A stretch of 64,000 bases of DNA. Origin: Sinorhizobium fredii USDA 257. GTDB lineage: Bacteria > Pseudomonadota > Alphaproteobacteria > Rhizobiales > Rhizobiaceae. Shown piece by piece: positions 1 through 64,000 of the stretch (position 1 is the first letter of the stretch; each line of letters starts with the position of its first letter). The position numbers and the translations under genes are program-made. The stretch spans positions 3,410,001 to 3,474,000 of the forward strand of contig NC_018000.1 of the NCBI RefSeq assembly GCF_000265205.3, given 5' to 3'. A model generated the notes under the pieces. It was not told the DNA's origin and ran no database searches. It was given only the letters and a program-made list of their open reading frames with translations.

Positions 1-1
1 C

Positions 2-664
2 CATGATCCGGAGCAGGCCAACGCCCTGCTCGATCAAGCCGGCCTTGCCAAACGCGACAGCGACGGCATCCGCATCCTGCCCGATGGCCGCAGGGCGCAG
101 ATCGTCGTCGAAAGCCCCGGCGAAAGCACGCTCGATACGGATGTGCTGCAGCTGATCACCGACTACTGGCAGAAGGTGGGCATTTCGCTCTTCATTCGTA
201 CCTCGCAGCGCGACACATTCCGCAGTCGGGCAGTCGGCGGCGAGATCACTATGTCCATGTGGTTCGGCATCGACAACGGCGTGCCGACGGCGGACATGAA
301 CCCGGGTCAACTCGCCCCGACCGCCGATGACCAGTTGCAATGGCCGGTCTGGGGCCTGAACTATATTTCGCACGGCGAAATGGGCGAGGCACCCGACCTG
401 GAGCCGGTCGTCGAGCTTCTCGACCTGCTCAAGCGCTGGCGGCATTCCGCAGACGATGCCGAGCGGGCCGACATATGGCGGCAGATGCTGTCCATCTATA
501 CGGACCAGGTCTTCTCGATCGGCCTCGTCAACGGTTCATTTCAGCCGATCCTCGTGACGACCAAGCTGCGCAACCTGCCTGAGGAGGCGCTTTGGGGCTT
601 CGACCCGACGAGTTACTTCGGTGCCTACAAGCCGGATACGTTCTGGCTGCAACAGGATAGCTGA
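2..664 (+). CDS. ABC transporter substrate-binding protein, family 5 (C-terminal part)
   Basis: This is the last ~220 residues of a periplasmic solute-binding protein for peptides, opines or related solutes. The reading frame is open from base 2, so the gene starts upstream of the window. The segment begins with a DPEQANALLDQAGL-like stretch typical of the C-terminal lobe of family 5 (DppA/OppA) proteins. It ends in the family's characteristic region just before two permease genes. The stop lies 1 nt before the first permease start, so the three genes form an operon. The N-terminus, signal peptide and most of the ligand site are not visible, so the substrate cannot be inferred. Confidence 0.88.
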   Translation, partial: HDPEQANALLDQAGLAKRDSDGIRILPDGRRAQIVVESPGESTLDTDVLQLITDYWQKVGISLFIRTSQRDTFRSRAVGGEITMSMWFGIDNGVPTADMNPGQLAPTADDQLQWPVWGLNYISHGEMGEAPDLEPVVELLDLLKRWRHSADDAERADIWRQMLSIYTDQVFSIGLVNGSFQPILVTTKLRNLPEEALWGFDPTSYFGAYKPDTFWLQQDS

Positions 665-665
665 G

Positions 666-1664
666 ATGCTGCGGTATATTCTCTGGCGTATCGCAGTGAT
701 GGTGCCGACCCTGCTCATCATCTCGGCGCTTGTCTTTACCATCATCGAGCTGCCGCCGGGCGACTATTTCGAAAGCTACATCGCCGAGCTCAGGGCGCAG
801 GGCGAAGGCGTCGACATGGAGCAGATCGAGTCGCTGCGCCAGCAATACGGTTTCGATCAGCCGCCGCTGCTGCGCTACATCTATTGGGTCGGCGGCATGC
901 TGCAGGGCGACTTCGGCTATTCCTTCGAATATGAGCTGCCGGTCGGCGAGGTTGTCGGAGACCGGCTGTGGCTGACGATCCTGGTGTCGTTCTTCACGAT
1001 CATCTTCACCTGGGTCATCGCCTTCCCGATCGGCATCTATGCGGCGACCAACCAGTACAGCTGGGGCGATTACGGTCTTTCGCTGGTCGGTCTCATCGGC
1101 ATCGCCATCCCGAACTTCATGCTGGCGCTGATCCTCATGTATTTCGCCAATATCTGGTTCGGCACGACGATCGGCCATCTGATGGACCAGAAATACCTCT
1201 CCGAACCGATGAGCTGGGAGAAGGCGAAGTCGATCCTCGAACACATCTGGATCCCGGTCATCATCGTCGGCGCCGCGGGCACGGCGGGGATGATCCGGCG
1301 GCTGAGAGCCAATCTGCTTGACGAACTGCAGAAGCAATATGTCGTGACCGCCAGGGCCAAGGGCCTTTCGCCGACGCGAACGCTCGTCAAATATCCGCTG
1401 CGGATGGCACTCAACTTCTTCATCTCCGACATTGGCTCGATCCTGCCGGCGATCATCTCGGGGGCGGAAATCACCGCGATCGTGCTTTCGCTCGAGACCA
1501 CCGGACCGATGCTGATCAAGGCGCTGCAGAGTCAGGACATGTATCTCGCCGGGTCGTTCCTGATGTTCCTCGCATTCCTCACCGTCATCGGCGTCTTGAT
1601 TTCCGACCTCGCGCTCGCCGTCCTCGACCCAAGAATTCGCCTGCAAGGCAGGAGCACCAAGTGA
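666..1664 (+). CDS. ABC transporter permease, DppB/OppB type
   Basis: Inner-membrane permease of a peptide/nickel-type importer, 332 aa. It starts with an N-terminal membrane helix (about residues 5-30). It then has the periplasmic segment of DppB proteins, several further helices, and an EAA loop in the C-terminal half (around ARAKGLSPTRTLVKYPLR) that docks on the ATPase. I chose the ATG at 666, directly behind the stop of the solute-binding protein. A longer reading frame starts at 621 but overlaps that gene and adds residues foreign to the family. The stop overlaps the GTG start of the next permease, which suggests translational coupling. Confidence 0.9.
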   Translation: MLRYILWRIAVMVPTLLIISALVFTIIELPPGDYFESYIAELRAQGEGVDMEQIESLRQQYGFDQPPLLRYIYWVGGMLQGDFGYSFEYELPVGEVVGDRLWLTILVSFFTIIFTWVIAFPIGIYAATNQYSWGDYGLSLVGLIGIAIPNFMLALILMYFANIWFGTTIGHLMDQKYLSEPMSWEKAKSILEHIWIPVIIVGAAGTAGMIRRLRANLLDELQKQYVVTARAKGLSPTRTLVKYPLRMALNFFISDIGSILPAIISGAEITAIVLSLETTGPMLIKALQSQDMYLAGSFLMFLAFLTVIGVLISDLALAVLDPRIRLQGRSTK

Positions 1665-2836
1665 CGTCACCGATTCCTGCCCCCGGCGAGCCGCTACCGC
1701 ATTACGTGTCGACCGCCCCCTTCGATCCCTATTCCGTCGAGGTGATGACGGAGGAGCAGGTGCGCGTCAATCAGGCGTCGCAGTTGCGGCTGATGTGGTG
1801 GAAGTTCAAGCGGCACAGGGTTGCGCTGGCGTCCGGCATTTTCCTGGCGGTGCTATACGGGATGATTCTCATCTGCGAGTTCCTGGCGCCCTACAACCTG
1901 CACACGCGCAACATGGACTTCATCTATACGCCGCCGCAGCGGGTGCATTTCTTCCATGAGGGCGACTTCGTCGGCCCCTTCGTCTACGGACGGACGATGG
2001 AGCTCGACATGGATACGCTGAAGCGGAACTACTCGGACAATCCCGCCGACATCCAACCGATCCGCTTCTTCTGTCGCGGCGACAGCTACCGCTTCTGGGG
2101 CCTGTTTGAAAGCAACCTGCATCTGGCCTGCCCTGCGGAGAATGGCCAGCTGTTCCTGCTCGGGAGCGACAGGCTTGGACGCGACGTGCTGTCGCGCATC
2201 ATCTACGGCGCGCGGATTTCCCTGACGATCGGGCTTCTCGGCATCACCGTGAGTTTCGTGCTGGGCATCGTGATCGGCGGCCTTGCCGGCTATCACGGCG
2301 GTGTGTTCGATCTCGTCGTGCAGCGGTTGATCGAAGTTCTGCAGTCGATTCCGAGCATTCCGCTCTGGCTTTCGCTTGCGGCGATCATGCCGGCGACGTG
2401 GAGCCCTATCCTCATCTATCTCGGCATAACCGTCATTCTAGGCCTCCTCGATTGGACTGGGCTGGCACGCGCCGTCCGCTCCAAACTGCTTGCGCTCAGG
2501 GAAGAGGATTACGTGCTCGCCGCCCAGTTGATGGGAGCGAGGAGCAGCCGCATCATCGGCCGGCATCTTGTGCCGGGCTTCATGTCGCACCTCATCGCGA
2601 CGGCAACGATCTCCATTCCTGGCATGATTCTCGGCGAGACGGCGCTCAGCTTCCTCGGCCTCGGGCTGCGCCCACCGATCACGAGCTGGGGCATTCTGCT
2701 GACGGAAGCAAAAAGTGTCAGCGTGATTGCCTTCTATCCTTGGCTGTTGTTTCCGACTATACCAGTCATTCTTGTGATATTGGCGTTCAACTTCCTGGGA
2801 GACGGGTTGCGCGACGCCGCAGATCCCTACAAATAG
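1661..2836 (+). CDS. ABC transporter permease, DppC/OppC type
   Basis: Second permease subunit, 391 aa, starting with GTG in a GTGA overlap with the preceding gene. After a ~45-residue cytoplasmic tail and the first membrane helix there is a ~100-residue periplasmic insert (about residues 75-175) before the LGRDVLSRIIYGAR signature and the transport domain. The EAA loop (AAQLMGARSSRIIGRH) and the FLGLGLRPP motif are typical of DppC. Such inserts occur in a subset of alphaproteobacterial DppC proteins. No ATP-binding subunit follows. The next gene is a glycosyltransferase, so the ATPases must lie upstream or elsewhere. Confidence 0.9.
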   Translation: MTSPIPAPGEPLPHYVSTAPFDPYSVEVMTEEQVRVNQASQLRLMWWKFKRHRVALASGIFLAVLYGMILICEFLAPYNLHTRNMDFIYTPPQRVHFFHEGDFVGPFVYGRTMELDMDTLKRNYSDNPADIQPIRFFCRGDSYRFWGLFESNLHLACPAENGQLFLLGSDRLGRDVLSRIIYGARISLTIGLLGITVSFVLGIVIGGLAGYHGGVFDLVVQRLIEVLQSIPSIPLWLSLAAIMPATWSPILIYLGITVILGLLDWTGLARAVRSKLLALREEDYVLAAQLMGARSSRIIGRHLVPGFMSHLIATATISIPGMILGETALSFLGLGLRPPITSWGILLTEAKSVSVIAFYPWLLFPTIPVILVILAFNFLGDGLRDAADPYK

Positions 2837-2914
2837 CCCCGGGTATCGCCGTTCGATCGAGGCAGGCGCTGCAGCGGACTTGGCATTTCCACGTATGAGA
2901 GAAAGGTTCTTCGT

Positions 2915-4129
2915 ATGATTCGGCGCTTCGAAGATGCCCGGATTCTCATGTACAGCCACGACACTTTCGGTCTCGGTCACCTGAGGCGCTGCCGCGCGAT
3001 CGCGCATGCCCTCGTCGAGGATTATAGCGGCCTGCAGGTGCTGATCATTTCCGGGGCGACGATCGCCGGCGCCTTCGACTACCGGGCCCGCGTCGACTTC
3101 GTGAAAATCCCCAGCGTCATCAAGCTGAGGAACGGCGAATACACTTCGCTCGACCGCCACATCGACCTGCACGAGACGCTGAAGATGCGTCAGTCGATCA
3201 TTCGCTCGACCGCCGAGACCTTCAAGCCGGACATCTTCATCGTCGACAAGGAGCCGATGGGGCTGCGTGGCGAGGTTGAGGACACGTTGACCTACCTGAA
3301 GACGCACGGGACGAGATTGGTTCTCGGACTTCGGGAAATCATGGATGCGCCGCACCTGCTCGAGGAAGAGTGGAAACGCCGCGACACCATGCGCAAGATC
3401 GAGCAGTTCTACGATTCGATCTGGGTCTACGGCCCCCCGGATTTCTACGACCCGCTGATCGGCCTCGACGTGCCGGCGGCGGTGCGCGACCGCATGAATT
3501 TCGTGGGCTTCCTGCAAAGAAGCGTTCCGCATGACGGATTGCCCGATCACAAGCCGGAGGGCGACTATATTCTCGTGACCACCGGGGGCGGCGGCGATGG
3601 CGCCGAGCTCATACACAACGTCATCCACGCCTACCAGCAGGATCCCAAGCTCACGCATAATGCGCTTGTGGTCCTCGGTCCCTATATGCCCGCCAAGCAG
3701 CGCAACAAGCTGATCCGGAAGGGCAGCCGCATCCCTTTCATCAAGATCATCGAGTTCGACAATCGCATGGAAGAGCTGGTCGCCGGCGCCCGCGGCGTCG
3801 TATCGATGGGCGGTTATAACACCTATTGCGAGATCCTCTCCTTCGACAAGCCGGCGCTCATCGTGCCGCGGCTGCAGCCGCGTGAGGAGCAGCTTATCCG
3901 GGCGCGGCGTGCGTCCGAATTAGGCCTAGTCGAGATGTTGCTGCCGCACGAGTCGGAAGACCCGCTGCGCTTCGCGGCGGCACTCAAGGCCCTGCCGCAG
4001 CGGGCGGCGCCGTCGAGCAACAGGAACGGCCTGAGGCTCGAGGGCCTTGTCCATATCTCCGGGATTGTCGGAGAATGGCTCGATCACAGATCGAAGGAAC
4101 ACCTGAGCGTCGTCAAGCAGACAAGCTGA
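2915..4129 (+). CDS. predicted glycosyltransferase (COG4671-like, MurG/GT28 fold)
   Basis: A 404-aa cytoplasmic protein with two Rossmann-like halves, resembling predicted glycosyltransferases of the MurG/UGT superfamily. The N-terminus carries the family's MYSHDTFGLGHLRRC motif (residues ~12-26), where the GxGH loop contacts the acceptor. The second half contains TTGGGGDG and the SMGGYNTYCE segment that corresponds to the nucleotide-sugar site. It lies 78 nt after the permease and 7 nt before a GT4 gene, so it probably belongs to the same transcript. Donor and acceptor are unknown. It shares its key motifs with the gene at 5366, which suggests that the two act in the same pathway. Confidence 0.8.
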   Translation: MIRRFEDARILMYSHDTFGLGHLRRCRAIAHALVEDYSGLQVLIISGATIAGAFDYRARVDFVKIPSVIKLRNGEYTSLDRHIDLHETLKMRQSIIRSTAETFKPDIFIVDKEPMGLRGEVEDTLTYLKTHGTRLVLGLREIMDAPHLLEEEWKRRDTMRKIEQFYDSIWVYGPPDFYDPLIGLDVPAAVRDRMNFVGFLQRSVPHDGLPDHKPEGDYILVTTGGGGDGAELIHNVIHAYQQDPKLTHNALVVLGPYMPAKQRNKLIRKGSRIPFIKIIEFDNRMEELVAGARGVVSMGGYNTYCEILSFDKPALIVPRLQPREEQLIRARRASELGLVEMLLPHESEDPLRFAAALKALPQRAAPSSNRNGLRLEGLVHISGIVGEWLDHRSKEHLSVVKQTS

Positions 4130-4136
4130 AAAACCC

Positions 4137-5384
4137 GTGTCGCAAACTCGAAAGATCGCCGTTGTCCTGAAGGGCTACCCACGCCTTTCCGAAACCTTCA
4201 TTGCCCAGGAGCTGTTGGGCCTCGAAAGGGCAGGGCACGACCTCGTGCTTGTCGCCCTGCGGCGCCCGACGGACACGAAGCGTCATCCCGTCCATGACGA
4301 GATCCGGGCTAAAGTGTTCTATCTGCCGGAATACCTGCATGACGAGCCCTGGCGGGTGTTTGGTTCCCTGTTGAAATCGCTGCCCAAGGCCGGGTTCTGG
4401 CGGGCTCTGGTTCCCTTCCTACGGGATCTCCGTCGTGACTGGACGCGCAACCGCTTCCGCCGTTTCGGCCAGGCGCTGGTGCTCGTCGCCGAGTGGCCGG
4501 AGGGTGCCCGCTGGCTGCATGCGCATTTCATCCACACGCCGGCCTCGGTGACTGCCTATGCGAGCATCATGGCCGGCGTTCCCTGGACCTGCTCCGCGCA
4601 CGCCAAGGACATCTGGACCTCTTCGGATTGGGAGTTGTCGGAAAAACTCGGACGGGCGCGCTGGACGGTGACCTGTACGCGCAGCGGCTTCGAGCATCTC
4701 AAAAGCCTGACGGCCGAGAAGTCCCGTGTGCATCTGAGTTATCACGGCCTCGACCTGCATCGCTTCCCGAGCTTCGAAGGCGATCATTCTCGCCGCGATG
4801 GCTCCGATCCTGGCGACCCGGTGCACATCCTGAGCGTCGGGCGCGCTGTCGCCAAGAAGGGCTACGACATCCTCCTCAAGGCGCTGTCGCTGCTGCCCGC
4901 CGATCTCAACTGGCGCTTCGAGCACATCGGCGCAGGCGATCTGACGAAGGAGCTTCGGGGGCTTTCCGACCATCTCGGACTTGCCCAGCACGTCACCTGG
5001 CGCGGGGCCCTCGACCAGAAGGACGTGCTCGCACGCTATCGCGCGAGCGACATTTTCGCACTTGCCTGCCGGGTTGCGGTCGATGGCGATCGCGACGGGC
5101 TGCCAAACGTGCTGGTCGAGGCGTCGAGCCAGCGGCTTGCCTGCGTTTCGACACGGGTCTCCGGCATTCCGGAACTGCTTGACGACGAGGAGAACGGCCT
5201 CCTGGTGCCGCCGGAGGAACCCCGCGCCCTCGCTGCCGCGCTCGAGCGGCTCATCCGCGATCCGGCTCTGCGCATGCGGCTTGGCGCTACGGCGGAAAGG
5301 CGCGTGCGGGCCGAGTTCGATCATCACTCGAGCGTCAACCAGTTGAGCGGCCTTTTCGAAAGCGAATGGAGAAAGTCGCCTTGA
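4137..5384 (+). CDS. glycosyltransferase family 4 protein
   Basis: A 415-aa GT-B glycosyltransferase with a GTG start. The N-terminal domain opens with VVLKGYPRLSETFIAQEL, common in GT4 enzymes of exopolysaccharide pathways. The C-terminal domain has ILSVGRAVAKKGYDILLKAL and the donor-binding EX7E region around DGLPNVLVEASS, followed by STRVSGIPELL. No membrane helices are seen, so it probably acts at the inner face of the membrane on a lipid-linked or protein acceptor. It sits between the two COG4671-like enzymes, 7 nt after one and overlapping the next by 19 nt. Substrate unknown. Confidence 0.87.
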   Translation: MSQTRKIAVVLKGYPRLSETFIAQELLGLERAGHDLVLVALRRPTDTKRHPVHDEIRAKVFYLPEYLHDEPWRVFGSLLKSLPKAGFWRALVPFLRDLRRDWTRNRFRRFGQALVLVAEWPEGARWLHAHFIHTPASVTAYASIMAGVPWTCSAHAKDIWTSSDWELSEKLGRARWTVTCTRSGFEHLKSLTAEKSRVHLSYHGLDLHRFPSFEGDHSRRDGSDPGDPVHILSVGRAVAKKGYDILLKALSLLPADLNWRFEHIGAGDLTKELRGLSDHLGLAQHVTWRGALDQKDVLARYRASDIFALACRVAVDGDRDGLPNVLVEASSQRLACVSTRVSGIPELLDDEENGLLVPPEEPRALAAALERLIRDPALRMRLGATAERRVRAEFDHHSSVNQLSGLFESEWRKSP

Positions 5385-6547
5385 GCCAGCGTCGCGTTTT
5401 TTTCTATGTGCAGCACCTGCTCGGTATCGGGCATCTGGCAAGGGCCAGCCGCATTGCAAAGGCGCTGCTGGTCGGCGGCTTCGATGTGACGATGGCGACC
5501 GGCGGTTTGCCCGTCCCTGGCTTCCCGGGAGAGGGCCTGAGGACGGTCGTCCTGCCGCCGGTGACGGCGGGCGACAAGGGCTTCTCCGGCCTGGCTGACG
5601 CAGAGGGTAATCCGGTCACGGCCGCTTTCCAGGAACATCGCAAGGATGTGCTCCTGGAGGCGCTTCATCTCTCTGAGCCGGACGTCGTCATCGTCGAGGC
5701 CTTTCCGTTCGGCCGCCGGCAGATGCGCTTCGAACTCCTGCCCTTGCTCGACGCGATCGAAGCGATGGATCGGCGCCCGCTGGTGGCGGCTTCGCTGCGC
5801 GACATCCTGCAGGAGCGGACAAAACCAGGGCGGGCCGAGGAGACGGTCGAACTGGTGAAGAAGCACTTCGATCTCGTCCTCGTCCATGGCGACCCGGCCT
5901 TCGCGCGGCTCGAGGAGACCTTTCCGCTTGCAGGCGAAATCGCCGACCGGGTGGTCTATACCGGGCTTGTCGCTCCGCCTCCGCCGGCTGAACCTGCCGA
6001 GACATTCGACATCCTGGTTTCCGCGGGTGGCGGCGCGGTCGGCAAGGAGTTGATCGGCGCAGCACTCGGGGCGGCGAGGATATTGCCGCAAGACCTCCGC
6101 TGGTGTCTGGTGACCGGCCCCAATCTGCCGCAGCCGGATTTCGACGACCTCTCCGCCGCGGCGCCGCATGGCGTCAGCCTGTTTCGCTTCCGGCAGGATT
6201 TTGCAAGCCTCCTTGCCGGCGCGCGTCTTTCGGTTTCGCAGGCCGGCTATAACACCGTCTGCGACATACTCCGCGCTGGCTGCAGCTCGCTGCTCATCCC
6301 CTTTACCGCCGGCGGCGAAACGGAGCAGAGTACGCGGGCAACGAGGTTGGAGAGCCTCGGCCTCGCCGCCGTTCTGCCGGAAGACGGAATCACGCCGCAG
6401 GAACTCGCGCAGCAGGTCGAATCGATGCTCGCGCGATCGAAACCGGATATCCCGCCGCTCGACCTCGACGGAGCCGACAGGACGGCGACGATCCTCGAGG
6501 AGCATCTGAAGCGGATGGTAGGCCTCAGATCGTGCCGATCAGCATGA
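5366..6547 (+). CDS. predicted glycosyltransferase (COG4671-like), second copy
   Basis: A 393-aa relative of the gene at 2915. It has the N-terminal FFYVQHLLGIGHLARAS motif, a central SAGGGAVGKEL turn and the SQAGYNTVCDIL segment equivalent to GYNTYCEIL in the other copy. The ATG at 5366 lies 19 nt inside the preceding glycosyltransferase gene; a TTG at 5381 is the alternative. The overlap implies translational coupling. Its 3' end overlaps the convergent methyltransferase gene by 23 nt. It is probably a sugar transferase of the same glycan or glycolipid pathway; the reaction is unknown. Confidence 0.8.
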   Translation: MEKVALSQRRVFFYVQHLLGIGHLARASRIAKALLVGGFDVTMATGGLPVPGFPGEGLRTVVLPPVTAGDKGFSGLADAEGNPVTAAFQEHRKDVLLEALHLSEPDVVIVEAFPFGRRQMRFELLPLLDAIEAMDRRPLVAASLRDILQERTKPGRAEETVELVKKHFDLVLVHGDPAFARLEETFPLAGEIADRVVYTGLVAPPPPAEPAETFDILVSAGGGAVGKELIGAALGAARILPQDLRWCLVTGPNLPQPDFDDLSAAAPHGVSLFRFRQDFASLLAGARLSVSQAGYNTVCDILRAGCSSLLIPFTAGGETEQSTRATRLESLGLAAVLPEDGITPQELAQQVESMLARSKPDIPPLDLDGADRTATILEEHLKRMVGLRSCRSA

Positions 6548-7199
6548 AGCGCGTATATTTCTTCATCTGCAGCGCGCCCGCGAAATCGACGCGGGACAGT
6601 CCAGCCTTGGCTTGGAATTCCTCGAGCGAGGCAACGCAGTTTATGTGGCTCGGCTCGCTGAAATAGTCGTTTGACTGCAGCAGCACGCGGGTGCCGGAGG
6701 GGACGAGGCCGAGCCATGTGCCGAGGTCGGCGATGTGCTCGCAACTGGTGTTGACCACGAGATCAGCCTTCAAGCTGCGATAGTCGATCGCATACATGTC
6801 CGCCGTGACAGCGCGAAACCGATCGCCGAACCCGGAATTCAGCGTGCGGGCTACCTGTTCGACAGCCGGATCGATGTCCAAACTGTCGATCGCGTCGATC
6901 GTGAAGCGCCGATCGTCGAGGAGCATGGCCGGCAGGACACCGTACCAGCCGCCGAGAACGACGACCCTGCCATAGGCGGGACCGGCATTGTTGAAGAGCT
7001 CGTCGCGCGCCCAGAGCTTGCACAGAACCTGCTTGTGGTTGAAGGCATTGGCGATGCTCGCATCGGGATGCTTCGCGACGACCCTGGCTATGCCGTCGAC
7101 GAGTACGCTTCCCGTGTAAGCGGCCAATCCTCGCGCAAGGTCGTAACCGTTCTCGTGCCATTCGCTGGAACTGTGGGGGGAGTGGCTGGCATGCGTCAT
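6525..7199 (-). CDS. class I SAM-dependent methyltransferase-like protein
   Basis: A 224-aa protein. The central VVVLGGWYGVLPAMLL segment is a motif-I-like SAM loop. It is followed by an acidic strand end (AIDSLDIDP) and an NTSCEHI segment. These fit a Rossmann methyltransferase, although the GxGxG loop is imperfect (LGGWYG). I chose the start MTHASHSPH at 7199; upstream codons in the longer frame do not look like protein. No strong Shine-Dalgarno sequence is visible. It is transcribed against the glycosyltransferase operon and overlaps its end. The FkbM gene at 10894 has a similar IGGWIG motif. Modification of the same glycan is plausible but inferred. Confidence 0.72.
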   Translation of the reverse strand: MTHASHSPHSSSEWHENGYDLARGLAAYTGSVLVDGIARVVAKHPDASIANAFNHKQVLCKLWARDELFNNAGPAYGRVVVLGGWYGVLPAMLLDDRRFTIDAIDSLDIDPAVEQVARTLNSGFGDRFRAVTADMYAIDYRSLKADLVVNTSCEHIADLGTWLGLVPSGTRVLLQSNDYFSEPSHINCVASLEEFQAKAGLSRVDFAGALQMKKYTRFMLIGTI

Positions 7200-7522
7200 G
7201 CGGCTGTTGTAAGCTCGGGGTCCGGCAAGCGCAAGGCGCGCAAGGAAAACCGCGACTGACAGGTTGCCGAAGGAGCCGAGTGAACACGCCGCTCGCGCCG
7301 GAACGACAGGAACTGGTTCGATTTTTTGGCGGCAGGGAGTTTGCTTGGTCAGCCAAGCGCTTGACATGGAGTAGGCCTCTGCTCTCATGGCAGGTAGTCA
7401 CGAGTTCGTAGAAGAGGCGCACGCCATTGAAGATCTGGTGGAGAGAAACCATTTGCGGCCAGCGTCCGCTTCCGGAGCGGCGCTGCGATCCCGAAATTTA
7501 GATTAGGTCTCATTACCCGCCC
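7200..7522. other. intergenic region between divergent genes
   Basis: These 323 bases separate the minus-strand methyltransferase from the plus-strand ABC-like gene and should carry both promoters. A TTGACA hexamer on the plus strand (7361-7366) has no good -10 at 17 nt. A short CTTGG/CCAAG inverted repeat lies at 7344-7357. I see no reading frame or RNA that I can support. Confidence 0.5.
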
Positions 7523-10234
7523 ATGGAACCACGTCTTTCCCGCTACATCTGGACCCATACCCGAAAGTCACAGCTCTGGATCCTCCTGATCGTAGCGCTG
7601 TCAATGATCCCTTATTTCATGTCCTTCGACCTGCCTAAGCAGATCGTCAACGGGCCGATCCAGGGGCAGGGATTCGAAACGCCCGGGGCAACCCAGACGT
7701 TTCTGCCGATTTCCTTCAGCCTGCCATTCGTTGGCGAGGTCAATGTCTTTTCGGGAATCGAGCTTGGGCGGCAGGGCACGCTGCTGGCACTCAGTCTCGT
7801 CTTTCTCCTGCTGGTGATCATCAACGGGCTCTTCAAGTTCTACATCAACACCTACAAGGGCCGGCTTGGTGAACGGCTCCTGAGGCGCATCCGTTTCGAG
7901 CTTATCGATCGCGTCCTGCGCTTCCCACCGCATCACTTGAAGCGCGTGAAGCCGGCGGAAATCTCGACGATGATCAAGGATGAAGTCGAGCCCATGGGCG
8001 GCTTCACGGGCGATGCCTTCGTGCAGCCTGCGCTTCTCGGCGGCCAGGCGCTGACGGCGCTGATTTTCATTCTGATTCAGAGCTTCTGGCTCGGCATCAT
8101 CGCCTTTGTCATCGTCGCGGTCCAGGCGGTGATCATCCCGCGCATGCGCCGGCGGCTGCTGGTGCTCGGGCGCGAACGGCAACTTACGGCGCGTGAGCTC
8201 TCGGGGCGGGTCAGCGAAATCGTCGACGGCATCGGCACGATCCGCGGTCATGATACCTCCAATTACGAGCGCGCCGACATTGCCGCGCGTCTCGGCCGGA
8301 TCTTCAAGATCCGCTACGACATTTATGAATGGAAGTTCCTGGTGAAGTTCCTGAACAACTTCCTCGCCCAGGTCACGCCCTTCTTGTTCTATTCGATCGG
8401 CGGCTATTTCGCCCTGCAGGGGCGCCTCGACATCGGCCAGCTCGTCGCGGTCATCGGCGCCTACAAGGATCTGCCCGGACCGCTGAAGGAGCTGATCGAT
8501 TGGGATCAAGCGCGTCAGGACGTGCAGGTCAAATACTCCCAGGTCGTGGAACAGTTCAGCGTCGAGCCGTTGATCGACCCGAAGGTGCAAGAGGTTTCGG
8601 TTGCTCCGCCTCAGGCGCTCTCAGGCACGCTTGCGGCCGTCAATCTCACCATTGCCGACGATGGCGGCGCCAAGCTGATCGAACATGTCTCCTTCCAGGC
8701 ACGCCCGGGCGAGACGGTCGCCATCACCGGGGGGACGGGCGGCGGCGGAGAGGCTCTGGCCGAGGCGCTCGGCCGCCTAGCCTGGCCGGCAAGCGGCAGG
8801 ATCGTCATCGGCGACGAGGATATTCACGAACTGCCGGAAGCGGTCATCGGGCGGCGGATGTCGTACGCCTCCTCGGAGGTCTACGCTTTCCAGGGCAGAC
8901 TCGGCGACAATCTGCTCTATGGTCTCAAGCACGCGCCGCTGACCGAGGTGGCTTACGAGGGCGACAAGGCGGCTCATCGTCGGTGGGAACTGCTCGAAGC
9001 GAAGCTCGCTGGCAATCCCTCGTTCGACCTCAATAGCGATTGGATCGACTACGGAGCTGCGGGGGCCAAGGGGCCGGAAGATCTGTTCGGGAAGATCAGG
9101 GCCGTGCTCGATGTCGTGCTCCTGACGAACGACATTTCGGCGCTCGCTGTCCGCTCGACGATCAATCCCGTCGAACACGAGGCTTTCGCCAGCGAAATCG
9201 TCGAGATGCGTGCCGCGCTGCGCCGGCGGCTCGAGGCAGAGAGGCTCAGCGATCTTGTCGTGTTCTTCGAGCCGGGCTCCTACAATGTCGAAGCAACGGT
9301 TGGCGAAAACCTGCTGTTCGGCACAGTCACAGACCAGGCGCGGTGGGAAAGGGCACTGGAGAGCCACCCCTTCTTCAAGACCGTGTTGAAACGGGCCGGC
9401 CTTCACGAGACCTTCTACGAAATGGGGCTCGAAATCGCCGAGAACGTCGTCGAATTGTTCCGCGACCTGCCGCCGGATCACCCCTTCTTCCAGCAGCTTA
9501 CCTTTATGACCAGCGAGGAAATTCCGACCTATGAGGCGCTTCTTCAGAAGCTCAGGGGCCGGCCGCTCGACGAGGTCTCGGAGGAGGACGCAATCCGGAT
9601 CATCCGGCTGTGCTTCGGCTATATCGAGCCGCGGCATCGCTTCGGCCTCCTGACCGAGGATCTGATGCAGAAGATCGTCGAGGCGCGGCGCGAGTTCAGC
9701 GACGGCCTGCCCGCCGATCTCGTCGGCATCATCGAGCATTATCAGCCGAACCGCTATATTGCCTCGGCCAGCATTCTCGACAACGTGCTCTTCGGTCGGA
9801 TCGGCCATAAGCACACGGACGGGTCGGACAAAATTCGGGCGATCGTTCGCGATCTCTTCGAATCGCTCGGCCTCTACAACAAGGTGTTGGCCTTCGGGCT
9901 CGATTTCGATGTCGGGGCCGGTGGCAAGCGCTTGACGGCCGGCCAGCGGCAGAAGCTCAACCTGGCGCGCGCCCTGATCCGGCTTTCCGATTTCTATATC
10001 TTCAATGAGCCGCTACGGGCTCTCGACCAACGCACACAGGACCAGATCACCCGCAACACCTTCGCCTTCCTGCATGACGAGAAGCGCGATCCGGCGATCG
10101 TATGGGTCCTTTCCAATCCCGCCCTTTCGGAACTCTTCGACCGGGTGGTGCATTTCGAGAACGGCCGGTTGGTATACGAAGAAGCGGTGGAAACGCCGTC
10201 GAAAGGCAGCGACTATAAGGAACTGGCATCTTGA
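7523..10234 (+). CDS. ABC exporter-like membrane protein with degenerate, expanded nucleotide-binding domain
   Basis: A 903-aa protein. Residues 1-345 resemble a type IV ABC exporter membrane domain, with helices around 14-34, 85-104, 172-205 and 278-310. Residues ~365-900 resemble an ABC ATPase but lack key residues. The Walker A stretch at 402-410 has Gly409-Glu410 where Lys-Ser/Thr are expected. The Q-loop Gln is Ser451. Walker B (824-830) reads FYIFNEP with Asn for Asp828. The switch His is replaced (LSNP, 863-866). The signature LTAGQ (804-808) and the putative catalytic Glu829 remain. Between Q-loop and signature lies a ~330-residue insertion containing further NLLFG-type motifs. It is probably a pseudo-ATPase, or an ATPase that works with another subunit. 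The cargo is unknown. A cyclic-nucleotide-binding gene follows 93 nt downstream. Confidence 0.85.
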   Translation: MEPRLSRYIWTHTRKSQLWILLIVALSMIPYFMSFDLPKQIVNGPIQGQGFETPGATQTFLPISFSLPFVGEVNVFSGIELGRQGTLLALSLVFLLLVIINGLFKFYINTYKGRLGERLLRRIRFELIDRVLRFPPHHLKRVKPAEISTMIKDEVEPMGGFTGDAFVQPALLGGQALTALIFILIQSFWLGIIAFVIVAVQAVIIPRMRRRLLVLGRERQLTARELSGRVSEIVDGIGTIRGHDTSNYERADIAARLGRIFKIRYDIYEWKFLVKFLNNFLAQVTPFLFYSIGGYFALQGRLDIGQLVAVIGAYKDLPGPLKELIDWDQARQDVQVKYSQVVEQFSVEPLIDPKVQEVSVAPPQALSGTLAAVNLTIADDGGAKLIEHVSFQARPGETVAITGGTGGGGEALAEALGRLAWPASGRIVIGDEDIHELPEAVIGRRMSYASSEVYAFQGRLGDNLLYGLKHAPLTEVAYEGDKAAHRRWELLEAKLAGNPSFDLNSDWIDYGAAGAKGPEDLFGKIRAVLDVVLLTNDISALAVRSTINPVEHEAFASEIVEMRAALRRRLEAERLSDLVVFFEPGSYNVEATVGENLLFGTVTDQARWERALESHPFFKTVLKRAGLHETFYEMGLEIAENVVELFRDLPPDHPFFQQLTFMTSEEIPTYEALLQKLRGRPLDEVSEEDAIRIIRLCFGYIEPRHRFGLLTEDLMQKIVEARREFSDGLPADLVGIIEHYQPNRYIASASILDNVLFGRIGHKHTDGSDKIRAIVRDLFESLGLYNKVLAFGLDFDVGAGGKRLTAGQRQKLNLARALIRLSDFYIFNEPLRALDQRTQDQITRNTFAFLHDEKRDPAIVWVLSNPALSELFDRVVHFENGRLVYEEAVETPSKGSDYKELAS

Positions 10235-10327
10235 TGTAGTATTAGCATCGGGAGGCAGGCGTAATTTCCCGGTCGGTCGGGAAGGGACGTGATAGCGCCC
10301 ACGACACACTCGGAGAAGCGGACTGAT

Positions 10328-10792
10328 ATGCTCCTAAAAGACGAAGTGGAAATGTTGCGCCGGATCACGCTTTTTTCCGGCCTGCCGCCTGCGAAACTCA
10401 AACTTCTCGCTTTCACCTCCGACCGGGTGATGTACAGCGCTGGCGAAGACCTGTTCCATCAAGGAGATATCGGCGACGCCGCCTATGTCATCCTGTCCGG
10501 CAAGGCCGACGTGCTGGTTTCGACGCCAACCGGGCAGTTGAAGGTTGCCGAGGTCGAGCAGAATTCGATCGTCGGCGAGATCGCCATCCTCTGCAACACG
10601 CCGCGTACGGCAACCATTCAGACGACCACTCCGCTCGAGGCCTTGCGCATTCGCAAGGACGACTTCCTGAAGCTGCTCGCCGATTTTCCGGAAATGGCGG
10701 TGGAGATCATGCGTGTGCTCGCCGACCGCCTCAGCCAAACGACCTCCGAGCTCACCGAAGCCCGCAGCCGCGCGCAACGAGTTGAAGCATAG
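10328..10792 (+). CDS. stand-alone cyclic nucleotide-binding domain protein
   Basis: A 154-aa protein made almost entirely of one cNMP-binding beta-barrel. The phosphate-binding cassette at about residues 83-98 (VGEIAILCNTPRTATI) keeps the Glu and Arg that contact the ribose and cyclic phosphate. No helix-turn-helix follows; the protein ends in a short amphipathic, charged helix. It is therefore not a Crp-type transcription factor but probably a sensor subunit. I chose the ATG at 10328 because GGAG lies 12 nt upstream; the GTG at 10289 has its purine stretch too close. It lies between the degenerate ABC protein and an FkbM methyltransferase, so it may regulate them. Confidence 0.85.
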   Translation: MLLKDEVEMLRRITLFSGLPPAKLKLLAFTSDRVMYSAGEDLFHQGDIGDAAYVILSGKADVLVSTPTGQLKVAEVEQNSIVGEIAILCNTPRTATIQTTTPLEALRIRKDDFLKLLADFPEMAVEIMRVLADRLSQTTSELTEARSRAQRVEA

Positions 10793-10893
10793 GGTTCTAA
10801 GACGCTCCCGACGGGTCTTGTCCGCCGCACCTTGAGCGGCTGCATGAATTTATTCCGGTTCCGAATTCCGGAATCATGCAGTAGAGAGGCGCG

Positions 10894-11643
10894 ATGCGCG
10901 CCATAACCTATTTCGACAAGACCGTTTACTTCCCCGACAAACCGGAAAAGAAGCGCTTCTTCGCCCGCCTGCAAGCGGGCCAGTGGGAGCCCGGCACGTT
11001 TCGGAACATCGCCCGCCTCGTAGATACGAAGACGACCTTCATCGACATAGGCGGCTGGATCGGCGTGACGTCCTACTGGGCGGCTCAGATCGCAAACAAT
11101 GTCATCGTCGTCGAGCCCGATCCGGTGTGCTTCGACATCCTGACGCAGATGAAGGTTGGCAACGCCGGCGAGGTGGCACTTGTCAACGCCGCGCTGTCGC
11201 AGGACGAGCGCCTGGTGCTCAACTCCGTCGGGGGCGGCTTCGGCAGTTCGGAAACCTCGGCGCTGATCGCCGACGACACCGGCATGGCGATTTCCGCCGA
11301 GACCGTCACGATCCCGAAGCTGCAGGCGATGGCGAAGACCGGGCGGCTCTGCTTCAAGATCGACATCGAAGGCTATGAATACAAGGCGCTCGACCAGTTC
11401 CGGGCAATCGACCGGAAGCGGACGGCGGGCGTTCTGCTGGCGGTGCATCCGCAGATCCTGGCTGCCTCGCTTTCCGGCCCCGCGGTTTTGCGGTCGATCC
11501 GGACCATGGCGGCAACGGTGCGGCTGATCCGAAGCTTTCGCGGATTTCGCCTGGAGAATCGGTCGGCGATCTTTACGGCGATCCGCAAGTCGATCGCCCG
11601 ACGCGAACTCAGAGGCTTCGACCTGCTCTTCCTTGCCAAGTGA
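10894..11643 (+). CDS. FkbM family methyltransferase
   Basis: A 249-aa SAM-dependent O-methyltransferase. Motif I is at residues ~47-60 (TTFIDIGGWIGVTS). An EPDP motif (74-77) binds the SAM ribose, and FKIDIEGYE in the middle of the protein is the FkbM hallmark. FkbM proteins methylate hydroxyls of polyketides, glycans and glycolipids. The start follows the cyclic-nucleotide-binding gene by 101 nt on the same strand, which suggests one operon with the ABC-like protein. Methylation of the sugar product of the neighbouring glycosyltransferases is the likely role, but this is inference from context. Confidence 0.87.
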   Translation: MRAITYFDKTVYFPDKPEKKRFFARLQAGQWEPGTFRNIARLVDTKTTFIDIGGWIGVTSYWAAQIANNVIVVEPDPVCFDILTQMKVGNAGEVALVNAALSQDERLVLNSVGGGFGSSETSALIADDTGMAISAETVTIPKLQAMAKTGRLCFKIDIEGYEYKALDQFRAIDRKRTAGVLLAVHPQILAASLSGPAVLRSIRTMAATVRLIRSFRGFRLENRSAIFTAIRKSIARRELRGFDLLFLAK

Positions 11644-11663
11644 GTGGCGCGTAGGATGGCGTG

Positions 11664-12137
11664 TTACGTTGCCGGGCGAACGCTATGGAAAACGGTCGGC
11701 GCCGCGCCGGGTATCTTGCTGAACGCATATACTTCATAGGCGGCTTGGGGATCGTCTCCCATGCCGAGCGACCCCGCAGGCATGCCGGGTACGGCGAGAC
11801 CCGCAATGTCCGGACGCTCAGCCATCAGTTTCTTGATCGCCGCGAGCGGCACGTGTCCTTCAATCAGATAGCCGTCGAGCGTGGCGGTGTGACAGGCCTC
11901 CATATCCGCCGGGATGGCGAAGCGGCGTTTGACTGCTGTCATGTCGGTCTCGTTGTGGACTTCTATCGCGAACCCCGCGCCCATCATGGCTGCCGCCCAG
12001 CTTTCGCAGCAGCCACAGAGCGGATCCTTGTAGATCACCATGCGCCCGGCACTGGCCAGCGCGATGCGGGGACCGAGCAAGACGAGGAATGCGCCTGCCA
12101 GGGTGCCGGCCAGGAAATCTCGGCGATGGATGGTCAT
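11664..12137 (-). CDS. DUF411 metal-binding protein with Tat-type signal
   Basis: A 157-aa exported protein of the DUF411 family, which is found with copper and other metal resistance genes. The N-terminus MTIHRRDFLAGTLAGAF has a twin-arginine signal. The mature part begins with VIYKDPLCGCCESW (Cys41, Cys43, Cys44), the family's probable metal site, followed by a conserved HTATLDGYLIEGHVP segment. AAGGAG sits 8 nt before the ATG at 12137. It is the last gene of a minus-strand copper locus (copZ-like, copA, cueR, this gene). A periplasmic copper-binding role is likely; the exact chemistry is not known to me. Confidence 0.88.
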   Translation of the reverse strand: MTIHRRDFLAGTLAGAFLVLLGPRIALASAGRMVIYKDPLCGCCESWAAAMMGAGFAIEVHNETDMTAVKRRFAIPADMEACHTATLDGYLIEGHVPLAAIKKLMAERPDIAGLAVPGMPAGSLGMGDDPQAAYEVYAFSKIPGAAPTVFHSVRPAT

Positions 12138-12198
12138 GGGGTCACTCCTTTCCTGGCTATTCCTTGCAGCTTGATCCGCTGCTGATCGCACGAAATTA

Positions 12199-12302
12199 AT
12201 GCATGTCGCCCAAAAGTGTGCAGCGGTTTTGGGATGACGACATGCATAAAAACAAGAGCCTAAAGCGCTTCGCATGAATACGTTTGAATGCGACGCACTT
12301 TA
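12199..12302. repeat. RIME-like palindromic intergenic repeat
   Basis: Two imperfect palindromes lie side by side. The first has arms at 12199-12215 and 12227-12247 (ATGCATGTCGCCCAAAA against TTTTGGGatgaCGACATGCAT). The second pairs AAAGCGCTTCGCAT with ATGCGACGCACTTT at about 12261-12302. I recognise this as the type of mosaic repeat (rhizobial intergenic mosaic element) common in Sinorhizobium genomes. It lies between cueR and the DUF411 gene and could fold in the transcript. No second copy was noticed in this window. Confidence 0.7.
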
Positions 12303-12318
12303 GTAGACGCCGGGTCGC

Positions 12319-12804
12319 TCAGCGTGTCGATGCACCAGATCGCCGCACACCGCGCACCGGTTCGACACCGCCGCGGCCGAACCTGGCAGGCTCAAGCGGC
12401 TTCTCCGGCAGCTTTTCCGCATCGGCAAGATCGTCGATTATCGGGCAATCCGGCCGCGCATCGCCGTGGCAATGGGCGGCAAGATGCTTCAGCGTGCGGC
12501 TCATCGCCTTCAACTCCTCCGCCTTGCGTTCGAGTATCGCCACTTGATCGAGCGCGATCTTCTTGACCTCGCTGCTGGCGCGCGAACGATCGCACCAAAG
12601 CGCCAGAAGGTCCGCCATCTGCTCGACGGTGAAGCCGAGATCACGGGCGCGCCGGATGAAGCGCAGCGTATGGACATCGTTGTCGCCGTAATTGCGGTAG
12701 CCGGACTGGCTCCTGTCGGCCGGCGGGATGAGACCGATCTTCTCGTAGTAACGGATCATCTTCGCCGAAACGCCTGAAGCGTGCGCGAGATCGCCGATAT
12801 TCAT
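12319..12804 (-). CDS. cueR: Cu(I)-responsive MerR-family regulator CueR
   Basis: A 161-aa copper-sensing transcription activator. The N-terminal MerR helix-turn-helix reads MNIGDLAHASGVSAKMIRYY. A dimerisation helix follows, then the metal-binding loop with Cys112 and Cys120 in the CHGDARPDC arrangement, the spacing of CueR and selective for Cu(I), Ag(I) and Au(I). The final ~30 residues are a variable tail. It lies 88 nt after copA on the same strand. A matching operator with a 19-bp promoter spacer is found upstream of the copZ-like gene, so it probably controls the whole locus. Confidence 0.93.
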   Translation of the reverse strand: MNIGDLAHASGVSAKMIRYYEKIGLIPPADRSQSGYRNYGDNDVHTLRFIRRARDLGFTVEQMADLLALWCDRSRASSEVKKIALDQVAILERKAEELKAMSRTLKHLAAHCHGDARPDCPIIDDLADAEKLPEKPLEPARFGRGGVEPVRGVRRSGASTR

Positions 12805-12892
12805 GTCATCACCCTTTCGACAGGCGGCGGTTATCTTGGAGATATAAGGTGGCCCACGACCGGAAGCGAATAGAACCGCTTGTCAGTGCCTA

Positions 12893-15382
12893 TCACCCAC
12901 GCGCAGAGGACGGAAATCTCTTGAGCCGCAGGGCATTGCCGACCACGAAGACGCTGGAAAGCGCCATCGCACCGGCGGCAAAGACGGGCGAGAGCAGCAC
13001 GCCATAGCCGGGATAGAGCGCACCGGCGGCCACCGGTATCAGCACCACGTTATAGGCAAAGGCCCAGAACAGGTTTTCCTTGATGTTGCGGATCGTCGCC
13101 CGGGAAAGTGCTATCGCATTAGGCACGCCGAGCAGATCGCCGGACATCAGCACCACGTCGGCGCTCTCGATCGCGACGTCGGTTCCCGTGCCGATGGCAA
13201 TCCCGACATCGGCGGTGGCAAGCGCCGGCGCGTCGTTGATCCCGTCGCCGACGAAGGCGACATTGCGGCCATCCGCCTGCAGGCGGCTCACCGCCGCGAC
13301 TTTGCCGTCCGGAAGCACCTCGGCGAGAACATCGTCGATGCCGAGCTTGCGGGCGATGGCCTCTGCAGTCCGGCGGTTGTCGCCGGTGACGATCGCGATC
13401 TTCAGGCCGAGATCATGCAGCGCCCGAATGGCTTGTGGCGTCGTCTCCTTCACCGGATCGGCAACGGCGATTATCGCGGCGAGCCTGTCATCGATCGCGG
13501 CATAGAGCGGGCTCTTGCCTTCGTCGCCGAGCCGGGCGGCCTCCGAGGCAAAGACCGAGACGTCGAGGCCGAGGCGCGCCATCAGCCTGTCGGCGCCCAC
13601 ATGGACGGTCTTTCCGGCGATCTCCGCCCGGGTGCCGAAGCCAGGGATCGCCTTGAAATTGTCGGGGTCGCTGACAGCGAAGCCCTCGGCCTTGGCAGCC
13701 GAAACAATGGCTTCGGCGATCGGGTGTTCGGAGCGTGCTTCGGCGGCGGCGACCAAAGCCAGGACGGAACTGCGATCGAAACCCGGCGCCGTGTTGAGGT
13801 CGGTCAGTTCCGGCCGCCCCTTGGTCAGCGTGCCGGTCTTGTCGACGGCGATAATTTCGGCATTGCGCAAGGTCTGCAAGGCTTCGCCCTTGCGGAAAAG
13901 CACACCCATCTCGGCGGCGCGGCCGGTGCCGACCATGATCGAGGTCGGCGTCGCGAGGCCCATTGCGCAGGGGCAGGCGATAATCAGCACCGCAACGCCG
14001 TTGACGAGTGCGAAGGCCAGGGCCGGGTGCGGTCCAAAGATAAGCCAGACGACAAAAGTCAGCAGGGCGACGGCCATGACAGCCGGCACGAACCAGGCCG
14101 TGATGCGATCGACGAGCGCCTGGATCGGCAGTTTCGTGCCTTGCGCCTGCTCAACCATCCGGATGATCTGAGCAAGGACCGTATCGGCCCCGACCTTGGT
14201 GGCGCGGAATGTGAAGGCGCCGGTCTTGTTGATGGTGCCGCCGACGACGTCCGATGCCTTCGTCTTTTCGACCGGCACCGGCTCGCCGGTGATCATCGAT
14301 TCATCGACATAGGAATCTCCCTCGACAATCGTGCCGTCGACGGCAATCTTCTCCCCGGGACGCACCAGCACAAAGTCGCCGGCGCGCAACTCGGCAATCG
14401 GGATCTCCAGCGCCTCGCCGTCGCGGCGGACCCGTGCAGTCTTCGGCTGAAGCCCCATCAGATGCTTGATCGCCTCCGACGTGCGCCCCTTGGCGCGCGC
14501 TTCGAGCAGCCGTCCGAGCAGGATCAGCGTGACGATCACGGCTGCCGCTTCGTAATAGACATTGGATGTCCCGGTCGGCAGAAGCCCCGACGCAAAGGTC
14601 GCGACGACGGAATAGCCCCAGGCGGCCGCCGTCCCGATCGCCACCAGCGAATTCATGTCTGGCGCGACACGCAGCAGGGCAGGCACACCCTTCGCGAAAA
14701 AGCGCAAGCCGGGGCCGAAGAGAACGATCGTCGCGAGCGCAAACTGCAGGTACCAGCTCTGCTCCATGCCGATCCGGGTCATCACGAAGTCATGGATCGC
14801 CGGCACGAAGTGCGACCCCATTTCGAGGACGACGATAGGCAGCGTCAGTAAAGCGGCGATCAGGAAGTCCCGCTGTAGGCGGTTGAGCTCCTCGTCGCGC
14901 TTCTCCGCTTCGCGGTCGATGTCGCGGTCATTGCCGCGTTGATGCGCCTCGTAGCCGGCGCCGCGAACCGCGTCCAACAGCATCTGCGTAGACGCGAGCC
15001 CCCTGACCAACCGGATCGAGGCTCTCTCGCTGGCCAGATTGACATTCGCCTCGACAATGCCTGGAACGGCCCTCAGCGCTTTCTCCACGCGCCCGACGCA
15101 GGAGGCGCAATTCATCCCCTCGATGCCGAGCTCGAGCGTGTCTTCAACCGCTCCGTAACCGACATTCTCGATCGCTTTGACGATCTCGGCTGGTTTCGCC
15201 GTCGTATCGAGCCGGACGTCTGCGCGCTTCGTTGCCAGATTGACGGACGCGGATACTACGCCCGGCACGGCGCTGATCGCCTTCTCGACGCGCGCCACGC
15301 AGGAGGCGCAGTTCATGCCCTCCACAGAAAGGCTCAGCCTTTGCAAATCTTCTGCATTTCTGACGGCACTCGGGGATGCCAT
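12893..15382 (-). CDS. copA: copper-exporting P1B-type ATPase
   Basis: An 829-aa Cu(I) efflux pump of the inner membrane (also called ActP in rhizobia). It has two N-terminal heavy-metal-associated domains, each with GMNCASC (Cys25/28 and Cys92/95), and eight predicted membrane helices. The actuator TGEP motif (365-368), the transmembrane CPC site (470-472), the phosphorylation motif DKTGT (Asp514) and [10 protein letters not shown] are all present, so the pump should be active. I chose the ATG at 15382, which has AAGGA upstream; the longer frame from 15457 adds a non-family stretch. It is 79 nt downstream of the copZ-like gene and is expected to be induced by CueR. Confidence 0.96.
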
Positions 15383-15461
15383 GGTCCTATTCCTTGTGAT
15401 GTATCTGCCTTGAGGATGGGGGTTTTCGAATGGAGCGCGGCCGAGCAATCGCTTCATCCGC

Positions 15462-15659
15462 CTAAAGGGGCAGGCTTTCGTAGCCGGCGGCGTTGAGCGC
15501 CCGCGCGATCACTGCTCTATCGGCCGCCGTCTCGATGCTGACTTCCCTCGCGCCAAGATCCACCTCAATTCCGGCCGTCGGATCGACGCCGCGAATCGCC
15601 TTCTCCACTGCGCTTGCGCAACCGCCGCAGTTCATATCTTCGATCTTGTAGCGCTGCAT
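15462..15659 (-). CDS. copZ: CopZ-like copper chaperone (single HMA domain)
   Basis: A 65-aa cytoplasmic heavy-metal-associated domain. The metal site is MNCGGC near residue 10, within a ferredoxin-like fold of normal length. It probably hands Cu(I) to the CopA pump encoded 79 nt downstream. The start at 15659 is supported by GGAG upstream, and the gene lies directly behind the CueR-type promoter at 15688-15718. The gene symbol is by function and position; HMA proteins of this size are easily confused with one another. Confidence 0.88.
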
Positions 15660-15687
15660 ATCTGTCTCCGTAAATGCGTATGACCGG

Positions 15688-15718
15688 AAGATAGGCCTTC
15701 CCACCGTTGGAAGGTCAA
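15688..15718 (-). promoter_or_regulatory. CueR-type promoter/operator of the copper locus
   Basis: Read on the minus strand, a -35 TTGACC (15713-15718) and a -10 TATCTT (15688-15693) are separated by exactly 19 bp. That is the overlong spacer of MerR-family promoters. Within the spacer region lies the dyad CCTTCC-N7-GGAAGG (15696-15714), which matches the CueR operator. It sits about 30 nt upstream of the copZ-like start codon. Confidence 0.9.
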
Positions 15719-16019
15719 GGGATGCTTTGTGAAGGAAACTCTGCGCAGTGAGAGGCGCCGGTCATTGATGCTTGCGAGGACGTCGGCGGCCATCCGCGTC
15801 AATTTTCCTTCACGGCGCTGGAATAAGGTTCAATATGCGGCCTTTACCCAAGACGTCGGAGCGGTGAAATGACCAAATCAACACGCGAGGAAGAAAACTT
15901 CGACTGGCTCGAAGCGGAGCTGGCGGACACCTTGGACGAGGATTACGAGCTCGAGCTTTCAGAACCGGCGGATGCGAGCAGATCTCCCGCAGGTTCATGC
16001 CCTTACAAGGAAAAATTAG

Positions 16020-16394
16020 TTGAACCTTTCCATGCGGCTTATTCTTCTCGGGCTCGGTTGGATCATGGTCTGTATCGGCGTGGCAGGCATATTCCTGCCG
16101 CTTCTGCCGACGACGCCCTTCCTGCTCCTGGCCGCCTGGCTCTTTGCACGATCATCTCCGCGTCTCGAACAATGGCTGTTCGATCATCCCTTGTTCGGAC
16201 AGCCATTGCGCGATTGGCGGAAAGACGGTGCTATATCGCGGGGCGCAAAGATATGCGCGTTGTCGCTCATGGCTCTTGGTTTCGCATTCTTCTGGCTCCG
16301 CCTTCAACCCTCCATGCTCACGGCATCCATCATTGCATTGATCATGCTTGCCCTGGGCGCGTTCATCGTCTCGCGGCCTGACCCACGGAGGTAA
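16020..16394 (+). CDS. DUF454 (YbaN-like) inner-membrane protein
   Basis: A 124-aa membrane protein with three hydrophobic segments (about residues 5-50 in two passes, and 90-118). It has the DUF454 signature GIFLPLLPTTPFLLLAAWLF followed by the conserved HPLFG and DWRKDGAI motifs. Its function is unknown. I prefer the TTG at 16020 because AAGGA lies 8 nt upstream; the ATG at 16032 is an alternative that shortens the protein by four residues. It is on the opposite strand to the copper genes. A short acidic reading frame lies just upstream (see findings). Confidence 0.85.
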   Translation: MNLSMRLILLGLGWIMVCIGVAGIFLPLLPTTPFLLLAAWLFARSSPRLEQWLFDHPLFGQPLRDWRKDGAISRGAKICALSLMALGFAFFWLRLQPSMLTASIIALIMLALGAFIVSRPDPRR

Positions 16395-16563
16395 ATTCCG
16401 TGACAGTGTCGGCCGCGAGCGGAACCGTCTCGTGCGTTCCTATCCCACATTTGGTGGGTGGATCGGGGAAGGAGCGTTCCATAGGTAACACGTACCGCGC
16501 GCACTCTGTGGCAAAATACACTGGGTCAGTCCGACCTGGCATTCGCAACCACGGGAGGCAGGC

Positions 16564-17646
16564 ATGCAAGTAGCAGATCACATTGAACGCACGAGAGCAG
16601 ATCGGTCGTCCCCAGAGGTCCTGGATCGGCTCCAGGCGATCTATCAACGTCGGCAAAAGGATGAGTGGCGCGCAACCGTGGATAAGCTGGATGCGCTGCG
16701 CCAGTCGTTCGGCGAAGAGCGGCGCCAGATCTTTCCGTCCGCATTGCGCGACAGAATCACAAGCACTGCGAGGGGCGGCAGACGCGACGATCCCCGCGGT
16801 CCGGGCCTTCGCTACAAGTCGCTTCTCGAAGCCAGAAACGCAGACGTGGACCTAAAGGCGGTCAAGGGGCTGCACGACCGTGCCTATGACAAGTTTGGTC
16901 AGCTGGTGAAAGGCTACAGTGCCTTTCACTTTCACGAATCGGTGGTCGGAAGCCTCGCCGATGCCTTGGCTCAGCCGCCGATCGTTTACGTCGCGCCCGA
17001 TCCCGACAAGGAAAAGCTGTTCTATCCGCATTTCGGCGGCTGCTGGGACCGGCTTGATCAAAACCAGGCGACCGGCGACGGAGCGATCGTCGAAAACCGT
17101 TCCTATCTGGATTGCGCCGCCCGCATGGGATCCAAGCTGGTTGCCCGCAACGATGACGCGTCCGACGTCGACCTCCTCTGCGCCTATCGGGAGAACGGCT
17201 ACCTCGTTCCCTTCAAGACGCTGCGCACGGGCATACTTCAGGTCAAGGCCGATCTGTCGGCGCTCATTTGCCGCCATCATATCTCGACCTATGACGAGTT
17301 CGGCTGGTCCGACTTCCATGCCACCACGCGCGGCAGGCTCGTCATGGCCGTGTTCTGGAACTGGGATGATGTCGATCCGGCCAACGAGGTAAGTGACCAA
17401 TGGTTCATATCGGGCCTCGACTGCCGCGGCGACGGCGAGAGCTTCCCCGGCACGAGCGTCCAGGCGACCCCGGGTGAAAGAAGAATCATCAACCTGTTCA
17501 CGGAGATGGCCTTCCCGGCTGGCCGCGAACTCTGGGTCTATGTCGGCGTTGCTGATCGTATCTGGGCGCTGCTCAATGATGTCAGCATCGACATCTCGAT
17601 CGACTCGGCTTGGCTGCTGAACTCGCTGGCGATCCGTTCGGTCTGA
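16564..17646 (+). CDS. hypothetical protein, 360 aa, not recognised
   Basis: I do not recognise this protein. It appears soluble, with no signal peptide or membrane helix. The first ~100 residues are charged and helical. The middle has an acidic stretch with VAPDPDKEKLFYP and an NDDASDVDLLCAYRENGYL segment. The last third is rich in Trp and hydrophobic beta-type strands (VFWNWDDVDP, ELWVYVGVADRIW). Base composition and codon use look like those of its neighbours. It starts 169 nt after the DUF454 gene and is followed by a convergent tRNA-Pro gene. No operon partner offers a hint of its function. Confidence 0.8.
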   Translation: MQVADHIERTRADRSSPEVLDRLQAIYQRRQKDEWRATVDKLDALRQSFGEERRQIFPSALRDRITSTARGGRRDDPRGPGLRYKSLLEARNADVDLKAVKGLHDRAYDKFGQLVKGYSAFHFHESVVGSLADALAQPPIVYVAPDPDKEKLFYPHFGGCWDRLDQNQATGDGAIVENRSYLDCAARMGSKLVARNDDASDVDLLCAYRENGYLVPFKTLRTGILQVKADLSALICRHHISTYDEFGWSDFHATTRGRLVMAVFWNWDDVDPANEVSDQWFISGLDCRGDGESFPGTSVQATPGERRIINLFTEMAFPAGRELWVYVGVADRIWALLNDVSIDISIDSAWLLNSLAIRSV

Positions 17647-17727
17647 AATGATCCGGTGGAAAAAGAGCAGGACCTATCCGCTCCCGGTGTGAGGGACAGA
17701 ATAACTCTTGCCTTTTCAAGGAGATAA

Positions 17728-17804
<77 letters not shown>

Positions 17805-17997
17805 ACCCGCTTTGTTACAAGCCCGCTCTCATTAATCGGAACATACGGGCGGCGCAAGGGGAAAATGGATTATCGCCCGTCTATGGCAGCTTCGAGGAAA
17901 GCCTCAGTGGCGCAGACGCATCGAAGCGAACGGATTTGTGATTTGGTCGACGGCGGAGGCGCAGATACACTGCGCCTGCAACAACAGGAGAAGCCCC

Positions 17998-18213
17998 ATG
18001 AAGCGCATCCTCGTACTTGCAGCCGCCCTCGCATTTTCCGCGACGGCAGCATCAGCCGCTTGCCTCGGCCACAACGACACCACGGCCTCTGCGGGCCCGG
18101 TAGACAAAGAGATCACGACGGCCAGCGTGACGAAGACCGAAGAGTCCAAGCCGACCGACGAGCTTCTCCTGCAGCAGAAGCTGCAGCAAGAAGAACCGAC
18201 CACAGAAGACTAG
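17998..18213 (+). CDS. small secreted protein, hypothetical
   Basis: A 71-aa protein that begins MKRILVLAAALAFSATAASA, a clear Sec signal peptide cleaved near residue 21. The mature peptide of ~50 residues is polar. It has one Cys near its start, a Thr/Ser/Lys-rich centre and a Gln/Glu-rich helical end (LLQQKLQQEEPTTED). An AGGAG sequence precedes the chosen ATG; the upstream frame from 17938 lacks support. I do not recognise a family. The 213 bases after it, up to the convergent polysaccharide gene, hold nothing I can identify. Confidence 0.75.
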   Translation: MKRILVLAAALAFSATAASAACLGHNDTTASAGPVDKEITTASVTKTEESKPTDELLLQQKLQQEEPTTED

Positions 18214-18426
18214 CCCAGGAGAGCGGCGAATGCGGGTCTCGCCGGGCGTTTCATGGCGCCTTCGAGGCCCGCTTTCCGCGTCATATCCGACCACGGTCGC
18301 AAGCATCTAATCTGCCGATAACGCATGTTTATTGAGCCCGCCAGCGGTGCGGGCGCATGGCGAGCTGGTTCGGGCACTTCGAGGAGGCGCAATGAAGCGG
18401 CTGCCGATCCGTCTCGATCGGCGGCT

Positions 18427-19677
18427 TCATGGCAGAGCGTGTCTTTCCGCATGGACCTGCCGCCGGTTGCGGTATTCGAGCGCGGCGCAACCCCAGACAA
18501 TCCCGAGCAGCATGTAGAAATGACGCCAGTGATCGGTATCGATGACATTGCCGATGCCGACATGGCCGACCAGCGTCACCCATGCAATCATCAGGTGTGG
18601 CTGCCAGGGTCGGTCGAGCAGCAGAAGTCGAAAGCCGAGCGCGAGCGTCCACGCAATGAGCGTCACATAGGCGACGAACCCCAACCAGCCATAGGAGGTC
18701 AGGCTTTTCAGCCAGACATTGTGCTCGTCCTCCAGAAACATCATGCCGAACATCAGCGGCCCCATGCCGAGTGGCCTTTCCATCGACATCAGAAAGCCGA
18801 TCCGGTGCCGGTCGAAACGCCCGAGGTGCCCGCCGTCATAGTCTTGGACAAGTTGCGAGCGGCTCGAAAAGAGCGCTGCCACCTGTTCCGATTGCAGGGC
18901 GGCGGCAAGTGCCGCCATGACGAAGAGCGCGCCGCAGAGCGTAAGCACAAGGATTCTGAGCCGGAACAGGCCGCTGCGCTCCTTGAGGAGCATGACGAAG
19001 ATCAGGGCGGCGACACAAAAGAGATTGAGCGCCCAGGCAGCGCGGGAGAAGGAAAGGAAGACCCCGAGAGTGAGCGCGACGAGGCCGGCGATTTTCGACG
19101 GGGCCCGCCGGATCGGCTGCGTGAGCAGGCCATGCACCAGATAGAGCACCGGCGCGGCGAGAAACGGCCCGAAGACGTTCGGATCCTGGAAGGCACCCTT
19201 GGCACGGTCATAAAGGGTGAAGTGTGCCGCCCCCGGGATCGCACCGAAATAGCCGAGAATGCCGAGAAGGGCGGTGATCACAGCGGCCGAAACCCAGGCG
19301 TTGAAGATCAGCCGCAGGCGCTGGTGACGGTCTTCGACGATCGCGGCGAAGAAGACGGCGGTAAGCGCGAGGAAGCCCGAGACGGCCATGTACAACGGAC
19401 CGGTGGCGAGTTCGTCCATCACCGTCAGCGACAGCATGCCGCCAATCATGAACAGGATGAGCAGGGCAAGCAGGGGTGCGATGGCGCGCGAAATCTTCAG
19501 ACCGAAGAGAAACCAGAGACCGATGAGGCCGGCCATGAAGACTTCATAGGGCGCGGGCTCCGCGATCACGAAGCCCGACAGGAAGACGCCGATCGTCACC
19601 AGGCCGGAGCCGATGATCGATACCGCGGCGAGCTGTGGCCGGAAGATGGCCGCCTGCGAAGCGTTGGCGGAGATCAA
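18427..19677 (-). CDS. O-antigen ligase/Wzy-like polysaccharide polymerase
   Basis: A 416-aa inner-membrane protein with 11-12 predicted helices. A large periplasmic loop (about residues 265-320) contains the HxxxxL-type segment EDEHNVWLKSLTSYG, typical of the Wzy_C/O-antigen ligase family. It should polymerise or ligate lipid-linked repeat units in the periplasm. The start is a TTG that overlaps the stop of the initiating transferase (TTGA), which implies coupled translation. No nearer ATG keeps the first helix. It is the last gene of a minus-strand operon (wza-like, GT4, initiating transferase, this gene) resembling rhizobial unipolar polysaccharide loci. Confidence 0.86.
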   Translation of the reverse strand: MISANASQAAIFRPQLAAVSIIGSGLVTIGVFLSGFVIAEPAPYEVFMAGLIGLWFLFGLKISRAIAPLLALLILFMIGGMLSLTVMDELATGPLYMAVSGFLALTAVFFAAIVEDRHQRLRLIFNAWVSAAVITALLGILGYFGAIPGAAHFTLYDRAKGAFQDPNVFGPFLAAPVLYLVHGLLTQPIRRAPSKIAGLVALTLGVFLSFSRAAWALNLFCVAALIFVMLLKERSGLFRLRILVLTLCGALFVMAALAAALQSEQVAALFSSRSQLVQDYDGGHLGRFDRHRIGFLMSMERPLGMGPLMFGMMFLEDEHNVWLKSLTSYGWLGFVAYVTLIAWTLALGFRLLLLDRPWQPHLMIAWVTLVGHVGIGNVIDTDHWRHFYMLLGIVWGCAALEYRNRRQVHAERHALP

Positions 19678-21236
19678 TACGCGTTTTCCGTATTGAGCAG
19701 CCGGAAGGGCGTCAGAAACAGAATCTTGAGATCGAGAAGCAGCGACCAGTTCTCGATATAGTAGAGATCGAAGGCGGTGCGGAAGCGGATCTTTTCGTCA
19801 TTGTCGATCTCGCCGCGCCAGCCGTTGATCTGGGCCCAGCCGGTGACGCCGGGCTTGACCCGGTGGCGGGCGAAATAGCCTTCTACGACATCCGAATAGG
19901 TGCGGTTGTGCGTTTGGGCGAGAACGGCATGCGGGCGCGGTCCGACAAGAGAGAGCTCGCCTTTCAGCACGTTGAGGAGCTGCGGCAGTTCGTCGATCGA
20001 GGATTTGCGCAGGAAACGGCCGACGGGCGTGACGCGGGGATCTCCCTTGGTTACCGCATTGCGGGCGGTCGGATCGCTCATGTGCGAGTGCATCGAGCGG
20101 AACTTGTAAACTTCGATGGTCTCGTTGTTGAAGCCGTGGCGGTGTTGCTTGAAAATGATCGGGCCGGGGGAGGTGAGTTTGACCGCGACCGCGGCGACCA
20201 GCATCACGGGCCAGAGCAAGGCGAGCGCCACGATGCTGAAGAAAATGTCGAAGCATCGCTTGGCGACGGAATCCCAATCGGCGATCGGCTTGTCGAAGAT
20301 GTCGAGCATCGGCACCTGACCGACATGGGAGTAGCTGCGGGGCCGGAAGCGCAGATTGTTGGCATGGGCGGCGAGGCGAATGTCGACCGGCAGCACCCAG
20401 AGTTTCCTCAGAAGTTCGAGGATGCGCTTTTCCGCCGTCAGAGGCAGCGAGAAGATCAGCATGTCGATCCGGGCGAGCCGCGCGAATTCGACGAGTTCGT
20501 CGACGGTACCGAGCTTCGGGTAACCGGCGATCACGTGCGGCGAGCGCCGTTCGTCGCGGTCGTCGAAGATGCCGCAGATGCGGATGTCGTTGTGTGGCTG
20601 GTGCTCGATCGTACGGATCAGGTCTCTTGCCGGAGCACCGCCGCCGACGATCACCGCGCGGCGCTCCATCGTGCCGTTGCGCGACCAATGCCGGATCGAA
20701 TAGGCGATGAAGGCGCGTTCGGCAACCAGGAAGAGCGCGCCGGCGACGAACCAGCCGCCAACCCAGACGCGCGAATAGAGATGGCCCGATTTCAGGAAGA
20801 ACAGAACGAGCGCGATCGTGCCGAAAGTCGCCACCCAGGCGGCCAGAATGCGTGGCGTCATTCGCAGCCATGCCCTGAGTGCCGGCACCTGGTAGGTGTC
20901 GGCAATCTGCATGGCGATCACGGCGAGTGCTGATCCAAGGGCGAGAATGGCGAGGTAGACCGGTAAATCCTGGAGCGCCGGACGGACATATTGCGTATTG
21001 ATGGCATAGCCGATCGCAAAGAGGGCGCAGAGATCGAGCAGCCGAATGAGACCGGTGATCATGGACGGAGAATAGGTATCGGCCCGGAACTGGAGCGCGA
21101 TCTGCCGGGCCAGCGGGTTGAGCGGCGGCAGGCTTTTCTCGGTCTTTTTTCCGTCGAGAGAAGTCGTTCGGATCTCGGAGACCTTCTTGCGAAGCGCCTC
21201 GGTATCGAAGGTCTCGGGCCTGTCAAACTGGTTCAT
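19674..21236 (-). CDS. undecaprenyl-phosphate sugar phosphotransferase (WcaJ/ExoY family)
   Basis: A 520-aa polyprenyl-phosphate hexose-1-phosphate transferase that starts polysaccharide repeat units on the inner membrane. Four or five helices span about residues 60-180. A CoA-binding-like Rossmann domain (~194-300, [12 protein letters not shown]) comes next. The C-terminal bacterial sugar-transferase domain (~324-515) carries KFRSM (378-382), DELPQL (415-420) and LVGPRP (430-435). The full-length WcaJ architecture suggests glucose- or galactose-1-phosphate as substrate, but this cannot be read from the sequence. It lies 56 nt after the GT4 gene and overlaps the O-antigen ligase gene. Confidence 0.92.
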
Positions 21237-21292
21237 GGTGGCTTCCCGGCGCTGTCCCTACGCCCGGATAGCAGAAAGCCACTAAGAAACGC

Positions 21293-22462
21293 TTACGTTG
21301 TACGAAGGCGCGCCTCGGCAAAAAGCGTTTCCTCCGTAAGTTCACGATAGAGCTGCATGACGCGCCGGGTCATCACAGCGGCCGAGAAGCGGGACTTGAA
21401 GCGCTCCGCGTCGGGCATCGTCCGGGCCGCCCAGTCCTGATCGACGGCCGCCGCCATGACATCGGCGAGCGCCCTTGCATCTGCCGGCTCGACGAGTGCT
21501 CCGCTGTCGGCGCCCAGCACTTCCGGCATGCCGCCGACGCGCGACGCGATGACCGGCTTTCCGGCGGCGAGTGCTTCGAGAAGGATGTAGGGCATCGATT
21601 CGGCGCGAGAGGGAATAACCACAGTACGGGCAAGCGTAAACGCATCGCGCGCCTTCATCGCCGGGAGCATCCTGACGCGATCTCCGAGCCCCATGCCCGC
21701 GATCATGTCTTCATACTGGGATTGCTGCGGACCGTCCCCGATCATCACGCCCGAGAGCGGCCGTCCCGCAAGTCCTTCGGCCTTTGCGAAGCCCTCGATA
21801 AAAAGATCCGGCCCCTTCAGGTCCCGCATCATGCCGATATAGAGGAAGTCGGCTGCATCCGCGCTTGCCGCGACCGGCGCGAACTCCGTGTCGCCGATGC
21901 CGTTATAGATCAGCTCGTTGCGCCCCACCGGCCGCCCGACCTTGGCGAAATAGGTCTGCCGCTCGAAATCGCAGACGAAGACGAGCGCGTCGGTGAGACG
22001 CTCCTGCAAGCGCTCCATCCGGAAGATGGCGCCGCCGGTCAGGGATCCCCGCTCATAGTGGAGGCTGCCCCCATGGGGCGAATAGAGGCGGGCTACGCGA
22101 TACTTGTTGACCCGCAGTGCTGAACCGATGATGCGTGCGAGTACGCCGCCCTTGGCGCCGTGCCCGTGCAACACATCCGGTTGCAAGCTCCTGATCTGCT
22201 TGTAGCTGCGCCAGAGCGCGCCAATGTCCGAGGGCCCGATCGTGCGATGGATCGGCGTGCGGACGATGCCGAGCGCCAAGAGGGGGCGGATCTCGTCGAA
22301 AAGCGCGTCCTCATAGGAGCCGCCCGTCGTGCTGTCGCAGAGAATTCCAACCTGATGGCCCGCTTCCGCATGGGCCTCGGCGAGATCCCGAACATGACGG
22401 AAGATGCCGCCGATCGGCGATCTGAAGCAATGAAGGATCCGTATGGGGCGTTCATTCGGCAT
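21293..22462 (-). CDS. glycosyltransferase family 4 protein
   Basis: A 389-aa GT-B enzyme. The N-terminus (IRILHCFRSPIGGIFRHVRD) and the acceptor-side motif HGHGAKGGVLARI are typical of EPS glycosyltransferases. The donor domain includes IPSRAESMPYILLEALAAGKPVIASRVGG, with the EX7E pattern around ESMPYILLE. I chose the ATG at 22462, which begins 4 nt after the stop of the wza-like gene; a TTG 45 nt upstream overlaps that gene and adds foreign residues. It probably adds a sugar to the undecaprenyl-linked unit made by the neighbouring initiating transferase. Confidence 0.9.
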   Translation of the reverse strand: MPNERPIRILHCFRSPIGGIFRHVRDLAEAHAEAGHQVGILCDSTTGGSYEDALFDEIRPLLALGIVRTPIHRTIGPSDIGALWRSYKQIRSLQPDVLHGHGAKGGVLARIIGSALRVNKYRVARLYSPHGGSLHYERGSLTGGAIFRMERLQERLTDALVFVCDFERQTYFAKVGRPVGRNELIYNGIGDTEFAPVAASADAADFLYIGMMRDLKGPDLFIEGFAKAEGLAGRPLSGVMIGDGPQQSQYEDMIAGMGLGDRVRMLPAMKARDAFTLARTVVIPSRAESMPYILLEALAAGKPVIASRVGGMPEVLGADSGALVEPADARALADVMAAAVDQDWAARTMPDAERFKSRFSAAVMTRRVMQLYRELTEETLFAEARLRTT

Positions 22463-22466
22463 GGGT

Positions 22467-23042
22467 TTAGAAGAGCCGTTCGCGAACATAGATCGTGTCG
22501 CCCGCAAGCACCGGATCGGTGATCGGCACGCGACCCGTTATGATGCGGCCATTGACCTTGCGGGTGATATCGGCATTTGCCTGGTTTGCACGCGGGGTGA
22601 AGCCGCCGGCGACGGCGATGGCGTTCTGCACCGTCATCCCCGGGACATAGCTGTATTGGCCGGACTGACCCACTTCGCCCATGATGAACACCGAGCGGTA
22701 GCGGTCGACTTCGATCGTCACGTCCGGATCGCGCAGAAAGCCTTCGCGCAGCTTGGCGGCGATCATTCCCTCCAGTTCCGGCAGCGTATGGCCGCGGGAT
22801 GGGACGGCTCCAATCAGCGGGAAGGCAACGTAGCCGGCCTGGTCGACCGTGTAGCTACCGCTAAGGCCGGGCTGTTCGAACACGGTGACGCGAAGCCGGT
22901 CGCCGCTGTCCAGCCTGTAGGGCTGGATCGTCGCCTCGCTGAAGCCCTTCGGAGCCGGCTGATAACTCGTGCAACCGCTGGCGAGCGCCGACAATATTGC
23001 CACGGCGAAAGCGCGTGCGGTCTTTGTGCCTGCGATCGACAT
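22467..23042 (-). CDS. Wza-type polysaccharide export lipoprotein
   Basis: A 191-aa outer-membrane lipoprotein that should form the export channel or its periplasmic part. A lipobox LASGC places the lipidated Cys at residue 24. The poly_export domain follows (YRLDSGDRLRVTVFEQPGLSG), then a SLBB-like segment (VFIMGEVGQSGQYSY, MTVQNAIAVAGGFTPRA). The length is that of short rhizobial versions such as ExoF-type or upp-associated Wza proteins, roughly half that of E. coli Wza. It is the first gene of the minus-strand operon. It diverges from the Wzc-like gene across a 211-bp intergenic region that should hold both promoters. Confidence 0.92.
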   Translation of the reverse strand: MSIAGTKTARAFAVAILSALASGCTSYQPAPKGFSEATIQPYRLDSGDRLRVTVFEQPGLSGSYTVDQAGYVAFPLIGAVPSRGHTLPELEGMIAAKLREGFLRDPDVTIEVDRYRSVFIMGEVGQSGQYSYVPGMTVQNAIAVAGGFTPRANQANADITRKVNGRIITGRVPITDPVLAGDTIYVRERLF

Positions 23043-23253
23043 GCGGGTTCTCGTTGGCTCCGGAAATGAACACCTCTCTGCGACGTTATCGATCCGTTAG
23101 GGTTAATAGCCGGTAAACTCCCGGTGGAATTCCGATGGAGCTGCGATCGGGGTCAGTCAAGGCGCGAACATCTCACAGTTGTGCCTGCAATTAACACTTG
23201 CGTTACCATGTTCCTTTACCTTCCGGCTGAATGCGGAAGCTTTGGGGTAGGGC

Positions 23254-25386
23254 ATGTCGAGCGTCGGCGGTCAGCAGGATGTGGATATCGATCTCGGCGG
23301 ACTCTTTCGCGCCATCTGGCGGCGTCGCGCCCGCGTCTTGCTCGCGACCGTGGGTGCCGCGGCGATTGCTTTTGGGGCGGCGAAGATGGTCGCACCGGCC
23401 TATGAGAGCGAGACGCGCGTCCTGATCGAATCGCGCGAGCCGGAATTCAGCGGTCCGAACCAGACTTCTCAGACGGGTGCGGATCGAATGTTCGACGAGT
23501 CCGGCATCGCCAGCCAGGTCCAAGTGCTGCGTTCCGCCGACCTCATCAAGCAGGTGGCCCGAAATATGACGCTGCACGAGCTGGAGGAGTTCGACCCGTC
23601 CGCGCAGCCTTCTGCCATTTCCGATCTATTGGTCATGCTGGGGCTCAAGAAGAACCCGCTCGAATTGCCGCCCGAAGAACGGATCCTGAATGCGTTCAAT
23701 TCGAAGCTGCAGGTCTATCAGGTCGAGAAGTCGCGGGTGATCGCCATTGCGTTCACATCGAAGGATTCGAAACTCGCTGCGGCCATTCCGAACGAGATGG
23801 CCGAGGTCTATCTCTCGCTGCAGAGCGGCGCGAAGCTCGACTCCAACTCGGAGGCCAGCCGCTGGCTGGAGCCGGAAATCGCCAACCTGGGGGAAAAGGT
23901 TCGTGAGGCGGAGGCCAAGGTCGCCGCGTATCGGGCCGAATCCGGTTTGCTTCCGGCCGGCGAGACGGAGAATTTTGCGACCCGGCAGCTCACCGATATT
24001 TCAACCGAGTTGGCGCGGATCCGGGCGGAAAGGGCGAATACCGCGGCGCGTGCCGAAGGCGTGCGTGCAGCGCTTGCCGGCGGCCGCTCGGTCGATACGC
24101 TCACCGACATCGTCGGTTCGCCGATGATCCAGCGGCTGAAGGAGAGCCAGGCCAGCCTGCAGGCGCAGATCGCCGATCTGTCTACGGCGCTGCTCGACGG
24201 TCATCCTCGACTGAAGGGGCTGAAATCACAACTCGAAGGCATTCAGGCGCAGATTCGTGCGGAGACGCGGAAAATCCTCTCCAGCCTCGAAAACGAGGCG
24301 CAGGTGGGTCAACTCCGCGAACAGCAATTGCTTCAGCAACTGAACGCGTTGAAGGCGCAGTCGGCGCAGGCGGGCGAAGAAGAAGTGGGGCTCCGCGCCC
24401 TCGAACGGGAGGCGGCAGCCCAGCGCCAGCTTCTGGAGACCTATCTCGCCCGTTACCGGGAAGCGACATCGCGAACCGTCGCGAACGCAACGCCCGCCGA
24501 TGCACGGGTGATATCGAATGCCGTGGTCCCGACCACTGCGACCTTTCCCAAGGTCTTCCCGATCACGATCGTCGCGGCACTTGCAAGCTTCCTGATCAGC
24601 TGCGTCGTCATCATGCTGGGCGAACTCTTCAGCGGCAGGGCACTGAGGCCGGTGTCAAGTTCCGGAAGGATGTCCGAGACTACCGCTGCGGCAACGCCGC
24701 TTGTCGTGGACGAGGCGCCGGCACTCATTGTCGCGGTCGAAGCACCCGCCGAGGACGAGCAGCAGGAGCACGAGGCAAGCGGTGCCGCAGAGCACGACTT
24801 CTCGATCGAGTCGGTTGCCGACCACCTGCTTGGCAATGACATCCGGGTTGCCGTTTCCGTGTCGCCGGGAGGCGACGAGGGATCGACGGCAACGGTGATG
24901 CTGGCGCGTCTGCTCGCCGAAGAGGAACACAAGGTCGTGCTCATCGACCTTTCCGGCTCGGCCTGCCCGACGCGGCTGATGGCCCAGTCGCTGCATCTGC
25001 CCGGAATCACGAACCTGCTGTCGGGCGACGTCGCCTTCACGGAGACGATCCATGCGGACAGATTTTCCGAGGCCCATGTCATCCCGCAAGGCGATGCCGA
25101 TCCCCACGCGGCGATGCGCGGCATCGAGCGCCTGCAGATGATCATCGACGCGCTGACGAGTGCCTATGATCTGGTGCTGGTCGAGTGCGGTGCTGCGGAC
25201 GCGGCTTCCATCGCCAAGGTGGCGCGGCGCGACGACGTCGAGATCATCCTTTCGGCGCCCTCGGTCACCGAGGAAAAGATCATCGAGGAACTCACAAGCT
25301 TCGGCGAGGCCGGCTACCGCGACATCGTTTTGATGACCGGCGGGGCGGAAAGCGGCCCGGAGCTTCCCGATCGCCGCGCGGCCTGA
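23254..25386 (+). CDS. Wzc/ExoP-like polysaccharide co-polymerase with degenerate kinase domain
   Basis: A 710-aa inner-membrane protein. A Wzz chain-length domain has helices at ~28-48 and ~434-456 and flanks a long periplasmic coiled-coil region (~200-400). The cytoplasmic C-terminus (530-700) keeps the fold of a BY-kinase domain, but its ATP site is broken. The Walker A position reads SPGGDEGST (537-545) without the Lys. Walker A' is LIDLSGS (563-569) instead of a DxD motif. Walker B ends in VLVECGA without the Asp. No C-terminal Tyr cluster is present. It probably controls chain length and export with the divergent wza-like gene, but not through autophosphorylation. Confidence 0.88.
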   Translation: MSSVGGQQDVDIDLGGLFRAIWRRRARVLLATVGAAAIAFGAAKMVAPAYESETRVLIESREPEFSGPNQTSQTGADRMFDESGIASQVQVLRSADLIKQVARNMTLHELEEFDPSAQPSAISDLLVMLGLKKNPLELPPEERILNAFNSKLQVYQVEKSRVIAIAFTSKDSKLAAAIPNEMAEVYLSLQSGAKLDSNSEASRWLEPEIANLGEKVREAEAKVAAYRAESGLLPAGETENFATRQLTDISTELARIRAERANTAARAEGVRAALAGGRSVDTLTDIVGSPMIQRLKESQASLQAQIADLSTALLDGHPRLKGLKSQLEGIQAQIRAETRKILSSLENEAQVGQLREQQLLQQLNALKAQSAQAGEEEVGLRALEREAAAQRQLLETYLARYREATSRTVANATPADARVISNAVVPTTATFPKVFPITIVAALASFLISCVVIMLGELFSGRALRPVSSSGRMSETTAAATPLVVDEAPALIVAVEAPAEDEQQEHEASGAAEHDFSIESVADHLLGNDIRVAVSVSPGGDEGSTATVMLARLLAEEEHKVVLIDLSGSACPTRLMAQSLHLPGITNLLSGDVAFTETIHADRFSEAHVIPQGDADPHAAMRGIERLQMIIDALTSAYDLVLVECGAADAASIAKVARRDDVEIILSAPSVTEEKIIEELTSFGEAGYRDIVLMTGGAESGPELPDRRAA

Positions 25387-25421
25387 AACAGGCCGCAGAC
25401 TCGGCCGTCGGCTGGTCTGAT

Positions 25422-26669
25422 CTAGTCTTCCGCGCTTTCTGCAGCAGCGCGCAACATCTGGCGCCGTCGTCTCTGCACGAAGGCATAGAGGGTTGTGTTC
25501 GCTTTTATGGCGCGCTTGGCGCGGACTACGGCGCGATGCAGGCCTGCTGCCGCATATCCGCGCAGCGTCAGCGGCAGGGTGATGTCCCGCAAGCCGGTTT
25601 CCATCGTGCACCATGATCGCTTGTAGGGCTGGTCGCCGATGCCGAAGTCGAAGAGCGCGACGCCTTCACCGCAGAGACGTTCGATCACCCGGTAGAACAG
25701 CAATTCGCCCGGGCTGCTGTCGGCCGCGATCGTGTCGTCGATCGAACCAAACTGGCAGATGACGTGGTCGCCTTTTCGCGACAGGCCGGTCACGGCGATG
25801 ATCCGGCCCTGATGTTCCCCCTTGAGGCGGATCGCGTTGAGTTCCAGCAGCCTGTCGCCATCGCATTGCCGATCGATCAACAGGCGGAAGAAGGCGCGTG
25901 TCTCCGAATTGTCGAACACATCCGGCAGGCCCTGGGCCTCCAGCCGCGCGGTTTTCTGCCGGAAGAACGTCTCCAGCAGCGCTTGCGCCTCCGCAGGTTC
26001 ACGGGCAATTACATAGTCGTAGCCGCCGAGCTCCGCGAGGCGCCTTTCGGAAAGACGCATTTTCTTGCGCCGGCGCTTTGCGTTGAGCTGGACGAGCGTG
26101 CGGTCCATGTCGCCGGCGAGCCCGAGCTGGAAAGAGGCGTTCGGATTGGCGATCCCGGGCAGGGCTGCGAGCGGATGGGGCAGGCCGCGCCACACTGCCG
26201 GCGTTTTTTCGAGCGTAGCCACATCGGCGTGACTGCGAAGCGCGCGACGGAGTCCCCCGGTCAGCACGCGCCTGAGTTCGTCCCGCGGCACGCGCTCGAT
26301 GTCGGCGGCAAAGAGCCCGGTGTTGAGATTGCTGTGCCCGGTCGCGATCAGCCGGGCGGTGCGGAAGAAGCGACCTATTTCGACCTCGAACGGCAGGAGG
26401 AAGAGCAGTTGCTTCCCGATAGCGCCGCGCACGACAAGCAATCGGCTCTCATGCGCGCTCTTCCAGGCCGCGCACCAGTCGAAGCTCTGATGCAGGGAGT
26501 TCAACCTGTTTGCATCGAGCGCACGCCAATCCGCCTCGAGCTCCGCCATATCGTGATGCACGGACAGCGTGATGCGGTCCGCGTTGCGACTTTGAGCAAG
26601 CGGTCGCATTGGACCCTCGAGCGTCGATTGCCCGCTCGGCGAGGCAAGGGTGAAATAGGAGTTGGCCAT
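25422..26669 (-). CDS. GNAT/CelD-BcsL-like acyltransferase
   Basis: A 415-aa cytoplasmic protein of the CelD/BcsL-type GNAT fold found in cellulose and exopolysaccharide loci. The double acetyltransferase architecture is recognisable by WRALDANRLNSLHQSFDWCAAW near the N-terminus. The C-terminal half has ALFDFGIGDQPYKRSWC, a hallmark of this family. It may acylate a sugar nucleotide or lipid-linked repeat. It is convergent with the Wzc-like gene (36 nt apart) and divergent from the LbH acetyltransferase gene. This places it in the same polysaccharide locus. Confidence 0.85.
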   Translation of the reverse strand: MANSYFTLASPSGQSTLEGPMRPLAQSRNADRITLSVHHDMAELEADWRALDANRLNSLHQSFDWCAAWKSAHESRLLVVRGAIGKQLLFLLPFEVEIGRFFRTARLIATGHSNLNTGLFAADIERVPRDELRRVLTGGLRRALRSHADVATLEKTPAVWRGLPHPLAALPGIANPNASFQLGLAGDMDRTLVQLNAKRRRKKMRLSERRLAELGGYDYVIAREPAEAQALLETFFRQKTARLEAQGLPDVFDNSETRAFFRLLIDRQCDGDRLLELNAIRLKGEHQGRIIAVTGLSRKGDHVICQFGSIDDTIAADSSPGELLFYRVIERLCGEGVALFDFGIGDQPYKRSWCTMETGLRDITLPLTLRGYAAAGLHRAVVRAKRAIKANTTLYAFVQRRRRQMLRAAAESAED

Positions 26670-26869
26670 CTCTCGGATCGTTCAGCATGCTTCGTATCTC
26701 GATTGGACGGCAAAAATTGCTACATCCCCTTAATGTCTGCATCGGCTTCGTCCGCGAGCGGAAACGCGGTTAGCAAAGCATGAAGCGATCGCTTCACCGT
26801 CGGCTTGGAAAATCGTCGCCGGAGCGTTACATCACGCAGCCGATACGAACGTCTCGAGGAACTGCAACT

Positions 26870-27532
26870 GTGGACCTGCTGATGATGCCGAGCCATGCCC
26901 TGCCCGACCCCGAGGCCAAGTTTCCGGTCACGGAATTTCCGCGGATCGGATTTCTGAAGAACATCGTGCGTTCGCCGCTGATCGAGGTCGGAGACTACAG
27001 CTACTACGACGATCCGGACGGGCCCGACCGTTTCGAGGAGAAGTGCGTCCTCTATCACTATGACTTCGTCGGAGATCGGCTGGTGATCGGGCGGTTCTGT
27101 GCAGTCGCGACGGGTGTTCAGTTCATCATGAATGGCGCCAACCACGCGCTCGGCGGCTTTTCGACCTTTCCGTTCGGCATTTTTCCGGGTGCCTGGCGCG
27201 AGGGTTTCGATCCGGCCGCCTATGCGACGGGCCATCGCGGCGACACGACGGTCGGCAACGATGTCTGGCTTGGCATGGAGGCGACGGTTCTGCCGGGCGT
27301 CACCATCGGCGACGGCGCGATCGTTGCGGCAAAATCGGTCGTGACGAAGGATATTCCTGCTTACGCGATCGTCGCCGGCAATCCGGCACGGGTCGTCAGG
27401 ATGCGTTTTCCGGCCGCGACCGTCGAGCGACTGCAGGCGATTGCCTGGTGGAACTGGTCGGTCGACAAGGTGACGCGCAACATCGCGGCGATCACCGGCG
27501 CGGACATCGAGGCGCTCGAAAAGGCGGAATAG
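26870..27532 (+). CDS. CatB/Vat-type left-handed beta-helix acetyltransferase
   Basis: A 220-aa hexapeptide-repeat O-acetyltransferase. The family's N-terminal block ([31 protein letters not shown]) and the beta-helix segment [20 protein letters not shown] are clear. The active-site His lies in [12 protein letters not shown]. The CatB/VatD group acetylates antibiotics or sugars; next to a polysaccharide locus, glycan acetylation is more likely. I chose the GTG at 26870 because GAGGA lies 9 nt upstream. The ATG at 26780 adds 30 residues foreign to the family, and an ATG at 26882 is a second option. Confidence 0.86.
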
Positions 27533-27534
27533 CC

Positions 27535-28275
27535 TCAGGCCAGAAAGCCGGTCGCGAGCGCGGCCGCCCATTCGGGTCGGTTGCGGTCGGCGGCAAGGCG
27601 CGACATCGCCATGTGGTCATAGCGCACGCAGCGGAAGCTGACGCTCCAATCGATCCCGTCATGCTCCATGACGGCATATCGCGCGTCCGGCGAGCCGGTT
27701 TCGACCTTATGCGCGACGGGCTGGTCATCGTCGTAGCCAGGGCAGCCGACGCTGCCGGGATTGACGAGAAGGCGCCCGTCCGCCAGCCGCACCGCCCGCG
27801 GAATATGCGTATGGCCGCAGAGGATCACCGGGTAGTCGATACCCTCGGCGAAAGTCTCGATCGCCCTGCGCGCCGCCATGTGGACGACTCCATTGTCCGT
27901 CAGCGCCTCCATCCAGTAGGTCTCGTCACTCGTGGGCGTGCCGTGGCAGAGAAAGAAGGTGTCGCGATAGACGAGCGTTTCGGGAAGCGTAGCGAGCCAA
28001 GACTTATGGCGCGGCTCGAGCTCGTCATAGGCTGCACGGTCGGACAGTCCCATTTCGTTCGGGTCAAGCATCAGAAGGTAGCGATCATGATTGCCGCGGA
28101 TCGAAGGCATCTTGCGCCCGATCAGAATGTCGGCGGTGCGTGCGGCATTGAGCGGGCCGCTCAGATGGTCGCCCAGATTGACGATCTCGTCGATGCCCTG
28201 AGCGCCGATGTCCGCAAGCACCGCCTCGAGCGCCAGATCGTTGCCGTGAATATCGGAGATGACGGCGATCTTCAT
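27535..28275 (-). CDS. calcineurin-like metallophosphoesterase (YfcE type)
   Basis: A 246-aa phosphoesterase with the full two-metal motif set: SDIHGN (residues 7-12), NLGDHLSGP, RGNHD, CHGTP and GHTHIP. It is soluble and of normal family length. Substrates of this group range from phosphodiesters to dinucleotide polyphosphates, so the specific reaction is unknown. It is convergent with the acetyltransferase gene, with 2 nt between their stops, and is the next gene after a small DUF2842 gene on the same strand. Confidence 0.9.
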   Translation of the reverse strand: MKIAVISDIHGNDLALEAVLADIGAQGIDEIVNLGDHLSGPLNAARTADILIGRKMPSIRGNHDRYLLMLDPNEMGLSDRAAYDELEPRHKSWLATLPETLVYRDTFFLCHGTPTSDETYWMEALTDNGVVHMAARRAIETFAEGIDYPVILCGHTHIPRAVRLADGRLLVNPGSVGCPGYDDDQPVAHKVETGSPDARYAVMEHDGIDWSVSFRCVRYDHMAMSRLAADRNRPEWAAALATGFLA

Positions 28276-28294
28276 TTAGGTGCGCCTCAGTCGG

Positions 28295-28507
28295 TCAGTG
28301 ATTGTTTGCAGGCTTTTCCATCCATTTGATGATCAACATCGCCGGAAGGATCCACAGGAGCCCGGTGAACAAGAAATAGAGAAGATGCACCCACCAGGGC
28401 GACGCGCCGAGGAGGAGGGAGGCAAAGGTGACCGCCGCCAGCGCATAGACGACGACAAGAATGATGATGAGGATGGTGCCGATCAGTTTTCTGAGGCGTG
28501 GAGGCAT
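28295..28507 (-). CDS. DUF2842 small membrane protein
   Basis: A 70-aa protein with two hydrophobic helices (about residues 9-30 and 40-62) separated by a short GASPWWVHLLY loop and ending in IIKWMEKP. This matches the alphaproteobacterial DUF2842 family, whose function is unknown. I chose the ATG at 28507; the longer frame upstream runs into the divergent ctaA leader and has no family residues. It lies 19 nt before the metallophosphoesterase gene on the same strand, which makes co-transcription likely. Confidence 0.85.
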   Translation of the reverse strand: MPPRLRKLIGTILIIILVVVYALAAVTFASLLLGASPWWVHLLYFLFTGLLWILPAMLIIKWMEKPANNH

Positions 28508-28724
28508 TGGACTTCTTTCGAATGACGGCAACCGAGCGGGATGAGGAAAGTGCGTGCGGTTACCGCTCGCATCCCCCTTTTGCTCAGAATCAGCCGCGAC
28601 GGCATGCCGCAAAGGCTTTGGCCTTGTTTTGCACGGCGCTCTGGTGCAAATCAACGGCTTTCGGACCGGCTCGCCAGGCAACCCGTTGATTGCGAGGTCG
28701 CGGCCGACAAGCGAGGAAGACGTC

Positions 28725-29828
28725 ATGGCGCATGCCGACCTGGCAACGGAACAGACGCTGCGGAGCGAGATCGACAGGACCGAGCGCAATCGCCGGCAGA
28801 TCCGCGGCTGGCTCGCCGTCGTCCTGTTTGCGCTGTTTGCCCTGGTGATCGTCGGCGGCGCGACGCGCTTGACCGAGTCCGGCCTGTCGATCACCGAGTG
28901 GAAGCCGATCCATGGCGTCGTTCCGCCCTTGTCCGCGGAGGAATGGGAGGAGGAATTCCGCCTCTACCAACGCATTCCCCAGTATGAGCAGATGAACAAG
29001 GGAATGACGGTCGAGGCGTTCAAGACGATCTTCTGGTGGGAATGGGCGCACCGACTTCTGGCCCGCTCCATCGGGGTGATTTTCGCCCTGCCGCTTCTCT
29101 TTTTCTGGCTGGCGGGGCGGGTCGAGCGGCGACTGCGACTGCCGCTCCTCGGTATCCTGGCGCTCGGGGGCTTCCAAGGCTTTATCGGCTGGTGGATGGT
29201 CTCCTCGGGACTTGTCGAACGGACCGAAGTCAGCCAATACCGCCTTGCCACGCACCTGGTCATCGCCTGTTTGATCTTTGCCGCCTGCATGTGGATCTAC
29301 CGCGGGCTTTCTCCGCATTCCGGCGACGCGGCGCCGACGAAAAGGTCGCAAACGATGGCCGGCATCATCGCCGCCATGAGCCTCTTCCAGATCTATCTCG
29401 GCGCTCTGGTCGCCGGTCTCGACGCTGGTTTGAGCTACAACACCTGGCCGCTGATGGATGGCGCCTTCATGCCGGGAGATCTCTTCGTGCAGCAGCCGGC
29501 CTGGATCAACTTGTTCGAGAACCCAAAGACGGTGCAATTCCTGCACCGCGCCGGCGCCTACCTGCTTTTTGCCCTGGTCCTCGCGCACATGGCGGTGTCC
29601 TTGCGCGCTGCGCCGGGCACGACGCACGCACGCCGTACCGTGCTTCTTTTTGCGCTGGTGACAGTTCAGGCTGTGATCGGGGTCACCACGCTTCTTCTGC
29701 AGGTGCCGATCGGCTGGGGCGTGCTGCACCAGGCGGGCGCGCTCCTCGTGCTCGGCTTCGCGATCGCCCATTGGCGCGGTTTCGTCGGTGAATATCCGAG
29801 GCCGACCGCCATCGAAGTTCGCGACTGA
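28725..29828 (+). CDS. ctaA: heme A synthase (COX15/CtaA)
   Basis: A 367-aa inner-membrane enzyme that oxidises the methyl group of heme O to make heme A for aa3-type cytochrome oxidase. Eight helices and four conserved His sites are visible: the first half has [18 protein letters not shown] and [10 protein letters not shown], the second half LHRAGAY and LHQAGALL. The ATG at 28725 has AGGAAG upstream; the frame extends upstream but without family residues. It is a single-gene unit that ends at a strong bidirectional terminator. The 217-bp gap to the divergent DUF2842 gene shows no other feature. Confidence 0.95.
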
Positions 29829-29852
29829 TCAATCTTCGCTTTGGACAAACGA

Positions 29853-29882
29853 AAACCCCGGCAGAGGTGACTGCCGGGGTTT
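29853..29882. terminator. bidirectional terminator between ctaA and argC
   Basis: A perfect 12-bp stem AAACCCCGGCAG / CTGCCGGGGTTT (29853-29864 and 29871-29882) closes a 6-nt loop. It is flanked by A-rich and T-rich ends on both sides. It lies between the convergent stops of ctaA and argC and can serve both strands. Confidence 0.9.
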
Positions 29883-29899
29883 GGTTTATTGAGCCCCTA

Positions 29900-30832
29900 T
29901 CAGGCCGACAGCATCAGATCCATGTTCTGGACGGCGGCACCCGAGGCCCCCTTGCCGAGGTTGTCGAGCAACGCAACAAGGTTCACATGCGCACCGCCAA
30001 CGGTCCCGAAGACGAAGAGCTTCATCGTGTCCTTGCCGGCAAGTTCGGTCGCGTCGATCCGGGCGATCTGCGCGCTTTCGGCAAGCGGAACCACCTCGAC
30101 GATCGACTGGCCGGCATAATGCTCGACGAGCGCGGCATGGATAGTTTCGAGCGTCGCTCCGGCGGCGAGGTCGTCGAGGTAGAGCGGCACTTGGACGATC
30201 ATGCCCTGCGGGAACTTGCCGACGGACGGAGAAAAGATCGGCGCGCGCTCCAGCAGGCCGTGTATCTTCATTTCCGGCACATGCTTGTGCTTGAGCGGGA
30301 GCCCGTAGAGGAAATGCGGCGCGCTGATGTGGTCGGCGTGATTCTCGTCTTCCATCTGCGCAATCATCTGCTTGCCGCCGCCGGTATAGCCGGAGACGGC
30401 GTTGACGGTCACCGGGTAGCCGTCCGGCACGACGCCTGCCTGGCGTAGCGGCCGGATCAGGCCGATCGCCCCGGTCGGGTAGCAGCCAGGGTTGGAGACG
30501 TGGCGCGCATCGCGGATCTTGGCAGGCTGTGTCTTGTCCATCTCGGCAAAGCCATAGGCCCAGTCGGGCGCGACGCGATGCGCGGTAGACGTGTCGATGA
30601 TGCGGACGCGATTGTTGCCGGCGACCATGGCGACCGCTTCTCGAGAGGCGTCGTCTGGCAGGCAGAGGATGGCAACGTCGGCGCCGTTCAAGAGGTCTTC
30701 ACGCATTGTCGCGTTGCGGCGTTCCGCTTCCGGGATAGACAGGAGTTCGAGGTCCGAGCGACCGGCCATGCGCGAACGGATCTGCAGGCCCGTCGTGCCG
30801 TGTTCGCCATCGATGAAGATCTTCGGTTTCAT
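29900..30832 (-). CDS. argC: N-acetyl-gamma-glutamyl-phosphate reductase
   Basis: A 310-aa NADPH-dependent enzyme of arginine biosynthesis that reduces N-acetylglutamyl phosphate to the semialdehyde. The catalytic Cys117 lies in [13 protein letters not shown]. The N-terminus [15 protein letters not shown] is the form of the short (type 2) ArgC found in alphaproteobacteria, and the length fits. I chose the ATG at 30832; the upstream extension lacks homology. The gene is 85 nt downstream of speB on the same strand, linking arginine synthesis and agmatine use. Confidence 0.95.
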
Positions 30833-30917
30833 GATTTTCGTGCTCCTGCAGACGGTTACGGAGGTTTCCGGAATCAATCTTGCATAGAATTGAATCAGTT
30901 TCTTGGGAGGCAGGCGA

Positions 30918-31874
30918 TCAGCCGCGCCGTTCCGCGAGCCATTCGGCCCGCAGGCCCAGCATATACATGGCGATGGTCGAGCCAGCAATGGCGGTCAGGT
31001 CGGCATGGTCATAGGCAGGCGCTACCTCGACCACGTCGCTTCCGGCGATATGCAACGCTCCAAGCTTGCGCAGTACTGAGAGGATTTTGGCGCTCGACGG
31101 ACCGCCCGCGACCGGTGTACCGGTGCCCGGTGCGTGGGCCGGGTCGAGGCAGTCGATGTCGAAGGTCAGGTAGGCCGAAGCGCTGTCGACATGCCGGATG
31201 ATCGTGTCTGCGATCTCCTCGGCACGCATCTCCTCCACCTCGTAGCCATAGACGATCCGAATGCCGCAATCATCGGGGGCGTGCGTGCGAATACCGATCT
31301 GGATCGAACGCTCGACGTCGATCAGCCCCTCGCGCGCGGCCCGGCCGACGAAGGAGCCATGGTCGATGCGGCCCTTCTCGTCCGGCCAGGTATCCTGGTG
31401 GGCGTCGAACTGTACGAGGGCGAGGGGCCCGTGAAGCGCCGCATGGGCCTTGAGGATTGGATAGGTGACGAAGTGGTCGCCGCCGAGCGTCAGCAGATAG
31501 GCGCCGGATTTCAGAATCTTCGCCGCCTCCCGCTCGATCGTGGCCGGCGTCTTGGCGTGGTTGCCGTAGTCGAGCAGGCAATCGCCGTAGTCGATCGTCG
31601 CCATGTCGGCGAAGAGGTCGCGTTGAAACGGATACTGCGGATCGTTGTCGAAGATCGCCGATGCCCGGCGGATCGCCTGCGGGCCGAAACGGGCGCCGGG
31701 ACGGTTCGAGGTCGCGGCGTCGAAGGGAATGCCCCAGACGACGGCGTCCACGCCTCGCAACTGCTTGGAATATTTCCGGCGCATAAAGGAAAGCACGCCG
31801 GCATGGGTTGGGTCGGAGGCAGCCGACGCAAGGGACCTCGCGGTGATCGCGTGGTCGATCGTCTTGTTTGCCAT
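30918..31874 (-). CDS. speB: agmatinase
   Basis: A 318-aa ureohydrolase that splits agmatine into putrescine and urea. The binuclear manganese site is complete: GGDH (131-134), DAHQD (157-161) and DIDCLDP in the last third. Its close relatives include guanidinobutyrase and other ureohydrolases, so substrate specificity is a family-level call. GGAGGG precedes the ATG at 31874. The longer frame from 31925 has no family residues. It is followed by argC, probably in the same transcript. Confidence 0.9.
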
Positions 31875-31971
31875 GCCGTACCCTCCGGTGAAATCGGCGA
31901 GAAGATGGACAATCCGTTCCGGCAAGGCAAGCGCGTGCCGCCAAAATCATGTCCATTTGACTGCAACGAAA

Positions 31972-31994
31972 AAGGCCGGGACAAGCCCGGCCTT
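31972..31994 (-). terminator. terminator of the rplM-rpsI operon
   Basis: A GGCCGGG / CCCGGCC stem (31974-31980 and 31986-31992) extended by AA/TT pairs closes a 5-nt loop. On the minus strand it is followed by a run of five T. It lies 24 nt after the rpsI stop and before speB. Confidence 0.85.
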
Positions 31995-32017
31995 CGAAAT
32001 GCAGTCTCTGCGAGCGA

Positions 32018-32485
32018 TTAGCGCTTCGAGAACTGGAACGAACGGCGTGCCTTGGCGCGGCCGTACTTCTTACGCTCGACAACGCGGCTGTCGCGGGTGA
32101 GGAAGCCGCCACGCTTCAGAACGGAGCGCAGGCCCGGTTCGAAGTAGGTCAGCGCCTTGGCAATGCCGTGACGAACGGCACCGGCCTGGCCGGAGAGACC
32201 GCCGCCGGCAACGGTTGCGTCGATGTCGAACTGGCCGTCACGGGCAGCAGCAACGACCGGCTGCTGCAGGATCATCTGCAGAACCGGGCGGGCGAAGTAA
32301 GCCGAGAACGGCTTGCCGTTGACGGTGATCTTGCCGGAGCCGGCCTTGATCCAAACGCGGGCGACGGCGTCCTTGCGCTTGCCGGTCGCGTAGGAGCGGC
32401 CCTGCGCGTCGACCTTCTTGACGTGAACCGGAGCGGCCGGTTCCGCGGTCGTGGCGATATCCTTGAGGGCAGAAAGGTCAGCCAT
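32018..32485 (-). CDS. rpsI: 30S ribosomal protein S9
   Basis: A 155-aa ribosomal protein. The N-terminal ~28 residues are an alphaproteobacterial extension. The core has [35 protein letters not shown] and the basic C-terminal tail ending [11 protein letters not shown], which reaches the decoding centre. It follows rplM by 2 nt, the universal L13-S9 pairing, and ends before a strong terminator. Confidence 0.98.
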
Positions 32486-32487
32486 TA

Positions 32488-32952
32488 TCAGGCGCTCCTT
32501 GTGTTCTTGCTGTTCAGCTTGGCGACGTCGAAGACGGCCGGCTGCTGTGCTTCATGCGGGTGGTTGGAGCCGGCGTAAACACGCAGGTTCTTCATCTGGC
32601 GGCGGCCGAGCGGGCCACGCGGAACCATGCGCTCAACGGCCTTCTCGATGACGCGCTCCGGGAAGCGGCCTTCGATGATCTGGCGCGCGGTGCGCTCCTT
32701 GATGCCGCCGGGATAGCCGGTGTGCCAGTAGTACTTCTTGTCGGTGTACTTCTTGCCGGTGAGCACGGCCTTCTCGGCGTTGATCACGATGACGTTGTCG
32801 CCGTCGTCGACGTGGGGCGTGAAGGTGGCCTTATGCTTGCCGCGCAGGCGGTTTGCGATGATGGAAGCGAGGCGACCGACAACGAGGCCTTCGGCGTCGA
32901 TGAGGATCCACTTCTTCTCCACCTCTGCAGGCTTCTGAACGAAGGTTGCCAT
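32488..32952 (-). CDS. rplM: 50S ribosomal protein L13
   Basis: A 154-aa ribosomal protein of normal length with the L13 blocks [27 protein letters not shown] and [20 protein letters not shown]. It is the first gene of the rplM-rpsI operon. A strong promoter (33066-33094) and a leader hairpin (33007-33027) lie upstream. Ribosomal protein operons are often autoregulated through such leaders, but no L13-specific leader is known to me in this group. Confidence 0.98.
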
Positions 32953-33006
32953 ATCTAAACTCTTTCGTTGGACCCGGTATCAGGCCGGGCGTTTCTTGTT
33001 GCTTGC

Positions 33007-33027
33007 TTTGGCCCCGATGAGGCCAAA
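33007..33027 (-). promoter_or_regulatory. leader hairpin upstream of rplM
   Basis: TTTGGCC / GGCCAAA (33007-33013 and 33021-33027) form a 7-bp stem with a 7-nt loop in the 5' leader of the rplM transcript, between the promoter and the start codon. On the opposite strand the same hairpin precedes AAAA, so it does not look like a plus-strand terminator. Its role is unproven; translational control is one option. Confidence 0.45.
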
Positions 33028-33065
33028 AAAGAAGGCGGCCCGAATAGGACCGCGATCTGCGGCAG

Positions 33066-33094
33066 CTTATACGGAAGCGCAAAAGCAAGGTCAA
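33066..33094 (-). promoter_or_regulatory. promoter of rplM-rpsI
   Basis: On the minus strand TTGACC (33089-33094) and TATAAG (33066-33071) are separated by 17 nt. This agrees well with the housekeeping consensus of Sinorhizobium (CTTGAC-N17-CTATAT; the base preceding TTGACC is C). It lies ~114 nt upstream of the rplM ATG, leaving a long leader. Confidence 0.78.
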
Positions 33095-33171
33095 GAACAG
33101 AGTTTTTTAGATCGTCAGACAAAATGCAAAGAAATCAAATGCTTGACAATGTGGTCTTTTGATACCACACA

Positions 33172-33603
33172 TCAGCGGGGTGGAATCGAGTAGGTCGCGG
33201 TTGCGTGAGCCACCAAAGCGTCGCCCTCGACGGGCTTGATCGACGCGTCGAGAACGGCGAGCCGCTTGCCAAGCTTCAGAATCCGGCAGGTGCATTCGAG
33301 CGGTTCGGGATCGGGCTTCCTAAGAAAGTTGATGTTGAGGTTGGTGGTGACCGCAAGCGCGACCGGACCGATATGTGCAATCAGCGCGATATAGGCCGAG
33401 ACGTCGGCAAGCGCGAACAGCGTCGGCCCGGAGACCGTTCCGCCGGGCCGGACATGGCGCTCGTTCGGGTCGAGCCGCATCGTCGCAAAACCTGGCCCGG
33501 CGCCGGTCACGGCAAAGACCTTGCCGTCGGTGTGCACCTGCGGGAAATCCGTGTCGAGAAAGCGATTGAGTTCCTCGACGGTCATGATCGGCTGCAAGGC
33601 CAT
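33172..33603 (-). CDS. PaaI-type hotdog thioesterase
   Basis: A 143-aa single-domain hotdog-fold protein. The central helix segment HVRPGGTVSGPTLFALADVSAY carries the family's catalytic Asp and helix-capping Gly pattern. The strand ALAVTTNLNINFLRKP follows. It should hydrolyse acyl-CoA thioesters; the acyl group is unknown. GGAGGGG precedes the ATG at 33603. It is divergent from the enoyl-CoA hydratase gene with 151 nt between, and a link in acyl-CoA metabolism is possible. Confidence 0.87.
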   Translation of the reverse strand: MALQPIMTVEELNRFLDTDFPQVHTDGKVFAVTGAGPGFATMRLDPNERHVRPGGTVSGPTLFALADVSAYIALIAHIGPVALAVTTNLNINFLRKPDPEPLECTCRILKLGKRLAVLDASIKPVEGDALVAHATATYSIPPR

Positions 33604-33754
33604 GCGCGCCCCTCCATTCTGACCGCCGTTACAGGACGTCTCTGCCTGTCGCGCAAGCCGGAAAATGGTCTTAGGCGGGAAATGCTGCCGGGGTTGAAAG
33701 ACCGGTGACGGCGGCGTACCACGGGCCGACCCTACGGCCAATCGGGAGAAGACC

Positions 33755-34576
33755 ATGGCGGACGTCGTTGCATTTAAAAAGGAAGAGCCGAACGGCCTGT
33801 TGCTGCGAGAGACGAACGGCCCCGTCTTGCGGCTGACGCTCAACAATCCTCCAGCCAACGCGCTGTCGATCGCGCTCCTGCAGGCGCTCGCGGCTGAACT
33901 CGACGCTGTTGCCGTGGCGAAGGAGATCAAGGTTGTCGTCATAGCTGCTACCGGCAAGGTCTTCTCGGCCGGGCACGACTTGAAAGAGATGACCTTGCAT
34001 CGCGCCGACGAGGATGGCGGAAAGGCTTTCTTCGAACGCGCCATCCGCCTGGCGGCCGACATCATGCTGAAGATCACGAAGGTGCCACAGGCGGTTATCG
34101 CCGAGATCGACGGCCTCGCGACGGCGGCTGGCTGCCAACTGGTCGCGAGCTGCGATCTCGGGATCTGCACCGACAGCTCGACCTTCTGCACACCGGGCGT
34201 GAATATCGGCCTCTTCTGTTCGACGCCGATGGTAGCGTTGTCGCGCGCCGCGCATCGCAAGCAGGCGATGGAGATGCTGCTGACCGGCGAGACGATCGAC
34301 GCCGGGACGGCCAAGGATTTCGGCCTCGTCAACCGCATCGTGCCGCAGCAATATCTGCGCCAGGTGGTCGACAAATACGCCGCCGTCATCGCCTCCAAGT
34401 CGCCGCAGGCCCTGAAGATCGGCAAGGAAGCCTTCTACCGCCAGGCCGAATTGCCGCTCGCCGACGCCTATGACTATGCGGTCGGCGTGATGGTCGAGAA
34501 CATGCTGGCGAATGACGCGCAGGAAGGGATCGGCGCGTTCCTCGGCAAGCGGATGCCGGAGTGGAAGGAAGACTAG
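33755..34576 (+). CDS. enoyl-CoA hydratase/isomerase family protein
   Basis: A 273-aa crotonase-fold protein. The oxyanion-hole segments are FSAGHDLKEM (residues ~66-75) and the IDGLATAAGCQLVASCDL region. The usual glutamates are not clearly in place: the position after GCQLVASCDL carries uncharged residues. This is typical of the ECHDC3-like subgroup, whose reaction is uncertain. It ends 4 nt inside the convergent DMT transporter gene. Fatty-acid or acyl-CoA metabolism is the likely field. Confidence 0.87.
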   Translation: MADVVAFKKEEPNGLLLRETNGPVLRLTLNNPPANALSIALLQALAAELDAVAVAKEIKVVVIAATGKVFSAGHDLKEMTLHRADEDGGKAFFERAIRLAADIMLKITKVPQAVIAEIDGLATAAGCQLVASCDLGICTDSSTFCTPGVNIGLFCSTPMVALSRAAHRKQAMEMLLTGETIDAGTAKDFGLVNRIVPQQYLRQVVDKYAAVIASKSPQALKIGKEAFYRQAELPLADAYDYAVGVMVENMLANDAQEGIGAFLGKRMPEWKED

Positions 34577-35409
34577 GCGAGCCTCAGCAGCAAGGCCCCA
34601 AGAGCGATCACGCTGGCGGCGGCAATGCGCCAGACGCTGACGCGTTCGTTGAGAAAGACGACGGAGATCACCACGGCAAAGAGGATCGCCGTTTCGCGAA
34701 GCGCCGCGACGGTCGCCACTGGCGCCTTGGTCATCGCCCAGAGCGCCAGGCCATAAGCGCCGATCGAACCGGCGCCGCCGATCAGACCGCGCCACCAGTG
34801 GTGATGGACGTGCCGCAACACCGGCCTGACGCCGCGGCCTGCGAACGCCCAGGCGAAGAGAAGCACCGGCGGCAGCAGCGCCATCCACAGCGTGTAGGAG
34901 ATCGCATTGCCCGATACCCGCGCGCCGATGCCGTCGACGAACGTATAGCTCGCAATCACGCAGGCATTTGAGAGCGCCAGTGCGATGGCCTGTTTGCCGC
35001 CCCTGCGCGACTCGAAGGCAAGCGTCAGCACGCCCGCCGAGATTGTCAGGATGCCCGCGAGGGCTCCGCTGGTCAGATGCTCGCCAATGACGATGCTGCT
35101 CGTGGCGGCGACGATGAGCGGCGCAACGCCGCGCATCAGCGGATAGACGAGGCCGATGTCGCCGGCGCGATAGGAGGCAGCCACGAGCTGGAAATAGGCG
35201 AACTGAAGGACTGCCGAAACGAGGATGTAGGGCCAGGCTTCGGAATTGGGCAGCGGCATGAAGGGCAGGAAAGGCAGCGCCACGACCGCGGCGCCAAGCG
35301 CCACCATGGCGGCATCCAGCGACTTCTCCGAGCCCGCCTTGACGAGCGCGTTCCAGATCGCGTGCAGCAGCGCCCCGAAGAGCACGAGCGCAATGACATC
35401 GAGCGGCAA
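34573..35409 (-). CDS. EamA-family (DMT superfamily) membrane transporter
   Basis: A 278-aa inner-membrane protein with ten predicted helices arranged as two EamA repeats (about residues 5-135 and 145-275). The first contains ALLHAIWNALVKAG and the second ends in VVFLNERVSVWRIAAASVI, a typical EamA motif. Substrates of such drug/metabolite exporters cannot be read from sequence. I chose the TTG at 35409, with GAGG 8 nt upstream, which places helix 1 directly after the start. A longer frame to 35583 lacks membrane or family features. The 213-bp gap before the next gene shows nothing else. Confidence 0.85.
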   Translation of the reverse strand: MPLDVIALVLFGALLHAIWNALVKAGSEKSLDAAMVALGAAVVALPFLPFMPLPNSEAWPYILVSAVLQFAYFQLVAASYRAGDIGLVYPLMRGVAPLIVAATSSIVIGEHLTSGALAGILTISAGVLTLAFESRRGGKQAIALALSNACVIASYTFVDGIGARVSGNAISYTLWMALLPPVLLFAWAFAGRGVRPVLRHVHHHWWRGLIGGAGSIGAYGLALWAMTKAPVATVAALRETAILFAVVISVVFLNERVSVWRIAAASVIALGALLLRLA

Positions 35410-35622
35410 GATGAACCTCAGCGGGCGATTTGGAAGGAAATCTCGACGTTTGTCGCTTTGGCTGGCTCGAAATGCAACCGGATTCGATGGATCGGCGTTG
35501 AGATGGTGGCAACCGGCAACGAAACGGTGCAAATACCCTGGCGCGAACACAGGCTCGGTTGACTCGGCGTCATGGGGCGCCAACTATCCGCGCAACCAAT
35601 AGCAATTCCCGGACGTGCAAGC

Positions 35623-36051
35623 ATGAACCACGATGTCTACCCGGATCACTACCTCGCTGACATCCTGCGCGAGACCAAGACCATCGCGCTCGTAGGCGCG
35701 TCGCCGAAGGCAGAGCGTGCGAGCCACCGCGTCATGGCTTTCCTGCTACGCAAGGGCTACCGCGTCATCCCGGTCAATCCCGGTCATGCGGGCCGGGCGA
35801 TCCTCGACCAGACCGTTGTGGCGAGGCTCGCGGATATTCAGGAGCCGATAGACATGGTCGACGTCTTTCGCGCCGCTCATGCCTTGCCTGCTTTGGTCGA
35901 CGAAATCCTGGCGCTGCCGAACCTCCCGAAGGCGATCTGGGGTCAATTGTCGGTCCGCGACGACAAGGCGGCCGAAAAGGCCGAGGCTGCCGGCATCAAC
36001 GTGGTCATGGACCGCTGTCCGGCGATTGAATACCCCCGCCTGATCGGTTGA
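35623..36051 (+). CDS. CoA-binding domain protein (YccU-like)
   Basis: A 142-aa Rossmann-fold protein with the CoA-binding motif TIALVGASPKAERASHRV near residue 18, then GYRVIPVNPGHAG and a VVMDRCPAIEY C-terminal block. It is of normal length for the YccU group. The biological role is unknown; CoA or nucleotide binding is inferred from family. It is 23 nt upstream of metY, a pairing that suggests a common transcript. I chose the ATG at 35623; the upstream frame has no family residues. Confidence 0.87.
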   Translation: MNHDVYPDHYLADILRETKTIALVGASPKAERASHRVMAFLLRKGYRVIPVNPGHAGRAILDQTVVARLADIQEPIDMVDVFRAAHALPALVDEILALPNLPKAIWGQLSVRDDKAAEKAEAAGINVVMDRCPAIEYPRLIG

Positions 36052-36074
36052 TCGATGAAGCCATGGAGGAATGA

Positions 36075-37358
36075 ATGACGAAGGCCGGCCCCGGTTTCAG
36101 CACGCTCGCCGTCCATGCGGGGGCCCAGCCCGACCCGACGACGGGCGCGCGGGCAACACCGATCTACCAGACGACCAGCTTCGTCTTCAACGATGCGGAT
36201 CACGCGGCCGCGCTCTTCGGCCTGCAGCAGTTCGGCAACATCTACACGCGCATCATGAACCCGACGCAAGCCGTGCTGGAAGAGCGCATCGCTGCGCTCG
36301 AAGGCGGAACGGCGGCTTTGGCGGTCGCCTCCGGGCATGCGGCCCAGCTCCTCGTCTTCCATACGATCATGAGCCCAGGAGATAACTTCGTTGCCGCAAG
36401 GCAGCTTTACGGTGGCTCCGTCAACCAGTTCGGCCAATCCTTCAAGTCCTTCGACTGGCAGGTCCGCTGGGCAGATTCCGCCGACCCGGAAAGCTTTGAA
36501 ACGCAGATCGATGAGCGAACAAGGGCCATCTTCATCGAAGGCCTTGCCAATCCCGGCGGCCTGTTCGTCGATATAGCCGCCATTGCCGAAGTCGCACGCC
36601 GGCACGGGTTGCCGCTCATCGTCGACAACACGATGGCGACGCCCTATCTGCTGCGACCGCTGGAGCACGGCGCCGATATCATCGTCCACTCGCTCACCAA
36701 ATTCATCGGCGGCCATGGCAACTCGATGGGCGGGATCATCGTCGACGGCGGCACGTTCGACTGGTCGAAATCCGGGAAATATCCGCTCCTCTCCGAGCCG
36801 CGTCCTGAATATGGCGGCGTCGTGCTACTCGAGGCCTTCGGCAATTTCGCCGTTGCGATCGCCGCGCGTGTACTGGGTCTCCGGGATTTCGGCCCGGCGA
36901 TCTCGCCTTTCAATGCCTTCCTGATCCAGACCGGGGTCGAGACGTTGCCACTCAGGATGCAGCGCCATTGCGACAATGCGCTCGCCGTCGCGAAATGGCT
37001 GAAGGGCCAGGAAAAGGTCTCCTGGGTCCGCTATGCCGGGCTCGAGGACGACCCAAACCATGCGCTTCAGAAGCGCTATTCGCCGAAAGGGGCTGGTGCC
37101 GTCTTCACCTTTGGTCTTTCGGGTGGATACGAGGCGGGAAAGCGCTTCGTCGAAGGCCTCGAGATGTTTTCGCACCTTGCCAATATCGGCGACACCCGGT
37201 CGCTGGTCATCCACCCCGCCTCGACAACCCACCGGCAACTGACGCCGGAACAGCAGGTTGCGGCAGGAGCGGGGCCTGATGTCGTGCGCCTTTCGATCGG
37301 CATCGAAGATGTCGATGATATCATCGCCGACCTGGGACAGGCGCTCGCAAAGATCTGA
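36075..37358 (+). CDS. metY: O-acetylhomoserine sulfhydrylase (MetY)
   Basis: A 427-aa PLP enzyme of the Cys/Met gamma family that makes homocysteine from O-acetylhomoserine and sulfide. PLP-binding Lys209 lies in HSLTKFIGGHG. FGNIYTRIMNPT near residue 55 and the length of ~430 favour MetY over the shorter MetZ/MetB enzymes (~390-400 aa). Rhizobial annotations sometimes call this gene metZ. It follows the YccU-like gene by 23 nt and is followed at 40 nt by a small cupin gene. Confidence 0.9.
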   Translation: MTKAGPGFSTLAVHAGAQPDPTTGARATPIYQTTSFVFNDADHAAALFGLQQFGNIYTRIMNPTQAVLEERIAALEGGTAALAVASGHAAQLLVFHTIMSPGDNFVAARQLYGGSVNQFGQSFKSFDWQVRWADSADPESFETQIDERTRAIFIEGLANPGGLFVDIAAIAEVARRHGLPLIVDNTMATPYLLRPLEHGADIIVHSLTKFIGGHGNSMGGIIVDGGTFDWSKSGKYPLLSEPRPEYGGVVLLEAFGNFAVAIAARVLGLRDFGPAISPFNAFLIQTGVETLPLRMQRHCDNALAVAKWLKGQEKVSWVRYAGLEDDPNHALQKRYSPKGAGAVFTFGLSGGYEAGKRFVEGLEMFSHLANIGDTRSLVIHPASTTHRQLTPEQQVAAGAGPDVVRLSIGIEDVDDIIADLGQALAKI

Positions 37359-37398
37359 ACCGCAGGCGACCGCTGCGTCGCGCCGACAGAGGTGCCCC

Positions 37399-37743
37399 AT
37401 GAGTCACATGCTGAAATTCGACCTTTCCTCGGCCGAGGCCGAGATCGGCGCCCCGGCACCGGACCGGCTGATTTCCGGAAACCCGGAGTTCCGCACCTGG
37501 AATTTTGAAGATGCGCCGGGAGGGCTTTACGCCGGCATCTGGGAGGCGACACCCGGAAAGTGGCGGATCGTCTATGACGAATGGGAATATTTCCACATCC
37601 TCTCCGGCCATTCGATCGTAACCGAAGATGGAGGCGAATCCGTCCATGTCAAGGCCGGCGACAGCATGATCCTGCGGCCGGGTTTTACGGGGACATGGGA
37701 AGTCGTCGTGACGACCCGCAAGGATTACGTGATCCGGCTCTGA
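37399..37743 (+). CDS. cupin domain protein (DUF861-like)
   Basis: A 114-aa single-cupin protein. The beta-barrel is marked by GLYAGIWEATPGKWRIVYDEWEY, HILSGHSIVTEDGG and LRPGFTGTWEVVVTTRK. It resembles the (S)-ureidoglycine aminohydrolase-like DUF861 group but is much shorter than the true enzyme. Metal ligands are partly conserved (Glu and His of motif 1). Function unknown. AGAGG precedes the ATG at 37399. It probably belongs to the metY transcript and ends 28 nt before a convergent lipoprotein gene. Confidence 0.82.
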   Translation: MSHMLKFDLSSAEAEIGAPAPDRLISGNPEFRTWNFEDAPGGLYAGIWEATPGKWRIVYDEWEYFHILSGHSIVTEDGGESVHVKAGDSMILRPGFTGTWEVVVTTRKDYVIRL

Positions 37744-37771
37744 CGCGCGGCAACTCCCTCGGCTCGCCTAG

Positions 37772-38959
37772 TCACCTGCCGTTGGCGCCGACGTCGTTCG
37801 TCGGATCGTCGTTGCGGATGAGGCTGTCTGATCCGCCTTCGAGCTTGTTGTTACGCACCACGTTGTTCTGCGCGAAATCGAGATTGCTGGCGCTGCTGCC
37901 GAACGGGTAGGCCGGATCCGTGAAGCAATAGCTGCTGCTGCCGTTGCGCGAATTCAGCCAGACGGCCGGCTTTACGAGAAACGAAGACCGATAGCGGAAG
38001 GTGTTGCCGACGATCTGATTGTGCTGCGGTTTCTGGTGGCGGATGACGCCGCCTTCGCCGCAGTTGCGGTAGACGAATATGCCGCCATTGTCGGAGTGTT
38101 CGAAGATGTTGTTGGTGATGCGGTTGTTCGCCGAGCCGTCGATTGCGATCAGTTCACGCTTCTCCGTGGATATGCCGAAGACGTTGTTGCTGATCGTGTT
38201 GCCTGAGGACTCGGCGTCAAGATAGACGGCGACGGCTGTCGACCGGCCATTGACTTTCGAGTTGACGAGAGCCGCGTTGGTGACGCCGGGTCCAACATAG
38301 AAGGGGATGCCATCGGGTGCGTCGAAGGTGACGTTCTCGAGCCGCGCATTCTTCGGAGCAGAGGTTTGAGCAAATGCCGTGTGGTCGGGATTTCGTGACG
38401 ACGCTTTCATGACCGCGCCATTGGCGTTCTCGCCAAGCCCGGAGATGCGGACGAAGCCCTTGATCCTGCAATTGCGGATCGTGACGCTCGATGGCGCATC
38501 CCAGGGGCCGGAGCCGGTTTTTCTGGAGCGAATGGCGACAGCGGTCTTCTCTTTGCGCGATTCGCCTGCGCTGACATCGAGCGTTCCGCCGCCGCAGTCG
38601 AGCACCGATCCGGAAGCGGCACTTCCCTCGAAGATCAGCGGATGGGTGATGACATCGGCCGCGGACAGGCGAAGGCTGCAGGCGAGCGTGATCGGATTGC
38701 TTCCGGGCGCCTTTAGCTTGGATTGGACCTCCGCGCCGCAATCCGGTTTTGCTTCGACATTCTCCACTGGCGGCGTGGGCGGAACCGTCGACGAGTCAGT
38801 TGGTGTCGAGGGTGTGGTCGGCTGACCCAACTCAGGTTGCGTAACCGAATACCGGGGCGGACCCCTGAAAGCCGCATCGGCGACCGTCGCCAGATCGTTC
38901 TGGCAGCCGCTCAAGGCAAGGCCGATGAAAACCAGGCTTGTGAACTTGATCGGCGGCAT
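37772..38959 (-). CDS. lipoprotein with parallel beta-helix repeats
   Basis: A 395-aa exported lipoprotein. Lipobox LALSGC gives the lipidated Cys19. A Pro/Thr-rich linker (about residues 40-70) leads to a right-handed parallel beta-helix (~95-385) with many short Asn-rich turns (SNNVFGI, NNRITNNIFEH, NQIVGNTF, QNNVVRNNKL). This is the fold of pectate lyases, epimerases and phage tail spikes. No catalytic set can be identified with confidence. Cysteines near residues 74 and 93 may form a disulfide. A role at the cell surface, binding or modifying polysaccharide, is plausible but unproven. Confidence 0.82.
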   Translation of the reverse strand: MPPIKFTSLVFIGLALSGCQNDLATVADAAFRGPPRYSVTQPELGQPTTPSTPTDSSTVPPTPPVENVEAKPDCGAEVQSKLKAPGSNPITLACSLRLSAADVITHPLIFEGSAASGSVLDCGGGTLDVSAGESRKEKTAVAIRSRKTGSGPWDAPSSVTIRNCRIKGFVRISGLGENANGAVMKASSRNPDHTAFAQTSAPKNARLENVTFDAPDGIPFYVGPGVTNAALVNSKVNGRSTAVAVYLDAESSGNTISNNVFGISTEKRELIAIDGSANNRITNNIFEHSDNGGIFVYRNCGEGGVIRHQKPQHNQIVGNTFRYRSSFLVKPAVWLNSRNGSSSYCFTDPAYPFGSSASNLDFAQNNVVRNNKLEGGSDSLIRNDDPTNDVGANGR

Positions 38960-39042
38960 GGCAGGCTCCTGTCGCGGTTCGGTTCAGACCCGATTAGGCC
39001 TTTATGCTTAATCGATTCTGAACGCCGGCCCTGACTTTACGG

Positions 39043-40290
39043 CTACCAGACGAGGTCCAGCCGCTCCAGCCCGTGGAAGTGGAAGCTGTCCTTGACCTGC
39101 GGCTCATGCTTGAGCCGAAGGCAGGGCAGGCGCTGGAACAGGATCGGCAGGGACAAATTGAGCTCAAGCCGCGCAAGCGGCGCGCCGATGCAAAAATGCA
39201 GGCCGGCGCCAAACGAGACATTGGCGCCCTCGTTGCGGTCCGGTTTGAATTTGCCGGGGGCGGTGAATTTGCGCGGATCGACATTTGCCGCCCCGAGCAT
39301 AAGGCCGATCTTGTCGCCCTTTCTAAGCGCGATGCCGTCCTCCAGTTCGATATCCGACAGTGCATAACGCTGGAAGATGTGGAGCGGCGCGGCGAAGCGC
39401 AGGCACTCCTCCACCGTTCGCTCCGTCGCTTCCTCGCCCGCGAAAAGTGTGGTGGGGGAGAGGCCGGATTGCAGGATGGTGCGGACCGCATTGCCGATCT
39501 GGTGTACGGTCGCCTCGTGACCGGCGTTCAGCAGCAGCACCGTCGTCGAGATAAGTTCGGCCTCCGAGAGGCGCTCGCCATCCTTCTCGGAATTGATCAT
39601 ATGGGTGAGCAGGTCGTCTGCGGGCTTCGTTCGTTTGTCAGTGATGATGTTCTTCAGGTATTCAGCAAATTCCGCCGACGCCTGGTTGGCGTCGAGCTCG
39701 GTTTCGAAGGTCGGATTGAAGACGTACATCTTCACCATGCGGTGCGACCAGTCGAGAAGGCGAGGGGCGGCCTCGACCGGAATGCCGAGCATGCGGGCGA
39801 TGATGGTGACGGGGATCGTCTCGGCATAGCTCTTCAGCAGTTCGACCTCGCCATCCGTCTCGAAGCTGTCGATGATCGCGTGCGACAACGTTTCGATGTC
39901 CGGCCGGAGCTGTTCGATCTGCCGGGAAACGAAGGCGCGGTTGACGAGCGTCCGCAGCCGCGTGTGGGCCGGAGGCTCCAGTTCGAGCAGCGAATGCGCT
40001 TCCAGCGCGTCGAAGTCCTTGAGATGCGGCTTCGGCTCGGGCAGGCCGAGTTCCTCACGGGTCGCAACATGCAGGATCTGACGGCCGAAGCGGCGGTCGC
40101 GCAAAAGCGCGTTGACCTGATCATAGCCCGCGAAAAACCATTGCTGCGGCTCTTCCCAGAAGAAGGCCGGACATTGCGCATGGAGTGCGGCATAGGCCGG
40201 CAGCGGATTGCGGAAGAAGTCCGGATTGCGAACGTCGAGAGATGCGCGCCGGGCGGGGCCGTCTATGGTGAAAGCGGGGACTGCTGACAT
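39043..40290 (-). CDS. cytochrome P450
   Basis: A 415-aa soluble bacterial P450. The heme-binding loop SFGAGLHFCIG places the thiolate at Cys367. The ExxR pair is Glu295/Arg298. The I-helix motif reads AGHEAT (256-261), with Ala where the conserved Thr normally follows the acid and the Thr shifted by one. The substrate is unknown. I chose the ATG at 40290; the longer frame to 40425 encodes a non-family stretch. No ferredoxin or ferredoxin reductase gene is nearby, so electrons must come from elsewhere. Confidence 0.93.
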   Translation of the reverse strand: MSAVPAFTIDGPARRASLDVRNPDFFRNPLPAYAALHAQCPAFFWEEPQQWFFAGYDQVNALLRDRRFGRQILHVATREELGLPEPKPHLKDFDALEAHSLLELEPPAHTRLRTLVNRAFVSRQIEQLRPDIETLSHAIIDSFETDGEVELLKSYAETIPVTIIARMLGIPVEAAPRLLDWSHRMVKMYVFNPTFETELDANQASAEFAEYLKNIITDKRTKPADDLLTHMINSEKDGERLSEAELISTTVLLLNAGHEATVHQIGNAVRTILQSGLSPTTLFAGEEATERTVEECLRFAAPLHIFQRYALSDIELEDGIALRKGDKIGLMLGAANVDPRKFTAPGKFKPDRNEGANVSFGAGLHFCIGAPLARLELNLSLPILFQRLPCLRLKHEPQVKDSFHFHGLERLDLVW

Positions 40291-40469
40291 GACATCGGCT
40301 CTGGAAAACAGACGGATTGAATTCCACCATATCTCTATTGCGCCGGCCGCGGCTGCGGCAAGCGCAATCGACAGACCGTCCGGCTGAAGGAACAAGATCC
40401 CTAATATCGACTTTTTCAGTGGCAATGATCGGCCTCATTGAGCATGATGCGGCAGCAGCAGGGAACGGC

Positions 40470-41327
40470 ATGGCAAGAACGCAAGGCAGTTTTTCCGCGG
40501 GCATCATGGCCGCGATCCGAAAACGGCGGCCGACCGTGGTCAATCGCGACGCGGCCGTGAGCCGTGGCGATGTCGTGATCGCCTCCTATAATATCCACAA
40601 ATGCGTCGGCACCGACGGCCGGTTCGATCCAGGCCGCATCGCCCAGGTCATCGGCGAAATTGGCGCGGACATCGTCGCCCTCCAGGAGGCCGATCAGCGG
40701 TTCGGCGAACGCGCCGGGCTTCTGGATCTCGAGCATCTGCGACGCGAGGCTCATCTTGTGTCGGTGCCGATTTCTCCTTTCTCGGAAAAAGGGCATGGGT
40801 GGCACGGCAATGTCCTTTTGCTCAGGGAAGGTGCCGTATCGGACGTTCGGCAATTGAAACTTCCGGGCGTCGAGCCGCGGGGCGCGCTGGTCGTCGATCT
40901 CGACCTGAAGGTCGGACCGCTCAGGGTGATCGCCGCCCATCTTGGCCTGTTGCGTCACTCCCGGGCGCGCCAGGCAGAGACTATTCTGCGGGTCGCGGCC
41001 GATGGCGTCGGCCGGCCGACGCTGCTCATCGGCGACCTCAACGAATGGCGCATGGGGAAGCGTTCGTCGCTCACCTTCCTCAGTCCCATCTTCGACCCGA
41101 GCCATGCGACGGTCGCGAGCTTTCCGTCGCGCTTCCCACTGTTCCCCCTCGATCGCGTGCTTGGCAATCCGCATCATCTTGTGACTTCAGTGTCGGTACA
41201 CGACACGCCGCTCGCGCGGGTGGCCTCCGATCACCTTCCGGTGAAGGCATCGATCGACCTGAAGGCCGCTCTCAAGGAAGGCGGTACCGATGACCGCTCC
41301 GGGTTGATCGATTTGGAGCCGGCGTGA
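40470..41327 (+). CDS. endonuclease/exonuclease/phosphatase family protein
   Basis: A 285-aa metal-dependent phosphodiesterase-fold protein. The family motifs are all present: ASYNIHKCVG, ALQEAD, IGDLNEW and the closing ASDHLPV with its catalytic Asp-His. Members cleave nucleic acids, phosphoinositides or sphingomyelin, so the substrate is open. I chose the ATG at 40470 (AGGGAAC upstream); an ATG at 40425 is possible. It precedes a phospholipase D family gene by 103 nt on the same strand, and the two may act together on lipids. Confidence 0.85.
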   Translation: MARTQGSFSAGIMAAIRKRRPTVVNRDAAVSRGDVVIASYNIHKCVGTDGRFDPGRIAQVIGEIGADIVALQEADQRFGERAGLLDLEHLRREAHLVSVPISPFSEKGHGWHGNVLLLREGAVSDVRQLKLPGVEPRGALVVDLDLKVGPLRVIAAHLGLLRHSRARQAETILRVAADGVGRPTLLIGDLNEWRMGKRSSLTFLSPIFDPSHATVASFPSRFPLFPLDRVLGNPHHLVTSVSVHDTPLARVASDHLPVKASIDLKAALKEGGTDDRSGLIDLEPA

Positions 41328-41430
41328 AGGCCCGCTTGAGCAGCCCCTTAAATCGACACCATTTTTCGAGTAAAATCTCTCGACTATTCAAGATGTTGAA
41401 GGAGCCCCGGCGAGTCTGAAGACGCAGCCG

Positions 41431-43008
41431 ATGCTGTGGACCGCGTGCATGTTCTTCTGGATTGCGTTCTTTCTTGCCGTTCTCCTCGGTCTTGTCGCTG
41501 CCGCGACACTATATGTCTATGGCGTATTCGGGCGCCGTCCGCAGGCGCCGCCATCCTTTGCCCTGCCTCTCACCGGGGAGCCGACCCGGATCGATGAAAG
41601 CGTCGCATCGCTTCTTGCCGCCCACTCCGGCGAATGCGCCGTCGCCCTGATTTCGGACAATATCGAGGCCTTCGTCGCGCGCGCCCATTCGGCGCGATCG
41701 GCCGGCCGCAGCCTCGACCTGCAATATTATTATTGGAAGGACGAACTGACGGGGTTTCTTCTGACCCGCGAAATCATTCAGGCGGCCGAGCGTGGCGTGC
41801 GTGTGCGGCTGCTGCTCGACGACATCAATGCCGGCATCCACGACCGGCTATGCATCGCGCTTGACGCGCATCCGAATGTCGATGTGCGCCTCTTCAATCC
41901 TAGCCGGGCGCGGACCGACCGTTTCCGCCGTGGCTTCGAAATGGCGGTCCGCGCCTTGAGCGCCACGCGGCGGATGCACAACAAGTTGTGGATCGCCGAC
42001 GGCCGGGTGGCCATTGCCGGCGGACGGAATATAGGCGACGCGTATTTCGATGCCGCCGAACTGTCAAACTTCCGCGACCTGGATGTCTGGATGACGGGAC
42101 CGGTGGTCGATCAGGCGACGGCCATGTTCGATCAATATTGGAACAGTGCATCCGTGTTGCCGATCGCGGCGCTTCGGACACCGCGCAAGCACTACCTGCC
42201 GGCGCTGCGCGAAACGCTCGATGCGCTGGCGCGGACCGCGGCGGCCCGCTTCTATCTGGAACGGGTGGGCGATGCGGAGACAGCAGCGGATCTCTATTGG
42301 GGCAGCCGCAGGCTTCACCGCAGCGCCGGCGTCCGCCTGGCTTTCGATCCGCCGGAAAAGGCGCTGATGCAGAAGCGGCAGAACTGGTTGCTGCGCGAGC
42401 TTTTTCCGCTGATCAATGGCGCCGAGTGCGACCTGCGCATCATGTCCCCCTATTTCATTCCTGGCGCCGAGGGAACGCGCCAACTGACGGCGCTCGCGAA
42501 GAAGGGCGTGCGGGTGGCGGTGCTCACGAATTCACTGGCGGCGACGGACGTTGCCGCCGTGCATGGCGGCTATATGAAATACCGCAAGGGCCTGCTGGAG
42601 GGGAGCATCGATCTTTACGAGCTGAAGGAAGACGGCGACGTGATCGATCGCCATCGCATGTCGCTGTTCGGGGCGCGCAATGCCAGCCTGCACACCAAGG
42701 CTTTCGTCGTCGATGGCAAGTCCGGTTATGTGGGATCGATGAACTTCGATCCGCGTTCCGCCTCTCTCAATACGGAGATGGGGGTGATTTTCTCCGACGA
42801 GGCACTGGCTGCCGAACTCCAGTCCATTTTCGACGAGGAGACGCTGCCGGAGAGGAGTTATCGGTTGGCGCTCGAAGGCGGAAGGCTCGTCTGGCGCGAC
42901 CGGGCGAACGGAGCGACACGGCTGCTCGGACGGGAGCCGGACGCGGGCGCCCATCGCCGCCTGATTGCCGGAGCGATCCGCTTCTTGCCGCTCGAATCCC
43001 AACTCTGA
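41431..43008 (+). CDS. phospholipase D family protein (cardiolipin synthase-like)
   Basis: A 525-aa protein with an N-terminal membrane anchor (residues 5-30) and two complete HKD catalytic motifs. The first is His183/Lys185/Asp190 in RMHNKLWIADG, the second His421/Lys423/Asp428 in SLHTKAFVVDGKSGYVGS. Two HKD motifs form one active site for transfer or hydrolysis of phosphatidyl groups. Cardiolipin synthases of the Cls type usually have two N-terminal helices; this has one, so a phospholipase or another transferase role is possible. It follows the endonuclease/phosphatase gene. Confidence 0.87.
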   Translation: MLWTACMFFWIAFFLAVLLGLVAAATLYVYGVFGRRPQAPPSFALPLTGEPTRIDESVASLLAAHSGECAVALISDNIEAFVARAHSARSAGRSLDLQYYYWKDELTGFLLTREIIQAAERGVRVRLLLDDINAGIHDRLCIALDAHPNVDVRLFNPSRARTDRFRRGFEMAVRALSATRRMHNKLWIADGRVAIAGGRNIGDAYFDAAELSNFRDLDVWMTGPVVDQATAMFDQYWNSASVLPIAALRTPRKHYLPALRETLDALARTAAARFYLERVGDAETAADLYWGSRRLHRSAGVRLAFDPPEKALMQKRQNWLLRELFPLINGAECDLRIMSPYFIPGAEGTRQLTALAKKGVRVAVLTNSLAATDVAAVHGGYMKYRKGLLEGSIDLYELKEDGDVIDRHRMSLFGARNASLHTKAFVVDGKSGYVGSMNFDPRSASLNTEMGVIFSDEALAAELQSIFDEETLPERSYRLALEGGRLVWRDRANGATRLLGREPDAGAHRRLIAGAIRFLPLESQL

Positions 43009-43189
43009 TAACAAGGACTTCGGTTTTACGGATCGTTTACCGCGACTTCGCGAATGCCTGTGAGCAAGGCGGCAATGGGCACGCCATCGGGCGGCAACGC
43101 TGGAAAATGTTCTATCGTCAGGTCGCCGCGGTCAATGAAAAACGTTGGTCCGAAGCGCTGCGACCATTAAGCTTATCGAATGTTCGCGA

Positions 43190-43219
43190 CTTGAAGTGAA
43201 GGGCATTGACACTCTATGT
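43190..43219 (+). promoter_or_regulatory. candidate promoter of clpP
   Basis: CTTGAA (43190-43195) and CTATGT (43214-43219) are separated by 18 nt, and a TTGACA (43206-43211) lies between them. The first pair resembles both the housekeeping (CTTGAC-N17-CTATAT) and the heat-shock (CTTGAA) promoters of alphaproteobacteria. Heat-shock control of clpP is common, but the sequence alone does not decide it. The rest of the 280-bp gap holds nothing else that I recognise. Confidence 0.4.
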
Positions 43220-43288
43220 AAGGACTGAGGCTTATCCAATGATTCCCGGTCCGCGAAGGGATTGCGGGCCCGACTATGAAGGTTCGAT

Positions 43289-43915
43289 ATGAGAAATCCA
43301 GTTGATACGGCCATGGCGCTGGTGCCGATGGTTGTTGAGCAGACCAACCGCGGCGAACGGTCCTACGACATCTATTCGCGGCTGCTCAAGGAGCGCATCA
43401 TCTTCCTTACGGGCCCCGTCGAAGACCACATGGCGACGCTCGTCTGCGCGCAATTGCTCTTCCTGGAAGCCGAGAACCCGAAGAAGGAAATCGCCCTCTA
43501 CATCAACTCGCCGGGCGGCGTCGTGACGGCTGGCATGGCGATCTACGACACCATGCAGTTCATCAAGCCGGCGGTATCGACGCTCTGCATCGGTCAGGCA
43601 GCGTCGATGGGCTCGTTGCTGCTGGCGGCCGGCCACAAGGACATGCGCTTTGCGACGCCCAATGCGCGCATCATGGTGCACCAGCCCTCCGGCGGCTTCC
43701 AGGGGCAGGCCTCCGACATCGAGCGGCATGCCAGAGACATTCTCAAGATGAAGCGCCGCCTGAACGAGGTCTATGTCAAGCATTGCGGCCGCACCTACGA
43801 GGAAGTCGACCAGACGCTCGATCGCGACCATTTCATGAGTGCCGACGAGGCGCTCGATTGGGGTCTGATCGATAAGGTAATCACCTCGCGCGAAGCTGCA
43901 GAGGGCAGTGAATAG
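43289..43915 (+). CDS. clpP: ATP-dependent Clp protease proteolytic subunit
   Basis: A 208-aa serine peptidase that forms the 14-mer chamber of the ClpXP protease. The triad is Ser106 (QAASMGS), His131 (MVHQPSGG) and Asp180. The N-terminal loops include the axial residues that dock ClpX. It is a full-length, standard ClpP. The gene lies 280 bp upstream of clpX with hairpins between, so the two may be transcribed together or separately. Gene order clpP-clpX-lon-hup is conserved in many Proteobacteria. Confidence 0.97.
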
Positions 43916-43965
43916 GGTTGAAATCACGCCGCAGATGCGGTTGTGACACATTTGTAACGGCTGAG

Positions 43966-44034
43966 GGCTTTATCGGAAGGGCAAAGCCGTTAATATGAAC
44001 CGCTAATGCTATGCCGGAGTTTAGGGTATAGCAT
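43966..44034 (+). other. two hairpins between clpP and clpX
   Basis: The first pairs GGCTTT with AAAGCC (43966-43971 and 43983-43988). The second pairs ATGCTATGCC with GGTATAGCAT (44006-44015 and 44025-44034) with one non-Watson-Crick position. Neither is followed by a T run, so they are not obvious Rho-independent terminators. They may be processing or attenuation structures between the two genes. Confidence 0.5.
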
Positions 44035-44195
44035 GCGGATTTCGACGGGAGAGTCGTTGCAACCGAAATCAGGCATTGCCCTGAGGCGGTGAGTACTCCC
44101 AGGAACCCTGCGCGGCGCCTTGATCGCGCGCAAGGCGAATTGACTGGTCCGTGATATCTTTCCGAAGGTGTCCGGCGTGCTGGAAGGAAGTGAAA

Positions 44196-45473
44196 ATGAG
44201 CAAGGTCAGCGGCAGCAACGGCGGTGACTCGAAGAATACCCTCTATTGTTCGTTTTGCGGCAAGAGCCAGCACGAAGTGCGCAAGCTGATTGCCGGCCCC
44301 ACCGTGTTCATCTGTGATGAATGCGTGGAACTCTGCATGGACATCATCCGCGAAGAGAACAAAACCTCGATGGTCAAGTCCCGCGATGGCGTTCCCACCC
44401 CGCAGGAAATCATCAAGGTTCTCGACGAATACGTCATCGGGCAGCAGCAGGCCAAGCGCATCCTGTCCGTCGCCGTGCACAACCACTACAAGCGCCTTGC
44501 CCACGCGGCCAAGAGCAGCGACGTGGAACTGGCCAAGTCGAACATCATGCTGGTCGGTCCGACCGGTTGCGGCAAGACCTATCTGGCTCAGACGCTCGCC
44601 CGTATCATCGACGTGCCCTTCACCATGGCCGACGCGACGACGCTGACGGAAGCGGGCTATGTCGGCGAGGACGTCGAGAACATCATTCTGAAGCTGCTGC
44701 AGGCCGCCGACTACAACGTCGAGCGCGCCCAGCGCGGCATCGTCTACATCGACGAGGTCGATAAGATTTCGCGCAAGTCCGACAATCCGTCGATCACGCG
44801 CGACGTCTCGGGCGAGGGCGTGCAGCAGGCGCTGCTGAAGATCATGGAAGGCACCGTGGCCTCCGTGCCCCCCCAGGGCGGCCGCAAGCATCCGCAGCAG
44901 GAATTCCTGCAGGTGGATACGACCAACATCCTGTTCATCTGCGGCGGCGCCTTCGCGGGCCTTGATAAAATCATCTCCGCCCGCGGCGAAAAGACCTCGA
45001 TCGGCTTCGGTGCCACGGTTCGCGCGCCGGAAGACCGGCGGGTCGGCGAAGTGCTGCGCGAACTCGAGCCGGAAGATTTGGTCAAGTTCGGCCTCATTCC
45101 GGAATTCATCGGCCGTTTGCCGGTTCTCGCGACCCTCGAGGATCTCGACGAGGACGCGCTGATCCAGATTCTGTCGGAGCCGAAGAACGCGCTCGTCAAG
45201 CAGTACCAACGGCTGTTCGAGATGGAAGACGTCGAGTTGACCTTCCACGAGGACGCCCTGCGCGAAATCGCCAAGAGGGCCATCGTCCGCAAGACCGGCG
45301 CCCGCGGCCTGCGCTCGATCATGGAGAAAATCCTGCTCGACACAATGTTCGAACTGCCGACGCTCGAGGGGGTTCGCGAGGTGGTGATCTCGGACGAAGT
45401 GGTCAAGGGAACCGCCCGGCCGCTCTATATCTACTCGGATCGCTCCGAAGAGAAGACCAACGTCTCGGCCTGA
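44196..45473 (+). CDS. clpX: ATP-dependent Clp protease ATP-binding subunit ClpX
   Basis: A 425-aa AAA+ unfoldase that feeds substrates to ClpP. The N-terminal zinc domain has Cys18, Cys21, Cys40 and Cys43. Walker A is GPTGCGKT (121-128), the pore loop GYVG is at 154-157, Walker B ([10 protein letters not shown]) follows, and a PEFIGRLP segment lies near residue 305. AAGGAAG precedes the ATG at 44196. A strong terminator follows the gene. In alphaproteobacteria ClpXP is essential for cell-cycle control, including CtrA turnover; that is known from the group, not seen here. Confidence 0.98.
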
Positions 45474-45493
45474 CGGCTTGCCACGTTCAAATT

Positions 45494-45531
45494 GCACGAA
45501 AAAGCCCGCCCGAGTGCGGGCTTTTTCGTGC
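45494..45531 (+). terminator. terminator after clpX
   Basis: A perfect 16-bp inverted repeat GCACGAAAAAGCCCGC / GCGGGCTTTTTCGTGC with a 6-nt loop, starting 21 nt after the clpX stop. The 3' arm contains TTTTT after a GC-rich stem, so it acts as a Rho-independent terminator on either strand. Confidence 0.92.
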
Positions 45532-45932
45532 GCATACGGCGCATCCTTGATGCTCGCGAAGATGTGAAGGTGGAGATCAGCACGGCTCTTGTCCGCCGTG
45601 CGCCTTGTCGTTCGTGAGGACGGAGCAAGCTTGCGAACACTTTCGCCCTAAAATGATTGTGCTCGAGCGATTCGAATGTTGCGAAAGCTCCACAACAACG
45701 CAATGATACGACGATTCAATGAACGCGTTTGTGCGCCGGCGTCCGGGGAGCCACGTAAGGCCGGCATCAGCCTCTCAGCGTAAGAAACGGGAATTGTCCA
45801 TGGAGGCGGAGAATGCGCCTAGCCTTGAAAAGGCCCCTGTTGCACTCCACTTTCATGAAGGAAATTTGACAGCCGGGAGTGCCGTTGAGGCTCCCGGGAA
45901 CGGGCCCGAAATCGGGACGGAAAGGAAATGAC
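45532..45932. other. long leader/intergenic region upstream of lon
   Basis: These ~400 bases must hold the lon promoter and leader. A hairpin CCGGGAG / CTCCCGG lies at 45873-45897 with an 11-nt loop, about 35 nt before the start codon. The Shine-Dalgarno AAAGGAA follows at ~45921. No convincing sigma-32 or sigma-70 promoter stood out. A 70-codon open frame at 45719-45931 lacks a Shine-Dalgarno and protein-like character and was not called. Confidence 0.5.
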
Positions 45933-48350
45933 ATGACGAACAAAACGCCTCCGGCCGAAAGCGCGACCTATCCGGTTCTGCCGTTGCGCGACATTGTGGT
46001 CTTCCCGCATATGATTGTGCCGCTTTTCGTCGGCCGCGAGAAGTCCATCCGCGCGCTTGAAGAGGTGATGGGCACCGACAAGCAGATCATGCTGGCGACC
46101 CAGATCAATGCGACGGATGACGATCCGGAGCCTTCTGCGATCTACCGCGTCGGCACGATTGCCAATGTGCTGCAGCTTCTGAAGCTCCCCGATGGCACCG
46201 TCAAGGTTCTCGTCGAGGGGCGCGCACGGGCGGAGATCGACCGCTACACGGCACGCGAAGACTTCTACGAAGCGGTCGCCCATGTGCTGCGCGAGCCGGA
46301 AGAGGATCCGGTCGAGATCGAAGCGCTGAGCCGCTCGGTCGTCTCCGAATTCGAAAGCTACGTGAAGCTGAACAAGAAGATTTCCCCGGAAGTCGTCGGT
46401 GTCGCGAGCCAGATCGATGATTATTCCAAGCTCGCCGATACGGTTGCTTCGCACCTGTCGATCAAGATCGTCGAGAAGCAGGAAATGCTCGAGACGACCA
46501 GCGTGAAGATGCGCCTGGAAAAGGCGCTCGGCTTCATGGAAGGCGAGATCTCGGTTCTGCAGGTCGAAAAGCGAATCCGTTCGCGCGTCAAGCGGCAGAT
46601 GGAGAAGACCCAGCGCGAGTACTACCTCAACGAACAGATGAAGGCGATTCAGAAGGAGCTCGGCGACAGCGAGGACGGCCGCGACGAGATGGCCGAACTC
46701 GAGGAGCGCATTGCCAAGACGAAACTTTCCAAGGAAGCCCGTGAGAAGGCCGACGCGGAGCTGAAGAAGCTGCGCCAGATGAGCCCGATGTCTGCGGAAG
46801 CGACCGTCGTGCGCAACTATCTGGATTGGCTTCTGGGCCTGCCCTGGGGCAAGAAGTCAAAGATCAAGACCGACCTCAACCACGCCGAGAAGGTGTTGGA
46901 GTTGGATCACTTCGGTCTCGACAAGGTCAAGGAGCGCATCGTCGAGTATCTGGCCGTGCAGGCGCGCTCCACGAAGATCAAGGGTCCGATCCTGTGCCTC
47001 GTCGGCCCTCCGGGCGTCGGCAAGACCTCGCTTGCCAAGTCGATCGCCAAGGCGACAGGCCGCGAATATATCCGCATGGCTCTCGGCGGCGTTCGCGACG
47101 AGGCGGAGATCCGTGGTCACCGCCGGACCTATATCGGCTCCATGCCGGGCAAGGTCGTGCAGTCGATGAAGAAGGCCAAGCGGTCCAACCCGCTCTTCCT
47201 GCTCGACGAGATCGACAAGATGGGCCAGGACTTCCGTGGCGATCCGTCTTCGGCGCTTCTGGAAGTACTCGATCCGGAACAGAACTCGACCTTCATGGAT
47301 CACTATCTCGAGGTTGAATACGACCTCTCGAACGTGATGTTCATCACCACGGCGAACACGCTGAACATTCCGCCGCCGCTGATGGACCGCATGGAAGTCA
47401 TCCGTATCGCCGGCTACACGGAGGAGGAAAAGCTGGAGATCGCCAAGCGACACCTGCTGCCGAAGGCGATCCGCGATCATGCGCTGCAGCCGAACGAATT
47501 CTCCGTGACCGACGGCGCGCTGATGGCGGTGATCCAGACCTACACACGCGAAGCGGGCGTTCGCAACTTCGAACGCGAGCTGATGAAGCTTGCCCGCAAG
47601 GCAGTGACCGAGATCCTCAAGGGCAAGACCAAGAAGGTCGAGGTGACGGCCGACAACGTCAACGACTATCTCGGCGTGCCGCGCTTCCGTCATGGTGAAG
47701 CCGAGCGCGACGATCAGGTGGGCGTTGTCACGGGTCTCGCCTGGACCGAGGTCGGCGGCGAACTGCTGACGATCGAAGGCGTGATGATGCCCGGCAAGGG
47801 CCGCATGACGGTCACCGGCAACCTGCGCGACGTTATGAAGGAATCGATTTCGGCGGCGGCATCCTATGTCCGCTCGCGTGCGATCGATTTCGGCATCGAG
47901 CCGCCGCTCTTCGACAAGCGCGACATCCACGTGCACGTGCCGGAAGGTGCGACGCCGAAGGATGGCCCATCCGCCGGCGTTGCCATGGCGACGGCAATCG
48001 TCTCGGTGATGACCGGCATTCCGATCCACAAGGATGTGGCGATGACCGGCGAGATCACCCTGCGTGGCCGCGTCCTGCCGATCGGCGGTTTGAAGGAGAA
48101 GCTGTTGGCGGCGCTGCGTGGCGGCATCAAGAAGGTGCTGATCCCCGAAGAGAACGCCAAGGATCTCGCCGAGATCCCGGACAATGTGAAGAACAACCTC
48201 GAAATCATCCCGGTTTCGCGGATGGGCGAGGTGCTCGAGCACGCATTGACGCGGCGTCCCGAGCCGATCGAATGGGACCCGGCAAGCCACGCCAGCACCA
48301 TTTCGCCGGTCGATTCGCAGGACGAAGCGGGGGCCTCGATCGCCCACTGA
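45933..48350 (+). CDS. lon: ATP-dependent protease Lon
   Basis: An 805-aa AAA+ serine protease. The N-terminal substrate-binding domain (about 1-300) starts at [15 protein letters not shown]. Walker A is GPPGVGKT (358-365), and the Walker [11 protein letters not shown] follows. The peptidase domain has the Ser680/Lys723 dyad (DGPSAGVAM and GGLKEKLL). It degrades misfolded and regulatory proteins; in rhizobia lon mutants affect exopolysaccharide, which is known from S. meliloti. I chose the ATG at 45933 with AAAGGAA upstream. A terminator follows 58 nt after the stop. Confidence 0.98.
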
Positions 48351-48408
48351 AAATGCGCAAAGAGGGCCGAGACTGTGTCCCTCTTGCGCCCTTTGCCGAG
48401 AAAAACGG

Positions 48409-48435
48409 AAAAGACCGGCCATTTGCCGGTCTTTT
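48409..48435 (+). terminator. terminator after lon
   Basis: AAAAGACCGGC / GCCGGTCTTTT (48409-48419 and 48425-48435) form an 11-bp stem with a 5-nt loop and an integral T run. It separates lon from hup. Confidence 0.9.
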
Positions 48436-48569
48436 CTGTTGTAAAAGCACCCTCTAAGCCTTGCATTTCAAGGGATTCGGCGCAATTGGGAATGGCAAGA
48501 CGTGGGCGTGCGCAAGCCGCCCCGGCTTAAAAGACAGTCGTTTCGAACCAATATGAAAGGGGTGGAAAC

Positions 48570-48842
48570 ATGAACAAAAATGAGCTCGTGTCTGCCGTTG
48601 CGGAGAAGGCCGGACTTTCCAAGGCCGATGCGTCTTCCGCTGTTGACGCAGTGTTTGAGACCATTCAGGGCGAACTGAAGAGCGGTGGCGACATTCGTCT
48701 CGTCGGCTTCGGCAACTTCTCCGTGAGCCGTCGCGAAGCGAGCAAGGGCCGCAACCCGTCGACGGGTGCGGAAGTTGACATCCCGGCGCGCAACGTGCCG
48801 AAGTTCACGGCCGGCAAGGGCCTGAAGGACGCCGTCAACTAA
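48570..48842 (+). CDS. hupB: DNA-binding protein HU
   Basis: A 90-aa nucleoid protein of the HU/IHF family. It has the N-terminal MNKNELVSAVAEKAGLSKADA helix pair, GFGNFSVSRREASKGRNPSTG and the DNA-binding arm ending in IPARNVPKFTAGKGLKDAVN. It is a normal-length HU monomer that bends and compacts DNA as a dimer. AAAGGGG lies upstream of the ATG. It follows lon, a position conserved in many Proteobacteria, but it has its own terminator downstream and probably its own promoter. Confidence 0.97.
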   Translation: MNKNELVSAVAEKAGLSKADASSAVDAVFETIQGELKSGGDIRLVGFGNFSVSRREASKGRNPSTGAEVDIPARNVPKFTAGKGLKDAVN

Positions 48843-48977
48843 TCGGACGCGTTTCAGGTCCGCAAGGATCTGGACGATGCCGGTACGGCCTCTGCTTGGC
48901 GGCGCCGCTACAGAGGCCGCAAAGGTTCATGTTCCATCTGCCGCTCCTCGTCGCAGGATCGTCGGCAGGTTGATTGG

Positions 48978-49001
48978 GGCCCGGTCGATCCGGGCCTCTT
49001 T
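48978..49001 (+). terminator. terminator after hup
   Basis: GGCCCGG / CCGGGCC (48978-48984 and 48990-48996) with a 5-nt loop is followed by TCTTTT. It lies 135 nt after the hup stop in the 302-bp gap. An imperfect inverted repeat (GCCTCTG at 48888-48894, CAGAGGC later) precedes it and may fold in the same RNA. Confidence 0.72.
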
Positions 49002-49144
49002 TCATTTCAACCTCCGCTGTCATCGGGCTGTTACAGGACGGTTGCACAAGCCTCCCATTCGGAAGGTGGCGAGTACCGATTCCGGTTAACACCGCGGTGT
49101 CGGAATGCCCGATCCCCGGGCGCGCGCCGCGACAGGAGGGACAA

Positions 49145-51340
49145 ATGAGGGCTTTTTCCATAACCGCTGCCTTGGCCACGGCGCTGGCCGCATCGACGGC
49201 ACCCGCCGCTCGGGCCGAACAGGTCTTTAACCGCATTGCATCCTTTGCCGTCGCCGGCAACCTGCCCCAAGGCGCCGACCGAAAGGCGCCGACATCGGCG
49301 GAAATCATCACCGCCAGCGACGACGGCAAGACGCTCATTTATACGGATAGCCCCGGCAAGCGCATTGGCTTCATCAACATCACCGACGCCCGGATGCCGA
49401 AGGCTGATGGCATCGTTCCCTTCGACGGCGAGCCGACGTCGGTCGCGGTCGCCGACGCGAAGGCTCTGGTCGCCGTCAACACGCGCGAAAGCTTCACCAA
49501 ACCCTCCGGCCTGCTTGCCGTCGTCGATATCGCGACGAAAAGGGTTGACGCCACTTGCAATCTCGGCGGCCAGCCGGATTCCGTAGCGGTCAACAAGGAT
49601 CGGACGCTTGCCGCGATCGCCATCGAGAACGAGCGCGACGAGGAGGTCAACGACGGGCAAATCCCGCAGATGCCGGCGGGCGACCTCGTGATCCTGTCGC
49701 TGAAGGACGGAGTCGCGGATTGCGCGACGATCAAGCATGTGGCGCTCACCGGACTTGCCGAAGTCGCCGGTGAGGATCCGGAGCCGGAATTCGTCGCCTT
49801 CAACGGCAAGGACGAGATTGCGCTCACCCTGCAGGAAAACAATCACATCGTCATAATCGATGGCAAGTCGGCGACGGTGAAGGCGCATTTCTCCGCCGGG
49901 ACGGTGGATCTCAACAACGTCGACGCCAAGCGTGACGGCGCCATCGCCTTTACGGGCGAACAGGCTGGCCGCAAACGTGAGCCCGATGCCGTCAAATGGC
50001 TCGACGACAACCGCCTGGTGGTCGCCAATGAAGGCGACTACGTAGGCGGCGCCCGCGGCTTTACGATCTTTGACGCGACCGGCAAGGCTTTGTTCGAGTC
50101 CGGTGCTAGCCTCGAACACGCGATCGCGCAGATCGGCCACTATCCGGAGAAGCGCTCGTCGGCGAAGGGCATCGAGCCGGAAGGCCTGGAAATGGCGCAA
50201 TACGGCGACGACAAGCTCTTCTTCGTGCTCTCCGAGCGCGCCTCCATCGTCGGCGTTTACCGGGACACCGGCGCGGAACCGGAACTGCTCCAGCTTCTGC
50301 CGTCCGGAATCTCGCCCGAAGGTGCGATCGCCATCCCCGGCCGCAATCTGTTTGCGACCGCCAACGAGGTCGACCTCGTCGAGGACGACGGCGCGCGGGC
50401 GCATGTGATGATCTATGAGCGCAGGGAAGGGGAGGCCGCCTACCCGCAGATTCGCTCCGCGGAGAAGAACGGTCTGCCGATCGGGTTCGGCGCGCTGTCC
50501 GGCCTTGCGGCGGTAGAGGACAAGCCGGGCATCCTCAGGGCGGTCAACGATTCCGTCCTCTCCTCGCAGCCGACGATTTTCACGGTCGATGCGACGCAGA
50601 AGCCGGCGCTGATCACCGAGGCGCTGCCGATCACCCGCGATGGCGCAGCCGCGCAAAAGCTCGACATCGAAGGCGTCGCAAATGACGGCGAAGGCGGATT
50701 CTGGCTGGCGTCCGAAGGCAACGCGGACAAGCTTTATAGCCACGCGCTCTTCCACGTGAACAAGAAGGGCGACATCAAGCAGGAGATTGCCCTTCCGGCA
50801 GAGCTCGCCGCCAACGAAATTCGCTACGGCTTCGAAGGGATCACGGCCGTTGGCGAAGGGGACGACCTGACGCTCTGGATGGCGGTTCAGCGCGAGTGGA
50901 AGGACGATGAGAAGGGCTTCGTCAAGCTCGTCTCCTACAAGCCGGCGAAGGAAGAGTGGGGCGCGGTGCGCTACCCGCTCGACAAGTCCGAGGAAGGATG
51001 GGTCGGTCTTTCGGAGATCTCCGTCCATGGCGACTACGCCTATCTCATCGAGCGCGACAATCTGATCGGCGAAGCGGCGAAGCTCAAGAAGCTCTACCGC
51101 GTCGCGCTTGCCGATCTGAAACCCGCCGCGCTCGGCGGCGAACTGCCGGTCGTCAAGAAGGAAGAGGTGCGCGATCTCATTCCCGAGCTGAAGTCGCTGA
51201 ATGGCTATGTGGTCGACAAGGTGGAGGGCTTCACGGTCGATGCGGCTGGAAACGGCTACGTCGTCACGGATAATGACGGCGTCGACGACTCGTCCGGCGA
51301 GACCCTGTTCTTCTCCATTGGCGCAATTAACGCGATGTAA
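49145..51340 (+). CDS. secreted esterase-like/phytase-like beta-propeller protein
   Basis: A 731-aa exported protein with signal peptide MRAFSITAALATALAASTAPAARA cut near residue 24. The first ~350 residues form YVTN-type beta-propeller blades (ASDDGKTLIYTDSPGKRIGFI, LLAVVDIATKRVDATCNLGG). The rest resembles the esterase-like activity of phytase domain, with GIEPEGLEMAQYG, KLDIEGVANDGEGGFWLASEGN and YVVTDNDGVDDSSGETL. Periplasmic phosphoester or ester hydrolysis is inferred from this weak family link only. GGAGGG precedes the ATG. It appears to be a single-gene unit. Confidence 0.82.
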   Translation: MRAFSITAALATALAASTAPAARAEQVFNRIASFAVAGNLPQGADRKAPTSAEIITASDDGKTLIYTDSPGKRIGFINITDARMPKADGIVPFDGEPTSVAVADAKALVAVNTRESFTKPSGLLAVVDIATKRVDATCNLGGQPDSVAVNKDRTLAAIAIENERDEEVNDGQIPQMPAGDLVILSLKDGVADCATIKHVALTGLAEVAGEDPEPEFVAFNGKDEIALTLQENNHIVIIDGKSATVKAHFSAGTVDLNNVDAKRDGAIAFTGEQAGRKREPDAVKWLDDNRLVVANEGDYVGGARGFTIFDATGKALFESGASLEHAIAQIGHYPEKRSSAKGIEPEGLEMAQYGDDKLFFVLSERASIVGVYRDTGAEPELLQLLPSGISPEGAIAIPGRNLFATANEVDLVEDDGARAHVMIYERREGEAAYPQIRSAEKNGLPIGFGALSGLAAVEDKPGILRAVNDSVLSSQPTIFTVDATQKPALITEALPITRDGAAAQKLDIEGVANDGEGGFWLASEGNADKLYSHALFHVNKKGDIKQEIALPAELAANEIRYGFEGITAVGEGDDLTLWMAVQREWKDDEKGFVKLVSYKPAKEEWGAVRYPLDKSEEGWVGLSEISVHGDYAYLIERDNLIGEAAKLKKLYRVALADLKPAALGGELPVVKKEEVRDLIPELKSLNGYVVDKVEGFTVDAAGNGYVVTDNDGVDDSSGETLFFSIGAINAM

Positions 51341-51427
51341 GCGTCGGCCGGGAGAAAACGGAAGAGGCCGGGACATGACGACCCAGCCCCTTGTTTTTGG
51401 TACCGTGTTCGGCCCGAGCCTGCACGA

Positions 51428-51901
51428 TCAACGCGCGGCAGCGATTTCGGCCTCTTCCTCCGCTTCCTTGCGCTTGCGGATTTCATCGGTCTTGTCGACG
51501 AGCTTGCCAACGATCTCGTAGAGCTGATCGAGCTGCTCGTCGTCCAGGGCCGAGAAGATTTCCTCGAGAAGTTGCTTGCGCGGATGTTCCGCCGCCTGGA
51601 GGACGGCCCGGCCGGTCTCGGTGATCGAGACGATCTTTGCACGGCGATCGTCCGGATCGGGCTTGCGCATCACCAGACGATCGCGCTCCAGCCCGTCGAT
51701 CGCTTCCGTCACGGTTCTGGGGGCGAAGTTCAAGGCGCAGGCGATATCGGTGGAGCGGCAAGGGCCGAGTTTGCTCAGGAAGAACAGGAACTTGCTTCGG
51801 GCAAGCGATACACCTTCCTCGGTCATCGACTCGTTTACCAGGCGATGGACGCGATGGTAGAGTTCGAACAGCTTGTCGGAGACTTCGAATGTCGTCTTCA
51901 T
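51428..51901 (-). CDS. MarR-family transcriptional regulator
   Basis: A 157-aa winged-helix repressor. The DNA-binding part includes LARSKFLFFLSKLGPCRSTDIACALNFAPRTVTEAIDGLERDRLVMRKPDPDDRRA in separate helices with the DDRR wing. The ends form the dimer interface, and the C-terminus is a charged helix rich in Glu. I chose the ATG at 51901 because the upstream ATG (51931) lies inside a perfect palindrome that is probably its operator. Neither start has a strong Shine-Dalgarno. No obvious target gene is adjacent, so autoregulation is the clearest prediction. Confidence 0.88.
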   Translation of the reverse strand: MKTTFEVSDKLFELYHRVHRLVNESMTEEGVSLARSKFLFFLSKLGPCRSTDIACALNFAPRTVTEAIDGLERDRLVMRKPDPDDRRAKIVSITETGRAVLQAAEHPRKQLLEEIFSALDDEQLDQLYEIVGKLVDKTDEIRKRKEAEEEAEIAAAR

Positions 51902-51925
51902 GAATACCGTTGAGATATGGTGAGG

Positions 51926-51942
51926 TGCCATGTCAAATGGCA
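51926..51942 (-). promoter_or_regulatory. palindromic operator of the MarR gene
   Basis: TGCCAT-GTCAA-ATGGCA is a perfect 6-bp inverted repeat with a 5-nt centre. It lies 24 nt upstream of the MarR start. A -10-like TATAGT on the minus strand (51948-51953) lies directly before it, so bound regulator would cover the transcription start. A second perfect palindrome TTTGTCGACAAA lies at 51973-51984. Confidence 0.55.
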
Positions 51943-52094
51943 GTTGGACTATATTTAGTGACGATCGCCGTATTTGTCGACAAAAACCTCCTAATTCTTA
52001 CGGACAGGGCCTCACGAAGAGAAACGGCGCTCGGATTTGAGGGCCGTTGAACTGGCGTGACGAAGAATTGCTGCCGGCTGAGCCTAGATTAAAA

Positions 52095-53942
52095 TTAAGC
52101 GGCGAGGCGCGGTCCGGATGTTCGGCCTTGGGTCCAGCCGTGGCCATTGTCCGTTGTTCCAGCCAGCGTGAAGCGGCCGATCAGTTCGCGCAGGCGGCCG
52201 GCCTCCTGTGCCAGGGTGGCGCTGGCGGCATTGGCTTCCTCGACCATAGCCGCGTTCTGCTGCGTCACCTGGTCCATCTGGTTGACTGCCATATTGACTT
52301 CGGAAAGGCCGGCGGACTGCTCCTGGGCCGAAACCGCAATGGCGTCCATGTGTTCGTTGATCGTGACGATAAAGCTCTCGATGGTGCGAAGGGCTTCGCC
52401 TGTTTCGCGCACGAGCCGAACGCCGCTTTCGACTTCGTTCGCCGAGTTGCGGATCAGCTCCTTGATTTCCTTGGCTGCGTTGGCGGAGCGCTGGGCAAGC
52501 TCCCGGACCTCCTGGGCGACGACGGCGAAACCCTTGCCGGCGTCGCCGGCGCGCGCCGCTTCGACGCCGGCATTGAGCGCCAGGAGGTTCGTCTGGAAGG
52601 CGATCTCGTCGATGACGCCGATGATGTTGGAAATCTGGCTGGAGGAATGCTTGATCCGCCCCATCGCGTCGATCGCGGCGGAAACGATTGCGCCGGACTT
52701 GTGGGCGCTAGCGTTCGCCTGACTCGCCACTGCACGCGCTTCATTGGTGCGCTTCGAGGAATTGGAGACATTGACCGTGATCTGATCGAGCGCGGCGGCG
52801 GTTTCTTCGAGCGATGCCGCCTGCTGCTCGGTCCGCCGCGACAGGTCGTCGGCGCTGTGGCTCACTTCGCGCGCGCCCCCGTCGATGCTGCTCGAGCTCG
52901 TCGCGACGGCGGAGAGCGTGTCGGCGAGCTGGGCGACCGCCTGGTTCAGGTCGTGCCGCAGCGGTTCGAAGTCGGGCGCGAAAGCTTCGTCGAGCTCGAA
53001 GGCGAGGTCGCCGCTGGCCAGCCGCCGAAGGCCGTTGGCGAGACCCGCTCTCGCTTCCTGGAGGCGCCGCTGTGCCGCCGCTTCGGCTTCCTCTGTCACC
53101 TTTTGACGCTCGGCTTCCGATTCGGCGCGCTGGAGGCGGGCTTCCTCCTCGAGCTTGTGATTAGTGATCGCCGCCTGGCGGAAGATTTCGACGGCACGAG
53201 CCATTTCACCGATCTCGTCCTTGCGGCCGCCGTGGGGAATGCTGCTTGCCGTATCGCCACCGGCAAGTTTCGCCATCGCGGCGGTGATGATCCGGATCGG
53301 GCGAGCGACGCCGCGGACGGCATAGGCGATTGCGCCCAGAACGACGAGGGCGGCAAAACCGATGACCACGGTTTCCATCGTCATGGCCTGCTCATGTGTC
53401 GCGGCGCTTGCGGCAACGGCGGCATCCGCACCAGCAAGATTAGAGGCAAGCACTTCGTCGATCGCCTCATCGATCTTCTTTTCGGTCGCCGCCATCTCGA
53501 CCTTGAAAACGCCCTGGGCCTTCATGTTCTCGAGGTTGTTGGAGTATTTCAGCATACTGTCGGCGGTCGACAGATAGGCCTGATAGGCCGCATGCACCTC
53601 GGCAAGTGCCGCCTTGTCGGCATCCGAAGTCGCGAGAACCGCATACTCTTCCGAGAGCTTGCCGAAACCGGCGACAGTCTCGCCGATGACCTTTTCCGCC
53701 CGTTTCTTCTCGAACGGGGTGAGCGAGATCAGGTGGCGCGCGAAAGCCATCCGTGTGTCCGAGAGCTGGGTTTCGAGAGCGCGCGCTAGCGAAACGCGTG
53801 GCAACCAGCTGTCGGCAAGCTCGTTGTTTCGCTCGTTCAGCATGCGAATGCTGTTCATCGAGGAGAGGGCAAGTGCTGCGACGATAACGACGACCAGAAC
53901 GAAAAGGCCGATCAGCGTATGCGATATCTTCAGGCGGGACAT
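52095..53942 (-). CDS. methyl-accepting chemotaxis protein
   Basis: A 615-aa chemoreceptor. Helix 1 (10-28) and helix 2 (191-210) flank a ~160-residue four-helix-bundle periplasmic sensor. A HAMP domain follows (~211-263), then a second HAMP-like segment (~300-342). The signalling domain has the conserved hairpin tip around residues 446-480 ([21 protein letters not shown]). No C-terminal CheR-binding pentapeptide is present. GGAG precedes the ATG at 53942; the longer frame to 54161 has no family residues. The ligand is unknown. The gene stands alone; the 284-bp gap to the divergent gene shows nothing distinctive. Confidence 0.94.
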
Positions 53943-54226
53943 GGACAACTCCGGAATAGCATCCGCAAATCTTGGTGAACTGTTCCGGCTCTTGATCGTC
54001 ATGACGGAGCGGATGCCGAAGCAGGAATCATTCCGGTGCTGAAAATGCCCAAAGGCGTTCCCGCCGGGAAAACTACCGGGCAAGACGTTACAAAACCGAT
54101 AATCGGGGAGCCTGCTGGGCGCGGATGCGGCCCACTTGGACAGTTGCGGAACGTTGCCCACAGCTGAGGTTGGGCTATAGCCCCGCGCGCCATTGACGCG
54201 CTATTCAGGGGCAGCCATGGTCGGCC

Positions 54227-55507
54227 ATGCCCTTCCGATTTGTTCATACCGCAGATCTCCATCTCGATTCGCCCTTACGCAGCCTGGCACTGCGAAACGA
54301 GGAGCTTGCCGGGATCGTCCGGGGCGCCACCCGCAATGCCCTGGTGCGCATCGTCGATCTCTGTATTGCCGAAGGAGTCGATGCGCTGCTGATCGCCGGC
54401 GATCTCTATGACGGCAATCAGACCTCGATGAATACGGCACTTTTCCTCGCGGGCGAGCTCCGCCGCCTCGACGAGGCGGGCATCCGCACCTTCATCATCC
54501 GCGGCAATCACGACGCCCAGTCGCAAGTGACGCGCGAGCTGACGCTGCCGCCGTCGGTGCATGTCTTTCCGGGGCGCGGCAAGCCGGTCGTCGCCAAGAT
54601 TCTGGAGAACGGCAGATCCGTCCATATCCACGGCATGAGCTTTTCCGACCCGCATGCGCCGGAAAGCCTGCTGCCGCATTTCCACCCCCCCGTTGCGGAT
54701 GCCATCAACGTCGGCATGCTGCACACGAGCCTCGCCGGTTCGGCGGGCCATGATCCCTACGCCCCCTGCAGCGTCGCCGACCTTCGGGCACACGGCTACG
54801 ATTACTGGGCCCTCGGCCACGTCCACCAGCGGCAGGTCCACAGCGAGAGCCCCTGTATCGTCATGCCTGGCATGCCGCAGGGACGCGATATCAACGAATC
54901 GGGGGTGAAGGGCGTCACGATCGTGATGATCGACGACGACGGTGAGGTGACACTGGAAGAGCGGCCGGTGGGCGCGGCGGTGTTCGAGCGGGTCTCGATC
55001 GACCTGACGGGAACCGCGGACTGGCGCGACATGCTCGAGACGGTTGGCAGGCAGCTCGCCCTGCTTCGCAAGAGCCAACCGGAAGCCGATCTCATCCTGC
55101 GGATTACGCTGACGGGCGCGACACCGCTTTCCTGGCGGCTGCGGCGGGATTTCGATCTCCTGCAAGGAGAGTTGGAGAACATCGCAGCCGGGCAGGGCCG
55201 ATGCTGGGTCGAGAAGGTCGAGACCCTGTTTGCGGGCTGCAGCAAGCATGCGGGCCGCGTCGCTGCCGATCCGATTGGCGAACTGACGGCGCTCGTCGAG
55301 AACGAAGTGTTGTCGGCCTTTGCCTTCCGCGCCGACATGCGCGCCGTCGCCGAGGAGCTGTTGCCGCATCTGCCTGCGGAACTGCGGAACCTGCTCGCCG
55401 CCGACGAGGAAGGGCTCGACGATCTCGTCGAGAACGCGGCCCTTTCCGGAAGCGCCGACGTCCTGTCGCATCTCCATGGCCGCAGCGCCATCGATGGCAT
55501 CGACTGA
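54227..55507 (+). CDS. SbcD/YhaO-like DNA repair exonuclease
   Basis: A 426-aa metallophosphoesterase of the SbcD/Mre11 superfamily. The phosphoesterase motifs HTADLHLDSPL, AGDLYDG, RGNHDAQS and ALGHVHQRQ are complete, so it should bind two metal ions and be an active nuclease. A C-terminal capping region follows. Its stop overlaps the ATG of the next gene (TGATG), which encodes an SbcC/Rad50-like ATPase; the pair corresponds to YhaO-YhaN. The complex probably trims DNA ends or hairpins. Confidence 0.88.
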   Translation: MPFRFVHTADLHLDSPLRSLALRNEELAGIVRGATRNALVRIVDLCIAEGVDALLIAGDLYDGNQTSMNTALFLAGELRRLDEAGIRTFIIRGNHDAQSQVTRELTLPPSVHVFPGRGKPVVAKILENGRSVHIHGMSFSDPHAPESLLPHFHPPVADAINVGMLHTSLAGSAGHDPYAPCSVADLRAHGYDYWALGHVHQRQVHSESPCIVMPGMPQGRDINESGVKGVTIVMIDDDGEVTLEERPVGAAVFERVSIDLTGTADWRDMLETVGRQLALLRKSQPEADLILRITLTGATPLSWRLRRDFDLLQGELENIAAGQGRCWVEKVETLFAGCSKHAGRVAADPIGELTALVENEVLSAFAFRADMRAVAEELLPHLPAELRNLLAADEEGLDDLVENAALSGSADVLSHLHGRSAIDGID

Positions 55508-58500
55508 TGCGGCTGCAACAGCTGGATCTCGTCCGTTACGGCAAGTTCACCGGGCGCAGCCTCGATTTCGGCGCCGCCAGGTCGGGAGAGCCCGATTTCC
55601 ACCTGATCTACGGCCCGAACGAAGCGGGCAAATCGACCTTGTTCTCGGGCTTCCTCGATCTCCTCTTCGGCATCGAGCGCGTCAGTCCCTATGGCTTCCT
55701 GCATCCCTACCCGACGATGCGGATCGGCGGCGTCGTGGAGGCCGGCGGCAAGAGGCATCACGCCTATCGGATCAAGCGCAACGCAAACAGTCTCGTCGGT
55801 CCCGACGAGCAGCCGCTGCCGGACAACCTCTTCTCCGCGGCTCTCGGATCGATCGACCGCGACACCTATCGCATGATGTTCTCGCTCGACGACGACAGCA
55901 TCGAGGAGGGTGGGGAGGCCATCCTCAAGAGCGAGGGGGAGCTGGGTTCGCTGTTGTTTTCGGCAAGCTCCGGCCTGCCGGACAGCGGCGCGGTGCTCGC
56001 CAACCTGCGCGCCGAAGCGGATGCCTTTTTTCGCCCCCAGGCGCGCAAGCATCGGCTAGCGGAACTGAAGGCGGAGTTGGACGCCCTTAAGTCAGAGCGC
56101 AAAGCTGTCGACGTCAATGCGCGCGAGTATGCCGATCTTCGCAAGGCGCTGACGAAAGCGCGGGAACGCCATGATGCGGCAGCGCGGCAGCGCGCCGAAC
56201 TGCGCGTCAGACGGGATCGGCTGCGCGTCGAGCTCGAGGCACTGCCGCTCCTGGCAAGGCTAAGCAATGCGCGGGAACAGCTTGCGGAGATGCAGGCGTT
56301 GCCGGTCCCGCCGCAAGATTGGTGGAACGACCTGCCGGCGCTCCGCAGGCAGGAGGTCGAAATCGCCACCCGACTGCGGCAACTGGACGAAGAGCTGGCA
56401 CAGCGCCGGGCGGAACTCGAAGGACTGCCGCGGGACGATGAGGCGCTTGCGCTCGCGGGGCGGTTCGAGGCGCTGCGTGATTCGGCACTCGACGCCCGCT
56501 ACCAGACGGCCGCCCGCGATATGCCGTCGCGACTGGACGAACTGGCAAGGACCTCGGCCGAGATCCGCGCATGTCTCATCCGTCTCGGCGAGGCTGACAA
56601 TCCCGATCCCGTTTCGCTGGTACTGCCGACCACACGGGCTGCTCGACTCCAGGAACTGATTCGTCAGCATGCCGGCCTTTCGGAAAAGCTGGCATCGGCG
56701 CGCGAGGAGCTCGACAGTGCAAGGCGCAATCGCGCCCAGTCGGAACGCGAGCTGGACCGGCTCAAGGGCGGCGTCGCCGATACCGGCATCCTCATCGAAC
56801 GGCTGCATGTGTTGCGCCAGAATGATTGCCTGTTGCGTCAGCAGGCCGCGACCAGGGAGATCGACCGGCTGGAGGCAGCACTTGCCGATGCAAGGGACAG
56901 GCTGCGGCCTTTCGCCGGCGATGCCGATGAACTGGCGAGGCTTCCTGTTCCCGCGGCCGGTGTCGTCGCCATGTGGAGGGCGGAGGAAGCGGCCCTCTCG
57001 GAGCGGCAATTGCGGCTCGACGATCGGATCGGCGACGAGCGCGAGCGCGAGGCGGGGGACGAGGCGCGGCTCGCCGCAATGGCGGCGGACGGCGCGGCTG
57101 TGGATGACGCGACGGCGGGCGCGCTGCGCCGGCGCCGGGACTTTGCCTGGCAATTGCATCGCTCCAGCCTTGACGAGGGGACGGCAGGCGCATTCGAGGC
57201 CGCAATGAGGGATGACGATGCCGCCGTGGCACTTCGTCTGGCCCATGCCGAGCGGGTGGCCGAGATGCGCGGCCTCGCTCTCGCGATTTCGGAAAGGCGC
57301 GCTCGTCGTGAGGCGCTCGAGAGACAAAGAGCGGCCTTGTCCGAACAGGGTGAGCGGTTGGGTGCGACGGTGGCTGCTGCCGCAACCGCAAGCGGTTTGC
57401 CTAACGTGAAGCTGGTGCCGCATCTGGAGGCCTGGCTTGCCACGCGAGCGGCGGCGCTCGAGTTGCGCGCCGATCTGCGCGCCGCGTGCCAGGCGCGCGA
57501 CACGGCCTCTTCGGAAGAGCAGGCGGCGACACGCGCGTTGCGGGAGGAATTGCTGCGGCTCGGCGTGACCGATTACTTGCCGGACCGGCTCGATGAACTC
57601 CTCGTGGCTGCGGAACAAATCGTCTCCCGTGCGCAAAGTGCGGTGGCGGCCCACGGCGCGGCTCTTGCGCAGCTTCGCCGCGCGTCCGAAGCCATGGAAA
57701 ACCGGGAGACGGTTCTCGCCGCCGCCGAGGCCGCCATGGTCGGCTGGCAAGAGGCGTGGTCGGGGGCGCTCGCCGCGACCTGGCTTGGGGGCCGCACCGA
57801 TCGGCCGCCTCCGCACGAAATCGGCCCGGCGCTCGCCGTGCTGCAGGATTTCGACAAGCTGATGCAGAGGAAGACCGAACTCGACCATCGCATTGCAGCC
57901 ATGCGGAAGGATCAGAAGAGCTTTGCCGAGGCGATCGCGGATCTCGCCCGCGAAGTGGCGGAGCGGGGAGGGGGCGATCCGCTCGAGCTCTACGCGTCGC
58001 TGCGTGACCGCATTGCGGCGGCGCAGCGTCAGGAAGGGCGACGCCTCGATGCTTCGGGCAATATCGTACGCCTGGAAGAGGCCCTTCGATTGCTGCGAAG
58101 TGAAGAGAAGCAGCATCTGGCGATGAGGCAGGTGATTCTCGACTTCTTCGGATGCGGGACGCTCGAAGAGGCCGGGTTCTGCCTGGAGGCGGTTCGCGAG
58201 CAGGAGAGGCAACGGCAGAGATGCGCAGAGTTTGAAGATGACCTGGTGACCAGGCTCGGCACAGCCACGAGCAGCGAGGCCGAATTTATCCTCGCTGGTG
58301 TGGATGAAGCGGAGCTCAGGCTTGAGCTCGCCCGGCTCGAGGAAGCGATCGATGTCGCCGATCGTGATGTCAGCGAGCTGCATTCGGAAGTGAGAAACAA
58401 GGAAAGGGCACTCGCGGAAATCGAGGGCGGCGACAGGGTGGCTGAACTCGAGCAGAAGCAGCGGACGATCCTGCTCGAGATCGAGCATAAGGCGGTTGGT

Positions 58501-58968
58501 TATCTGAGGCTGAAAGCGGGCGTCGTTGCCGCCGAGCATGCGCTGAGGCTGTTTCGCGAGCGCCATCGCAGCGCCATGATGCAGCGCGCCTCCCGGACAT
58601 TTTCGCATATCAGCGGCGGTGAGTATGCCGGCCTCTCGACTGAGGCCGACAAGGGGCAGGAATTCCTGATCGCCAACACGGCTGTGGGCGGATCGAAGCT
58701 CGCAGGCGATCTCTCGAAAGGCACGCGCTTCCAGCTCTACCTGGCGCTGAGGATCGCCGGCTACCACGAGGTCGCGGCGGCCCGCGAGACGCTGCCTTTC
58801 ATCGCCGACGACATCATGGAAACCTTCGACGACAATCGCGCCGGCCGGGCCTTCGATCTGATGGCCGAGATGGCGCGGGTCGGCCAGGTGATCTATCTGA
58901 CGCACCACGAACACCTGTGCGATATCGCCCGCAGCGCCTGCCCCGGGGTAACCGTTCACAAGCTGTAG
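55507..58968 (+). CDS. SbcC/YhaN-like AAA-type ATPase with coiled coils
   Basis: An 1153-aa SMC/Rad50-type ATPase. The Walker A motif is GPNEAGKST (36-44). Long coiled-coil regions (~170-1050) form an arm. The C-terminal half-site has a signature LSKGTRFQLYLALR (1069-1082), and IADDIMETFDD (1099-1109) as Walker B and D-loop. I chose the ATG that overlaps the stop of the nuclease gene by 1 nt, matching the family's MRLQQLDLVRYGKF start; an upstream extension reads into that gene. With the SbcD-like partner it should form a DNA end-processing complex. Confidence 0.92.
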   Translation: MRLQQLDLVRYGKFTGRSLDFGAARSGEPDFHLIYGPNEAGKSTLFSGFLDLLFGIERVSPYGFLHPYPTMRIGGVVEAGGKRHHAYRIKRNANSLVGPDEQPLPDNLFSAALGSIDRDTYRMMFSLDDDSIEEGGEAILKSEGELGSLLFSASSGLPDSGAVLANLRAEADAFFRPQARKHRLAELKAELDALKSERKAVDVNAREYADLRKALTKARERHDAAARQRAELRVRRDRLRVELEALPLLARLSNAREQLAEMQALPVPPQDWWNDLPALRRQEVEIATRLRQLDEELAQRRAELEGLPRDDEALALAGRFEALRDSALDARYQTAARDMPSRLDELARTSAEIRACLIRLGEADNPDPVSLVLPTTRAARLQELIRQHAGLSEKLASAREELDSARRNRAQSERELDRLKGGVADTGILIERLHVLRQNDCLLRQQAATREIDRLEAALADARDRLRPFAGDADELARLPVPAAGVVAMWRAEEAALSERQLRLDDRIGDEREREAGDEARLAAMAADGAAVDDATAGALRRRRDFAWQLHRSSLDEGTAGAFEAAMRDDDAAVALRLAHAERVAEMRGLALAISERRARREALERQRAALSEQGERLGATVAAAATASGLPNVKLVPHLEAWLATRAAALELRADLRAACQARDTASSEEQAATRALREELLRLGVTDYLPDRLDELLVAAEQIVSRAQSAVAAHGAALAQLRRASEAMENRETVLAAAEAAMVGWQEAWSGALAATWLGGRTDRPPPHEIGPALAVLQDFDKLMQRKTELDHRIAAMRKDQKSFAEAIADLAREVAERGGGDPLELYASLRDRIAAAQRQEGRRLDASGNIVRLEEALRLLRSEEKQHLAMRQVILDFFGCGTLEEAGFCLEAVREQERQRQRCAEFEDDLVTRLGTATSSEAEFILAGVDEAELRLELARLEEAIDVADRDVSELHSEVRNKERALAEIEGGDRVAELEQKQRTILLEIEHKAVGYLRLKAGVVAAEHALRLFRERHRSAMMQRASRTFSHISGGEYAGLSTEADKGQEFLIANTAVGGSKLAGDLSKGTRFQLYLALRIAGYHEVAAARETLPFIADDIMETFDDNRAGRAFDLMAEMARVGQVIYLTHHEHLCDIARSACPGVTVHKL

Positions 58969-59056
58969 CGACTTTGCGGAAAAGAGATAAGGTGCAGGCG
59001 CTTTGTGCCCGCATTCGCGCTACAAGTTTTGACGCGATCGCCAAGAGGAGGTTCAG

Positions 59057-59455
59057 ATGGAAGTCTTTGAGTGTGGATCGAGGCCCTCGTCCCGCGGACC
59101 GGCCGAATATTTCCACGGAGCCGTGCGCCTCGATCCAGCCTTCGAGGCGCCTGCGCCGGCGCGGGTCCGCGGAGCGACGGTGACCTTTGAACCGGGCGCG
59201 CGCACCGCCTGGCACACGCATCCGCTCGGCCAGACCCTGATCGTCACGGCCGGTCGTGGCCTCGCACAAAGCTGGGGCGGAGAACTCCGCGAGATCCGCG
59301 CCGGCGATGTCGTCTGGTTCCCGCCGGGCGAGAAGCACTGGCACGGCGCGGCCGCGGATACGGCGATGACCCATATCGCCATCCAGGAGGCACTCGACGG
59401 CAAGGCGGTCGATTGGCTGGAACATGTGACGGATGAGCAGTATCGGGGGGCGTAA
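59057..59455 (+). CDS. cupin domain protein (mandelonitrile lyase-like)
   Basis: A 132-aa single cupin of the group that includes (R)-mandelonitrile lyases and carboxymuconolactone-related cupins. Motif 1 is [22 protein letters not shown] with the metal-binding His pair. Motif 2 is [17 protein letters not shown] with the third His. The complete motifs suggest a functional metal site; the reaction is unknown. GAGG precedes the ATG. It lies 88 nt after the YhaN-like gene on the same strand and before a convergent tRNA-Val gene. Confidence 0.87.
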
Positions 59456-59513
59456 GAGGCGCTGCACGGCAACGATCTTTGCCACTTGCGATCAATTTAT
59501 GCTTTCGGAAAAA

Positions 59514-59589
59514 TGGTGGGCGATGAGAGACTCGAACTCCCGACATCCTCGGTGTAAACGAGGCGCTCTACCAACTGAGCTAATCGCCC
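59514..59589 (-). tRNA. tRNA-Val (TAC)
   Basis: A 76-nt tRNA on the minus strand with encoded CCA. The acceptor stem GGGCGAT pairs with ATCGCCC. The anticodon arm is CCTCG-TTTACAC-CGAGG with anticodon UAC (valine). D-arm and T-arm (GAGTTCGAGTC) are intact. The 368 bases after it (59590-59957) hold only the promoter of the tRNA-Asp genes. Confidence 0.95.
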
Positions 59590-59859
59590 TTTCGCGTGTC
59601 GAACATTGTCCGCCGCGTCGGTGGGCGTGATCTATGCGCTGCCGGCGAAAACCGCAAGAGGATTTGCGCGTTTTTTTAGATTTTTTTGCGAGCAGGCGCG
59701 ATGCAGCTGGGCGGCGCGCTGCCCTCCTTGTGGACAAACCTTCAATGGGGCTGCGCAAACTTGGAGCCGGTAAGGCGCCTGTTCCTGCACACACTTTCCG
59801 CCCGCGGGGTACCTTGTGGATCAAAATTCCGTCCGTCACGGTTTTGTCTTCAAACACGC

Positions 59860-59888
59860 TTGACACCCCAAGGCGAACCGCTTAGTTA
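59860..59888 (+). promoter_or_regulatory. promoter of the tRNA-Asp genes
   Basis: TTGACA (59860-59865) and TAGTTA (59883-59888) are separated by 17 nt, with a C before the -35 as in the CTTGAC form. It lies ~70 nt upstream of the first tRNA-Asp and probably drives both copies. Confidence 0.75.
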
Positions 59889-59957
59889 GCCGCTCATCGA
59901 GACGGCTGGGCCGCCTTGATTGCGGGGTGCGCGAGCGCCCCGGCCAGCCAAGAGGAT

Positions 59958-60034
59958 GCGGGTGTAGCTCAGTCGGTTAGAGTGCCGGCCTGTCACGCCG
60001 GAGGTCGCGGGTTCGAGCCCCGTCACTCGCGCCA
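59958..60034 (+). tRNA. tRNA-Asp (GTC), copy 1
   Basis: A 77-nt tRNA with encoded CCA. It begins GCGGGTGTAGCTCAGTCGG. The anticodon arm is CCGGC-CTGTCAC-GCCGG with anticodon GUC (aspartate). The T-arm GGGTTCGAGCCCC is intact. A second identical copy follows 145 nt downstream. Confidence 0.96.
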
Positions 60035-60102
60035 CTCTTCTGGTGCATAGGCATTCTCAAAGAGTGTCGATGGTGAAATAAGGGCCATTCAGGCCACAAT
60101 GC

Positions 60103-60179
60103 GCGGGTGTAGCTCAGTCGGTTAGAGTGCCGGCCTGTCACGCCGGAGGTCGCGGGTTCGAGCCCCGTCACTCGCGCCA
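60103..60179 (+). tRNA. tRNA-Asp (GTC), copy 2
   Basis: Base-for-base identical to copy 1 over all 77 positions, including the encoded CCA. The 68-nt spacer between the copies is not repeated, so only the gene body was duplicated or kept identical. Both probably come from one precursor transcript. Confidence 0.96.
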
Positions 60180-60359
60180 TTTCTCCTCCTTCCGTCTTTC
60201 AAGGCCATTCAATTGATTTTTGCATTGCGGCAATGTGTCTCGGACCGTTTCCCATCAGCAAGATGAGCCCGTTCCGGGAATTCGGCGCTTCGCTGTGTCA
60301 ACAGTGCGAAAGTGCCGTTCAAACGTGTGCCGCGAACCGGTTTAAATGCCTGTACGAGG

Positions 60360-60388
60360 CTTGCACATGGGCGCGGGCTGCGCTAACC
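60360..60388 (+). promoter_or_regulatory. candidate promoter of the nuo operon
   Basis: CTTGCA (60360-60365) and CTAACC (60383-60388) are 17 nt apart, agreeing in part with the Sinorhizobium CTTGAC-N17-CTATAT consensus. It lies ~90 nt before nuoA in the 298-bp gap after tRNA-Asp, which otherwise shows no feature. Confidence 0.45.
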
Positions 60389-60477
60389 ACTCTGGCGTTG
60401 CAACATGATTTTCGGCCTGCGGCATTCGTTGTTTTAGCACCTCTCCCGGTGCGCTTCGCAGGCAGGGACGGATAACA

Positions 60478-60843
60478 ATGACAGAACTTCTCGGTTCCTA
60501 TGTTCCGATCGCGATTTTCATTGGAATCGCTCTAGTGATCGGCCTCGCACTCCTGATCGCTCCCTTCGCAGTTGCCCACAAGGCGCCCGATTCGGAAAAG
60601 CTTTCGGCCTATGAGTGCGGCTTCAATGCGTTCGACGACGCCCGCATGAAGTTCGACGTCCGCTTCTATCTCGTGTCGATCCTCTTCATCATCTTCGACC
60701 TCGAAGTCGCCTTCCTCTTCCCCTGGGCGGTTTCGTTCAAGGTGTTGGGCTGGTTCGGCTTCTGGTCGATGATGGTCTTCCTCCTGGTGCTGACGGTCGG
60801 CTTTATCTATGAATGGAAAAAGGGAGCGCTGGAATGGAACTAG
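60478..60843 (+). CDS. nuoA: NADH-quinone oxidoreductase subunit A
   Basis: A 121-aa membrane subunit of complex I with three helices (about 8-28, 63-85 and 91-112). The conserved [26 protein letters not shown] segment between the first and second helices contains the loop that switches with quinone binding. AGGGA precedes the ATG at 60478. It is the first gene of the nuo operon and overlaps nuoB by 10 nt. Confidence 0.97.
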
Positions 60844-61412
60844 CATCCGGCACCACGCTCGTTGCGCCGCAGCCGAAGGGCATTATCGATCCCGCGACCG
60901 GCAAGCCGATCGGCAGCAATGACGCATTCTTCGGCGAGATCAACAACGAGCTCGCCGACAAGGGCTTCCTCGTCACCTCGACCGATGAGCTGATCAACTG
61001 GGCGCGCACCGGCTCGCTGATGTGGATGACCTTCGGTCTTGCCTGCTGCGCCGTCGAAATGATGCAGATGTCGATGCCGCGCTACGATGCCGAACGCTTC
61101 GGTTTTGCGCCGCGCGCCTCGCCGCGCCAGTCGGACGTGATGATCGTTGCCGGGACGTTGACCAACAAGATGGCGCCGGCGCTGCGCAAGGTCTACGACC
61201 AGATGCCGGAGCCCCGCTACGTCATCTCGATGGGCTCCTGCGCCAATGGCGGCGGTTACTATCACTATTCCTATTCGGTCGTGCGCGGTTGCGACCGCGT
61301 CGTGCCCGTCGATATCTATGTGCCAGGCTGTCCTCCCACGGCAGAAGCGCTGCTCTATGGCGTGCTTCTGCTGCAGAAGAAGATCCGCCGGACCGGCACG
61401 ATCGAGCGCTAA
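60834..61412 (+). CDS. nuoB: NADH-quinone oxidoreductase subunit B
   Basis: A 192-aa peripheral-arm subunit that carries the terminal iron-sulfur cluster N2 next to the quinone. Its ligands are in [10 protein letters not shown] (the adjacent Cys pair), MGSCANGGG and [12 protein letters not shown] chose the ATG at 60834, with GGAG directly upstream in nuoA; it overlaps nuoA by 10 nt, which implies coupled translation. Length and all ligands are normal. Confidence 0.97.
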
Positions 61413-61430
61413 GGCAGGGGGTTCTTTTCA

Positions 61431-62036
61431 ATGAGTGAAGCCCTGAACGAGCTTGCGACCTATCTTCGCGAAGCACGCGGATCGCTGATTGCCGATTCGG
61501 CGATCAAATATGGCGAGCTGACGCTGACGACGACGGCCGAGAACGTCATCGCGCTGCTGACCTTCCTGCGCGACGATCCGCGATGCGGCTTCGTCAGCTT
61601 TATCGACGTCTGCGGTGTCGACTATCCGCAGCGGCCGGATCGATTCGACGTCGTCTACCACCTCCTGTCGCCGCGCCAGAATCTGCGCGTCCGCGTCAAG
61701 GTCGCGACCGGCGAGGGCGAGCCGGTGCCGTCGGCAACTCCGGTATTTCCGGGCGCCGACTGGTTCGAACGCGAAGCCTACGACATGTACGGCATTCTCT
61801 TCACGGGCCATCCGGATCTGCGTCGCATCCTCACCGACTACGGTTTCGAAGGTTATCCGCTGCGCAAGGACTTCCCGCTGACCGGCTTCGTCGAGGTTCG
61901 CTACGACGATGAAGTCAAGCGCGTGGTCTATGAGCCCGTCGAGCTGAGGCAGGAATTCCGCAACTTCGATTTTCTATCGCCCTGGGAAGGCACGGAATAC
62001 GTCCTGCCCGGCGACGAAAAGGCGAAGGCACGGTGA
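61431..62036 (+). CDS. nuoC: NADH-quinone oxidoreductase subunit C
   Basis: A 201-aa peripheral-arm subunit of complex I (30-kDa type), not fused to NuoD as it is in E. coli. The signature [40 protein letters not shown] is seen in overlapping blocks at about residues 107-146. It lies 18 nt after nuoB and 55 nt before nuoD in the operon. Confidence 0.97.
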
Positions 62037-62091
62037 GATAAGTCGGCCCGCGGGGTCCCGAGGGGATGCCATCCGGCCTGGAGCAATCGGT

Positions 62092-63282
62092 ATGACCGAA
62101 CACAACGTCCGCAACTTCAACATCAACTTCGGTCCGCAGCATCCGGCGGCGCACGGCGTTCTCCGTCTGGTGCTGGAGCTCGACGGAGAGATCGTCGAGC
62201 GCGTCGATCCGCATATCGGTTTGTTGCACCGCGGCACCGAGAAGCTGATCGAAGCCAAGACCTACCTGCAGGCCATTCCCTATTTCGACCGGCTCGACTA
62301 CGTCGCGCCGATGAACCAGGAGCACGCATTCGCGATTGCCGTTGAAAGATTGACGGGCACGGAGGTGCCGATCCGCGGTCAGCTCATCCGTGTCCTCTAT
62401 TCGGAAATCGGCCGCATCCTCTCGCATCTCCTCAACGTCACCACGCAGGCGATGGACGTCGGCGCGCTGACGCCGCCGCTCTGGGGCTTCGAGGAGCGCG
62501 AAAAGCTGATGGTCTTCTACGAGCGGGCCTGCGGCGCGCGCATGCACTCGGCCTATTTCCGTCCGGGCGGCGTGCATCAGGATCTGCCGCATGAATTGGT
62601 CGAGGATATCGGCAAGTGGATCGATCCGTTCCTGAAGACCGTCGACGACATCGACGAGCTTCTGACCGGCAACCGCATCTTCAAGCAGCGCAACGTCGAT
62701 ATCGGCGTCGTCAGCCTCGAGGACGCCTGGGCCTGGGGCTTCTCGGGCGTCATGGTGCGCGGCTCGGGTGCCGCCTGGGACCTGCGCCGGGCGCAGCCCT
62801 ATGAATGCTATTCCGAGATGGAGTTCGACATCCCGATCGGCAAGAACGGCGACTGCTACGACCGTTATCTCATCCGCATGATCGAGATGCGCCAGTCGGC
62901 GCGGATCATGCGCCAATGCGTCGATCGCCTGCTGGGCGACGCGAAGATCGGGCCGGTTTCGTCGCTCGACGGCAAGATCGTGCCGCCGAAGCGCGGTGAG
63001 ATGAAGCGCTCGATGGAGGCGCTGATCCACCACTTCAAGCTCTATACCGAGGGCTACCACGTGCCGGCCGGCGAGGTATATGCCGCGGTCGAGGCGCCGA
63101 AGGGCGAATTCGGCGTCTATCTGGTCTCCGACGGCACCAACAAGCCCTACCGCTGCAAGATCCGCGCGCCCGGCTATGCGCATCTGCAGGCGATGGATTT
63201 CCTCTGTCGCGGACACCAGCTGGCCGACGTCTCGGCCGTGCTGGGCTCCCTCGATATCGTGTTCGGCGAGGTGGATCGCTGA
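62092..63282 (+). CDS. nuoD: NADH-quinone oxidoreductase subunit D
   Basis: A 396-aa peripheral-arm subunit (49-kDa type) that forms the quinone-binding pocket with NuoB. The N-terminus has [14 protein letters not shown] with the quinone-site His. [14 protein letters not shown] and RIGSHxxD-like blocks follow, as does the C-terminal DIVFGEVDR. The stop overlaps the ATG of the small secreted gene by 1 nt (TGATG). Confidence 0.97.
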
Positions 63283-63536
63283 TGCGTCTGGCGCCGCTTG
63301 CCGTTCTCGGATGTGTCGCGCTTGGCCCGGCGGCCCTGGCTCAGGAGGACGTCGGCAGCACGTCGTCGTCGGGGCTGCACGGGGGTTCCATGGCCACGCT
63401 CCTGTCGAAGGGATACGAGATCAAGGCAGCCGTCGCCAATGGCACGCGCTACATCGTCTTTATGCAGAAAGACCAGTCCGCCTATGCCTGCGAATTCGTC
63501 ACGCTGACGAAATCGCGGTGCGGTTCGATTAATTGA
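63282..63536 (+). CDS. small secreted protein inserted between nuoD and nuoE
   Basis: An 84-aa protein that starts [20 protein letters not shown], a Sec signal peptide cut near residue 20. The mature part has two Cys residues (CEF and SRCGSIN) that could form a disulfide. The rest is a compact beta-type domain ([19 protein letters not shown]). Its ATG overlaps the nuoD stop by 1 nt, and nuoE starts 16 nt after it, so it is translated within the complex I operon. It is not a known complex I subunit. Rhizobia carry a similar small gene at this place as far as I recall. Confidence 0.82.
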
Positions 63537-63552
63537 TAAGGTGTCCACTAGA

Positions 63553-64000
63553 ATGTCCGTTCGTCGACTAGCCGAAGACACTGTCCAGCCAGCGGCCTTT
63601 GCATTCAGCAAGGAGAACGCCGCCTGGGCTGAGGCAACGATCAACAAGTATCCGAAGGGCCGCGAGCAGTCAGCGGTCATTCCCCTGCTGATGCGCGCCC
63701 AGGAGCAGGATGGGTGGGTGACGAGGGCGGCCATCGAATCGATCGCCGACATGCTCGGCATGCCCTATATCCGCGCCCTCGAAGTGGCGACCTTTTACAC
63801 GCAGTTCCAGCTGAAGCCGGTCGGATCGCGGGCCCATGTGCAGGTCTGCGGCACGACGCCTTGCATGCTGCGCGGCGCCGAAGACCTGATCAAGGTCTGC
63901 AAGACGAAGATTGCGGCCGAGCCTTTCACGCTGAATGGGAGCGGGACGCTCTCCTGGGAAGAGGTCGAATGTCAGGGCGCCTGCGTCAACGCGCCGATGG
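63553..64000 (+). CDS. nuoE: NADH-quinone oxidoreductase subunit E (partial)
   Basis: The first 149 residues of the 24-kDa-type subunit of the NADH dehydrogenase module; the 3' end is beyond the window. The frame shows [20 protein letters not shown], the conserved VATFYTQF helix, and the 2Fe-2S ligands of cluster N1a in CGTTPCM and near the edge [10 protein letters not shown]. The ATG at 63553 lies 16 nt after the secreted-protein gene. No sign of disruption is seen. Confidence 0.95.

Follow-up and report, generated by a model that had tools for sequence, protein, structure and literature searches.

In the window (the whole stretch of 64,000 nucleotides analysed here), a gene for an ABC exporter-like protein with a degenerate ATP site lies immediately upstream of a gene for a cyclic-nucleotide-binding (cNMP) protein. 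The genes around this pair are as follows:

143-664, plus strand: SBP_bac_5 solute-binding protein, C-terminal part; the gene begins upstream of the window (L156:10763-12664)
621-1664, plus strand: OppB-type permease
1661-2836, plus strand: OppC-type permease
2915-4129, plus strand: GTa, GT28-C type glycosyltransferase
4137-5384, plus strand: GTb, GT4-type glycosyltransferase
5366-6547, plus strand: GTc, GT28-C type glycosyltransferase
6525-7388, minus strand: ORF whose S. meliloti counterpart is annotated as a class I SAM-dependent methyltransferase
7523-10234, plus strand: pseudo-ABC exporter ORF of 903 aa (type IV transmembrane domain plus degenerate nucleotide-binding domain)
10289-10792, plus strand: cyclic-nucleotide-binding protein (PF00027, E 5.9e-21)
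10894-11643, plus strand: FkbM-family methyltransferase, which adjoins the pair in 16 Sinorhizobium/Ensifer loci (L021-L036)

The order in the window is SBP-OppB-OppC-GTa-GTb-GTc-(minus-strand ORF)-ABC-cNMP-FkbM, and upstream of the window lie an OppDF-type double ATPase, a polysaccharide lyase, a cyclase and a nucleotide-sugar dehydrogenase. The minus-strand ORF gave no Pfam or NCBIfam match. Beside the cluster, at 12319-15457, are a CueR-type regulator and a CopA-type copper P-type ATPase, found in 11 and 10, respectively, of the 16 loci L021-L036. In those parts of the published papers that were available, SMb20813 is named an msbA homologue (PMC10945364) and is at most a candidate counterpart of the pseudo-ABC gene; smb20804/smb20805 are named as KPS genes (PMC5539429), SMb20811 as the site of a spontaneous variant without known importance (PMC6180224) and pRL110056 as an O-antigen enzyme that matters for root colonisation (PMC11103875), and for these no placement in the present cluster is claimed.

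The 903-aa ORF has a six-helix transmembrane domain (TMD) fused to an ABC nucleotide-binding domain (NBD), and is one half of a type IV (MsbA/ABCB-like) exporter-like membrane dimer. We agree with the earlier note that the reading frame is unbroken over its 903 residues. The top NCBIfam match is MsbA (TIGR02203), at 152.9 bits vs. a cut-off of 602, which places the protein outside the MsbA lipid A flippases. In the predicted structure, a small beta-rich element appears between TM helices 1 and 2 (residues 58-81, window 7694-7765), with strands predicted at moderate confidence at 58-60, 63-67, 71-76 and 79-81; such an element is unusual in a type IV exporter. The parts of the protein on which the argument depends are the following:

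7523-8557, plus strand: transmembrane domain, residues 1-345, with PF00664 at residues 79-311 (Pfam, predicted structure)
8729-8755, plus strand: degenerate Walker A, residues 403-411 (GGTGGGGEA), Gly409 for Lys and Glu410 for Ser/Thr
8858-8926, plus strand: repeat copy 1, the Q-loop/ENLLYG element, residues 446-468, Ser451 for Gln
8927-9757, plus strand: NBD insertion of about 277 residues, residues 469-745
9257-9325, plus strand: core of repeat copy 2, residues 579-601, FEPGSYNVEATVGENLLFG
9731-9802, plus strand: core of repeat copy 3, residues 737-760, QPNRYIASASILDNVLFG
9932-9946, plus strand: signature LTAGQ, residues 804-808
9992-10009, plus strand: degenerate Walker B, residues 824-829 (FYIFNE), Asn828 for Asp
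10112-10114, plus strand: switch-His position, residue 864, here Ser

An ATP-hydrolysing exporter would carry a Walker A of the form GxxGxGK[ST], from which GGTGGGGEA departs, and the remaining residues are Asn828, Ser451 and Ser864, though Glu829 is present. The substitutions in Walker A, Q-loop, Walker B and switch His to which the earlier note had drawn attention were all confirmed in the ORF. To follow these positions through the family, 209 distinct proteins (the window's own included) were aligned from 234 loci, after removal of identical proteins, of frames outside 780-1200 aa and of L006. Ninety-seven of them, again with the window's own, form a close set at 60% identity or more over the best segment, and 112 are more distant. 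The Walker A Lys and Ser/Thr, the Q-loop Gln, the Walker B Asp and the switch His are kept in none of the 97 close rows. Position 409 is Ala in 60 and Gly in 37, position 410 is Glu in 92, Asp in 4 and Asn in 1, position 451 is Ser in 63 and Ala in 34, and position 864 is Ser in 60, Thr in 18, Ala in 15, Pro in 3 and Gly in 1, while Asn828 is invariant (97/97). The proposed alignment of orthologues thus found the loss of these five residues fixed. The companion statement that the signature and Glu829 are kept is true of this protein, but Glu829 is present in only 2 of the 97 close rows, where position 829 is otherwise Arg (72) or Gln (23).

More distant relatives are less uniform. An intact Walker A in orthologues, which would have spoken against the earlier reading, is absent from the 97 close proteins; Lys409, however, is present in 71 of the 112 distant ones, which also keep Gln451 in 20 rows, Asp828 in 20, Glu829 in 62 and His864 in 34. 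Since Lys409, Glu829 and His864 survive there in part, ATP binding, or even ATP use, may persist in some members. All six canonical residues occur together in 0/209 rows, the best row having five. On a tree built from the TMD columns of 109 members (<80% identical) and one outgroup, the minimum number of switches between a kept and a lost state is 17 at position 409, 8 at 410, 15 at 451, 15 at 828, 20 at 829 and 19 at 864. This quick tree, in which 33 of the 107 inner branches are weak, a very long outgroup branch joins L153 and gaps are scored as lost, points to repeated change at the six positions, with counts that cannot separate loss from gain. In the same non-redundant set of 109, an acid stands at 410 but not at 828 in 79 members, at both positions in 8, at 828 only in 9 and at neither in 13 (Fisher p 0.001, kinship ignored). 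Judged from these alignments, the acidic residue seems to have moved, in the wider family, from Walker B to the Ser/Thr position of Walker A; residues 410 and 828 (window 8750-8752 and 10004-10006) perhaps form a rearranged metal site.

The gene is nevertheless maintained, as the check on selection proposed in the earlier note bears out. Twelve of the 16 Sinorhizobium/Ensifer loci L021-L036, those whose gene has 903 codons, gave a median whole-gene dN/dS of 0.092 (0.064-0.108), i.e., purifying selection at about 0.09 within Sinorhizobium. By part, the values are 0.067 for the TMD, 0.074 for the insertion, 0.115 from signature to switch and 0.158 from Walker A to Q-loop; the TMD shell and the insertion are held, and the ATP-site region is the loosest part. 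A search of 24 genomes of the genus, its own included, gave a match in all, stop-free over residues 1-903 in 22 and single in 23, the fragmented G009 having two partial matches split over two contigs. The ortholog of G013 (L006, G013:C2:1213644-1216352) has one in-frame TAG, which may be real or a sequencing error; its coordinates are those of a match in S. fredii NGR234 NC_012586.1. In the window itself, the residue changes are not explained by a frameshift or by faulty sequencing. With five of the six canonical residues absent in 97/97 rows and the frame under purifying selection, the earlier identification as a pseudo-ABC protein holds: the 903-aa ORF is a maintained pseudo-ATPase, neither a pseudogene nor a sequencing error. 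The loss of catalytic residues is well supported, and hydrolysis itself has, on sequence grounds, probably been lost with them.

In the samples searched, the family is confined to the Alphaproteobacteria. Among GTDB contigs, a relative is encoded in at least 575 of the 593 candidate stretches listed, of which the best 80 (L021-L100) were taken as loci. In a class-level sample, 129/385 genomes (86/277 genera) match at E 1e-60 or better; in a phylum-level sample, 27/398 genomes match, every one in the same class, and a search with the insertion only (E 1e-4) found 31/398, again all in that class. In the phylum-level search, 5 of 16 other genomes of the same family gave no match, so the gene is dispensable to some bacteria.

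The insertion sits between Q-loop and signature and holds two further copies of the Q-loop/"ENLLFG" element, so that the NBD appears, by profile comparison, to carry three copies of it. In profile-profile comparisons, the second and third segments match with probability 98.3 (E 1.1e-14), the first and second with 90.1 and the first and third with 90.0 (E 1.6e-6 each). Nine column-reversed controls gave at most 1.0, and when segments were set against other parts of the protein, 13 of 15 pairings gave at most 1.4; in the remaining two (26.0 and 96.9), the match is confined to columns common to both segments. The repeated core terminates three times in (E/D)-N-(L/V)-L-(F/Y)-G (451-468, 582-600 and 739-758), the element found after the Q-loop of ordinary exporters. 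The full predicted model has a like strand-helix-strand order at 446-474, 579-602 and 737-760. Copy 2 folded alone gave no credible PDB match, and the claim of a triple repeat is therefore a sequence-based one.

The second component of the system is the cNMP protein. Its frame at 10289-10792 contains PF00027 with the phosphate-binding Gly, Glu and Arg, and its start is probably the ATG at 10328, judging from the 465-nt S. meliloti CDS. It is not a CRP-type transcription factor, as PF00027 is the sole Pfam match in 167 aa and a C-terminal HTH is absent. It matches TIGR03896 (cyc_nuc_ocin, bacteriocin-type transport-associated protein; E 4.3e-13), but at 49.3 bits lies far under the cut-off of 161.05. 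Among distinct members with enough downstream sequence, 152/159 have a cNMP partner (11 fused, 141 separate) and seven have no cNMP match. For the 143 distinct proteins whose downstream sequence reaches 700 bp or more, the figures are 6 fused, 134 separate and 3 without; among 16 additional stretches, 5 carry a fusion, 7 a separate cNMP gene (one at 618 bp) and 4 neither. Counted over the full 234 loci with duplicates left in, 14 are fused, 204 separate and 16 without a cNMP match, 13 of these last having short flanks; the separate genes lie within 150 bp in 193 cases, at 150-500 bp in 10 and further away in one. The seven members without a partner (L110, L119, L120, L254, L255, L257 and L259), inspected over 1.4-1.7 kb downstream, had no consistent link to ATP-site intactness. 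In the fusions scanned (4/4), PF00664 comes first and PF00027 last in one frame, and PF00005 is recognised between them in 2/4. The fusions L147, L148, L149, L154 and L155, about 1018-1044 aa long and with ATP sites that are highly degenerate, belong to one family, G193 and G370 have two copies each of fused members, and a Ruegeria conchae plasmid protein of 1031 aa (L238) resembles the L147 type.

The gene partnership between pseudo-ABC and cNMP protein is well supported, and it and the catalytic-residue loss rest on independent lines of evidence. Adjacency and fusion suggest that the cNMP protein regulates the transporter. Its phosphate-binding cassette is well kept (Gly 128/128, Glu 122/128, Arg 127/128), and Thr follows the cassette Arg in 118/128; a Thr there favours cGMP in eukaryotic domains, and we take it as a lead only. 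A cyclase lies 4.4-5.8 kb upstream of the window in its own genome (L156), and cyclases are near the cluster in S. meliloti and R. johnstonii plasmids; PF00211 was detected in both cyclase proteins scanned (L156, L236). Cyclases at least 60% identical to that of L236 were found in 13 of the best 80 GTDB loci (L021-L100), where at most 8 kb per side may fall short of the gene, as well as in L156, L237 and L239. In L170, from another family of the class, a 37% identical cyclase adjoins a fused protein on the same strand.

In Alphaproteobacteria, the wider neighbourhood often contains glycosyltransferases and an Opp-type transporter. Across loci L021-L155 (n=135, with varying flanks), 103 have GTa, 78 have GTb and 83 have GTc; of the 19 longer distant loci L157-L175, 13 have GTa or GTb next to the pair. 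The usual arrangement in distant families is an ABC-cNMP pair oriented divergently from GTa-GTb-GT4-histidine phosphatase-GTc-(267 aa)-OppDF. A recurring cluster protein of about 260 aa (L167:13940-14740) has no Pfam or NCBIfam match, and some of its motifs presumably recall polysaccharide deacetylase. The other six of the 19 distant loci (18 kb each) have the ABC and cNMP domains and none of these glycosyltransferases, so a glycan role may not be general; no relatives of the window's glycosyltransferases were found near the fused L173, L174 and L238, which have longer flanks.

Lost ATPase parts, selection and a cNMP partner together suggest a pump shell that has been placed under a different signal. 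The explanation we favour, with confidence somewhat above even, is an exporter shell free of ATP hydrolysis and controlled by cyclic nucleotides, which gates surface-glycan assembly or serves as its scaffold. It belongs to an alphaproteobacterial family whose ATP site decays again and again, with the fold, the TMD and a family-specific NBD insertion retained. The exporter-like dimer would no longer be powered by ATP hydrolysis, and the cNMP protein would be a subunit docked on the NBD, whose ligand state, instead of ATP, would set the conformation of the NBD dimer and TMD. The complex would then gate (by downhill flipping or facilitation) or scaffold the assembly of a glycan or glycolipid of the cell surface, produced by the enzymes encoded nearby. 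Ligand, cargo and mechanism of such a shell we infer, and it is the neighbour genes that suggest the link to glycan. In the available part of a study on HetC, ppGpp was bound by the cNMP domain of that exporter, and cAMP did not stabilise it (PMC10986499), which counts against the cNMP-ligand reading. A sharper version, in which fuel and trigger have both been replaced as ATP sites decayed repeatedly across lineages, a CRP-like subunit with a nearby cyclase switches the TMD and the triplicated Q-loop/helical entry element serves as docking and coupling device, is put forward tentatively, as a proposal with the chances rather against it.

Other readings take up parts of the same evidence. If the acid has indeed moved from Walker B to Walker A, a metal-nucleotide site might persist with its geometry changed, and the protein could be a non-hydrolysing ATP-sensing switch. 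The 79/109 members with an acid at 410 but not at 828 are consistent with this, as are Lys (71/209) and Arg (32/209) at position 409; its own clade, however, has Ala or Gly at 409 in 97/97 and has lost the Q-loop Gln and switch His, and the part from Walker A to Q-loop is the least constrained of those compared (dN/dS 0.158), so we regard such a switch as unlikely. The earlier note had proposed a new role after loss of the ATPase, one option being a flippase driven by a partner; the pseudo-ABC part of the proposal stands, whereas the hydrolysing partner finds no support in the neighbourhood. Halves of heterodimeric exporter pairs are usually neighbours, and the nearest other PF00664 match lies more than 300 kb away. 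Thirteen of the 14 PF00664 matches in the genome are other genes that could supply a hydrolysing half, and exporters with one degenerate site do exist (PMC12038006, available in part), but the four fusions scanned add a cNMP domain rather than a second half, which leaves the degenerate half of a heterodimer an improbable identity. It is about equally improbable, to our minds, that the dead exporter is a pure membrane scaffold for glycosyltransferases, the cNMP protein acting as an on/off tether and nothing being transported: GTa in 103/135 loci, GTa or GTb in 13/19 distant ones and a predicted helical insertion that could be a docking surface would fit, yet the TMD is the most constrained part compared (dN/dS 0.067) and 6/19 distant loci lack these glycosyltransferases but have both the ABC and the cNMP domain. 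A decaying pseudogene or sequencing artefact, to which the drift of catalytic positions across the family and the TAG of the G013 ortholog might point, deserves almost no credence given a dN/dS of 0.09, a stop-free frame over 1-903 in 22/24 genus genomes (the exceptions being G013 and G009) and identical residues missing in 97/97 distinct proteins.

We return to the proposed hydrolysis-free exporter shell under cyclic-nucleotide control. The family is widespread; it has apparently given up the ATP site wholly in the rhizobial branch and partly elsewhere, and has kept the transporter together with a second-messenger-type partner. If the proposal is true, it offers a natural system for asking what the ABC fold does without hydrolysis and whether another ligand can drive the same ABC conformational change, and would suggest that cyclic nucleotides and envelope glycans are connected in rhizobia. 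In the parts available of a literature to which subscription journals mostly did not belong, no paper was found on a cyclic-nucleotide-partnered, ATPase-dead exporter family.

With MsbA and the type IV (ABCB-like) exporters, the pseudo-ABC protein shares the TMD and NBD fold; unlike MsbA, it has lost its catalytic residues, carries the insertion of about 277 residues in its NBD and has a cNMP partner. The degenerate ABC exporter chains most familiar from bacteria each form half of an active pair, and TM287/288 and TmrAB are heterodimeric exporters with one degenerate site. MsRv1273c/72c is another such heterodimer (PMC12038006, in the part available). What these systems share with the present one is an exporter chain that has lost catalytic residues, but the pseudo-ABC gene has no intact half nearby. 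CFTR and SUR are ABC proteins in which the fold is reused for gating or regulation, and both still bind ATP; the likeness lies in that reuse of the fold, with no claim of sequence closeness. HetC of Nostoc, as far as the available part of its description goes, is a peptidase-containing exporter whose N-terminal cyclic-nucleotide-binding domain is needed for function, and which carries a C39 peptidase and depends on its ATPase residue (PMC10986499). In the 903-aa ORF, by comparison, only ABC_membrane and ABC_tran were detected, and neither a C39 peptidase nor an N-terminal cNMP domain. Each of the two systems, on that partial description, joins an exporter to a cNMP-type domain; unlike HetC, the pseudo-ABC system does so with a degenerate ATPase site and with the cNMP domain as a separate gene or a C-terminal fusion.
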